Of a DNA stretch of 46,346 nt, positions 1 to 46,346 are shown piece by piece; positions within the stretch are counted from its first letter, which is position 1, and every line of letters starts with the position of its first letter. Made by a program: the position numbers and the translations under genes. This DNA is from an archaeon (lineage in GTDB: Archaea; Thermoproteota; Nitrososphaeria; Conexivisphaerales; DTJL01), in the NCBI GenBank assembly GCA_021811935.1, contig JAKAPW010000003.1, positions 1-46,346 of the forward strand. The letters run 5' to 3'. The notes beneath the pieces were generated by a model. That model ran no database searches. It was not told the DNA's origin and worked only from the letters and a program-made list of their open reading frames with translations.

Positions 1-47
1 CGCAGCACACCCCTGACCCTGGCGGCGAGCTCCTTCCTGGCGTTCAT
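1..47 (-). CDS. Partial CDS running off the left edge (N-terminus MNARKELAARVRGVL...), possibly the LutB-like partner of the next gene
   Basis: ATG at 47-45 overlaps the TGA of the LUD gene (ATGA coupling). Product is guessed from gene order only. Confidence 0.35.
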   Translation of the reverse strand, partial: MNARKELAARVRGVL

Positions 48-628
48 ATCCAGCCCAGCACCATCACGCAGAGGCTGTGGGGGCCGTGGGCCCCGTAGAG
101 GAGCCTGCCTTCGATGTCGGCAGTCCTGCTGGGCCCGGAGATGAACGTCGCCACGGGCTTCCTGGCTGCGGACGCCACGTCCCTCCCCACCGCCACCATG
201 CCATCCTCCAAGCGGGGGAGTATCTTCCGGGCCGACAGGAGGACCACATGGTGCACCGGGAGCGAGGAGGCGAGCCGGAGGGAATCGTCGCAGGCCAATT
301 CGACGACCGCCCCTTCCTCCGCCACCCCGTAGGCCGCCCACGTTATCGCTAGATCGGCCTTCGAAATCACGCCGGGCGCCTCATCGGGCGCCAGCCGTTC
401 GGCGACGGCCAGCCCATCCCCCACCGCGGCCCTGGCCGCCTCTTCCGGCTCCGGCGGAAGGCCGGCGAGCACCGTGAAGGACGGGCGCCGCCTGCCCACG
501 ATTTCGCGGAGCGCCCGCTCCGTCTCTTCCCTTGTGCCCGCCACGACCGCCTCGGCATTGAGCGCGCCGAGCGACCGGACGAACGCCTCCGTCAGAGGAG
601 CGCCGCGTCGTTTCGGATGCAAATGCAC
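44..628 (-). CDS. LUD-domain protein, LutC/YkgG family
   Basis: ORF 194 aa with ITWAAYGVAEEGAVV...LSARKILPRLEDG...ISGPSRTADIEGRLLYGAHGP, typical of the LutC/YkgG LUD domain. Confidence 0.85.
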   Translation of the reverse strand: MHLHPKRRGAPLTEAFVRSLGALNAEAVVAGTREETERALREIVGRRRPSFTVLAGLPPEPEEAARAAVGDGLAVAERLAPDEAPGVISKADLAITWAAYGVAEEGAVVELACDDSLRLASSLPVHHVVLLSARKILPRLEDGMVAVGRDVASAARKPVATFISGPSRTADIEGRLLYGAHGPHSLCVMVLGWI

Positions 629-639
629 CGACGAGGTCC

Positions 640-1827
640 CTACACGTGATAAGCGTTTCTCTCGCCAGGCCCGGAAGCGCCGGCCCGCGCTGCCTTCATG
701 TGGAGCCCGTACCCCGCCCCCAACGCCACAGCCAGTCCGGCCATGACGAACCAGGCGTACCCCGGCTCACCGACGCCCATCATGGTCGAGCCCAGCCACG
801 CCGCCCCGGACCTTCCGCCCGACCTGACCGCCGCGAAATAGCCCTGGTACGCCCCCTTCCTCCCCTTGGGCGACCTTTGCGTTATCCACATCTGGGAGGG
901 GACGACGAAGAATATCTCGGCCAGGGTGATGAGCGCCATCCCCACGAAGAGGTCGGGGACGTCCCCCGACAGGCCGATCCAGGCGCAGGCGATCGCGGCC
1001 AGGGCGGAGCCGAGCAGGAGTGATGGGTACGGACCGTGGCGCCGGAGCAGCCTCATGGACGGAAGCTGCGCCGCCACTATCAGCCCCCCGCTGAAGGAGA
1101 AGAGGTAGCCGACTTCGAGGGTGCTGGCGTGCACGAAGTTTCCGGCGAAGAGCGCGAACGGTTCCAGGTCCTGGCCTATCACCAGGTAGCCGAGCAGGGA
1201 GAGCAGCAGGAAGGCGCCCACCTCGGCCCCGGGCCTTGAGCTCTGCTTCTCCTTCTGGAGGTGGTAGGTCCCCTCCGCCATGAATGCCGAAAGCGCCAGG
1301 CCGACGACGGAGGTGAGCGCGCTCATGAGGAAGAGCTGCGCGTATCCGATGTAGGCCACGAGCAGCCCCCCTATGGCGGGGCCCAACGCGAAGCCGAGGT
1401 TCCCCGCCATGACCAGCAGGGAGAAGCCGGTGACCGTGTCCGACCTGTCGTCCGCGACGAGGGCGGCGCTGGGGGCGGAAGAGAGCCCCCGGAGGACGGA
1501 GAAGAGCGGGTAGGTGACTATTATCAGTTCGGTGGGGGCCGTCGCATGTATGAGGAACGCCATGTATATGGCCCCGGCCGCGGAGAACACGTAGCCGAGC
1601 GCCATAGCCCGCTTCGGTCCGATGCGGTCCGCCAGGAACCCCGAGAGGACCTGCGACACCAGGCCCGCGAGCCCCTGGAGCAGGTACATCAGCCCGACCA
1701 GTGGGAGGGAGGTGCCGCGTTCCACGGTCAGGTAGAGCGCGAGGAAGGGGATGGTGGACGAGAACCCCACGGTGGTCAGGACGCGGGCGGCCGCAAGGAG
1801 CCTGACGTTCCTGGATACGGTCCCCAT
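640..1827 (-). CDS. MFS transporter
   Basis: About 12 hydrophobic segments; GFLADRIGPKRAMALGYVFSA loop 2-3 MFS signature. Start moved to internal ATG (MGTVSRN). Confidence 0.85.
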   Translation of the reverse strand: MGTVSRNVRLLAAARVLTTVGFSSTIPFLALYLTVERGTSLPLVGLMYLLQGLAGLVSQVLSGFLADRIGPKRAMALGYVFSAAGAIYMAFLIHATAPTELIIVTYPLFSVLRGLSSAPSAALVADDRSDTVTGFSLLVMAGNLGFALGPAIGGLLVAYIGYAQLFLMSALTSVVGLALSAFMAEGTYHLQKEKQSSRPGAEVGAFLLLSLLGYLVIGQDLEPFALFAGNFVHASTLEVGYLFSFSGGLIVAAQLPSMRLLRRHGPYPSLLLGSALAAIACAWIGLSGDVPDLFVGMALITLAEIFFVVPSQMWITQRSPKGRKGAYQGYFAAVRSGGRSGAAWLGSTMMGVGEPGYAWFVMAGLAVALGAGYGLHMKAARAGASGPGERNAYHV

Positions 1828-1876
1828 CGGCGTCCCCCCACCCTCCGTCCAGAAATAGGTGGCGGCCGCCGCACCC

Positions 1877-1886
1877 TTTTTATAAA
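1877..1886 (+). promoter_or_regulatory. Archaeal TATA box for apt
   Basis: TTTTTATAAA ~25 nt upstream of the GTG start at 1907, consistent with a leaderless transcript. Confidence 0.6.
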
Positions 1887-1906
1887 CGCCAGGGGGAACG
1901 AATGGA

Positions 1907-2461
1907 GTGAATTTTTCCAGCCCGGATGAACTCAAGCGACTCATCAGGCAGCTCCCGGACTACCCCGTGAAGGACGTGATATTCCTGGACATAACCCCGC
2001 TCTTCAGGGACAGGGATGCGATGAGGTACGCGATAAGGACCCAGGCGGAGGCCTTCGCCGGCAGAGGGGTGGACGCGGTGGCGGGGGTCGAGGCGCGCGG
2101 GTTCATAGTGGGCGCCCCCCTGGCCTACGAGCTGGGGGTCGGGTTCGTCCCCGTGAGGAAGCCGGGGAAGCTCCCCTGGAGGAAGCGGAGGGTCGACTAC
2201 AAGCTCGAATATGGCGAGGAGGCAGTAGAGGTCCACGAAGACGCCTTTTCAGGGGGCCAGCGCGTCCTGCTGGTCGACGACCTGCTGGCTACCGGTGGCA
2301 CGGCCGCAGCGGCAGCCTCCCTCATCGAAGGGCTGGGCGCCAAGGTCGCGGCCATATCCTTCGTGGTGGAGCTCGCCCACCTCGAGGGGAGAAAGAAGCT
2401 GGCCGGCTACGACGTCCATTCGCTGGTGAGATACGAGAAGAAGGGCGGCCGGCTGGTGTAG
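1907..2461 (+). CDS. apt: Adenine phosphoribosyltransferase-like protein
   Basis: GVEARGFIVGAPLAYELGVGFVPVRKPGKLPW and PRPP motif VLLVDDLLATGGT. Confidence 0.9.
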   Translation: MNFSSPDELKRLIRQLPDYPVKDVIFLDITPLFRDRDAMRYAIRTQAEAFAGRGVDAVAGVEARGFIVGAPLAYELGVGFVPVRKPGKLPWRKRRVDYKLEYGEEAVEVHEDAFSGGQRVLLVDDLLATGGTAAAAASLIEGLGAKVAAISFVVELAHLEGRKKLAGYDVHSLVRYEKKGGRLV

Positions 2462-2462
2462 C

Positions 2463-3218
2463 TCAGGCGGATATCAGCACCTCGCCGCCGATGCCCGCGG
2501 CCCCTCTCAGGGGCGAGGAGACTTCCACCAGGCCCGAGCTCCCCACCACCAGCCCGGTCCCCTGGATGGATTCGTACGACCCGTGCAGCGACAGGCGGAG
2601 GCTCGAACCGGAGGCCTTTACCTCGAAGCTGATCCTCCCTCCGGCCCACGCGGCGAACTCGCCTCCGTCCAGGTTCAGGATCGCGTTCCCGAAGCGGTCC
2701 ACGTGCAGCACCGTGGCGCGGATGCCGCCTGTCGAAAACTCCGGCTTTGGAAGGGAGAGCTCCACCAGCCCCCGGGCCGGCGGCCCCACCTCTTCGAACG
2801 GGTAGCCTTCGACCAGGTGGGCGGCGGCGGGGGCGAAGACGTCCCTTCCGTCGAACGTCCCGCCCCTCCTCGCCACCAGCCTCTCCGACTCGATGCTCCT
2901 GGCCTCGAGGATGACGTGGGAGTTGGCCGCCTCCCACATCAGCCCGTTGTCAGGACCGACGAACAACGACCTCTTCGTCCTTATGGCGACGCACCTCCTC
3001 CCTCCGCCCACGCCGGGGTCCACCACCGCCACGGCCGTGGAGCCGGCGGGGAGGTATTTCGCCGCCTGCCAGAGGACGAAAGCGCCCGTCCGCACGTCGA
3101 AGGGAGGGACGGTGTGAGTTATGTCGACTATCTCTTCGTCCGTTATCGACCTGATCACCGACTTGACCTGGAAGACGTACTGGTCGTCGAGCCCGAAGTC
3201 GGTGAGCAGCGCTATCAC
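2463..3218 (-). CDS. SAM hydroxide adenosyltransferase (DUF62 / SAM hydrolase family)
   Basis: VIALLTDFGLDDQYVFQVKSVIRSI...IVDITHTVPPFDVRTGAF...VVDPGVGGGRRCVAI...GPDNGLM are family hallmarks. GTG start chosen. Confidence 0.88.
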   Translation of the reverse strand: MIALLTDFGLDDQYVFQVKSVIRSITDEEIVDITHTVPPFDVRTGAFVLWQAAKYLPAGSTAVAVVDPGVGGGRRCVAIRTKRSLFVGPDNGLMWEAANSHVILEARSIESERLVARRGGTFDGRDVFAPAAAHLVEGYPFEEVGPPARGLVELSLPKPEFSTGGIRATVLHVDRFGNAILNLDGGEFAAWAGGRISFEVKASGSSLRLSLHGSYESIQGTGLVVGSSGLVEVSSPLRGAAGIGGEVLISA

Positions 3219-3274
3219 GCCTAGCACTCTCCGAAGGCCCGCCGGATATAAGCCTAAAAGGGGAGGTGCCCGCC

Positions 3275-4084
3275 GTGCCACAGATGCAGCTGCAAGACGC
3301 GTTCGACCTGTCCATACGCCTGTCGGGCCTGAAGGAGGTCCCGGCCGACAGCGCGGTCCACGTCCCGGGGGAGTCCTCCAGGCCCCTGGCGGTGATAGAC
3401 GCGGACGTCCCCGAGTTGATACTCGCCAGGGAGCTGGGGTGCGACGGCGTGATCGCCCACCATCCCCTGGGCTCGGCCAGGGTCAGGTTCCACGAAGTGA
3501 TGAAGAGGCACAACGACTTCCTTTCGGAGGCGGGCGTCTTGGATGCGGGGGGCGTGGTGAAGGAGCTGATGCAGAAGGCCATGGTGAAGGCGCACACGGG
3601 GGTATACGGCCAGGTGGTCGGGGCGGCCCGCGAGCTGAAGATCCCGCTGATGAACGTCCACCTCCCGTGCGACGAGATAGGCCGCCGGATGATGCAGCTG
3701 GCGATCGACTCCTCCGGCCCGGCCGTTTCGGACGCGGTCGCCTCGCTTGCCTCGCTTCCCGAATTCGCGGCCTCGGAGGTCAAGCCGGTGGTCGTCCACG
3801 GCGACCCTGCGTCCAGGAGGGGGAGGACGGTCCTGGCCATGGCGGCGGGGACGAACGGAGGCTATGCCATAGCCAAGAAATACTTCACGGGCGGGGTGGA
3901 GACGCTGGTGTACATGCACATAGACTATGACGAGCTGAAGAAGGTGAAGGAGGACGTAGGGCTGGAGGGGAAGAACCTGGTCCTCCTGGGGCATCAGCCC
4001 GGGGACTCCGTCGGGATAAACGCGTACCTGAAGGAGCTGGGCGGGCACGGCGTCCGGCCGGTAAGGGTGGGGATCACCGGATAG
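3275..4084 (+). CDS. NIF3-like (DUF34) dinuclear-metal protein
   Basis: CDGVIAHHPLGSARVRF, MNVHLPCDEIGRRMM, MHIDYDELKKVKE, LVLLGHQPGDSVGIN resemble archaeal Nif3-like proteins. Confidence 0.7.
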   Translation: MPQMQLQDAFDLSIRLSGLKEVPADSAVHVPGESSRPLAVIDADVPELILARELGCDGVIAHHPLGSARVRFHEVMKRHNDFLSEAGVLDAGGVVKELMQKAMVKAHTGVYGQVVGAARELKIPLMNVHLPCDEIGRRMMQLAIDSSGPAVSDAVASLASLPEFAASEVKPVVVHGDPASRRGRTVLAMAAGTNGGYAIAKKYFTGGVETLVYMHIDYDELKKVKEDVGLEGKNLVLLGHQPGDSVGINAYLKELGGHGVRPVRVGITG

Positions 4085-4106
4085 GCGGGCGAAAGGGACG
4101 AAATAC

Positions 4107-4748
4107 ATGGACGCGGCCTCGATGCGCGAAGAGGAGAGGAAGGCCGAGGAAGCGGGATACTCCAGGCTGCTCATGATGGAGAACGCCGGGAGGGCCGTGG
4201 CCGACGCCGTCCTGGAGGTCTATGATGGCGCCTTCGAGCCCCGCGTGCTGGCGGTCTGCGGGACGGGGAACAACGGCGGCGACTGCGTCGCGGCGGCCAG
4301 GCACCTGTCGCCGGTGGCGCGCGTCGACGCGATACTGCTTGGGGACGAAGCCAAGACGGAAGAGGCCAGGTATCAGTGGTCGGTGGCACGGAAGGCCGGG
4401 GGGCTGACCGTCCACAGGGCGGCAGACGCTGCCTCCGTCAGGCGGCTCGGCCGGCTCTTCTCCTCCGCGGACGTGATACTCGACGGCGTGCTCGGGACCG
4501 GAATCGGGGGGAGGGTGCGCGACCCGGCCGCGACCGCGATAAGGCTGACGAACGATTCGGCGGCCCTCGTCGTCGCCCTGGACGTCCCTTCCGGGCTGGA
4601 CCCGGACACGGGGAGGGACTCCGGCGTTGTGGTCAGGGCGGGGATCACGGTGACGTTCCATGCCCCGAAGCCCGGCCTGGCCGCCAGGCGGGACGCGTGC
4701 GGGAAGGTGCTGGTGAGGGGGATAGGGCTCCCCCGGTCCTGGACATGA
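4107..4748 (+). CDS. nnrE: NAD(P)H-hydrate epimerase (YjeF_N domain, stand-alone)
   Basis: MENAGRAVADAV, CGTGNNGGDCVAAARHL, ILDGVLGTGIGGRVR, ALDVPSGLDPDTG, VTFHAPKPGL. Confidence 0.85.
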   Translation: MDAASMREEERKAEEAGYSRLLMMENAGRAVADAVLEVYDGAFEPRVLAVCGTGNNGGDCVAAARHLSPVARVDAILLGDEAKTEEARYQWSVARKAGGLTVHRAADAASVRRLGRLFSSADVILDGVLGTGIGGRVRDPAATAIRLTNDSAALVVALDVPSGLDPDTGRDSGVVVRAGITVTFHAPKPGLAARRDACGKVLVRGIGLPRSWT

Positions 4749-4755
4749 GTGGGGC

Positions 4756-5526
4756 TCAGAAGATCCCGAAGTAGAGGCCGACGGCCAGGAGCACGACCAC
4801 GGAGTATCCCATCATCAGGCCCCACACGTTCCTCCTCCACACGAATATCTTCCTGCCGTCCAGTATGCCGAGGGGGACGAGGTTGAAGACGGCGATGAAA
4901 GAATTGAGCATGTAGGCGGGCACTATGAGGGGGGCGATCAAGACCACCGGGAGCAGGACGGCGGACATCGCTATGTTGACGACGGGGCCCCACATCGCTA
5001 TCCTTCCCATCGTCGCGTCGTCGGCCGAGCCGAAGATCATGGTGGCGCCCGGCGCTATCACCTTCAGGAAGGGGCTGAATATCGATATCACGGTAAAAAT
5101 GACCCCCGTGAGGTTGAGCCGGAACTCGGCCCACAGCCCGTGCAGGTTGGCGGAGTACTTGTGCGCGTACTCGTGGAGGACGAAGGAGGCGACGAAGAGC
5201 GAGCCGTTGACGACGAGCGCCAGGTTCAGCGGCGTCGAAGACGGATAGTACTGCAGGAGTATCGACAGGCCGACCAGCCAGACGAGCGCCATCCCTCCCA
5301 GGAGGGAAAGGGCCTCCCTCCGCCCCACCCTGCCCGGCCTGAAGGTGGGAGTGAAGGAAACGTCGCCGTCCGCGGTGCTGGCATAGCCTCCCCTGGGCGG
5401 GCGGGCCACCGCGTACATGGGGCAGAAGTGGTTCTCCGGTATCCTGTGCTCCCCGCAGTAGTTTTCGCCGCAGTACGAGCACCTGAAGGGGAAAGGCTCC
5501 TCGGTGTCGCAGTAGTGGCACTTCAC
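4756..5526 (-). CDS. AN1-type zinc finger fused to a site-2-protease (M50) family metallopeptidase
   Basis: N-terminal CHYCDTEEPFPFRCSYCGENYCGEHRIPENHFCP (AN1-like), then membrane protein with HEYAHKYSA (HExxH) and NLVPLGILDGRKI (M50 LDG motif). Confidence 0.85.
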   Translation of the reverse strand: MKCHYCDTEEPFPFRCSYCGENYCGEHRIPENHFCPMYAVARPPRGGYASTADGDVSFTPTFRPGRVGRREALSLLGGMALVWLVGLSILLQYYPSSTPLNLALVVNGSLFVASFVLHEYAHKYSANLHGLWAEFRLNLTGVIFTVISIFSPFLKVIAPGATMIFGSADDATMGRIAMWGPVVNIAMSAVLLPVVLIAPLIVPAYMLNSFIAVFNLVPLGILDGRKIFVWRRNVWGLMMGYSVVVLLAVGLYFGIF

Positions 5527-5567
5527 GGCGGTTTCACTTCCACGGCTTCACTTTAAACGTTGCCGGT

Positions 5568-7760
5568 TTACTCGCTGTCTATGAAGTCGCTCGCCGGAGG
5601 CACGTCCTCGGGGAGGCCCTTCCTCTTCCTCACCTGGGATATTATCTGCTTCTGTATCGACGTCGGGACGGGCTGCCAGGACTTGAAGTGGATGTTCCAC
5701 ATCGCCTTCCCCGCCGTGGCGCCCCTCATCACTTCGCTCAGGTCGAATGTCTCGGCCGCGGGTATCTCCCCCTCCACTATCGCGAGCACCTCCTTCTGCT
5801 CTATGTTCAGCAGCTTGCCTCTCTTGCTCGAGAGGACGCCCGCGACGGCGCCTATCTGGTCCACGCCGCACTTCACCTCTATCCCCTGTATCGGCTCCAG
5901 CAGCGTGGGGCGGGCGCTGAGCATGGCGCCGAGGACGGCCCTCCTCGCCGCGGGCATAAGCTGCGCATAGGTCCTGTGCGCGGGGTCTTCGTGGGGGACG
6001 AAGTGGTGGACTATCACCTTCACCCCCCTGCAGAACTCGTAGGCCAGCGGGCCGTTGTTCATGACGTCCTCGAACCCTGCCCTCAGCGAATCCATGGATT
6101 CCTGCATGAACTGGACGCCCTTGGTCTGGTCCAGGAGCATGTTCCCCTTTTCGTCCACCGCGGCGACGCTCCTGGCCTCGTCGGAGTCCCAGCCCATGTC
6201 GCGGAGCATCTTCGCGATCCCCTTCTTGTCGGCCGTCTCGCTTATCTCTCCCAGCCTTATCTTGGCCACTATCTGTTCCGACAGCGGCTCCACCCTGACG
6301 TACACCTTGTTGTGCCTGTTGGGGCTCTTCGACATTATGGGGCCGGCCTTGGCCTGTATGGTCTCCCTGTAGTTGATCAGAGGCGGGCTCGTTACTATGT
6401 CAAGGCCCTGCTGCTGCAGCATCGTGGTCGCTATCTCCAGGTGCAGCACCCCCATCCCGGCCATGAGCGTCTCCCCCGATTCTTCGTTTATCCTGATTAT
6501 CAGGTTGGGGTCCTCCACGTGCATCCTCTGCAGCCCCTCGACCAGCTTCGGGAGGTCCCTCGGGTTCTTCGCCTCGACGGCCACGGTGACCACGGGCTCC
6601 GACACGTACTTTATCCCCTCGAAGGCGGTCAGCCCTTTGATGGATGAGAGCGTCTCGCCGGACCGGGCGGCCTCCAGGCCGAGCAGCGCCGGGATGTTGC
6701 CGGACGGGAGCGCCCCGACCATCTCCCTGACGTTGCCCATGTACATGTTCACGCTCTGCACCCTTCCCTGGACCTTCCCGTCGATCAGGTAGACCGAATC
6801 GCCGTCCCTTACCGTGCCGCTGAAGAGCCTCCCCGTCGCGACCAGCCCCGCCTGGGGGTCGACCACGACGTTGGTGACCATCATGACTATGGGACCGTTT
6901 TCGTCGCACTTGATGAGGGCCTGCCCGACTTCGCTGCTTATGTCCCCCTTCCATATCTTGGGTATCCTGTAGGACTGGGCCAGCTGCGGAGGCGGGTGGT
7001 GCATTATCACCATGGTCAGTATGGCCTCGTGCAGCGGGGACTTCTCGGCCAGGGTCTTCGGGTCGCCCGTCGTGTAGGCCTCATATACGTCCTTGAACCC
7101 CATGCCGTTCCTCTTCGCCATGTTGAAGTTGAACCCCCACTTGTCCTTGGAGCTGCCGAAGGCCACGCTGTTCTCCTGTATGCTGACCTTCCACTTGTCC
7201 CTGAACTCGGGCTCGGCGTAGAGGTTGACCAGGTTGTTGAATTCGCCGATTATCCCGGCCAGCCAGGTCTGCATCCTGTCCGGCGTCAGTCTCAGCTCCT
7301 TGACCAGCCTGTCTATCTTGTTGATGTAGAGGACGGGCCGGACCCTTTCCTCAAGGGCCTGCCTGGTCACCGTCTCCGTCTGCGTCATGACGCCCTCCAC
7401 GGAGTCGACCACCACGACCGCGCCGTCTATGGCCCTGAGGCTCCTGGTCACCTTGCCAGTGAAGTCGATGTGGCCAGGGGTGTCTATCATGTTGAAGACG
7501 TAGGGCTTCCCGTCGTGCTCGTAGTGGAGGGTGACGTTCGCCGCCTTTATCGTCATCTGCCTCTGCTGCTCGAGCTCCATGTAGTCCAGGGCCAGGGCCT
7601 GCCCCGCCACGCTGGGGCTGAGCATGCCGCAGGCCGCCAGGAGCGAGTCGGAGGTGGTGGTCTTCCCGTGGTCGACGTGTGCTATCACGCCGAAGTTCCT
7701 GATCTGCTCCTTGTCGGAAATTATCTTCAGTGCTTCCGTGGTGGACTTAAAACGCGGCAA
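5568..7760 (-). CDS. fusA: Translation elongation factor aEF-2
   Basis: GVIAHVDHGKTTTSDSLLAACG, DTPGHIDFTGKVTRSLRAIDG, NKIDR, C-terminal HFVPHEDPAHRTYAQ and IRKRKGL-type end. TTG start (LPRFKSTTEALKII) preferred over the 784-aa ORF. Confidence 0.93.
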   Translation of the reverse strand: MPRFKSTTEALKIISDKEQIRNFGVIAHVDHGKTTTSDSLLAACGMLSPSVAGQALALDYMELEQQRQMTIKAANVTLHYEHDGKPYVFNMIDTPGHIDFTGKVTRSLRAIDGAVVVVDSVEGVMTQTETVTRQALEERVRPVLYINKIDRLVKELRLTPDRMQTWLAGIIGEFNNLVNLYAEPEFRDKWKVSIQENSVAFGSSKDKWGFNFNMAKRNGMGFKDVYEAYTTGDPKTLAEKSPLHEAILTMVIMHHPPPQLAQSYRIPKIWKGDISSEVGQALIKCDENGPIVMMVTNVVVDPQAGLVATGRLFSGTVRDGDSVYLIDGKVQGRVQSVNMYMGNVREMVGALPSGNIPALLGLEAARSGETLSSIKGLTAFEGIKYVSEPVVTVAVEAKNPRDLPKLVEGLQRMHVEDPNLIIRINEESGETLMAGMGVLHLEIATTMLQQQGLDIVTSPPLINYRETIQAKAGPIMSKSPNRHNKVYVRVEPLSEQIVAKIRLGEISETADKKGIAKMLRDMGWDSDEARSVAAVDEKGNMLLDQTKGVQFMQESMDSLRAGFEDVMNNGPLAYEFCRGVKVIVHHFVPHEDPAHRTYAQLMPAARRAVLGAMLSARPTLLEPIQGIEVKCGVDQIGAVAGVLSSKRGKLLNIEQKEVLAIVEGEIPAAETFDLSEVMRGATAGKAMWNIHFKSWQPVPTSIQKQIISQVRKRKGLPEDVPPASDFIDSE

Positions 7761-7783
7761 GATGCAGCATCCTCCCTCGATAT

Positions 7784-7800
7784 CCTTTGTTGGACAAAGG
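7784..7800 (-). promoter_or_regulatory. Hairpin in the fusA 5' leader
   Basis: CCTTTG-TTGGA-CAAAGG perfect 6-bp stem between the putative TATA (minus CCTTAAATG, ~7820) and the SD-like GAGGGAGG near the TTG start. Confidence 0.35.
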
Positions 7801-7920
7801 CCCCTTGGGCACGCATTTAAGGCTTTGCGACGCGCGCTCGCGCTCTCGTCCTGCGGAGGTCGAAGGTTGCTCGTGGGGCGCCCGCCAACGCTTAATAGCA
7901 CCCGCGACGTAACGTATGTC

Positions 7921-8124
7921 ATGACGGAAAAGCCCTGGATGAAACAGGAGAAGGGCGAGCCGGTCCCGTTCTTCGACCAGGACGTCTGGTGCCCGAAGTG
8001 TGAAAAGGAGACGAAGCACAGGCTCGCGAGCCCCGGCTACGAAACGCCGTCTCCGTACTTCGGAGGGCGCTTTTTCATGCCGGCCGTGCTGGAGTGCCAG
8101 GCCTGCAAGGTGAAGCACACCTAA
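7921..8124 (+). CDS. Small zinc-ribbon-like protein (67 aa)
   Basis: MTEKPWMKQEKGEPVPFFDQDVWCPKCEKETKHRL...LECQACKVKHT with two CxxC pairs; upstream TATA-like CTTAATAG. Confidence 0.65.
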   Translation: MTEKPWMKQEKGEPVPFFDQDVWCPKCEKETKHRLASPGYETPSPYFGGRFFMPAVLECQACKVKHT

Positions 8125-9812
8125 TAGGTGCTGTAGTAGTGGACTAGCTTCCTGACCACGTCGATGCCCGCTATGACCCCGAGCAGGTGCTCCTCGGGGT
8201 CGACCACCAGTATGTGGTCCTTCCCCAGGCGCGTGGTCAGGTCCACCACCTTGGCCAGGTGGGTGTCGGGCGGCACCTTCGCCGGCTCCTCCATGAACAG
8301 GGCGGCCACCTTGATCGCCATGTGCCTCTTCGAAGCCCTGCTTATGTCCTCCAGCCTGACCAGCCCGATGGGCCTGTTGGCCGGATCGACCACCGGGAGG
8401 ACCCTGTAGGACACGGCCTCGAACTTCTTCAGCACGTCGGCCACGGTCTCCTCGCTCCCGACGGTCACGGGGCCCTTGGTCATGACATCGGAGGCGTGGA
8501 GCTCCGCGAGCACCCCCGGGGAGGCCCTGGAGATCCTCGAATAGATTCTCTCCAGCGCCAGCTCCTCCTCCTTGACCTTGCTGTACGGCTGGATGGGGAA
8601 GAGCGACTGGTTGCCCGAGACGAAGTAGCTGAGCACGGACGAGATGACGGCCGGGACTATCGCGGCGGGCCCCAGCGTCTCGGCCACGAACGCGACCGGG
8701 GTGAGCAGCAGCTTGTGGGTCCCCCCCAGCATCCCGGCTATGCCGACTATCACATAGAGCGGGTTTATGGCGTGGAAGACTGCGACGGAGAAGACGGAGC
8801 CGAGCAGCGCCCCCTCCAGGGCGGAAGGTATGAAGAGGCCGCCCGTCCCGCCGAAGGTGAGCGTGACCACGGAGGTCAGGAGCCTGAGAAGCAGCAGGGC
8901 GGCAATCCCCATCAGCGCGTAGCCCAGGCCGTCGGAGACCAGCCCGGACACTATGCCGTAGCCTATCCCGAGCGCGTCGGGGTCGACGTACCCTATGCCT
9001 CCGAGCGCCAGCCCTCCCGCCAGCAGCAGGAGGCCGGCCCCGCCCCTTGCGGACAGCCGCTTCGCCAGCCCGTCGGCCAGGTTGTACGAGCTGACGAACA
9101 GGTGGGCGTACAGGCCGCAGACCAGCCCCAGCAGGGCGGTGGGGATTATGTCGGCCATGCCGAAGGCGACTCCCTTCAGGGAGACGCCGAAGATGTCCTG
9201 GGGGCCGAGCAGCGTCACGGTGACCAGATACGACACCACCGAGGCGATGGCCACCTCCACGTACGCCTCCTTGGCCACGTCCCTCTTGTAGGGCATCTCC
9301 ATCGAGTAGAGCATGGCCGTCAGCGGGGCCTTGAATATGGAAGCCATCCCGGCCGCCACGCCCGCCAGGAAGGCCTTCTTCCGCTTCTCCACAGGGAACT
9401 TGAAGAAGCCGGCCATGGCGGAGCCGAGCCCCCCTCCTATGGCAAGGCCCGCCCCCTCCAGCCCAGCGGCCCCGCCCAGCCCAATGGTGAAGAGCGTCGA
9501 GAAGGGCCGGACGATCGTGTCCATGCGGTCCACCTGCCCGTCCCTCAGGTGGTACGCCTCCAGCACGGCGTGCCCGCCGCTCCCCGTGGCCCTGGTCTTC
9601 GAAAAGGACAGGATGAGCACCGAAGAGAAGGTCAGGCCCAGCATGGTGAAGACGAATATCAGCTTCCTGTTCTCGAGCATGACGGGGAGGATGGCACCCC
9701 ACAGGTAGTCGAAGGCCAGGCTGAAGAGGCTGGTGCACAGCCCTATGGCCAGCCCCGCCCCCGCCACTATCAGGATGTATTCCAGGTCACCCAGCCTCTT
9801 GGTCCGGGCCAC
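8121..9812 (-). CDS. ClC-family chloride channel/transporter with C-terminal CBS pair
   Basis: GSGGHAVLEAYH, GLEGAGLAIGGGLGS, GGTGGLFIPSALEGALLG, then CBS-like ASDVMTKGPVTVGSEETVADVLKKF...VVDPEEHLLGVI. Internal GTG start preferred. Confidence 0.88.
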   Translation of the reverse strand: MARTKRLGDLEYILIVAGAGLAIGLCTSLFSLAFDYLWGAILPVMLENRKLIFVFTMLGLTFSSVLILSFSKTRATGSGGHAVLEAYHLRDGQVDRMDTIVRPFSTLFTIGLGGAAGLEGAGLAIGGGLGSAMAGFFKFPVEKRKKAFLAGVAAGMASIFKAPLTAMLYSMEMPYKRDVAKEAYVEVAIASVVSYLVTVTLLGPQDIFGVSLKGVAFGMADIIPTALLGLVCGLYAHLFVSSYNLADGLAKRLSARGGAGLLLLAGGLALGGIGYVDPDALGIGYGIVSGLVSDGLGYALMGIAALLLLRLLTSVVTLTFGGTGGLFIPSALEGALLGSVFSVAVFHAINPLYVIVGIAGMLGGTHKLLLTPVAFVAETLGPAAIVPAVISSVLSYFVSGNQSLFPIQPYSKVKEEELALERIYSRISRASPGVLAELHASDVMTKGPVTVGSEETVADVLKKFEAVSYRVLPVVDPANRPIGLVRLEDISRASKRHMAIKVAALFMEEPAKVPPDTHLAKVVDLTTRLGKDHILVVDPEEHLLGVIAGIDVVRKLVHYYSTY

Positions 9813-9874
9813 TTCGATCCCTTTTGCCCGGGCCGGCCGATGAACTATTAAATCTTGCACGCGCGGGACAGCGG

Positions 9875-11185
9875 GTGTCGACATTGGCCCAGGAGACAGC
9901 GCAGAAGAGACACACGAGCGCCAACTGGCTCCTGACGCTGATACCGTTCAACGCGGCGGCGGCGGCCATCGCCGCGTTCGTCCCCCTGCAGATCTGGGCC
10001 CTGGGGCACCACAACGTCATACTGGTCGGTCTGGCAGCCGTGGTGGGCAACCTGGCCCTGGTCCCCGCCCCGCTGGTGTGGGGGAAGGTCTGCGACAGGA
10101 CGGGGGCGAGGAAGAAGATAGTGGTGGCGGGGTGCGTCCTGCTGCTGGCCGCCAGCGCCGGCATGCTCCTGTATGACAACGTCGCGGGTATCATGGTCTT
10201 CTATGCCCTGGCCGCGCACGCGGGCGGCATGCTGGCGCCGTCCGTCAGCCTGCTGCTGATGGAGAGCCTGCCCAAGGACGACTGGGACAGCGGCTACACG
10301 TCTTCCACCTTCTACTCGTACATCGGCCAGATAGTCGGGGTGGCGCTGGGTGTGGTCTGGGTCGTCTTCCTCCCCCTGGGGACCTTCGCGACGGCCTGCT
10401 CGGCCTTCGCCGCCGCGGCCGTGGCGCTCGCCTTGATCCTGGTGAGGGACCCGGAGGTGACGATAGAGAGGAGGTCTGTGATAATGCACCCGCACGGGTT
10501 CCTCGCCCGCCTCGGCCAGGTACCCCTCGTCTTCATCAGGATTCCCCGGCCGTCCGACTTCGACATGATGTGGAGGGCGGCCAAGAAGAGCCTCACCAGG
10601 GAGTTGCCCGTCATATTCATAGCGTCCCTGCTCTTCTCCGCCTCGGCCAACATCTTCTTCACTTCGTACATGCCGTTCGTAAAGAGCAACGGACTGAGCG
10701 ACGCGTCAGCGATCTTCCTGAGCGTCTTCATCACCGTGGCGAACGCTGTCGCCTCCATGCTGCTGATCAAGCGACTGAAGGGGAAGGTATCCAACTCGGC
10801 GGCGAGCCGCGCCCTGTCGTTGAGGGCCCTCGCCATGCTCGGCGCCTCCTTCTTCGCGGTCTTCCTGAGCGGCCCCGACACCTTCTACGGCAGCCTGCTC
10901 GTCTACGGCGTCCTGGGGACGGCTTATGTCTTCATAAACGTCAACATGAACATGCTGCTCTTCAAGGCCCTCCCTCCGGGGCGGCAGGGCGGCGTGCTCG
11001 GGGTGTTCAGCACGCTCAACGGCGCCGCCCTCCTCATAGGGTCCCTCGCGTCGGGGTACGTGTCATACTATCTCGGATATTCGATAACCTTTTTCGTGGG
11101 CGGCGTCCTGGTGCTGCTGTCCGCGGTGACGCTGGCCGCCCACTACGGAGGGCTGGGGGAGCTTTCGGATGTCACCGAGTGGTGA
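9875..11185 (+). CDS. MFS transporter
   Basis: 12 TM-like segments; VWGKVCDRTGARKKIVVAG MFS loop. GTG start ~25 nt after TATA-like CTATTAAATC. Confidence 0.82.
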   Translation: MSTLAQETAQKRHTSANWLLTLIPFNAAAAAIAAFVPLQIWALGHHNVILVGLAAVVGNLALVPAPLVWGKVCDRTGARKKIVVAGCVLLLAASAGMLLYDNVAGIMVFYALAAHAGGMLAPSVSLLLMESLPKDDWDSGYTSSTFYSYIGQIVGVALGVVWVVFLPLGTFATACSAFAAAAVALALILVRDPEVTIERRSVIMHPHGFLARLGQVPLVFIRIPRPSDFDMMWRAAKKSLTRELPVIFIASLLFSASANIFFTSYMPFVKSNGLSDASAIFLSVFITVANAVASMLLIKRLKGKVSNSAASRALSLRALAMLGASFFAVFLSGPDTFYGSLLVYGVLGTAYVFINVNMNMLLFKALPPGRQGGVLGVFSTLNGAALLIGSLASGYVSYYLGYSITFFVGGVLVLLSAVTLAAHYGGLGELSDVTEW

Positions 11186-11999
11186 CGGGAGGCCGGCGGG
11201 CGTCCGGCCGGCGAAGAGGGAGGACAGGGAGGAGTTGATGCACTTCGTTTCGCGCACATGGGAGTGGGGGGACTACGTCCCCTCGGTCTGGGACGAGTGG
11301 CTCGGGGACGCCTCGGGGCGCATGTTCGTGGCCGAGGTCGACGGCAGGCCGGTAGGGATGAACCACCTCCGCTACCTGGAGGAGGGGGTCGGGTGGCTGG
11401 AGGGCGTGAGGGTCCACCCCGACTACAGGGGGAGGGGGCTGGCCACCGAGCTCGGGAAGCGGGCCATCGAGCATGCGAAGGGGCTTGGGGCGGACAGGTT
11501 CAGGCTGATCACTTCAGCTTCCAACCTCAGCGCGCAGAAACAGATAGCGAGGCTGGGCCTCTCCAGGAAGCTTTCGTTCGGCATCTTCGAGGCGAAGGGG
11601 GGCTCCGCATCGGTGGCGTGCGAGCCCGCCGTGGGCGGGGTCCCCGACCTGCGGAGCTCCCACCTGGGCGGGTTCTTCGCGGACAGGTGGGCGCTCAGGT
11701 CAGTGCGAGAATATGGGGTGGCGAAGCTGAGGCGGGAGGGAAGGCTCTTCGCCGCCAGGAGGGACGGAAGCGAGGCCTTCGCGGTGGCAGACGCGGCCTC
11801 CTTCGGCGGCGAGAGGTTCGGCCAGGTGTCGCTCCTCTGCGGGGAGCCCGACCTCGCGGCCGACTTGGCCGCCTCGCTGGCGGCCAGATTCTCCGGGCAC
11901 TGCTACGCCTTCTGCTCGCTCGGCTCCGGGTCGGCGGAGCTCCTGCCGGCGAAAGGCTTCGGGGAGCCAGACGAGATGCTGCTGTACGGGGCGCCGTAG
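11169..11999 (+). CDS. GNAT-family N-acetyltransferase
   Basis: GVGWLEGVRVHPDYRGRGLATELGKRAIEHAKGLGADRFRLITSASN (acetyl-CoA binding R/QxxGxG/A). Confidence 0.85.
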   Translation: MSPSGDGRPAGVRPAKREDREELMHFVSRTWEWGDYVPSVWDEWLGDASGRMFVAEVDGRPVGMNHLRYLEEGVGWLEGVRVHPDYRGRGLATELGKRAIEHAKGLGADRFRLITSASNLSAQKQIARLGLSRKLSFGIFEAKGGSASVACEPAVGGVPDLRSSHLGGFFADRWALRSVREYGVAKLRREGRLFAARRDGSEAFAVADAASFGGERFGQVSLLCGEPDLAADLAASLAARFSGHCYAFCSLGSGSAELLPAKGFGEPDEMLLYGAP

Positions 12000-12031
12000 C
12001 ACGATATCTTTTTACGCAACTGAAGGGTGAA

Positions 12032-12817
12032 ATGCGAGCCATGGGTCATGGGGCGGTGGCGGTGGACAGGGAGGAGCCCATAGCGGTCATAAGGATGAAC
12101 AGGCCCGAGGCACGCAACGCGCTCGACGCCAGGATGGCAGGAGAGCTGGTCGAGGCCTTGGACGAGCTGGAGCGGGACGACGCCATAAGGTGCGTGGTGG
12201 TGACGGGAGACGGGAAGGCCTTTTCGGCGGGGGCTGACATAAGGGAGATGTCTGGGCTGGGCTCGGTCGACCTCGTCAGGTCCGACCCCTTCTCCGGGCT
12301 GTGGAACAGGCTAGGGTCGTACACGAAGCCCATAGTGGCCGCCCTCCACGGCCATGTCCTCGGAGGGGGCCTCGAGCTGGCGATGAACTGCGACCTGCTG
12401 GTTGCCTCCGACGACGCAAGGCTCGGCCTCCCCGAGATAAACATAGGGATAATCCCGGGCGGCGGAGGGACGCAGAGGCTCACCAAGGCCGTCGGCAAGC
12501 ACAGGGCGATGGAGATGGTCCTCACCGGCCGCACGATCGACGCCGGGGAGGCGCTGGCGCTGGGGCTGTTGAACAGGGTGGTGAAGGGGGACTCCTGCCT
12601 GGAGGAGGCCAAGGCACTGGCCAGGGAGATAGCGTCGAAGTCCCCCCTGGCCCTCCGGCTGGCGAAGGAGTCGGTGAACAGGTCGTTCGAGGTGCCCCTC
12701 CATGAAGGCATCGATTTCGAACGCAAGAACTTCTTCCTCCTCTTCTCCTCCAGGGACAAGGACGAAGGCATGCGCGCCTTCCTGGAGAAGAGGAAGCCGA
12801 CCTTCACCGGCCGGTGA
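12032..12817 (+). CDS. Enoyl-CoA hydratase/isomerase (crotonase) family protein
   Basis: IRMNRPEARNALDARM, AFSAGADIREM, AALHGHVLGGGLELAMNCDLLVASDDARLGLPEINIGIIPGGGGTQRL. Confidence 0.9.
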   Translation: MRAMGHGAVAVDREEPIAVIRMNRPEARNALDARMAGELVEALDELERDDAIRCVVVTGDGKAFSAGADIREMSGLGSVDLVRSDPFSGLWNRLGSYTKPIVAALHGHVLGGGLELAMNCDLLVASDDARLGLPEINIGIIPGGGGTQRLTKAVGKHRAMEMVLTGRTIDAGEALALGLLNRVVKGDSCLEEAKALAREIASKSPLALRLAKESVNRSFEVPLHEGIDFERKNFFLLFSSRDKDEGMRAFLEKRKPTFTGR

Positions 12818-12855
12818 TCCGGCTCGCCTTGCGGCACCCGCCAGGGGATGGGCGC

Positions 12856-14709
12856 ATGAGCCGGTACATGCCTCTGAGCGAAAGGGGACGGCTGACCGCC
12901 CTGGCCGTCAAGCTGGCCGCCAGCGTGGCGGGGGTGGGGATGGCCGTCTTCGCCTCTGCCTACCTGCTGGCCGAGGTCAGGTACGTCTCCCTCAGGGGCG
13001 CCTTTTCGTACGTCGACATGATACTCATGGTGACCGCGGTCTCCGTCCTCTTCTCGGGCATAACGCTGACCGCGCTGCTCCCCGAGTCCCTCCGGAGGCG
13101 GCTCTGGAGGCCATGGAGGCGGCCGCAGACGGAGCCGGTCTACGGGCTGGGGACTGTGCTGGCCGTGGGGGTGGGCTCCACGCTCGGCTCCCCCCTGTTC
13201 GTGCTGATCCCCGAGAACATGATACGGTACTCCCTGCTCTCCGTGGGGTCGCTGCTGCTGGCGGCCGGCATAACCTTCCTGGTGGCCAAGCTCTATTCCG
13301 ACATGTACGCGGCGGCCAGGGGCATGGGGCGGGACGCGGTCGGCGGCGCCGCCTTCCCCAGGATAGCGTGGGGGTCCAAGAGCCTGCGATATTTCGTGGC
13401 CAGGGTCACCAAGTGGCTGGCCAACACCGCCCTGGCCGCCTACTCCGCCATCATCTTCGTCATCTTCGACGTGCAGGAGCTCACCCCCATCCTCTCCGAC
13501 GTGGGCCTGACCGGCCGTGCGGCGGACGCCCTGGTCCTGGCCATAGCGGCCCTCTTCGTGGGCTGGTTCGCCCTCAACACCATCTTCGAGAAGAGGTTCC
13601 TTCGCCTGATAGGAAGGATACAGATAGTGCTGACCTCCGTGATGATAGTGATCCTGGTATACCAGAGCTATGCGCTGGGCGGGACGAGCGGCTGGGACCT
13701 GTCCGGCCTGCTGCGCCAGACCTTCACCGGGGACTGGCCGCTCGCGCTGGCCGTCAACACGGCATACATCTACCTGCTCTTCTTCGGCTTCGAAGAGGTG
13801 CAGTCCCTGGACAGGGAGGCGCGGCCGGAGTCGACGCTGCCCGTGCTCTCCTGGTTCGGCGTCAGGCGGACGGTGAACAAGAGCTCCTACTTCAGGACGG
13901 CAATGATAGGGAGCGTTCTGGTGGCGCTCGTGGTGAACATAACCTACGCCCTGGCTGTCTTCGCCTCACACCCGAACGCGCAGGCGGTGCTGTCCTCCAC
14001 CATACCCGCCCTGTACCTGACCCGGACCTTCCTGGGGGCACAGCAGGAGCTGCTGATGTCCGTCGCCTTCCTCATAGCGTCGTTCACCACCTTCGTCCCC
14101 GCGTTCATGGCCGCGTCCAGGCACCTCGGCTCGCTGGGGGAGGACGGATTCATGCCCCAGACGGTGTCCGAGATGGCATGGCTCTTCACGGTGATATTCG
14201 TGCTGCTGCTCGCCGTGATCAACAGGGACCTGCTGATCAACATAACGGACTTCATGGTGCTGGTCAGCCTCGGGTTCACGGTCATGGCCGCGGTCTGGCT
14301 CAGGAAGCCGAAGCTCCTCCCCGTCCAGTGGGCGGACGTGATGCCGCTGGGGACCGCGACCATATGCTTCGTCGTCGGGGGGATGATGTACCTGATCAGC
14401 CCGCTGGTGGCCGTGCTCGGGGCCGTGTCCCTGGCCGTGGTCTACCTGATATACGACGTGATGGAGCTGGGGGCCCTGGGCAACCAGGTCTTCCTGCTGG
14501 TCTTCGACGCTGTGAGCTTCCTGTCGCTCGCTTCCCTTTCATCGCCGTCCAGGGACCAGGAGTACGTCCTCCCCCTGGCCCAGATAACGTGGCAGACGGC
14601 GGACAACGCGCTCGTGGTCGGCCTCGCCCTGGCGTCCGTCCTCCTCCTGCTCAACGTCCTCGTGGACGTGAAGGTGCTGCACAGGACGCCCATCTCCCGG
14701 CGCCCCTAG
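12856..14709 (+). CDS. APC-superfamily amino-acid permease-like protein
   Basis: Polytopic; GLGTVLAVGVGSTLGSPLFVLIPENM, FFGFEEVQSLDREARPESTLP, FVPAFMAASRHLGSLGEDGFMP as in APC permeases. Confidence 0.75.
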   Translation: MSRYMPLSERGRLTALAVKLAASVAGVGMAVFASAYLLAEVRYVSLRGAFSYVDMILMVTAVSVLFSGITLTALLPESLRRRLWRPWRRPQTEPVYGLGTVLAVGVGSTLGSPLFVLIPENMIRYSLLSVGSLLLAAGITFLVAKLYSDMYAAARGMGRDAVGGAAFPRIAWGSKSLRYFVARVTKWLANTALAAYSAIIFVIFDVQELTPILSDVGLTGRAADALVLAIAALFVGWFALNTIFEKRFLRLIGRIQIVLTSVMIVILVYQSYALGGTSGWDLSGLLRQTFTGDWPLALAVNTAYIYLLFFGFEEVQSLDREARPESTLPVLSWFGVRRTVNKSSYFRTAMIGSVLVALVVNITYALAVFASHPNAQAVLSSTIPALYLTRTFLGAQQELLMSVAFLIASFTTFVPAFMAASRHLGSLGEDGFMPQTVSEMAWLFTVIFVLLLAVINRDLLINITDFMVLVSLGFTVMAAVWLRKPKLLPVQWADVMPLGTATICFVVGGMMYLISPLVAVLGAVSLAVVYLIYDVMELGALGNQVFLLVFDAVSFLSLASLSSPSRDQEYVLPLAQITWQTADNALVVGLALASVLLLLNVLVDVKVLHRTPISRRP

Positions 14710-15956
14710 GCCAGCTCCTTTGCCAGGGACGCGAGCGGCAGCAGCGCCTCCGTCTTGTCCTTCAGCGCCTTCACTATGACCTTCCCCTCGGAAAGCTCCC
14801 TCGGGGCGACTATGACTGCCCTGTCGAAGCCCTGCTTTGAAGCCATTTCCAGCTGCTTCGAAAGGCTCCTCCTCTGCAGGTCGACCATCACACGCACCCC
14901 CGCCCGCCTGAGGTCGGACGATATGCGCAGCGCCTCCCCGGCCGTCTCCCCGGTGAAGGCCACGTACGTCCTTCCGTCCCGCGCCGCCTGACTCCGCCGC
15001 GAAGAGAGCATCAGCCTCTCCACCCCGCCCGCCACCCCCGTCGCCGACAGGTCCTTCCGCCCGAATATCCCCGGGAGCAGGTCGTACCTCCCGCCCCCCG
15101 CTATCGAGCCGACTCCTTCCCCCCTGACGTCGCATGCCTCGAAGACCACCGAGGTGTAGTAGTCTATGCCGCGCACCACGCTCATGCAGAGGCCGAACTT
15201 CGCGCGCGTCCCCCTGAGCATCGACGAAATCTGGGCCAGGCCCTCCGCGCTCTCCAGGCCCTGCTCGGCCAGCAGCGAGCAGACGCCGTCCGGGCTCCCC
15301 TCGGTCCGTCCGAATCCGAGCAGACGCCGCACTTCGTCCTCCCGGAACCCCTTCGACGCGTATTCCGCGACTATCTCTTCCTCCGTCTTCTTGTCCACCT
15401 TGTCCAGGGCCCTCATCAACTCCGTCCCCTGGTCCCCCGACCTGCCGAGCTTCTTGGCTATGAACTCCTCGACGACGCGCCTGTCCCCCACCTTCACCAG
15501 GTGCTGGTCGAAGCCCGCGCGCCCGAGCAGGTTGCTCGTGAAGTCCACCAGCTCCGCGTCCGCTTCCGGGTTGGGCGAACCGTAGGATTCCAGGTCCCAT
15601 TGGTAGAACCACCTGTAGCGCCCGCGTTGGGGCTCGTCGTACCTGAAGACGCCCCCGAAGCATGCGAGCTTGATGGGGAGGCTCGCCCCCCTGTCCGCGC
15701 AGGCGAACCTGGTCATCCCGACCGTCAGGTCGAACCGGAGGCCCAGCTCCCGGCCCGCCTTGTCCTTGAAGAAGTATATTTCGTCCTTTATCCCCGGGCC
15801 GCTCTTCGCCTCCAGCGTCTCCAGCGGCTCCATGGGCGACGGCTCCATCAGGCGGAAGGAATAGAGCCCCGCCAGTTCGGTGAAGGTCTGCCTGATCTGC
15901 TCGAAGTGCTCCGTTTCGTCGGGCCCCAGGTCCCTCATGCCGCGGACGGCGCTCAT
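14706..15956 (-). CDS. hisS: Histidyl-tRNA synthetase
   Basis: MSAVRGMRDLGPDE, LGLRFDLTVGMTRF (motif 2 region), YRWFYQWDLESYG, GGRYDLLPGIFGRKDLSATGVAGGVERL, anticodon-binding C-terminal domain. Confidence 0.92.
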   Translation of the reverse strand: MSAVRGMRDLGPDETEHFEQIRQTFTELAGLYSFRLMEPSPMEPLETLEAKSGPGIKDEIYFFKDKAGRELGLRFDLTVGMTRFACADRGASLPIKLACFGGVFRYDEPQRGRYRWFYQWDLESYGSPNPEADAELVDFTSNLLGRAGFDQHLVKVGDRRVVEEFIAKKLGRSGDQGTELMRALDKVDKKTEEEIVAEYASKGFREDEVRRLLGFGRTEGSPDGVCSLLAEQGLESAEGLAQISSMLRGTRAKFGLCMSVVRGIDYYTSVVFEACDVRGEGVGSIAGGGRYDLLPGIFGRKDLSATGVAGGVERLMLSSRRSQAARDGRTYVAFTGETAGEALRISSDLRRAGVRVMVDLQRRSLSKQLEMASKQGFDRAVIVAPRELSEGKVIVKALKDKTEALLPLASLAKELA

Positions 15957-16924
15957 GCGCGCTCCGCCTTCCGTCCGAAGACGCCGAGCTCGGCAAGCAG
16001 GGCAGTCAGCTGTATCTCCGGGTGCGCCCCCTGTATGAGCCTGTAGTCGTACTCGGCCATCACCTTCGCGAGCTCGGCCTGGTCCACGCCCTTCGCCTCC
16101 GAGGCGTCCTCGTTGATGTATTTGAGCAGGTCGGTCTCGGAGACGCCGTACACGAACAGCAGCTCGGCCAGCATCTCCCTCGCCTTCTGGAAGTCCCCCC
16201 TGACCGCGTGCTGCACCATCTCCTTCACACTGCCCCTCTTGGCTGAGACGAATATCCTCTTGACGTTCTGCTCGTCGACGGGCCCTATGGAGGCGGCGGC
16301 CTGGAGCTGGTTGAGCGCCTGCCTCAGGTCCCCGCCCGACAGCTCGTATACGAGGGCCAGCGCCCCTTCGGTGTATCTGGTCTTCTCCTTCCTGCAAACG
16401 CTTCCGAGGTGGTTCACGACGTCCTCCTTTGAAAACCGTGAAAACCGGAATATCGCGCACCTGCTCTGTATCGGCTCTATTATGCTGCTGGCATAGTTGG
16501 CCGTCAGTATGAACCTGGTGCCGGCGGAGAACTCCTCCATTATCCTCCTGAGGGCGGTCTGGGCGTCGTGCGTCATGTTGTCCGCTTCGTCCAGGAGGAC
16601 CACCCTGAACGGGACCTCCACCCTCCTGTCCGTGTGGCTGGCGAAGACCTTGATCCTCTGCCTTATCGTGTCTATCCCCCTTTCGTCCGAGGCGTTCAGC
16701 TCGAGAGAGAAGTCCCTCCAGTACTGCCCCAGTATCTCGGCGGTCACGGCGGAGGCCATCGTGGTCTTCCCCGAGCCCGGCGGCCCGGTGAAGAGAAGGT
16801 GGGGCATGTCCTGGGGCTTCTTGAGCAGCGCGGAGAGCCTGGAGACGGCGTCCGCCTGGTTGACCATCTCGGAGAGCTTCGCCGGCCTGTACTTTTCGAC
16901 CCACATCAGGGCTTCTGGGGGCAT
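15953..16924 (-). CDS. rfcS: Replication factor C small subunit
   Basis: WVEKYRPAKLSEMVNQ, FTGPPGSGKTTMA, LNASDERGIDTIR, VVLLDEADNMTHDAQTALRRIMEE, SRC. Minus-strand TATA at 16951-16960. Confidence 0.93.
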   Translation of the reverse strand: MPPEALMWVEKYRPAKLSEMVNQADAVSRLSALLKKPQDMPHLLFTGPPGSGKTTMASAVTAEILGQYWRDFSLELNASDERGIDTIRQRIKVFASHTDRRVEVPFRVVLLDEADNMTHDAQTALRRIMEEFSAGTRFILTANYASSIIEPIQSRCAIFRFSRFSKEDVVNHLGSVCRKEKTRYTEGALALVYELSGGDLRQALNQLQAAASIGPVDEQNVKRIFVSAKRGSVKEMVQHAVRGDFQKAREMLAELLFVYGVSETDLLKYINEDASEAKGVDQAELAKVMAEYDYRLIQGAHPEIQLTALLAELGVFGRKAERA

Positions 16925-16950
16925 CCGACGTTCAACCAAAATTCCCGAGG

Positions 16951-16960
16951 GATATAAAAC
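16951..16960 (-). promoter_or_regulatory. TATA box for rfcS
   Basis: GTTTTATATC on the minus strand, ~27 nt before ATG at 16924. Confidence 0.5.
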
Positions 16961-17037
16961 ATGCTCGCCCGTGGGCTTTCCGCGTCCTTTTGGTAAGGAT
17001 TAATTAACCCGGCCCCTTAAGTGGGAAACCAAACAAC

Positions 17038-17586
17038 ATGACCAAGGAAACGCTGGACTTGTTCAGGACATACCTGAAGAGCAGGGAAGCTTCTTTCCTG
17101 ATGGGTCCGGTGAAGATAGTGGCGAAGGCCCACATCCCGGAGGCCAGGCTGACCACGTTCAACGTCCCGGAGATGAAGGAGGGTTCGTCAGTCGAAGTCC
17201 CCCGGTGGGTCGCGGAGACGCTCGAGGAGAACGGCCTGGCGTCCAGGGAGGAGGAGAGCGTCGAGACGGAGCTGAACAGGGCGCTGCAGAGGGAGAAGCT
17301 CCAGGGGCCGACGCAGCTCTCCCAGGTGAAGGGGGACCTCTACCTGCGACTGAAGAGGTACCTGGTGATGCTGAGGAAGAGGGGGAAGGAGGACCAGCAC
17401 TACCAGAAGGTCTTCGCGTCCGCGAACAGCCTGATGACCCTCCGGCTCGGGAAGATGGTGGCGCTGGTCGGGCTGACTTCGCAGCCGGAGCCGCATTCCC
17501 TGCTCTCGCCGGAGGAGCTGACCCTGTTTCGCGAGATAAAGGACATCGTCCTCCTGTGGCGCAGCATGACGCTGGGCGGCGAATGA
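17038..17586 (+). CDS. GINS complex subunit (Gins51/Sld5-like)
   Basis: VEVPRWVAETLEENGLAS ... YLRLKRYLVMLRKRGKED...LRLGKMVALVGL matches the archaeal GINS helical core; directly precedes mcm. Confidence 0.75.
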   Translation: MTKETLDLFRTYLKSREASFLMGPVKIVAKAHIPEARLTTFNVPEMKEGSSVEVPRWVAETLEENGLASREEESVETELNRALQREKLQGPTQLSQVKGDLYLRLKRYLVMLRKRGKEDQHYQKVFASANSLMTLRLGKMVALVGLTSQPEPHSLLSPEELTLFREIKDIVLLWRSMTLGGE

Positions 17587-17587
17587 C

Positions 17588-19636
17588 ATGGCGGGACAGT
17601 CTGCGGGGACCATAAGCGACCAGCTGGACATGTTCTTGAGGAGCTTCAAGTCCTCTGACGGCTCCGAGAAATACATAGCGAGGGTGGACAGGATGATAGC
17701 GGACGGGCAGACGTCCGTGAGGATAGACTACGAGGACCTGCTTTCCTACGATGCGGAGCTGGCGACCTCTCTGATCGCCAACCCCGACGGCATACTGCAC
17801 GACTTCAAGGACGCCGCGCTGCAGGTGGTCCGGACAGAAAACATAGCATACGCCGACCGGATAGAAAAGGAGCTGGAGATCAGGATAACGGGCCTGATCG
17901 ACAAGCTCCCGCTGAGGGGCGTCTCGGCCAGGAGCCTGGACAGGCTGGTCGCGCTGAGCGGGATGGTGGTCAGGACCTCGGAGGTGAAGCCGAAGGTGCT
18001 CGTCGCGACCTTCAGGGACCCGAACGACCACGCCACGAACGTCGTCCAGCTCACCTCTACGCTGAAGAAGCCCGAGAGGTGCGCCGAATGCGACGAGACG
18101 AAGAACTTCGAGCTGGACACCAAACTGAGCAGGTTCACGGACTACCAGTCGATCAGGCTTCAGGAGCTCCCCGAAGAGCTGCCCCCCGGGCAGCTGCCCC
18201 AGTCCATAGACGCCGAGCTGCTGGGGGATCTGGTGAACAGGGCAAGGCCCGGAGACAGGGTGGTCGTCACGGGCGTGGTCAGGGCGGACCCCGAGAGCGC
18301 CATCGGGGCCGGAAGGCAGACGACGTTCCGGACCAGGCTCGAGACGAACGACCTGGACGTGAGGGGGAAGGAGCTCGAGCAGATAATGATCACCCCCGAC
18401 GACGAGGCTGCCATAAGGAGGATAGCGGAGTCGCCCACCGCCTACGAGGACCTGATAAAGTCCGTCTCCCCCTCGATATACGGCTTCGAGACGCAGAAGG
18501 AGGCGGCGCTGCTCGTGCTGGTGGGCGCCCCCCAGAGGTCGCTCCCCGACCAGACCACGATAAGGGGGGACCTGAACCTGCTGCTCGTGGGCGACCCGGG
18601 CACGGCCAAGAGCGAGCTGCTGAAGTACGTGGCCAGGCTCGCCCCAAGGGGGCTCTACACCACGGGAAGGGGCAGCACCGCCGCGGGGCTCACCGCGGCC
18701 GTCGTGAAGGAGAAGAGCGGGCTGATGATGCTGGAGGCGGGAGCAGTGGTGCTGGCAGACCTTGGCGTGGCTTGCATAGACGAATTCGACAAGATGAGGC
18801 CAGAGGATAGGGGGGTGCTGCACGAGGTGATGGAGCAGCAGACGGTCTCCGTGGCCAAGGGAGGGATAGTAGCGACGCTCAACGCGAGGACGTCCATCCT
18901 GGCGGCGGCGAACCCGCTGCTCGGAAGGTACGACCCGTACAAGAACATCTACGAAAACGTGAACCTCCCCATACCGCTGCTCACCAGGTTCGACACGATA
19001 TTCATAGTCAGGGACAATCCGGACAGGACCACCGACGAAAGGCTGGCGACCCACATACTGGAGACGCACAGGAGCAGGCAGTTCATCGTCCCGCCGCCCA
19101 TAGAATTCGACCTGCTCCGCAAGTACATAGCGTACGCCAAGAAGATCGAGCCCCTGCTGCTCCCGGAGGCGGAGTCGAAGCTGCTGGAGTTCTACCTTGA
19201 GATGAGGGGGATGGGCGCCCAGGACAACATGATAACGGTCACCCCCAGGCAGCTGGAGGCGCTTGTGAGGCTGGCGACGGCCAGGGCGAGGGTGCTGCTG
19301 AGGGACAAGGTGACGGAGGAGGACGCGCTCCAGGCGATCTCCATCATGAGGAGGATGCTGGGCACGGTCGGGATCGACGTCAAGACGGGCAAGATAGACA
19401 TAGGCGTGATACAGGGCAGGCCGTCCAGCGAAAGGACGCTGATAGAGCTGGCGATGGAGGTGTTCAAGGGGCTCCAGGGGCCGGAGAGGACGCCGGTCCA
19501 GGTGAAGGACTTCGTCGACTCCCTGGAGAAGACGGGCAAGTTCAACAGGGAGGAGGCCAGGAAGATGGTCAACATGCTGTACAAGCTGGGACAGATCTAC
19601 GAGATAAAGCCGGACCTCTACAGTCGGATAAGTTAG
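17588..19636 (+). CDS. mcm: MCM replicative helicase
   Basis: VGDPGTAKSELLKYVARLAPRGLYTTGRGSTAAGLTAAV, LADLGVACIDEFDKM, ILAAANPLLGRYD, LLTRFDTIFIVRD, winged helix end. Confidence 0.95.
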   Translation: MAGQSAGTISDQLDMFLRSFKSSDGSEKYIARVDRMIADGQTSVRIDYEDLLSYDAELATSLIANPDGILHDFKDAALQVVRTENIAYADRIEKELEIRITGLIDKLPLRGVSARSLDRLVALSGMVVRTSEVKPKVLVATFRDPNDHATNVVQLTSTLKKPERCAECDETKNFELDTKLSRFTDYQSIRLQELPEELPPGQLPQSIDAELLGDLVNRARPGDRVVVTGVVRADPESAIGAGRQTTFRTRLETNDLDVRGKELEQIMITPDDEAAIRRIAESPTAYEDLIKSVSPSIYGFETQKEAALLVLVGAPQRSLPDQTTIRGDLNLLLVGDPGTAKSELLKYVARLAPRGLYTTGRGSTAAGLTAAVVKEKSGLMMLEAGAVVLADLGVACIDEFDKMRPEDRGVLHEVMEQQTVSVAKGGIVATLNARTSILAAANPLLGRYDPYKNIYENVNLPIPLLTRFDTIFIVRDNPDRTTDERLATHILETHRSRQFIVPPPIEFDLLRKYIAYAKKIEPLLLPEAESKLLEFYLEMRGMGAQDNMITVTPRQLEALVRLATARARVLLRDKVTEEDALQAISIMRRMLGTVGIDVKTGKIDIGVIQGRPSSERTLIELAMEVFKGLQGPERTPVQVKDFVDSLEKTGKFNREEARKMVNMLYKLGQIYEIKPDLYSRIS

Positions 19637-19669
19637 GATTATTTAGGGAACTGTTTCCTTCTCTGTGGC

Positions 19670-21820
19670 GTGCTGATATCGGAGCTCCCTCTGGCGGCAG
19701 AGCTCAGGGAGAAGATAAGGTCGATGGGATACGAAGCGCTCTACCCCACCCAGGCGGAGGCCGTCTCCTCGGGACTGCTGGAGGGAGAGAACCTCCTTCT
19801 CTCCACGCCCACGGCGAGCGGCAAGACCCTGGTGGCGATCATGGCGGCGGGGAAGGCGGTCGTCGAGGGCGGGAAGAAGGTGGCGTACATCACCCCGCTG
19901 AGGGCGCTGGCACAGGAGAAGTATGCCGAGTTCCTCCCGCTGAGGGAGCTGAAGAAGCCCGACGGGCGGGCGATCAGGGTGATGGTGGCCACCGGGGACT
20001 ACGATTCGGGCGGGGAGGAGCTGATGGAATCCGACATACTGGTGCTGACGAACGAGAAGTTCGACTCCCTGTCCAGGCAGAGGCCGGTCTGGGTCCGCAG
20101 GTTCGGCGTCTTCGTCTTCGACGAGGTCCACCTGCTGGGGGACGGCGGGAGGGGGGCGACGCTGGAGGTGGCGATAGCCAAGGTGAGGACGATGAACCCG
20201 GCAGCACAGATACTCGCCCTGTCCGCAACGGTCTCCAACGGCGGGCAGATAGCGGAGTGGCTGGAGGCGAAGAACGTCTGCCTGAACTGGAGGCCCGTCC
20301 CCCTGAAGGAAGGTGTGGCAGTCGACGGCAGGATATTCTTCTCCGACGGGACGTGCAGGGAGTTCGAGACGGCCCAGCCGAACGCCGTGATAGACGTGGC
20401 GATGGATGCGGTGAAGGGGGGCGGGCAGTCGCTGGTCTTCGCCGAGACCAGGAAGAGGGCGGTGAGCCTGGCCCTGAAGACGGCTCCGTTCACCCGCAGG
20501 CTGCTGGGCTTCGAGGAGGCTTCGGTGCTGAGGCGCGCCTCGGCCGCCATACTCTCCTCGTCGGAGGAGACGGAGCTGGCCAGGATGCTGGCGGACTGCG
20601 TCAGGAGCGGCACGGCGTTCCACCATGCCGGGCTGGCGGCCCCGCACAGGAGGGAGGTGGAGGAGGCGTTCAGGGGCGGCGCGGTCAAGGTGCTCTTCTC
20701 GACCCCCACCCTGGCCGCAGGGGTGAACACGCCGGCGAGGCGGGTGGTGCTGGCCAGCCTTTCGAGATACGATTCGTCGCTGGGCATGAACAGACCGATA
20801 AGCGTGATGGACTACAAGCAGATGTCGGGCAGGGCGGGGCGGCCCAAGTACGACAGGTACGGCGAGGCCGTGCTGCTGGCACACGGGGAGGACGAGCTGC
20901 AGGCTCTGACGGACATATACATAAACGGAGACGCGGAGGAGATAAGGTCCCAGCTGGCCTCCCCCGGCACCTTCAGGAAGCACACCCTCGGTGTGATAGC
21001 CACGGGAAGCCGGACGAGGGAGAAGGAGTTGGCCCGCTTCTTCGCCAACACGCTGCTGATGAAGCAGGCGGGCGAGGAGTCCGTTATGGAGAGGCTGGAG
21101 GGGGCGGTGGGCTACCTGGAAAGCAACGGGCTGATAGAAAAGGAGGGGGATGCCTACGCCCCCACCAGGCTCGGGAAGAGGATAGCGACGCTCTACATCG
21201 AGCCGGAGACGGGGCTGGAGCTCTCCAGGGTCCTGGCCAAGACCGGGGACACGGAAGAGGACCTGTCCGTGGGCTTCCTCGAAGTGATAGTGACCACCCC
21301 CGACTTCCAGCCCAAGATGCAGCTCAGGGCCAAGGACTACGCGGAGGCCGAATCCTTCGTGGAGGCCCACGGCGACAGGCTGCTCCTCCCCACGGAGGAC
21401 GAATGGCTCAGGAGCCTGATGGTCCTCAACGCCTGGATGAACGAGTCGAGCGACGGGAGGATAATGGAGCTGTACGGCGCGGAGCCGGGGGACCTGCACA
21501 GGGGGGTCGAGATGGCGGAGTGGCTGGCCTACAGCTTCAGGGAGCTCTCCAGGCTCCTGGGGCACAGGAAGACGCCCAGGGTCCTGGACGCGCTCCGGAC
21601 CAGGCTGTCCACCGGGGTGAGGCCGGAGCTTCTGCCGCTCGTCGCCCTGGACGGCGTCGGGCGCGTGAGGGCCAGGAGCCTCTACACCGCGGGGTTCAGG
21701 AGCATCAGGGCGGTGGCCGAGGCCTCCGAGGGGAGCCTGGGCCGCGTCCCCAAGATCGGAGAGGCCGTCGCCTCCAAGATAAGGAGGCAGGCCGCCGAGC
21801 TGGCCGAAAGGAGCCGGTAG
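19670..21820 (+). CDS. hel308: Hel308/Ski2-like DNA helicase
   Basis: TPTASGKTLVAIMAAGKAV, YITPLRALAQEKY, FDEVHLLGDGGRGATLE, LSATVSN, FHHAGLAAPHRREVEEAF, QMSGRAGRPKYDRYGEAVLL, C-terminal HhH. Confidence 0.92.
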   Translation: MLISELPLAAELREKIRSMGYEALYPTQAEAVSSGLLEGENLLLSTPTASGKTLVAIMAAGKAVVEGGKKVAYITPLRALAQEKYAEFLPLRELKKPDGRAIRVMVATGDYDSGGEELMESDILVLTNEKFDSLSRQRPVWVRRFGVFVFDEVHLLGDGGRGATLEVAIAKVRTMNPAAQILALSATVSNGGQIAEWLEAKNVCLNWRPVPLKEGVAVDGRIFFSDGTCREFETAQPNAVIDVAMDAVKGGGQSLVFAETRKRAVSLALKTAPFTRRLLGFEEASVLRRASAAILSSSEETELARMLADCVRSGTAFHHAGLAAPHRREVEEAFRGGAVKVLFSTPTLAAGVNTPARRVVLASLSRYDSSLGMNRPISVMDYKQMSGRAGRPKYDRYGEAVLLAHGEDELQALTDIYINGDAEEIRSQLASPGTFRKHTLGVIATGSRTREKELARFFANTLLMKQAGEESVMERLEGAVGYLESNGLIEKEGDAYAPTRLGKRIATLYIEPETGLELSRVLAKTGDTEEDLSVGFLEVIVTTPDFQPKMQLRAKDYAEAESFVEAHGDRLLLPTEDEWLRSLMVLNAWMNESSDGRIMELYGAEPGDLHRGVEMAEWLAYSFRELSRLLGHRKTPRVLDALRTRLSTGVRPELLPLVALDGVGRVRARSLYTAGFRSIRAVAEASEGSLGRVPKIGEAVASKIRRQAAELAERSR

Positions 21821-21821
21821 G

Positions 21822-22910
21822 ATGGCAAGCAGGGTCGGCTGGTTCTCCATCGGGGGCTCCTCCCTCGAAAGCGACGGAGGCGGGGACCTCGTCTATGATT
21901 CGAACAACCCTCTACCGGACGGCGAATGGGAAGGGTTGGAAGGCCTCCTGAAGGCGCTGCATGGGACCGGGGAGTTCGCCGCGGCGGGGCGGGTGGGCGG
22001 GACGTCGTTCGTGGCCACAGACCACATGGGGAGCCGCCCCGTCTACCGCACCGCGGACGGCGGGCTGTTCGCGACCAGGCACGGCCCGGCCTCGGGGGGG
22101 CTGCAACCTCCCTCCACCATCTACCTGTTCGACGGCCGGCGGTCGGTCGCCTACCGGGCGGAGGAGAGGGTCAGGCACGAGGCCTCGGCCGGGGGGGTGC
22201 TGGCTGCCCTCCGGAACTCCCTGAAGAGGAGGATAGGCTCAAGGAAGAAGGTCGCCGTCTCCTTCTCCGGGGGGCTGGACAGTTCGCTGATCGCCTGGCT
22301 GGCCGCGGAGCTGGCGGAGGTCAGGCTCTTCTCCGTCTTCACGGAGACGGGGACGGACGCGTCCTATGCGGGGACGGCGGCGGACGCCCTTGGCCTGGGA
22401 TGGCGGGCGACCAGGGTCGACGACGTCTACGCGCTGCTGGAGGGGATGGAGACCAGGTCGCTCTGCAGCACGCCGATGGACATGGGGCTGGCCGCCGGGT
22501 TCTACGCCGTCTCGCGCGCGGCCTGCCGGGAAGGGTTCGACATCCTGCTCACGGGGCAGGGGGCCGACGAGCTCTTCGGCGGCTACAGGAAGTACCTGGA
22601 CGCCGACCCGGGAAGGCTGCAGGAGGTGCTCCTCCAGGACAGGAGGTCGCTGTCGGCCGGGCTGGGGAGGGATTCGGCCGCGGTCTTCGAAGGGGGGTGC
22701 AGTCCGTCCTTCCCCTACCTGGACGTGGACGTGGTCGGGCTGGCCGACCGGCTCTCCCCATCCGTGAAGGTGGCGGGCGGAAGGAGGAAGGTGGTGCTCC
22801 GGGAGGCGGCCGCCGCGGCCGGGCTGCCGGACATGATGGCCGAGAGGGAGAAGAAGGCGTTCCAGTACAGCAGCGGGATAAACAAGGCGCTGCGCAAGGG
22901 AAGGCGGTAG
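21822..22910 (+). CDS. Asparagine synthase (AsnB)-related protein with reduced N-terminal domain
   Basis: VAVSFSGGLDSSLIAWLAAELA PP-loop and LLTGQGADELFGGYRKYL; N-terminus MASRVGW lacks the Ntn Cys2. Confidence 0.85.
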   Translation: MASRVGWFSIGGSSLESDGGGDLVYDSNNPLPDGEWEGLEGLLKALHGTGEFAAAGRVGGTSFVATDHMGSRPVYRTADGGLFATRHGPASGGLQPPSTIYLFDGRRSVAYRAEERVRHEASAGGVLAALRNSLKRRIGSRKKVAVSFSGGLDSSLIAWLAAELAEVRLFSVFTETGTDASYAGTAADALGLGWRATRVDDVYALLEGMETRSLCSTPMDMGLAAGFYAVSRAACREGFDILLTGQGADELFGGYRKYLDADPGRLQEVLLQDRRSLSAGLGRDSAAVFEGGCSPSFPYLDVDVVGLADRLSPSVKVAGGRRKVVLREAAAAAGLPDMMAEREKKAFQYSSGINKALRKGRR

Positions 22911-22912
22911 CG

Positions 22913-23599
22913 TCAGAGGCTGGACTGCCCGTCGTCCCTCTCCTTTCCATACGGGGACGACAGCAGCCTGGCTATCCTCTCGGCGCGGGAGGAGCCTATG
23001 CCGTGTATCGCGGCGAGCCTCGCGTGCGGGGCCGTGAAGACCTTCCTGGCCGAGCCGAAAGACTCCAGCAGGCGCCTGGCCAGGTTGGGCCCGACGCCCG
23101 GGAGGGAGGAGACCAGGGCTATCTGCTGCTCCCGCAGTGTATCGCCCTTGGGGCGCGTCTGGTACATCGTGGTCCAGCGCTCCCCCCTGACCTTGGTCAG
23201 CCTCCTGGCCATCGCTTCGAGGGACAGGGCGGATTCGTGCGGGGAGGGGGCGAAGACCGTGCTCATCCCGAAGTCCAGCACGAGGGAGGAGAGCGCGCCG
23301 TAGTAGCTCTTCGGGTTGCGCGCTATCCGAGATATCTCGGCCGGGTCGCCTTCCACGAGGAGGAGCCGGTGGGTGTACGTCCTGCTCAGCTCCGCCGCCT
23401 GCCTGAAGAGCCTTCCGTCGTAGAGGGAGGAGACGAAGTCCCTCACGCTCTTGCGCTCCACCGCGGTGCTGGGGGCCAGCACGTAGTCGCCGAGGGGGAG
23501 CTGGACGAACCTGGTCACCACGCCGAGCCCGGCCAGCTCCTGCGGGACGCCGCTCGCCCTCTCCCTGTCGTCGCAGACTATGACCAGCGGGCCCTCCAA
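22913..23599 (-). CDS. XPF/ERCC4-type structure-specific nuclease (short, helicase-less)
   Basis: VIVCDDRE, LGDYVLAPSTAVERKSVRDFVSSLYDGRLFRQ (GDxnERKx3D), HhH2 LPGVGPNLARRLLESFGS...IHGIGSSRAERIARLL. Confidence 0.9.
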   Translation of the reverse strand: MEGPLVIVCDDRERASGVPQELAGLGVVTRFVQLPLGDYVLAPSTAVERKSVRDFVSSLYDGRLFRQAAELSRTYTHRLLLVEGDPAEISRIARNPKSYYGALSSLVLDFGMSTVFAPSPHESALSLEAMARRLTKVRGERWTTMYQTRPKGDTLREQQIALVSSLPGVGPNLARRLLESFGSARKVFTAPHARLAAIHGIGSSRAERIARLLSSPYGKERDDGQSSL

Positions 23600-23600
23600 G

Positions 23601-24788
23601 TCAGCGACCCACCCTGGCTATCACGGACTTCAGCTCCCTCTGCAGCGCCCCGACGGTGGCCGGCGCCATCCCCCTGGTTGCGCACCAGCCCTCTATTCCG
23701 CCGGCGGCACGGGATATTATCATGAGGGAGGGGGCCAGGTGCATCAGGGCCATGTCGGAGGAGGAAGCCCCGGTCGACCTGGCCATGGCGGAGGAGAAGA
23801 GCTTGATGTGCCTGGAGTCGTTCCAGAGCCGCTGCCTCAGCGGCCAGGGCAGGTTCCCGTCCGAATAGGGGACACGGGTCCCGGCCAGGGCCCCGGCGAG
23901 CAGCCTGTTGAGGTAGCGGAGCTGCCTCCACTGCTGCGTCCTGCGCATCCTCCGTATCAGGAGGTTCGCCTCTGCCAGGAGGCGCAGGGAGGACCTCTTC
24001 CTTTCCGGGTCGAGCGACGAGGCGGCAACCGAGTTGAAGCAGGCCCTCACCTTTTCGTCGGCGTTCCCCTCCGCGTCCTGCATGCACCTCACCGCCTGGT
24101 CGAAGTCGTCTGCCGCCGCTGCCGCCGTCACGGCCTCCTGGAGAGGCATCCTCCTGTCGCCGCGGGACGGGACGCCCCCCAGAGCCGCCATCTGTGCGCC
24201 GTTCATCGCGGCGCGCATGTCCCCCTCCGAGGCCCCGACGGCCTCCCTGAGGAGCTCGGCCGGCACGGAGACGCCTTCCTTCTTGATGACTTCGCGGAGG
24301 TAGACCTCCACCAGCCTGGCTGGGACGCGCCCGAGCTGGACCAACCTCGCGTGCTTGGCGAGCTTCTTGACCTGGTCCGACGTTGGGTCGTTCGCCGCCA
24401 TCATGACGGGGTCGGGGATGTTTTCGATGTTGTCGGCCAGGAAGTCCGCGCCGCCGTAGTCGCTCCTGCCCAGGAGGCCGTCCACCTCGTCCAGGAAGAG
24501 CAGCCTCCTCTCCTGCAGCAGGCTGGCCGAGTGCGCCGACCTGAAGGTTCCCGTCAGCTGCTTCTCGGTCCTGTAGTCGCTGGCGTTCATCTCTATCACG
24601 GTGTAGCCCAGCTGGGCAGCGGCGGCGTAGACCGTGGTCGTCTTTCCGACCCCCGGCGGGCCGACCAGCAGGAGCGGCTTCATCCCCCTCTTCCAGTTGT
24701 TGAGCCAGTCGAAGACGGTCGCCCTTGCCCGGTCGTTTCCGACCATCTCCTCGAGCCTCTTCGGCCTGTGCTTTTCGGCCCACATCAT
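23601..24788 (-). CDS. rfcL: Replication factor C large subunit
   Basis: MMWAEKHRPKRLEEMVGNDRARATVFDWLNNW, LVGPPGVGKTTTVYAAA, MNASDYRTE, LLFLDEVDGLLGRSDYGG. Confidence 0.92.
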   Translation of the reverse strand: MMWAEKHRPKRLEEMVGNDRARATVFDWLNNWKRGMKPLLLVGPPGVGKTTTVYAAAAQLGYTVIEMNASDYRTEKQLTGTFRSAHSASLLQERRLLFLDEVDGLLGRSDYGGADFLADNIENIPDPVMMAANDPTSDQVKKLAKHARLVQLGRVPARLVEVYLREVIKKEGVSVPAELLREAVGASEGDMRAAMNGAQMAALGGVPSRGDRRMPLQEAVTAAAAADDFDQAVRCMQDAEGNADEKVRACFNSVAASSLDPERKRSSLRLLAEANLLIRRMRRTQQWRQLRYLNRLLAGALAGTRVPYSDGNLPWPLRQRLWNDSRHIKLFSSAMARSTGASSSDMALMHLAPSLMIISRAAGGIEGWCATRGMAPATVGALQRELKSVIARVGR

Positions 24789-25627
24789 GTACCGATCAGC
24801 CCCTGGAGTATGTATCCTATCAGCCCTAATAGCATTCCAAACAGCGCCCACTTCTTCACCGCGACGGAGCTGCCGGCGTCGACCGTTATGCGGGCGGCCA
24901 GGTAGAGGAAGAGGGCGTCGGTGGCCCCGATGACGGCGTAGTACGCGGCCCCCGCCAGCCCCGCAAGCACCGGGAAGAGGCTGGTCAGGACGGCGAGGAG
25001 GAAGAAGGACGCGCCGAGTCTGGCCGCCGTCCGGGGGCCGTGCGACCTGGCAACCGTCCTGGCGTCCCTCAGCGCGTCCCCTTCGACGTCCGACATCCCC
25101 TTGACCACCTCCCTCCCCACGCCGGAAAGGAAGGCGGTGAGGGACATCGAATCCAGCAGGACGCCGAGCGGCCTTCCCGCCACCATCCCTCCGTAGATGA
25201 AGGGTATGGTCATGGACAGCGCGACGGCCACGTTGCCGGGGAGGCCCCTCTCCTTCAGCCTCCAGTTGTACGCCGTAGCCAGCGCGGCGAAGGCGGCGGC
25301 CACCGCGAAGGTGTACGGCCCCGTGAAGGCGGAGAAGAGCAGCCCCAGGGCCAGGAGGGCCGCAGCAAAGCGGGCTGCTTGGGCGGGGGAGACGGCCCCG
25401 GTGACTATGGGCCTGTCCAGCCCGTTCGCCCTGTCGACCGCCTCGTCCAGGACGTCGTTCAGCACCATCGAATAGGCGCATATGCAGAAGCCCGTGAGGA
25501 AACCAAACAGGCTCCGCTGCGTCGCGTAGACCGTGGACGCGGCCACTGCCTCACCCACCAGGACCGCGAAGCCGATCATGACGCAGTTTGGGGGCCTGAT
25601 CAGCCTGGCGAACTGCAGGGCCTTCAT
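24785..25627 (-). CDS. UbiA-family prenyltransferase, likely geranylgeranylglyceryl-phosphate geranylgeranyltransferase (DGGGP synthase)
   Basis: NDVLDEAVDRANGLDRPIVTGAVSP (NDxxDxxxD) and KGMSDVEGDALRDARTVARSHG second Asp-rich motif; 8-9 TM segments. Confidence 0.85.
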   Translation of the reverse strand: MKALQFARLIRPPNCVMIGFAVLVGEAVAASTVYATQRSLFGFLTGFCICAYSMVLNDVLDEAVDRANGLDRPIVTGAVSPAQAARFAAALLALGLLFSAFTGPYTFAVAAAFAALATAYNWRLKERGLPGNVAVALSMTIPFIYGGMVAGRPLGVLLDSMSLTAFLSGVGREVVKGMSDVEGDALRDARTVARSHGPRTAARLGASFFLLAVLTSLFPVLAGLAGAAYYAVIGATDALFLYLAARITVDAGSSVAVKKWALFGMLLGLIGYILQGLIGT

Positions 25628-25628
25628 T

Positions 25629-26216
25629 TCAGGTCTGGAAGACCATCTTCGAGGCCCTGTAATATATTATTTCACCCCTCCTCTCGACGACGCCGACCAG
25701 GGGCTCCTTGCCCATCCGGTATATCGTCTCCGTCATCCGCTTCAGGGAGGACAGGCTAGTCTTCTCGCCTTCGTTGAGCGGGAGGACGACGAACTTCGCC
25801 GCCGACTTGCCGTACTCCCCCCTGTCGTAGACCCGCAGGTCCGACCTGATGCCGTAGCCCTCCCTGACCACGTACCCCCTGCTCCTGAGGTCGCGGTAGA
25901 GGAGGAATTTGGTCCATCCTCTCTTGTCCTCCTTCAGAGAGCGGTCGGCCAACCCCTCGAACGCCAGCGTCCCGCCGGCCTGGTCCAGCACGGTCAGGAG
26001 CCCCATCCTCACCAGATACATCGCTTCGTAGATGCGGAGATGCACCGTCCCGGTCCCGGTCCCGGTCCCGGTCACCGTCTCCTTCTCCCCGAAGCCTCTC
26101 CGGGTCAGCTCCGAGGAGTCGGGGTCGTCGACGGCTACCACGTTCCCGCTAAGCCTGCCGGTGAAGCTGCGCTGGAGCTGCTCCTCCGTAGCCTGGGGCT
26201 GTACCGGCTCGCTCAT
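25629..26216 (-). CDS. endA: tRNA-splicing endonuclease subunit (EndA family), catalytic His not conserved
   Basis: FTGRLSGNVVAVDDP...LRIYEAMYLVRMGLL N-domain; LYRDLRSRGYVVREGYGIRSDLRVYDRGEYGKSAAKFVVLP...GKEPLVGVVERRGEIIYY C-domain. ATG at 26216 follows a TATA box. Confidence 0.85.
   Translation of the reverse strand: MSEPVQPQATEEQLQRSFTGRLSGNVVAVDDPDSSELTRRGFGEKETVTGTGTGTGTVHLRIYEAMYLVRMGLLTVLDQAGGTLAFEGLADRSLKEDKRGWTKFLLYRDLRSRGYVVREGYGIRSDLRVYDRGEYGKSAAKFVVLPLNEGEKTSLSSLKRMTETIYRMGKEPLVGVVERRGEIIYYRASKMVFQT
26047..26073. repeat. In-frame hexanucleotide tandem repeat (GTCCCG)x4.5 inside endA
   Basis: gtcccg gtcccg gtcccg gtcccg gtc on the + strand, encoding a TG dipeptide repeat (ETVTGTGTGTGTVH). 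Confidence 0.95.
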
Positions 26217-26241
26217 GTCAGGCTCGGTGCGTGCGGCGGGC

Positions 26242-26253
26242 TTTTTATAAAGA
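26242..26253 (-). promoter_or_regulatory. TATA box for endA
   Basis: Minus strand TCTTTATAAAAAG, ~26 nt upstream of ATG 26216. Confidence 0.55.
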
Positions 26254-26267
26254 GTTTGGGAAGGAGA

Positions 26268-26287
26268 CCGCCGGATTCGTCCGGCGG
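26268..26287. other. Perfect hairpin in the rtcB-endA spacer
   Basis: CCGCCGGA-TTCG-TCCGGCGG, 8-bp stem with TTCG loop. Confidence 0.75.
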
Positions 26288-26304
26288 ATGAACGCATCCA
26301 AGGC

Positions 26305-26343
26305 CGCCCGTCATTGGGCGAAGCCGCCGGTTATGACCGGTGG
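26305..26343. other. Two further adjacent hairpins in the rtcB-endA spacer
   Basis: CGCCC-GTCATT-GGGCG (26305-26320) and CCGCCGGT-TATG-ACCGGTGG (26324-26343). Confidence 0.6.
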
Positions 26344-26349
26344 GGGACG

Positions 26350-29103
26350 TCACCCCTTTACCACGCCTATCGGCGTCATCCGCACCACCTTCAGCGCCAG
26401 CCCCAGGTTGTGTGTCACTTCGACCACGCCGTCCACGTCCTTGTAGGCACCCGGCGCCTCCTCGACCACCGTCTCCTTGCTCGCCGCCCTGATCAGTATC
26501 CCCTTGCTCCTGAGGTCGTTCACCAGGGCGCCGTATTCATGCCTCCTCTTCGCGGCTCCCCTGCTCATGAACCTGCCGGCTCCGTGCGCCGCGCTGCCGA
26601 AGGTCAGTTCCAGGCTCTTCGGCCCGCCCCTGAGCACCCAGGAGGAGGTTCCCATGCTCCCCGGTATCAGCACCGGCTGCCCGTGCCGCCTGTACTCCTG
26701 CGGGATGAAGGGAGAGCCCGGCGGGAAGGCCCTCGTGGCGCCCTTCCTGTGGACGTAGACCGTCCTGCGGACGCCGTCCACGTCGTGCTCTTCCCTCTTG
26801 ACTATGTTGTGGGCGACGTCGTAGACCAGGCCCATCTGCATCTCCTCCGGGTCGCGCCTGAAGACCTTGGAGAAGGCCTTCCTGATCCAGTGGGTTATCA
26901 TCTGCCTGTTTGCCCAGGCGAAGTTGGCCGCGCTGGCCATCGCCCCCAGATAGTCCTCCGTCTCCCTGGCCTTGATGGGGCCGGCCGCCAGCTCCCTGTC
27001 CGGCAGGACGAGGGACTCCCTGCGCATCACGCCCTCCATCGTCCTGAGGTAGTCGCTGCAGACCTGGTGGCCGAAGCCCCTGCTCCCGGTGTGGACGAGG
27101 ACCAGCATCTGCCCCGTCTCCGTGATGCCCATCGCCTTCGCCGCCTGCTCGTCGAAGACCTGGTTGACCCTCTCTATTTCGAGGAAGTGGTTCCCGCTCC
27201 CCAGGGTGCCCAGCTGCCCGGCCCCGCGCTTCCTGGCCGTCTGTGACACCTTCTCCGGCTTCGCCCACTGGAGCCTGCCGTTCTCCTCCGCGTGTTCCAC
27301 GTCGCCCTGCCATCCGTAGCCCTTTTCGACCGCCCACTGGGCTCCTCCCTGGCCGACCCCGTCCAGCTCCGAAGGGTTGACCCGGAGCTGCCCCTCGCTC
27401 CCGACGCCGCTGGGCACGCCCCTGTAGAGCTCCTCCAGCAGCTCCTGCAGCTTCGGCCTCACGTCGCTCTCCGTCAGGTTCGTCCTGATCAGCCTGACCC
27501 CGCAGTTCGAGACCACGACCCCGTTGGCCACGAAGTTATGGTTCTCGTTGCCCACGGTGATGTCGAAGACGGGCCCGCCATACCCCTCGATCGCTATGCC
27601 CTCTATCCTGTCGTAGGCGAGGCCGCCCTTCCCCAGCGCGGACCTTTCCACGAACTCGCCGAACCCCAGCGCGCGGCCGTCGGCGAGCAGCAGGACGCTG
27701 CCCCCCTCGGTCCCCGCCGTCGTCGCCGGCGCCGGGTCCCCTTCGGCGCAGGACAGGTAGAGCGCGTGCAGGCTGGCGAGCGCCTCCTTCTCCCCGCTGT
27801 ACGCGTAGCCCACCGTGCCGTAGAACCTCCTCAGGTTGCCGGCCTCCGGCGAGATGGCGAGGCGGGCCTCCCGTCCGTCGCCGGCGCGCGGCCGGGCGAC
27901 CTCCGAGTCCACCCCGAGCGACTTCAGCATCTTCCTTATGTCGAGCAGGAAATCGGCCGCCCCCTCCCCCCGCACGCCCAGCGCGGGGCCGGCGAGGTCG
28001 GGCCCGGACAGCTTCGCGCCGAAGAATGCCGCCAGGAAGATCCTCTTCTGCCAGTCCTCGGAGTCCGCCACCCATCCGGGGGCACGGCGGCCCCCGCCGC
28101 CCACGGGCGCCCCGAGCGCCGCGAGGAGCGAGGAGAAGGCGGTCGAGCGGACGACGAGGGCCGGGTCGCCCGTCGGACCCGCCCCGCCGCGGCGCACCGT
28201 GCACGCGAAGCCGAGCGAACGGACGTCCTTCCGGACCCTCTCCAGGTCCTCTTCCCTCCCGCGGAACGTGGCGCAGGCCCGCCCCTGCCAGGCGCGGACC
28301 GTCCCGCCCCCGACGGCCAGGCCGAGGAGCCCCATGAGAGGGGGGAGCCTGGCGCTCCGCGAGTCGATCCCGAGAAGCCCGCGCCGGCGCAGGAGGCCCA
28401 GGGCCCGGGACTTCGCGCCGGCAGCGGCCCCGAACGAGTCCAGCGCCCTGGAGACAGCCTCCTCCGAGAGGACCACCCCGTCCGCGGGGCGGGTGTACCT
28501 CACGCCCTCGAAGCCCGTCACCACAACGTCGTCCCCGGCCCTCAGGCGGCCGGCGGGCACCATCCCCCTTCTGGTGAGGATCGGATGGTCCGCGGTGGCG
28601 ACTATCTCCTTCCCGAACTTCGTCCTGATCCTGGCTATCGTCCCGCTGTGCTCCTTCACCATGAACAGCACTGGCCTGGTGTCGATGAGCGCGCCCTCCT
28701 TCATGTCCAGCGTCAGCGTCCCCCGCCATTCCTCCCCGACGTCGGATATCTTCTGCCACGCGCCGTAGCCGTCGAGCACCCTCGTTTCCGGGTGCAGGCA
28801 GTTGATGTCGTACCCCACCCCGCCGGGGGAGATGACTCCATCCTCGGCGTCCTCGGCGGCCACACCGCCGATCGGGAAGCCGTAGCCCTCGTGGGCGTCA
28901 GGCAGCGCTATGGAGTATTTCAGCAGGCCCGGCAGCGACGCCACGTTCGCCGCCTGACCGAGCGTCCTGTCCTCCTGCATCTTCTTCATCAGCGACTCGT
29001 CGGCGAATATCCTGGCCGGTACCCTCATAGTCGGCCTGAAGCTCTTCGGAATCTCCCATATGCTGTCCGCCACCCTCTCCAACGGTATCGACATCTCATG
29101 CAC
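26350..29103 (-). CDS. rtcB: RtcB RNA-splicing ligase precursor interrupted by an intein (exteins ~101 + 384 aa)
   Basis: N-extein IALPDAHEGYGFPIGGVAAEDAEDGVISPGGVGYDIN and C-extein CGVRLIRTNLTESDV...GSGNHFLEIERV...HTGSRGFGHQV...GSMGTSSWVLRG are RtcB motifs. Start may be ATG 29094 after SD-like GAGGTG. Confidence 0.96.
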   Translation of the reverse strand: MHEMSIPLERVADSIWEIPKSFRPTMRVPARIFADESLMKKMQEDRTLGQAANVASLPGLLKYSIALPDAHEGYGFPIGGVAAEDAEDGVISPGGVGYDINCLHPETRVLDGYGAWQKISDVGEEWRGTLTLDMKEGALIDTRPVLFMVKEHSGTIARIRTKFGKEIVATADHPILTRRGMVPAGRLRAGDDVVVTGFEGVRYTRPADGVVLSEEAVSRALDSFGAAAGAKSRALGLLRRRGLLGIDSRSARLPPLMGLLGLAVGGGTVRAWQGRACATFRGREEDLERVRKDVRSLGFACTVRRGGAGPTGDPALVVRSTAFSSLLAALGAPVGGGGRRAPGWVADSEDWQKRIFLAAFFGAKLSGPDLAGPALGVRGEGAADFLLDIRKMLKSLGVDSEVARPRAGDGREARLAISPEAGNLRRFYGTVGYAYSGEKEALASLHALYLSCAEGDPAPATTAGTEGGSVLLLADGRALGFGEFVERSALGKGGLAYDRIEGIAIEGYGGPVFDITVGNENHNFVANGVVVSNCGVRLIRTNLTESDVRPKLQELLEELYRGVPSGVGSEGQLRVNPSELDGVGQGGAQWAVEKGYGWQGDVEHAEENGRLQWAKPEKVSQTARKRGAGQLGTLGSGNHFLEIERVNQVFDEQAAKAMGITETGQMLVLVHTGSRGFGHQVCSDYLRTMEGVMRRESLVLPDRELAAGPIKARETEDYLGAMASAANFAWANRQMITHWIRKAFSKVFRRDPEEMQMGLVYDVAHNIVKREEHDVDGVRRTVYVHRKGATRAFPPGSPFIPQEYRRHGQPVLIPGSMGTSSWVLRGGPKSLELTFGSAAHGAGRFMSRGAAKRRHEYGALVNDLRSKGILIRAASKETVVEEAPGAYKDVDGVVEVTHNLGLALKVVRMTPIGVVKG
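27505..28800 (-). mobile_element. Intein (432 aa) with degenerate LAGLIDADG homing endonuclease domain
   Basis: Block A CLHPETRVLDGYG; block B GKEIVATADHPILTRRG; degenerate block C LMGLLGLAVGGGTV and block E FLAAFFGAKLSG; blocks F/G GPVFDITVGNENHNFVANGVVVSN followed by Cys+1. Confidence 0.94.
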
Positions 29104-29197
29104 CTCAGTTCGGGCCGCCGAACGGCTCTGGCCACCAAGGTGCGCCAGTCATGGAGAGTAAGGTAATCTGTCGTTTTCCTCTCTCGGCCGACGGTAT

Positions 29198-30283
29198 TTA
29201 AGGGTTGGGAGCCGACTTCAGCCCGGACCCCGTCAGCACGACGACCCTCTTCTCCCCGCCCGCGGGCCCGTCCTTCTTCATCGCCGCGTATGCCACGGCC
29301 GAGGAGGGCTCCGCGTAGAACCCGAGGCGGGAGAGCTCCCTCCATGCGCGCACTATCTCGTCCTCTCCGACCGTCACGCACTCGCCGGACGCCGCCCGCA
29401 TCTCTCTGACCATCAGCCCCAGCAGGGGCGGGTCGACGGAGACCAGTGCGTCGGCCACGGAGGCGAACTTCGGGGGCGGGCGGTATTCCGTCCCCGCCAG
29501 CCGGTGGCAGAGAGGGGACACCATGGCCGTCTGGGCCGCGACGATGCGCGGCATCCGGCCTATCCTGCCGGAGGATAGCATGTGCCTCAGGCCGCCTATC
29601 AGGCCAAGGAGGAGGGTGCCGGCCGAGACGGGGCAGTATATCGAATGGGGGGCGGTCCATCCCATCTGCTCGCATATTTCGTACGCCAGCGTCCTCATGC
29701 CGTCCCTGAAGTACGGATGCCATACATGGCCGACGTAGACGCTCCCCTCCTGGTGGCGCTGCGCGGCCGCGGACACCTCCACCCTGGGGCCGTCGACCAC
29801 GGTGAGGCGGGCCCCATAGGCCTCGATCTGCCTCACCTTGGGGCCGGAGGCCGTGCCCGGCACGAATATGTGGCACCCGAGGCCTGCCCTGGCGGCGTAG
29901 GCAGCCATGCTGGAGCCGGCGTTGCCCGACGAGTCCTCGCGTATCCCGGCGACGGGCGGGGAGAGGCACGTCAGCGCGGAGACCAGGGCAGCGGACCCCC
30001 TGTCCTTGAAGGAGCCCGTCGGGTTCATGTAGTCCAGCTTGAGCAGGGCGCCCCCCTCCGTCTCGACGAGGGGGGTGGCGCTCTCCCCGAGCGACACCAG
30101 GCTTCGCTCCGAGAGGTAGGGGAAGTTCGCGACGTACCTGGCCAGCGTGCACCCCTCGCGCCGGGGCTCCCTGAAGGGGAAGGAGACCTCCAGGTCGAAG
30201 GGCGACCCGCAGCCGCACCGGAACTCCAGCGCGCTGCGCATCCCGCTCCCGCAGGAAGCACAACGGACGGAGAAGCCGTCCAT
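29198..30283 (-). CDS. thrC: Threonine synthase-like PLP enzyme (fold type II)
   Basis: N-terminal Cys-rich CASCGSG...FRCGCG; LKLDYMNPTGSFKDRGSAALVSA; EDSSGNAGSSMAAYAARAGL; EPSSAVAYAAMKK; VVVLTGSGLKS. Confidence 0.85.
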   Translation of the reverse strand: MDGFSVRCASCGSGMRSALEFRCGCGSPFDLEVSFPFREPRREGCTLARYVANFPYLSERSLVSLGESATPLVETEGGALLKLDYMNPTGSFKDRGSAALVSALTCLSPPVAGIREDSSGNAGSSMAAYAARAGLGCHIFVPGTASGPKVRQIEAYGARLTVVDGPRVEVSAAAQRHQEGSVYVGHVWHPYFRDGMRTLAYEICEQMGWTAPHSIYCPVSAGTLLLGLIGGLRHMLSSGRIGRMPRIVAAQTAMVSPLCHRLAGTEYRPPPKFASVADALVSVDPPLLGLMVREMRAASGECVTVGEDEIVRAWRELSRLGFYAEPSSAVAYAAMKKDGPAGGEKRVVVLTGSGLKSAPNP

Positions 30284-30365
30284 GCCATGCTTCGGGCGGG
30301 GGGGCTTTTTTGGCTTATCCCGGGTGAGCCTTTAAAGCCGGTCGCGCCGGACGCCGGAGACAGGA

Positions 30366-31601
30366 ATGCCCAGATTCGCGCACATGTCGGACCTGCACAT
30401 CGGGGCCTTCAGGCAGGAAGAGCTCAGGGAGCCGTTGCTGCGCGCCTTCGAGTCGAGCATGGACATCTGCATGGAGAGGAACGTCGATTTCGTGATAATG
30501 GCGGGCGACGTGTTCGACTCCAACATACCGGACCTGGGGGCGGTCACGCGGGCCACCAGGAAGATGCGGGAGGCGAGGGCCAGGGGGATCAGGTTCTACG
30601 TCGTCTACGGAAGCCACGACTTCAGCCCGAACAGGTCTTCCATGATAGACGTGCTGGAGAGCGCCGGCGTCTTCGTCAAGGTAGAAAGGCTGTCCGAGGA
30701 GGGCGGCAGGGCCAGGCTCCGGTTCGTGACGGACGAAACCGGGGCGAAGATATGCGGCATATCGGGCAGGAAGCTGGCCCTCGACAGGAAGACGTACGGC
30801 GAGCTGGACGCGGCGGACCTGGAGGGCGAGAAGGGGTTCAAGATATTCGTCTTCCACGGGGCGATAGAGGAGCTGAAGCCCGAAGGGCTGGAAAGGATGG
30901 ACGCCATGCCAGCAGCGCACCTCCCCAAGGGGTTCGACTACTATGCGGGGGGGCACGTCCACTTCCGGTCCGTGAACTCCCTGGAGGGGAGGGAGAACAT
31001 AGTCTATCCGGGGCCGCTGTTCGGAGGCGACCTGAGGGACCTGGAGGCGGCGGCCCGCGGCCTGCAGAGGGGGTTCTACATGGTGGACTTCGACGAGAAG
31101 GTCACCGACGTGTCGTTCGTCCCGGTGAAGACGTGCGAAGTGGTCGAACTGGAGTATTCGGCGCAGGGGAGCGACCCGTCCGAGGTGAACGCCGGGCTGC
31201 GGCGGCTGGCAGGCGACGTGGCCGGCAAGGTGGTGATACTGAAGGTCTTCGGGGAGCTGGCGGCGGGCAAGACGTCGGAGGTCGACTTCGCCGCGGCGCG
31301 GAAGGGGCTCCTGGACGCAGGGGCGGCGTTCGTCCTGGTCAGCTCGGCCCGGTTGTCGGCCAGGGAGTCGGAGCCCCTCGAGAGCAGGTCGCCGTCGGAG
31401 ACGGAGGAGGAGACCTTCAGGGGGGCGATGGCCAGGGTCAGGGCGTCGTCCGCGAGGCTGAAGGGGGACGAAGGGCTCGCCGTGTCGATGAGCCTGCTCC
31501 GGGCCCTCAGGGAGGGGAGGAAGGCGAACGAGACGAAGGCCGACTACGAGGCTCGCATGCTCGGGGCGGGGCGGGCGATACTGGGGCTGGACGTGCCATG
31601 A
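30366..31601 (+). CDS. mre11: DNA double-strand break repair nuclease Mre11
   Basis: FAHMSDLHIGAF, VIMAGDVFDSNIP, YVVYGSHDFSPN, YYAGGHVHFR phosphoesterase motifs; ATGA overlap with rad50. Confidence 0.93.
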   Translation: MPRFAHMSDLHIGAFRQEELREPLLRAFESSMDICMERNVDFVIMAGDVFDSNIPDLGAVTRATRKMREARARGIRFYVVYGSHDFSPNRSSMIDVLESAGVFVKVERLSEEGGRARLRFVTDETGAKICGISGRKLALDRKTYGELDAADLEGEKGFKIFVFHGAIEELKPEGLERMDAMPAAHLPKGFDYYAGGHVHFRSVNSLEGRENIVYPGPLFGGDLRDLEAAARGLQRGFYMVDFDEKVTDVSFVPVKTCEVVELEYSAQGSDPSEVNAGLRRLAGDVAGKVVILKVFGELAAGKTSEVDFAAARKGLLDAGAAFVLVSSARLSARESEPLESRSPSETEEETFRGAMARVRASSARLKGDEGLAVSMSLLRALREGRKANETKADYEARMLGAGRAILGLDVP

Positions 31602-33631
31602 TAGTCAGAAGGCTGGCCCTGAAGAACATAAGGAGCTACGGCGACCCCGAGACGGTCGTCGGGTTCCCGGAGGGCGCGGTCCTCTTCGAGGGGGACATCG
31701 GCTCCGGCAAGTCCAGCCTGCTGTACGCGATCGAGTTCGCGCTCTTCGGCCTGGGGGAGATGAGCGGCGGATACCTGCTGAGCGAGGCGGCGGAGGCGGG
31801 ATACGTCCACCTGGCATTCGCGAGCCGGGGGAAGGAATACGAGGTGCACAGGGGGCTCAGGAGGAAGAAGGCCGGGGTCGGGCAGGAGGAATGCTACATG
31901 ACCGACGAAGGAGGGAGGAAGGACCTCTCCCCTTCGGAGCTGAAGGAGAGGGTGATAGAGGTGCTCGGGTTCAACGAGCCGCCCAGCCCCAAGGCGGGGA
32001 GCCTGATCTACAGGTTCTCCGTCTTCACTCCGCAGGAGCAGATGAAGGAGATCATAACCAGGTCCCCCGACGAGAGGCTGCAGACCCTCCGGCGGATATT
32101 CGGCATAGAGGAGTACAAGACGGCGGCAGAGAACGCCAAGCTCCTGGCCCGCGAGGTGGCGGACAGGGCGGGCGTGCTCGCGGGGGAGACGGCCGACCTC
32201 GAAGAGAAGGAGGGTTCGCTCCGAAGGGAGTCGGAGGAGCTGGCGGCCCTGGAGCGGGGGATGCCCGGGGCCGAGGCAAGGAGGTCCAAGGCCTCCGGGG
32301 CCGTCGAGGAACTGGAGGCCGCGGCCAGAAGGCTGCAGGACGACAGGGCGAGGCTGAACGAGGTGACCGGGAGGATACCCGAGCTCGAAGACGCCATCGG
32401 CAAGGCGGAGGCTTCCATCGGGCGCTACAGGAGGAAGGTCGAATCGGACAGGGGCGCCATCGCCTCAAGGTACCTGCCCGAGATGGAGCGGTTCGAGGCG
32501 GAGGCGCCGCCCGCCGGGGAGGGCGTCGAAGCCGTCCGGGCCGAACTGAAGGCCGCGGAGGAGAGGCTGGCGGCGGCGGGCAGGAGGGAGGGGGCCGTGG
32601 AGGCGGAGGCCCGCAACGTGGCCACCCTCCTGAAGGAGGGGAGGTGCCCCGTCTGCGGGCAGCGGATCCGGCCCGAAGAGTTCGGGGAGAGGTCGTCCCA
32701 CCTCCAGCGGGAACTGGCGGAGGCGAGGGAGGAGGCCGCCGGGGCGAAGGACCTGGCGTCGCGGATCGCCGGCCGGCTGGACCTGATGAAGGCCTACGAA
32801 GAGAGGAGGAAGAGGATGGGGGAGCTGCGGCGGGAAAAGGAAGAGGCGGAGGCAAGGATCGCCGACCTGGAGAAGTCGGCCGCGGAGGCCGAGTCCTACC
32901 TGGGGGAGCTGCGGGACAGGCTGCTGCGGTCGAAGGCGGAGGCCGAACACATGGCACGGGTGCACGAGGAGATCCGGCGGCTGGACGAGGAGCTGCGGAG
33001 GGCGCGCGCGGAACTGGCGCAGGCGGAGGCCGGGCTCGCCGCGGCGACGGCCAGGAGAGCTGAGAAGGAGCGGGTGCTGCTGTCGCTGGAAGCAGAGGTG
33101 CGGCGGAAGAGGGAGAAGAAGGAGAAGATGGGCGGGCTGAACGAGCTGAAGGCCTGGCTGTCGGAGTATTTCGTGCCCGTGCTGGAGGAGGTGGAGAGGA
33201 GGGTGATGGCAGACCTCAACAGGCGGTTCAACCAGCAGTTCCAGAGGTTCTTCTCCGCGCTGATCGACGACCCGGAGATGCGCGTCCGCGTCGACGAGGA
33301 GTTCTCCCCCGTCTTCGAAAGGCAGGGCTTCACGCAGGAGTTCGAGGCGCTCAGCGGCGGGGAGAGGACGAGCATGGCGCTTGCCTACAGGCTGGCGCTG
33401 AACAGGACCGTCCAGGAGGTGGCCGCGTCCGGCGCGGGGGAGCTGGCCATACTGGACGAGCCGACCGACGGCTTCAGCAAGGAGGAGCTGCACAAGATGC
33501 GCGGGCTGCTCGGGGAACTGAACTGCAGGCAGGTCATAATAGTCTCCCACGAGCGGGAGCTGGAGGCGATGGTGGACAGCGTGGTGAAGGTCGAGAAGGT
33601 CGACGGCAGGTCGCGCCTTTCGGAGGGATAG
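31598..33631 (+). CDS. rad50: DNA double-strand break repair ATPase Rad50
   Basis: MIVRRLALKNIRSYGD, GDIGSGKSSLLYAIEFALFG, zinc hook GRCPVCGQRI, LSGGERTSMALAYRLAL, LAILDEPTDGFSKEE. Confidence 0.94.
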   Translation: MIVRRLALKNIRSYGDPETVVGFPEGAVLFEGDIGSGKSSLLYAIEFALFGLGEMSGGYLLSEAAEAGYVHLAFASRGKEYEVHRGLRRKKAGVGQEECYMTDEGGRKDLSPSELKERVIEVLGFNEPPSPKAGSLIYRFSVFTPQEQMKEIITRSPDERLQTLRRIFGIEEYKTAAENAKLLAREVADRAGVLAGETADLEEKEGSLRRESEELAALERGMPGAEARRSKASGAVEELEAAARRLQDDRARLNEVTGRIPELEDAIGKAEASIGRYRRKVESDRGAIASRYLPEMERFEAEAPPAGEGVEAVRAELKAAEERLAAAGRREGAVEAEARNVATLLKEGRCPVCGQRIRPEEFGERSSHLQRELAEAREEAAGAKDLASRIAGRLDLMKAYEERRKRMGELRREKEEAEARIADLEKSAAEAESYLGELRDRLLRSKAEAEHMARVHEEIRRLDEELRRARAELAQAEAGLAAATARRAEKERVLLSLEAEVRRKREKKEKMGGLNELKAWLSEYFVPVLEEVERRVMADLNRRFNQQFQRFFSALIDDPEMRVRVDEEFSPVFERQGFTQEFEALSGGERTSMALAYRLALNRTVQEVAASGAGELAILDEPTDGFSKEELHKMRGLLGELNCRQVIIVSHERELEAMVDSVVKVEKVDGRSRLSEG

Positions 33632-33636
33632 GCGCC

Positions 33637-34068
33637 GTGGGGCCGGAGGACCTGAAGGAGTTCCTAGGGCGGAACTCTATCCGGGCGGAGGTAGTGGAGG
33701 TAGAGGAGGGGTGGACGGGGGGGCCGGTGGTGAAGTCCGTCCTGTTCATGGACGAGTCCGGCGGGCCGGTGCTCGTCGTCCTAGAAGTGGGGCGCAAGGT
33801 CAGGCAGGGGGAGTTCGCCAGGAGGATAGGCAGGAGGAGGCTCCGCCTGGCCACCAGGGAAGAAGTGCTGGAGGCGACGGGGTACCCCGCCGGCGGCGTC
33901 CCGCCCGTGGGCTGCAGGGAGGGGCTCGAAGTGTACGTCGACTCGAAGGTGCTGGCGATGGGGAAGGTGTACGCGGGGGGCGGCTCGGAGAGGCATATGC
34001 TTCTGTTCGACCCCGCGCTGCTCGCCGGCTCCTACCCGGGCAGGGTCGTGGACGTCCCCATTTCATAG
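33637..34068 (+). CDS. YbaK/ProX-type aminoacyl-tRNA deacylase domain protein
   Basis: RRRLRLATREEVLEATGYPAGGVPPVGCREGLEVYVDSKVL typical of YbaK/EbsC editing domains. Confidence 0.8.
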   Translation: MGPEDLKEFLGRNSIRAEVVEVEEGWTGGPVVKSVLFMDESGGPVLVVLEVGRKVRQGEFARRIGRRRLRLATREEVLEATGYPAGGVPPVGCREGLEVYVDSKVLAMGKVYAGGGSERHMLLFDPALLAGSYPGRVVDVPIS

Positions 34069-34458
34069 CATCACGAAGAGACCGACGAGCGTGACGACGA
34101 CCAGGAATATGATCGCTGCCAGCAGGGCGATCATGAGGGCGCCGCTCCACGAGGAGCCGAAGAGGCCCTTGTAGAGCCACAGGAGGGCGACGAAGGAGGC
34201 CGCCACCGCGACGAGCGGCGCGGCGGGGAAGGAGGTCAACGTGACCAGGGAGTACACTGCGAAGAAGACCACGGGCCCCATGAGGGTGCCGACCAGCGAC
34301 TGCACCATCGACGCCTTCCCTCCGGTGACCGCCTTCGCGGCGAGATAGACGGGCAGGGAGGCCATCATCCAGGCGGCCAGCACGAAGACCATCGCGCCCA
34401 CCACCGACGACGCCCCGAGCGGCTGGTGCCCGAGCAGTGGCAGGCCGAAGCTCAACAC
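34063..34458 (-). CDS. Small integral membrane protein (131 aa), possibly Yip1-like
   Basis: Four or five hydrophobic segments; no firm family signature. Confidence 0.55.
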   Translation of the reverse strand: MLSFGLPLLGHQPLGASSVVGAMVFVLAAWMMASLPVYLAAKAVTGGKASMVQSLVGTLMGPVVFFAVYSLVTLTSFPAAPLVAVAASFVALLWLYKGLFGSSWSGALMIALLAAIIFLVVVTLVGLFVML

Positions 34459-34488
34459 CCATCCCGACGCCGGGCCGGCTAAAAATCC

Positions 34489-35097
34489 TTATCCGCTTAT
34501 GGGGGACCGGCGGAGATGCCCTCCCCACTCCTTGAACCTTTCTTCCTTCCAGACGTTGCCCACTTCGTTGTACCCCCTCTCCTCCCAGAAGCCGTCCCTG
34601 TATCCCTCGAGCACCTCCACGCCGGCCAGCCACTTTGCCGACTTCCAGCCGTAGAGGGCCGGGATTATCGGCCTGGCGGGATACCCCATCTCCCGGGAGA
34701 GCGGTGCTCCGTTCAGCCTTACGGCCACTATCGAGTCGGGGGCCAGGGCGTCCCGGAGCGGGACGGGCGTGGTGTAGCCGTCCAGCGAATGGAACATGAC
34801 CCACTCGGAGCCGGGGAGCGGGGCGGCCTCCCCTATCAGCTCGCCCAGCCTGACGCCTTCCCATCTGGTCCCCGCCACGCTCCAGCCGGTGACGCAGTGG
34901 AAGTCCTTTTCCACGGTGGAGAGGGGGCCCGAAAGGAGCTTCTCGTAGGGGAGGGAGACCTCCCTCCCTACGTTGCCGAAGACGCGGAGCCTGTATCCCT
35001 GGACGTCCACGTCGGGGACGCCGAGGCAGGCGTAGTAGATGAACCGTTTTACATACCTCTGCCCCGGGGGGACTTCCTTCTGAGCTTCTTCTGGCAT
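34489..35097 (-). CDS. Molybdopterin-binding (sulfite oxidase-like) oxidoreductase
   Basis: DFHCVTGWSVAGTRWEGVRLGELI, FHSLDGYTTPVPL, LNGAPLSREMGYPARPIIPALYGWKSAKWLAGVEVLE. Confidence 0.88.
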   Translation of the reverse strand: MPEEAQKEVPPGQRYVKRFIYYACLGVPDVDVQGYRLRVFGNVGREVSLPYEKLLSGPLSTVEKDFHCVTGWSVAGTRWEGVRLGELIGEAAPLPGSEWVMFHSLDGYTTPVPLRDALAPDSIVAVRLNGAPLSREMGYPARPIIPALYGWKSAKWLAGVEVLEGYRDGFWEERGYNEVGNVWKEERFKEWGGHLRRSPISG

Positions 35098-35213
35098 CTG
35101 CCGGGCGCAGGACCGACGTCGTAATAATCGTTCCTGCCGAACGCCGGGGGTGTCGTGGAATCGACGGACGCGTTATATCACAGCACCGCAAAGGCCGGCT
35201 AGAGAAGCCTCAG

Positions 35214-36713
35214 ATGGAACTCAACGAACAGGTGGACAGGGAGCTGCTCCGAAGGTTCGAGCTGGAGGTGAAGGCCAAGGTCCCCCACTGGTCGGGGGAG
35301 GCAGTGTCCAACCCGACGCCGCTGGTCGACCTGGGCAGGGACGTGGCAGAATGCGCCAGGGAGGAGTACGGTATGGACCTCCCGGACGGGGGGCTCACCA
35401 TCCTCGGCAAGATGGAGTCCGTCATCCTGGGCGGCTCGATAAAGACCAGGCCCGCGGTGAGGATAATGGAGGATGCCATAGCGTCGGGCAGGCTCGGGCG
35501 GGGTCGGACGGTGTTCGAGGCGACCTCGGGCAACTTCGGGATAGCGCTCGGGTCCTTCACCCGGCTGGGCCTCGACGTGGTGGCCCTGGTCTCCAGGAGG
35601 CTGCAGCAGGGGGTGCTGGACGAGCTCAGGGAGCGCGGTGTGAAGACAATCGACCTGGACGTGGACATCTGCCCTGCGCCCGGCATGGAGGTCGACGGGC
35701 CGACGGTGACGGCGCAGAACGTGCGGGAGTCCCTGGGGGCGATCGGGCTGGACCCCCGGCGGTTCGACAAGGTAAGGGGGGAGGCGGAAGGGCTGCTGGC
35801 CAGGCAGGACGCGATAGGCCTGGCCAAGCTCCTGGCGGAGGCCTACGGCGGCTTCTGCCCCGAGCAGTATGACAGCGAACTCAACGTGACGGCGCACGAG
35901 TCCGTCACTGCCCCGGAACTGGACGGCCAGCTCCGGGCGCTGGGCCATTCGCTCGCCGACTTCGACGTGGTCTGCACCTTCGGCACGGGAGGGACCGCAG
36001 GCGGGATCGGCAGGTACGTCCTGAAAAGGTACGGAAGGAAGGGGGTGCACGTGGTCTTCCCCCGCGAAGGACAGGACGTGGCGGGGATCAGGAGCAGGGC
36101 GAAGGCCGAGGGGCTGAGGTTCTACGAGCCGGAAGGATACGCCTCTCAGCGGGAGGTCGATTTCGAGTCGGCCAGGCCGCTCATGCGGTTCCTCGCGGGC
36201 AGGGGGCACGACATAGGGGAGAGCAGCGCCCTGGCGCTGTACGCCGCCCTCCTGATGGCCGGGGAACGGGAGAGATTGGTGGTGATCCTGCCGGACGGGG
36301 GGGAGAAGTACGGGGACACCCTCGGGGACGGGACGGAGGTGCAGCCGGGACAGGTGTCGTCCGACCCCGAGGGGTACGACAGGGTGCTCTGGGTGCACCC
36401 CGTCTTTTCGCTCAGGCAGGAAGGGGTCCGTGTCATCGCGTCCGAGCTCGGGCTGGAAGAGAGCAGGATAGGCGCCGTCTCGCCCAAGGAGGTCGAACGC
36501 TGCCTCATGACGCAGAGGCTCGGAAGGGAGCTGGAGGGGCTGGCCGGGAGAGGCGGGAAGGTGCTGCTGGTCTGCGTAGCGGGGGGAGCGTCGCTCAGGT
36601 TGGCCCGGCTGCTCTCGAGCGGCGGGACCGAGGCGAAGAGCCTCGCGGGGGGCGCGGCTGGGCTGGCCAGGAGGGCCGACGTCCAGCTCGCCGACCTCCT
36701 GGCCGTGCAGTGA
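35214..36713 (+). CDS. Cysteine synthase-like PLP enzyme fused to a C-terminal rhodanese-like domain
   Basis: GGSIKTRPAVRIMEDA (PLP Lys), FEATSGNFGIALG, TFGTGGTAGGIGRYV, then C-terminal KVLLVCVAGGASLRLARLLSSGGTEAKSLAGG resembling a rhodanese active-site loop. Confidence 0.8.
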   Translation: MELNEQVDRELLRRFELEVKAKVPHWSGEAVSNPTPLVDLGRDVAECAREEYGMDLPDGGLTILGKMESVILGGSIKTRPAVRIMEDAIASGRLGRGRTVFEATSGNFGIALGSFTRLGLDVVALVSRRLQQGVLDELRERGVKTIDLDVDICPAPGMEVDGPTVTAQNVRESLGAIGLDPRRFDKVRGEAEGLLARQDAIGLAKLLAEAYGGFCPEQYDSELNVTAHESVTAPELDGQLRALGHSLADFDVVCTFGTGGTAGGIGRYVLKRYGRKGVHVVFPREGQDVAGIRSRAKAEGLRFYEPEGYASQREVDFESARPLMRFLAGRGHDIGESSALALYAALLMAGERERLVVILPDGGEKYGDTLGDGTEVQPGQVSSDPEGYDRVLWVHPVFSLRQEGVRVIASELGLEESRIGAVSPKEVERCLMTQRLGRELEGLAGRGGKVLLVCVAGGASLRLARLLSSGGTEAKSLAGGAAGLARRADVQLADLLAVQ

Positions 36714-37261
36714 GGGACGAAAAAAGGTTTTTAATCCGGCGCCGGACAGGGCAGCAAAACTTCGTGATCCTTTTGTCCCCAGCCGATGAAGAAAAGCCAC
36801 ACCTAAAGCAGGTCATAGGGTGGGAGGAGTTCGGCGCCCTTGCCGAAGGCCTGGTGGCCAAGATAAAGGCCGACGGCGGCGCCTTCGACCTGGTGGTGGG
36901 GATTGCGAGGGGGGGCGTCCCGCTCTCCATGGTGGTGGCGGACAGGCTGAAGGTGCCCCTGGACTTCATAAACGTGAAGTCGTACGTGGGCGAAGACGCG
37001 CGCGGGGAGGTCAGGATACTCTCCACCCTGCTGGAGGACGCCAGGGGCAAGAGCGTCCTGCTGGTGGACGACCTGGTGGACGAGGGAGAGACGATGACGA
37101 AGCTCGCCAAGTTCCTCGGCGAAAAGTACGACCTCGCCGGGCTCAAGACGGCCGCGCTCTACGTGAAGCCGTGGAGCGGCTTCCGGCCCGACTACTCGGT
37201 CGGCACCACCGAGGCCTGGGTGGTCTTCCCCTGGGAGCACGGGGAGTTCCTGTCGAAATAG
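36710..37261 (+). CDS. Purine-type phosphoribosyltransferase (xanthine/hypoxanthine PRTase-like)
   Basis: LVVGIARGGVPLSMVVADRL and SVLLVDDLVDEGETM PRPP motif. True start may be an in-frame GTG near 36764, after an embedded TATA-like GGTTTTTAATCC. Confidence 0.85.
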   Translation: MRDEKRFLIRRRTGQQNFVILLSPADEEKPHLKQVIGWEEFGALAEGLVAKIKADGGAFDLVVGIARGGVPLSMVVADRLKVPLDFINVKSYVGEDARGEVRILSTLLEDARGKSVLLVDDLVDEGETMTKLAKFLGEKYDLAGLKTAALYVKPWSGFRPDYSVGTTEAWVVFPWEHGEFLSK

Positions 37262-37343
37262 ACCCGGAATCTGTCAACGATTGTTGCGCAGTATGGCTAA
37301 TATGATTTATCAGCCGATGTTAAAGGTTAAAGAGACCACCATC

Positions 37344-37679
37344 ATGGCAGGTGATGGGATGTCGGCCCGCGAAAGCTTCGCGACCGAGGTTAGGAACGAC
37401 ATAATCAGGTACAGGGACGCCCTGAAGGGCATCCTGGGGGACGTGTACAGTATAAGGCCGGAGCTCGCCCCCCAGCTTCACGAGCTGATAGCCAAGTGTG
37501 ACGGCGTGCTCGCCGTGGCCCAGAGGATGGATTCGGGCATGTCCTTGGAGGTGAGGAGACAGATCGGACAGCAGGTGGCGAACCTCAAGACCCTGACCGA
37601 AAGGTTCCTCCAGGAGCTGTCCTCCTCCGTCTTCGACGGGCAGGACGAAGAGATGCCCTACAAAGGGGCTGCCGCGTAG
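37344..37679 (+). CDS. Hypothetical small helical protein (~111 aa)
   Basis: ORF with TATA-like AT-rich upstream; no recognised family. Confidence 0.55.
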   Translation: MAGDGMSARESFATEVRNDIIRYRDALKGILGDVYSIRPELAPQLHELIAKCDGVLAVAQRMDSGMSLEVRRQIGQQVANLKTLTERFLQELSSSVFDGQDEEMPYKGAAA

Positions 37680-37728
37680 AGGATTGTTGGCAGTTAACGG
37701 ATAACGTATATTTACATACCAGGATAGC

Positions 37729-38236
37729 TTGGAACGCAGCTACAGCCCGAAAGAAGCGGGGGAGGTGCTCGGGGTGACCACCCACACGATACGGGTCTGG
37801 GAGAATCAGGTGCCTCGGGCTCCCGACGGGGAGGAGGAGGGTGCCGGAGATCAGACGCCCGATGGGCATCGCCGAACAGAGGAGAGAGGCTGTCCACGCC
37901 AGGGTGTCTTCGCACGGCCAAAGATCGGACCTGGACGGTCAGGTCAAGGTGTTGAAGGGCAGAGCACCCGGAGTGGGCCGTGAGCGGGTGCGCGAAATGC
38001 GGCGTGGGCTACGGCAGGGACAGGCTCGCCTCCCGGCGACCCTCTGCCGCGGCCTGCGCCTCTGCGGCCGTCCGTTTGCCGTGAGTGCGGACGCCTCCTG
38101 GCTGCAGATGAAAGATGCGTACCTGTATCCTGGCGGCACGCCTGGTGCCGTCAGAGCGGGTGGGACCGATGCCGCCGGCGCTCCGAATGAGAATGTCGTA
38201 TACGAAAATACACGTTCTTGGCTTAGAAACGGCTAG
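37729..38236 (+). pseudogene. Decayed IS607-type element: frameshifted serine recombinase (TnpA) and trace of TnpB zinc ribbon
   Basis: Frame 1 LERSYSPKEAGEVLGVTTHTIRVWEN (MerR-like HTH), other frame RRRVPEIRRPMG..EQRREAVHARVSSHGQRSDLDGQVKVLK (IS607 resolvase start), then SGCAKCG and VCRECGRLLAADE in different frames. Confidence 0.7.
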
Positions 38237-38517
38237 ATCCTTCCTGTAATCTCGGTGAGCCAGCTTTCGAGGGAGCTGGCGCTGCCCTCGTATACCTCCT
38301 GTCCTATCTCCACCTTCATCTTCCGGAACCTCACCATCCCCCCCTCCCTGTCGGCCTCGATGGTTACAGTGACGGGCTCCCCGAGCTTGTCCACCACGGC
38401 GGGGGAGGACCCCTCGAAGACTATGCTTATCGAGTCCCCGTCGTACCTGACGGAATAGGTGTCCGACCTCTCTTCCATGTACCTGGAGAAGTCTTCGTAG
38501 GGTATTTCCAGGTCCAA
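38233..38517 (-). CDS. Hypothetical small protein (94 aa)
   Basis: TTG-started LDLEIPYEDFSRYMEERSDTYSVRYDGDSISIVFEGSS...; immediately follows the oxidoreductase beta gene. Confidence 0.55.
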   Translation of the reverse strand: MDLEIPYEDFSRYMEERSDTYSVRYDGDSISIVFEGSSPAVVDKLGEPVTVTIEADREGGMVRFRKMKVEIGQEVYEGSASSLESWLTEITGRI

Positions 38518-38531
38518 TGCGCGACGGCGCC

Positions 38532-39392
38532 TCAGGCGAACTCCAGAGCCAGCGACCGGCACACGCTCTCCGGGAGCGTTTTCACCTCGTCGACCGGCCA
38601 CCGTCCCCCGTTGACTTCGCCCAGCCTCTCCTGGAAGGAGGCCTTGTCTTCTGTCCTGTAGAAGATGCCTATCGGTATCCCGTTCGGGTCGTTCATCGCC
38701 TCGTAGGCCTTCTGCTCGTCGTCGGGCTTGTACCCCCTGTCCTCCAGCTTGTAGAACAGCTTCTTCACCTCGTCGTATATGTTGTGCCACGTCACGCACG
38801 GGCTGATGGCGTCTATCAGGGCGAAGCCCCTGTGCTTCAGCGCCTCCTGGATCACCAAGGACATGTGCTTCGGGTCGCCCGAGAAGGTCCTGGCCACGAA
38901 GGTCCCGCCAGCCCCCAATATCGTCGGGAGTGGCTTGATGGGGTAGATTATGCTCCCCTCGGGGGAGGTCTTTGTCTTCTGGCCGAGCCTGGAAGTGGGA
39001 GAAAGCTGGCCCGTCGTCAGGCCGTAGATTTCGTTGTTCATGACTATCAGCTTGATGTCGTCGTTCCTCCGCGCCGCGTGCACCACATGGTTGAACCCTA
39101 TCCCGTACTCGTCCCCGTCCCCGGCCGCGGCCACGACCGTCAGCCTGGGGTTGGCGCACTTTATCCCTATGGCAACGGGCATCGGCCTGCCGTGCAGGCC
39201 GTGGAAGCCGTACGTCCTGATGTAGCCGGGCATGTTGGACGAGCAGCCGATCCCGGAGACCACCACCACCTCGTGGGGCTGCTTCCCGGACTTCAGCAGG
39301 GCGTCCTTGAGCGCGGCGAGGACCCCGAAGTCGCCGCACCCCGGGCACCAGTCGGCCCGCGTGTCGCTTTCGAAGAGCTTCGGGTCAAGCAA
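38532..39392 (-). CDS. 2-oxoacid:ferredoxin oxidoreductase subunit beta
   Basis: DWCPGCGDFGVLAALKDAL, VSGIGCSSNMPGYI, GDGDEYGIGFNHVVHAARRN (TPP motif), ALIDAISPCVTWHN. Confidence 0.92.
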   Translation of the reverse strand: MLDPKLFESDTRADWCPGCGDFGVLAALKDALLKSGKQPHEVVVVSGIGCSSNMPGYIRTYGFHGLHGRPMPVAIGIKCANPRLTVVAAAGDGDEYGIGFNHVVHAARRNDDIKLIVMNNEIYGLTTGQLSPTSRLGQKTKTSPEGSIIYPIKPLPTILGAGGTFVARTFSGDPKHMSLVIQEALKHRGFALIDAISPCVTWHNIYDEVKKLFYKLEDRGYKPDDEQKAYEAMNDPNGIPIGIFYRTEDKASFQERLGEVNGGRWPVDEVKTLPESVCRSLALEFA

Positions 39393-41172
39393 CGGCGTGG
39401 ACCTCCTTCCTCAGCGACAGGACGTGCTTCTCCACCTCTATCGGGTAGATCGGCTCGCCGTCGTACTTCAGCAGGTAGCTGTCCATCTCGACGCCCGTGT
39501 CCCGGGCCAGGAGCTTCGCGAACTGCCCGGTGTAGTTCACCTCGACGTCGACCTTCGTCCTCGCCGTCCGGAGGATCCGGGTCACCTCCACCTCGTTGAG
39601 CGGGAAGATGTCGGAGAACTCCAGCGCGTTGACGCTGACGCCCTTCCTGTGCAGCTCCCTTATCGCTTCCCGGGAGGGGTTGGCCGAGCTGCCCCACGTT
39701 ATTACCGTTATGTCGGCGCCGGACGGCCCGAAGAGCTCCGGGGCCTTCATCTCGCCCTTTATCGCCTCCAGCTTCTTCATCCTCTTTTCCTGCATCCTCT
39801 CCCTGAGAGGCGCGGACTCGTTCAGCCCGGCGAGGACGTCGCTCATGTCGTGCCCCCATTCGTCGTGCTCGTCCGTCTTCGCCACGAACATCATGCCTGG
39901 GGTGCCCGGAACGGCGCGTGGGGAGACGTTGTCGCTCGTCAGGGCGAACCTCCTGAACCAGAACCCGTTGTGGTCGCCCGGTCCGGGGGCGGAGAGCATC
40001 TTGCCGCGGTCTATCCTGAAGTCGAAGTCGAGGTTTTCCACCGTCGAATAGCCCCCGTCGCCTATGGCGTAGTCGAGCAGCACTATGACGGGGACCTGGT
40101 AGGTCTCCGCTAGGTTGAACGCCCTTTCGGCCGTGTAGAACGACTCCTCGGCGTTCCTGGGGGCCAGTATGACGCGCGGGAAGTCGTCGTGAGATATGCC
40201 GAGCATCATGTTCAGGTCTCCCTGGGACGTCTTGGTCGGGAGGCCCGTGCTCGGCCCGGCGCGCATCACGTCCACCACGACAACCGGTGTCTCGGTCATG
40301 GCTGCCTCCCCGAGCGCCTCCTGCATGAGCGAAAAGCCGCCCCCGCTCGTGGCGCACATGGCCCTGGCGCCAGCATAGGCGGCGCCCACCGTAGCGTTCA
40401 TGACGGAGATTTCGTCCTCGGCCAGGAAGACGGTCAGCCCTAGCTTCCTGGCGTGCGCGGCCATCCAGTGGACGATGGGGCTCGCGGGGGACATCGGGTA
40501 GGCCGAATAGAACCTGCATCCTGCGTTCACGGCCCCCATGGATATGGCATAGCCGGCCGTCATGACAGGCTTCGGCGAGGAATAGTCATACTTCAGCTGC
40601 CTGACCGGGGGGGCTCCCTGCCTGACGACGTCGTAGCCCTCCTGTGCAGCCTTCACGTTGTTCTCGGAGACGGAGCGGTCCTTCCTGCCGAACTGGTCGG
40701 CTATCACCTTGGCAAGGACGTCGAAGTCCACGCCCACGGCCGCGCACAGGGCACCGAGCGCCACCGTGTTCCTCATTATGGGCCTCCTGTCGTGCCTCAG
40801 GGCCACCTCGCCGAGCGGGACGCTGAGGTCCCTCACGCCGGCCGGGAGGTCGTGCGCCTTCACCGAGGAAGGGTCGTAGATGACGGCACCTCCGGAGTTC
40901 AGCCTTTCATAGTGCTGGTCGTAGGCCAGCTGCGTCAGCGGTATGAGGAAGTCAAGACCGTACCCCATCGAGTACGTCTTCCACGCGGCGGCGTGTACAT
41001 GGAACCAGACGTGTCCCCCTCGGATCAGGGACTGGTTCCCGTTGTAGGTGGTTATCCAGAGCCCGCTGCGGGAGAGGACGCGCATTATCATTTCGCCCGC
41101 GCTTTGGATGCCGTCCCCTGCGGCGGCGCCTATCCTTATCGTCAGCTCGCCTTCTTTACCTTGGTGTGGCAT
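39385..41172 (-). CDS. 2-oxoacid:ferredoxin oxidoreductase subunit alpha (gamma-alpha fusion)
   Basis: N-terminal gamma domain RIGAAAGDGIQSAGEMIMRVLSRSG; alpha domain YPMSPASPIVHWMA, AEDEISVMNATVGAAYAGARAMCATSGGGFSLMQEAL. Confidence 0.92.
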   Translation of the reverse strand: MPHQGKEGELTIRIGAAAGDGIQSAGEMIMRVLSRSGLWITTYNGNQSLIRGGHVWFHVHAAAWKTYSMGYGLDFLIPLTQLAYDQHYERLNSGGAVIYDPSSVKAHDLPAGVRDLSVPLGEVALRHDRRPIMRNTVALGALCAAVGVDFDVLAKVIADQFGRKDRSVSENNVKAAQEGYDVVRQGAPPVRQLKYDYSSPKPVMTAGYAISMGAVNAGCRFYSAYPMSPASPIVHWMAAHARKLGLTVFLAEDEISVMNATVGAAYAGARAMCATSGGGFSLMQEALGEAAMTETPVVVVDVMRAGPSTGLPTKTSQGDLNMMLGISHDDFPRVILAPRNAEESFYTAERAFNLAETYQVPVIVLLDYAIGDGGYSTVENLDFDFRIDRGKMLSAPGPGDHNGFWFRRFALTSDNVSPRAVPGTPGMMFVAKTDEHDEWGHDMSDVLAGLNESAPLRERMQEKRMKKLEAIKGEMKAPELFGPSGADITVITWGSSANPSREAIRELHRKGVSVNALEFSDIFPLNEVEVTRILRTARTKVDVEVNYTGQFAKLLARDTGVEMDSYLLKYDGEPIYPIEVEKHVLSLRKEVHAVA

Positions 41173-41255
41173 GGCTTGCGATGAGTTGCCCGCGAGACGC
41201 TAATATGTCTTTCCCACAGTCCGTCTCCCCGACAGGCATCTGTCGTAGTCGAGGG

Positions 41256-42344
41256 TCAGGCGACGTCGCGGAGCCCCAGGGCTTCGACCAGCACGCCGCC
41301 CCTCGAGCCGAGGACGCGTATCCTCTCCTTCAGGATGTCGACGTCCAGCCCCCTCAGCGCTTCGTCCGATATCTTGCCTTCCGGGGCGACCACCTTCAGC
41401 ACCTTCCTGAGCAGGTAGACGCTGTCCACCTGGTGGAGCGCGTCCTGGTCGTCGGCGTAGAGCCTCGTCAGGCCCAGCTTCCTGGACTCCAGCTCCAGGA
41501 CCGACCTGAGGAGCTGGTTGAGCGCCCCCTTCAGGGCGGCCAGGTCGAGGTGCTTGCTCAGCAGAGGCTCGCTCGTTATGAGGACCTTCCCCTGGGGGTC
41601 GGAATATTCTGCCGTGATGAAGCTCTCGTTACCCGACCGGGAGTAGACCACGTCGACTGTCGCCTCCGTCTTCGGGTCGGTGAAGGTGGCCATCAGGTGG
41701 TTCGTGGCCGCCTCCGCCTTCACGAGGACGTACTGGTCCAGCCTCTCGTAGTCGGGGACCTGCTCCTTCCTGAGCCACGTCTTCGACAGCCTGACGGGCA
41801 GCTTCAGGTCCTTCCTGAAGGCGGCCAGCAGGAATTCGCGCCTGAACAGCCTGGTGTCGGACGTGTTGAGCGTGAACTCGTATTCTATCGCGCCTTCGCA
41901 CCTGTACCTGCTCACTGCGGAGTAGGCGCCCCCCGAAAACTTCAGATTCACCGTCCTGTCGAGCACGGGGAGGGGGGAGGCTGCGAAGAAGGACTCCAGG
42001 CTCTTGAAGAACCTGGTCTTCTCGGCAACGGATGTCTGCTCTAGGTCTTCGGCCTCCTTCGCCAGCTTCTTGGCCAGGGAGCTCCTGGTCTGCTCTATCG
42101 CTATGGAGGCGAAGGCCATGACGTTCTTGAAGAGCTCCTGCTTCCTTTCTTCCGGGACCTCCGTCATGTTGTCGAAGGCCTGGGATATGTCGGTCGCGAG
42201 GCCGTCCAGCTCGTACAGCTGCTTCTGGCCCTTCTCTCTTGTCTCCTTCGCCTTCCTTTCCGCCTCCGCGGCGTTTTCGGAGTATCTGACGGCGTCCACG
42301 AGGTTCGTCAATATGAGCCTCAGGACGTCCGCGGTTGAGGACAT
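41256..42344 (-). CDS. Conserved-looking hypothetical protein with N-terminal coiled coil (~362 aa)
   Basis: Long ORF with charged helical N-terminus (AEAERKAKETREKGQKQLYELDGLATDISQAFD...), no recognised domain; own TATA-like sequence (ATTAAAATTAG) upstream. Confidence 0.65.
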   Translation of the reverse strand: MSSTADVLRLILTNLVDAVRYSENAAEAERKAKETREKGQKQLYELDGLATDISQAFDNMTEVPEERKQELFKNVMAFASIAIEQTRSSLAKKLAKEAEDLEQTSVAEKTRFFKSLESFFAASPLPVLDRTVNLKFSGGAYSAVSRYRCEGAIEYEFTLNTSDTRLFRREFLLAAFRKDLKLPVRLSKTWLRKEQVPDYERLDQYVLVKAEAATNHLMATFTDPKTEATVDVVYSRSGNESFITAEYSDPQGKVLITSEPLLSKHLDLAALKGALNQLLRSVLELESRKLGLTRLYADDQDALHQVDSVYLLRKVLKVVAPEGKISDEALRGLDVDILKERIRVLGSRGGVLVEALGLRDVA

Positions 42345-42528
42345 CCGCCGGCCTGTCTGGAAGGCGGTCACTATTAAAATTAGCCTTCATACCCTCGCGC
42401 TGCAGGCCGGGGCGCCCACCTTTGTTTCCTGTGGAACCATGCCTCTTGAAGCAAGACATACCATGAAATTGGTTGGCGGCGGCATATGACGGATACGCTT
42501 TTGTAGCCAGCGGTGCTGTTCGCGCCTG

Positions 42529-43014
42529 TTGAATGACACCGACGACCCGGTGGAGCGGATGCTCAGGCAGGTGGCGCTGGACATAAAGGGGGCGATGCTC
42601 CTCGGGGCGTCCGACGAAGCGACCAAGCGCGCGCTGGAGAAGGTCGTCAACGACTCGCACGACGAGCACGTCCAGCACTTCTTCGCCCTCGTCAGGGAAG
42701 GCAAAGGGGCGGGCGGGAGGGCCAGCGCGCTGGCGATGGCCCTTGGGGAGATAGTGCTGGCTTCTGTCCTCATAATAGGGGGCCTCATACTGCTCACGCC
42801 GCTGGTGGCCGGCATAAGCCAGCCCGAGCAGCTGTACACGTATCTCGTGCAGGCCCTGCTCGCACCCATCGTCACCACGCCCCTCTTCCCCTTCGTCAGG
42901 GCCATAGAATTCGGGCTCGCCATAGTGCTGATGCTGGCCGCCATGTATACGCTGCGGCAGGCGGGCGCGTCCTTCCGGAAGGCGGAGCTCGTGATAGAGG
43001 CGGGCGGCCGGTGA
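42529..43014 (+). CDS. Hypothetical membrane protein (161 aa)
   Basis: Soluble N-terminal helix region then two to three TM-like segments. Confidence 0.6.
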   Translation: MNDTDDPVERMLRQVALDIKGAMLLGASDEATKRALEKVVNDSHDEHVQHFFALVREGKGAGGRASALAMALGEIVLASVLIIGGLILLTPLVAGISQPEQLYTYLVQALLAPIVTTPLFPFVRAIEFGLAIVLMLAAMYTLRQAGASFRKAELVIEAGGR

Positions 43015-43024
43015 CCCCCAGGGG

Positions 43025-44692
43025 CTATGAAGGTCGACCCGGGGCGGGCTGCAGCTTCTTCAGGTAGGCCTCCAGCTTCTCCCTGTAGATGCTCCTGGGC
43101 GGGTAGCCTATGCTGCACAGGTAGGTGGAGAATTGCACCCTCCTGCCGTCGTCCCCGATCCTGCGTTCCAGCTCCCTGATCTCCTCCCCGACCACGGCGT
43201 AGCACGTGGCATACCCGGGCCCCATCCCTTCGTGGGCGGGGAAGAGCTGGAAGTAGACGCTGGCCTCCGGCACGCCTGTGTATCCGTGCGCCCAGCCGAC
43301 GAACTCCAGGAGGCCCTGCTTGCCCGTGTTGACCCTCACGTCGCCTATCACCCGAAGGAACCTCACGATCCTCCACTTCCGCGTTTCGTATTCGACCTCC
43401 ATGTTCATCAGGTGCAGGCCGCCGTACCTCTCCATGGCGTCCGCGTACCCCCTCTCCTCTTCGGAGAGCCTCGCCTTCCCCTCCAGCCGCTTAACGCATT
43501 CCAGGAACTCCAGCTCCCTGTTGAACGACAGCCCCTCGGTGACAGGCCCCTGGAACGTGGTGGGGAGCTCCTCCAGCGGGTTCAGCTCCTCGACGTATCC
43601 GACCGAGCTGTTCGAATGATGGACGCAGTGGCCGTATTCTTCGTGGACTAGCGTGTTGATCAGCGAGGCCACGGACCTGATCGGGTCGCGGTCTGGGTCC
43701 GTGGTGATGAAGTAGAGCTGGAAGGGGTGGTCGGTGAAGGAGTCGAAGAAGCCCGCCGCCGCGGTGGGCAGGACCCCCGTCAGGTAGCTGGGCGTCTCTA
43801 TGACCCTCGTGTCGTATCGCGGGTTGATGTTCGCCACTTCCTTGTCGACCAGGCGCTGGATGACCTGCCTTATCGAATCCGTGGTGGATTTCAGGTCCTC
43901 CGGCCTGATGGCGACGCGCGTCCGCAGCCTCTCCTCGACGGCGTCGGGCCCGCAGCCGTAGGCCTCGGCGAGCCTCTTCGTCACGTCCCTGTAGAGCCGC
44001 AGCTCCCCGTCCAGCCAGCGGAGCGCGTCCTTCTCCAGGCGCTCTGGTGTTTCATGGTAGTCGTACGATTCCCGGAGCGCCTTCCGGTACGACCTCTGCC
44101 TCCCCAGGTCGAAGCCGTGCTTCCTGAACACGTCCCGCACCTCTTCGAACCTGCCCTTCCCGAACCCCTCGACGCCGAAGGACAGGACGAACTTCCTGGC
44201 CTTTTCCTTGACCTCTTCACACAGCCCCTTCAGCTCGGCCCCCTTCGCCTCCTTTCCGACCGTGTCCAGTATGTCCATTATGCCGTCCAGGCGGTACATG
44301 GTCAGCACCCTCACCCCGATGGGCACCTTCTTCCTTTCGAACCTGGAGCCGGCGGCGTCCAGCGCCTGCGAAGCGTGCGAGAGGAGCGACCGCAGGTGCG
44401 CTTCGTCGACCCCCTCCTTGGTGAGGTGGTTGAAGATGGCCCCGACTATCCCTTCGATCAGGGGCTGCGGCTCCTCGAACAGGAGGTCGGCTTCGATGCT
44501 GCCGAGGACCTTCCGCTGGAGTTTCGTGGACGCCCTGGCCTTCAGGGCCCTGGCCTCCCGAAGCGCCTTCTTCACGTTGGACTCGCTGGGGACGAAGAGC
44601 CTGCCCGCGAATTCGTCCCATCCCGCGGTGTAGGCCGAGGCCGGATAGACGTCCTTCCACAGCTCGATTATCCTTGCGTCGATGCCCTTCAT
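43025..44692 (-). CDS. Putative zinc metallopeptidase with HEXXGH motif
   Basis: NTLVHEEYGHCVHHSNSS followed downstream by GPVTEGLSFNRELEFLE; overall helical M3/M32/DUF885-like appearance. Confidence 0.7.
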   Translation of the reverse strand: MKGIDARIIELWKDVYPASAYTAGWDEFAGRLFVPSESNVKKALREARALKARASTKLQRKVLGSIEADLLFEEPQPLIEGIVGAIFNHLTKEGVDEAHLRSLLSHASQALDAAGSRFERKKVPIGVRVLTMYRLDGIMDILDTVGKEAKGAELKGLCEEVKEKARKFVLSFGVEGFGKGRFEEVRDVFRKHGFDLGRQRSYRKALRESYDYHETPERLEKDALRWLDGELRLYRDVTKRLAEAYGCGPDAVEERLRTRVAIRPEDLKSTTDSIRQVIQRLVDKEVANINPRYDTRVIETPSYLTGVLPTAAAGFFDSFTDHPFQLYFITTDPDRDPIRSVASLINTLVHEEYGHCVHHSNSSVGYVEELNPLEELPTTFQGPVTEGLSFNRELEFLECVKRLEGKARLSEEERGYADAMERYGGLHLMNMEVEYETRKWRIVRFLRVIGDVRVNTGKQGLLEFVGWAHGYTGVPEASVYFQLFPAHEGMGPGYATCYAVVGEEIRELERRIGDDGRRVQFSTYLCSIGYPPRSIYREKLEAYLKKLQPAPGRPS

Positions 44693-44906
44693 CTTCGCCC
44701 GCGTGAAGGCCGGAGATGAAATTTATGCGTTACGCGCCCGCCGGGGGGGCTGAACGCCCGAACAGACCCGGCCGATATCCATCCTGGGCGATCCCCCTCC
44801 CGTCCGTGCCTTCGTTCCCTGAGAGCCCGATCGGCGCAGAACGCCGTCTGGACCCGAGGCGATCGCGCCTCCATCTGGCTGGCGGAGCCGAACCGCGCCG
44901 GGAGCC

Positions 44907-45133
44907 TTGCATGATCGAGCGGTCAGTACCTTCAGCCCGAGCTCGTTCTTCTGCGCCCTCCTCCTCGTCGTAGAATACGGGGCGTGGTCGAACCTCCTCT
45001 TGACCGTCGATGCGGCCGTCTCCGCCAGGCTCCTCCTGCGGTACCCCTTCTTGCAGGGCTTCCCGATTCGCCTGTCTGTCGCGAGCATCCGCCTTCGAGC
45101 CCTGGTCTTCGTTACGTTCTTCTTGACCGGCAC
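44907..45133 (-). pseudogene. C-terminal remnant of an IS5-like DDE transposase
   Basis: VKKNVTKTRARRRMLATDRRIGKPCKKGYRRRSLAETAASTVKRRFDHAPYSTTRRRAQKNELGLKVLT resembles the 'YRRRSxVEtxfsxxKRRFG...E..LKvL' C-terminus; preceded by an in-frame stop. Confidence 0.6.
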
Positions 45134-45311
45134 GCGCCTGGCTGTCAGGTCGCATATCTAACCAAGCGGCGAAATTACCTTCCGAGTGTGACCGCGCCCA
45201 ATTCGTTCCCAGATAGCTATTAGAAGCATTTCCCTACAGAAATGATCCAGCGTAGGAATTCTTCGCCGCCAGACTTAAATAAAGTCTTGAGAATTCGGAG
45301 AAGTTGCTCAT

Positions 45312-46304
45312 TTGAAGAAGGGTTCTTTTGTTGTTGACTGGCTCCTTGAGGAAAATCAGCCGTCGATAAGGTACCTCACTCTGACTGAACTGCTAGGGAG
45401 GACAGAGAAAGACCCCGAGGTAAAGCGTGCCAGGGAGAACATTACGAAGACCGGCTGGGCAAAGGACATACTGGATGAACAAATGCCAAGCGGGTGCTGG
45501 GTCCACGAAAAGAGTCTCTTCATGCCGACGTTCCATGCAACTTTTTGGATGCTACTGATTCTGTCCGATCTCGGCCTCACAAAAGAAGACCCGCTGATCG
45601 ACAGAGCCTGTCAATCATGGATAAAACGCAACGCGTCCAATGATGGCGGGTTCGGCCAGACCGGGCAGAGTGAAGGTCACCTCTGCATCACGGGCAACAC
45701 GGCTCGCGCTCTGGTCAAGTTCGGATACGCGGATCATCCGAAGGTGAAAAGAGCCTTCGAATGGTTGGTGAAGAGCCAGGCGGAGCTCGGCGGATGGTCT
45801 TGCTGGAACTTTGGCAGGCCTCCTCACCGAAAGAGAGATCTCGACTCTTGGGAACCTCTCGGCGCCTTCGCGGTGTACCCTCGCCAGAAATGGACTCGGA
45901 GCATGAAACTCGCCTGCGAGAGGGGCGCGGAGTTCTTCCTGGAGAGGGAGCTCCACAAACAGGGGGCTCGCTGGGAGCAGTGGTACCGTTTCCATTATCC
46001 CGTCCACTACTACTATGATCTTCTCGTGGGGCTGGATTTCATGACGGCGCTGGGGTATTCCGACGATAAGAGGCTGGGATACGCCATCTCACTGCTCAAG
46101 GAAAAGAGAAGCCCAGACGGAAGGTGGAACCTCGACGCTAACCGCCCAGAAGAATCGGCCGCGCTGGCGTCCTGGCGGAAGAAGCACCCCGGTTCAAGGA
46201 ATATGACTCCGTTTGTTCTTGAGCAACCCGGCCGACCGAGCAAGATGATTACGCTGGTCGCAATGAAAGTCATGTCCCGCCTTGGCGAAGTACGTCGGGA
46301 CTGA
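45312..46304 (+). CDS. Prenyltransferase/squalene-cyclase-like alpha-toroid repeat protein
   Basis: Repeats such as NDGGFGQTGQSEGHLCITGNTARALVKFGY, LGGWSCWNFGRPPHRKRDLDSWEPLGAF, SPDGRWNLD; TTG start after TATA-like CTTAAATAAAG. Confidence 0.7.
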   Translation: MKKGSFVVDWLLEENQPSIRYLTLTELLGRTEKDPEVKRARENITKTGWAKDILDEQMPSGCWVHEKSLFMPTFHATFWMLLILSDLGLTKEDPLIDRACQSWIKRNASNDGGFGQTGQSEGHLCITGNTARALVKFGYADHPKVKRAFEWLVKSQAELGGWSCWNFGRPPHRKRDLDSWEPLGAFAVYPRQKWTRSMKLACERGAEFFLERELHKQGARWEQWYRFHYPVHYYYDLLVGLDFMTALGYSDDKRLGYAISLLKEKRSPDGRWNLDANRPEESAALASWRKKHPGSRNMTPFVLEQPGRPSKMITLVAMKVMSRLGEVRRD

Positions 46305-46346
46305 ATGACGAACCAAATGGCTTCCTGAGAAATCTCCTGAGCGTAG

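Follow-up and report, generated by a model that had tools for sequence, protein, structure and literature searches.

The rtcB (RNA ligase) gene in the 46,346-nucleotide stretch of archaeal DNA analysed here (the window) very probably carries a self-splicing intein, inserted at the Mn-ligand cysteine of RtcB, whose endonuclease is dead and has lost the capacity for homing, and whose splicing is retained because rtcB requires it. From comparison with related inteins we infer that the protein splices and that its endonuclease no longer cleaves DNA.

The insert and its host gene

The rtcB precursor reading frame lies on the minus strand at positions 26350–29103, is 917 codons long when counted from its GTG, and matches PF01139 with an E-value of 3.7e-167. 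The PDB RtcBs 1uc2, 7lfq and 4dwr match precursor residues 4–102 and 533–917 (E about 1e-180) and are contiguous at the point of insertion; homologues thus align on either side of residues 102–533, and an alignment that runs through them, which an earlier note on this DNA had said would speak against an intein, is not seen. Alignment to these proteins places the N-extein at residues 1–101 (28801–29103, minus strand; it ends in PGGVGYDIN), and the C-extein, which with its stop codon spans 26350–27504 on the same strand, starts at Cys+1. This cysteine aligns with C98 of Pho RtcB, whose catalytic residues we take to be C98, H203, H234, H329 and H404, and it corresponds to the Mn-ligand cysteine established for Pyrococcus RtcB; the placement of the insert at that residue in the earlier note is borne out by the alignment. 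When the exteins are joined, every motif that holds the RtcB catalytic Cys and His residues is present. The start codon is likely the ATG at 29094 (codon 4), where homologues begin in alignment to PH1602/1uc2, so the RtcB left after splicing is probably 482 aa long rather than the ~485 aa of the earlier note. This is the single RtcB found in the genome, which also has one copy of archease; since the MAG (1.46 Mb) is 85% complete, a second rtcB could be missing.

The intein itself is 432 aa long (precursor residues 102–533, C1...S431-N432; 27505–28800, minus strand) and is delimited by HMMs, alignment and predicted structure. It lies in frame, runs from CLHPETRVL to NFVANGVVVSN and is flanked as GYDIN|C, in a host protein that is otherwise contiguous. 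The intein HMM searches that the note had proposed gave matches to PF14890 (5.5e-12), to TIGR01445 (7.5e-12, from residue 102) and to TIGR01443 (1.7e-7, up to residue 534). The N- and C-terminal matches fit the predicted junctions, and the coordinates and sequences given for the 432-aa intein are correct. The model NF038162 for “intein-containing RtcB” matches at 1.5e-296 overall with a score of 986, short of the curated NCBIfam cut-off of 1150, a shortfall for which the deletions described below probably account; the intein is homologous to the members of that group that lie between GYDIN and CGVRL. Its N-terminal splicing (Hint) part comprises intein residues 1–98 (28507–28800, minus strand; the TIGR01445 match), with Block A at C1 and Block B at T69-x-x-H72, and its C-terminal splicing part comprises residues 394–432 (27505–27621, minus strand; the TIGR01443 match), with Blocks F and G and the ending VVVSN. 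The residues C1, T69-x-x-H72, D413, H421, N432 and C+1 make up the class 1 signature, and all 16 of the splicing positions that are invariant in 18 clade relatives are retained, in both the N- and C-terminal parts. Judged by its sequence, this is a class-1 intein (Cys1...Asn, Cys+1) at the commonest RtcB insertion site with its splicing blocks intact.

Class-1 splicing begins at C1 with an N-S acyl shift, followed by transfer to C+1, cyclisation of the terminal asparagine (here Asn432) and an S-N shift. By this route the intein would excise itself after translation and join the exteins into an RtcB of 482–485 aa. Since the insert interrupts the active site immediately ahead of the Mn-binding cysteine, the unspliced precursor should have no activity. 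Many archaea and bacteria carry inteins in RtcB, which the earlier note had described as a known intein host, and the majority of those extracted lie at GYDIN|CGVRL. A few lie elsewhere, at WGYGF|C, just before GYDINC or at MVH|CGSRG, with Cys as the +1 residue in each example (loci L115, L133, L138, L142 and L144, of which L142 has a stop within its last residues as extracted). Of 75 aligned RtcB inteins, 72 have Ser immediately ahead of the terminal Asn, two have His and one has Gly; the suggestion that the penultimate Ser might alter splicing kinetics here is thus not upheld, since Ser is the family norm. This near-universal replacement of His by Ser is a trait of RtcB inteins as a family.

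Erosion of the endonuclease region

Between the two splicing parts lies an eroded LAGLIDADG homing-endonuclease region (intein residues 99–393; 27622–28506, minus strand) in which both catalytic acids are replaced. Codon 165 (28306–28308, minus strand) encodes Gly in place of the motif 1 Asp (LAVGGGTV versus GDG or SDG), and codon 263 (28012–28014, minus strand) encodes Lys in place of the motif 2 Glu or Asp (FGAKL versus FGAEL), so the one acid per motif that characterizes active LAGLIDADG enzymes is present in neither. The D plus E/D pair occurs in 72 of the 75 RtcB inteins compared; the motif 1 Asp is present in 72, and the three inteins without it are one from Micrarchaeota (Gly), one from Thermoproteota (Asn) and the present one (Gly). 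At motif 2 the present intein has Lys and the other 74 have Glu or Asp, which makes this the only intein of the set that lacks both acids (D165G and E263K). The search patterns used to collect these inteins included the hydrophobic parts of motif 2 and excluded its acidic residue, so this outcome is not imposed by the way the set was collected; RtcB inteins that lack any endonuclease may, however, be under-sampled in it. The absence of both acids claimed in the earlier note therefore stands, with GGG for GDG and with FGAKL, but its choice of FxDADG as the reference for the second motif does not; the RtcB-intein baseline is FGAE(L/M), and the change reads as Glu to Lys.

The region has also been shortened. 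The intein is 432 aa long versus 453–518 aa in its relatives, with deletions of 12, 3, 7, 5, 8, 10 and 23 residues at places where all 18 clade members have sequence. Among the deleted parts are RKRHHKITTAYG, which forms a basic loop, and the HTH-like SxxFxxHxx...ARIW stretch; by their composition, both probably contact DNA in the relatives. The net charge of the endonuclease region does not differ from that of relatives, and the lack of a Pfam LAGLIDADG match was dropped as evidence of decay because relatives that have both acids also score weakly.

Conservation in the two halves of the insert is unequal. Among columns invariant in the 18 relatives, 16 of 16 are kept in the splicing part versus 27 of 42 in the endonuclease (p = 0.006), and when conservation in 16 or more of the 18 is taken as the threshold, 31 of 32 versus 44 of 87 are kept (p = 8e-7); the same count run for each relative as a control gave no more than three endonuclease losses in any of them. 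On a fixed tree the end branch of this intein is 2.7 times as long for the endonuclease (1.37 changes per site) as for the splicing domain (0.51), and the corresponding values for the nearest relative are 0.32 and 0.60. The GC content at codon position 2 (GC2) of the endonuclease is shifted toward the mutational bias: it is 0.59 versus the 0.51 expected from GC3 (z = 3.5), an expectation that involves a small extrapolation since the GC3 of this intein is the highest in the set, and it is the highest of the 75, the next being 0.486; GC2 of the splicing domain is 0.42. The Gly/Ala/Arg/Pro share is 47% versus 31%, the direction in which endonuclease amino acids drift under strong GC bias. Together, the column losses, branch lengths and GC2 indicate that selection has been relaxed in the endonuclease only and kept on splicing.

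In the past, the nested LAGLIDADG endonuclease would have enabled the intein to home into rtcB alleles that lacked it. Loss of mobility is supported by the lost catalytic and probable DNA-contact residues, and homing would no longer be possible because both acids, the basic loop and the HTH-like segment are gone; the insert would nonetheless persist because rtcB needs splicing and an open frame, and precise deletion is rare. The view of the earlier note that mobility has been lost and splicing must be maintained thus gains comparative support from the acids, the deletions and the contrast in selection.

The AlphaFold2 model of the intein has a mean pLDDT of 90.5 and a pTM of 0.91, with pLDDT mostly above 90 in the endonuclease, a confidence that may be inflated because the alignment contains intact homologues. 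Foldseek ranks the TliVMA and PhoVMA inteins first, ahead of further intein endonucleases and I-DmoI. Whole-chain TM-scores are low (0.3–0.4), as might be expected if the two domains are oriented differently. The endonuclease part superimposes on I-DmoI at 3.3–3.9 Å over about 180–198 alignment columns. Given this confident predicted fold and the 27 of 42 invariant positions that are still present, either the decay may be incomplete or a structural constraint may persist.

Distribution, neighbouring genes and alternative explanations

Seventeen RtcBs were found in the order, and this one alone is split at the site; the other 16 are uninterrupted, including a same-genus RtcB whose extein is 80% identical. 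Hence either this lineage acquired the intein or the others have lost it, and dS versus the same-genus rtcB is saturated and gives no date for the insertion. The closest relatives in the tree are from Micrarchaeota; recent transfer from there was considered and rejected, as 43% identity and an unresolved fork give it no support, and viral contigs were rejected as a source, as they gave weak intein-like matches only and no close relative.

Directly downstream of rtcB lies the gene for EndA, the tRNA intron endonuclease (25629–26297, minus strand; PF01974 2.5e-16, PF02778 2.9e-7). The two form a cut-and-ligate gene pair whose adjacency is kept in the other genomes of the family. Elsewhere in the window, MCM (17588–19636, plus strand) and EF-2 (5568–7922, minus strand) are without inteins, although the three other family genomes carry inteins in both. 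The window MCM is nevertheless nearest to the same-genus MCM (78–96% identical per segment), which makes precise intein loss from this gene possible. The MCM helicase reading frame of the same-genus genome G007 (L230:2276-9121) is 2282 aa long with five inteins; the MCMs of G006 and G008 have three and two, respectively, and two sites are common to all three genomes.

Six further inteins were found in the genome that carries the split rtcB (contigs C37, C94, C17 and C103), and inspection of their motifs by eye, an assignment less secure than for RtcB, found both acids in none of them. They are a 411-aa intein in ATP synthase A (YMAGG and YIAAG), a 365-aa intein in IF-2 (one recognisable motif only), a 158-aa mini-intein in eIF2-gamma, two in DNA polymerase B (a 166-aa mini-intein and a 312-aa intein, PolB-2, with ADG and HGG) and a 486-aa intein in a T2S/PilB-type secretion ATPase (AGG, where the same-genus orthologue has ADG, and ADA). 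LAGLIDADG_3 has one sub-threshold match in this genome versus four in each of the three family sister genomes. Tentatively, then, the lineage might keep at least seven core-gene inteins with all their endonucleases inactivated or deleted, which would persist as splicing elements only and whose scaffold or splicing is possibly useful.

The endonuclease scaffold might have been retained because the splicing domain needs it in order to fold or splice, with only catalysis and DNA contact discarded. The confident predicted fold agrees with this, as does the mostly structural nature (Gly, Pro, Trp, Phe) of the retained invariant positions, and a dependence of splicing on the endonuclease scaffold has been discussed for the MvuTFIIB intein (PMC8966425), which offers a parallel. 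It is also favoured by an excess of polar residues at the lost or deleted positions under the 16 of 18 threshold (p = 0.009). That excess is, however, not significant for strictly invariant columns (p = 0.12), the GC2 drift and long branch fall in the same region, and the eIF2-gamma and PolB mini-inteins of the same genome have no endonuclease, so we consider such dependence rather unlikely. Less likely still is that conditional splicing, responsive for example to redox or metals through a +1 Cys that is a metal ligand, regulates RtcB. The insert does sit at the active-site Cys, and conditional splicing has been reported for other inteins (PMC6195587), but no specific feature of this intein favours it, the penultimate Ser is family-wide, and homing into conserved sequence would explain the site preference equally well.

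It is very improbable that the endonuclease still cuts by means of non-canonical residues; although the overall predicted fold appears to be kept, Gly and Lys stand where metal-coordinating acids should be, neither the basic loop nor the HTH-like segment is left, and selection is relaxed. We give even less credence to a faulty assembly of the MAG contig that would have produced an insert or chimera: this genome alone in the order carries the insert, but it is in frame with both junctions precise to the residue, its GC3 of 0.935 matches the 0.913 of the extein, and the rtcB-endA order is the same as in sister genomes. A spliceable insert with a dead endonuclease is the explanation that we favour.

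Comparison with known inteins

Inteins with degenerate nucleases are already established (PhoVMA, for example), so the RtcB intein represents a known life stage and is a clean but ordinary case of it. It does provide an unusually clear snapshot of degeneration in the homing cycle, as selection acts differently on the two halves of one insert, a contrast that shows in their residues and deletions as well as in branch lengths and codon composition. Because empty sites occur in close relatives and intact endonucleases in distant ones, it could serve as a test case for whether a dead scaffold is still needed for splicing. Literature searches for RtcB inteins or PH1602 found nothing directly relevant.

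The nearest known group is that of the RtcB Cys98-site inteins (NF038162; Natrinema thermotolerans, Micrarchaeota and Nitrososphaeria MAGs), which have the insertion residue and splicing blocks in common with this intein and are also alike in the penultimate Ser and a homologous LAGLIDADG region. Identity is 43% to the Micrarchaeota intein L068 and, for inteins from the same taxonomic class, reaches 41% over the part that matched. The N. thermotolerans intein (CP031304) has GDG, FGAEM and VSN|C. Nearly all of the group members compared have D plus E/D, and they are 453–518 aa long, as opposed to G plus K and a length of 432 aa in the present intein. PhoVMA (7qst), the second-best Foldseek match by E-value, is likewise a large intein that keeps its fold with both LAGLIDADG acids gone and, as a solved structure, is the direct precedent (PMC8966425); it differs in host protein and insertion site, and its Block E is truncated whereas here the motif is kept with Lys. 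TliVMA (7qss) and PI-PfuI (1dq3) have the same two-part architecture of splicing domain and LAGLIDADG endonuclease, but their endonucleases are active, unlike the apparently dead one of this RtcB intein.
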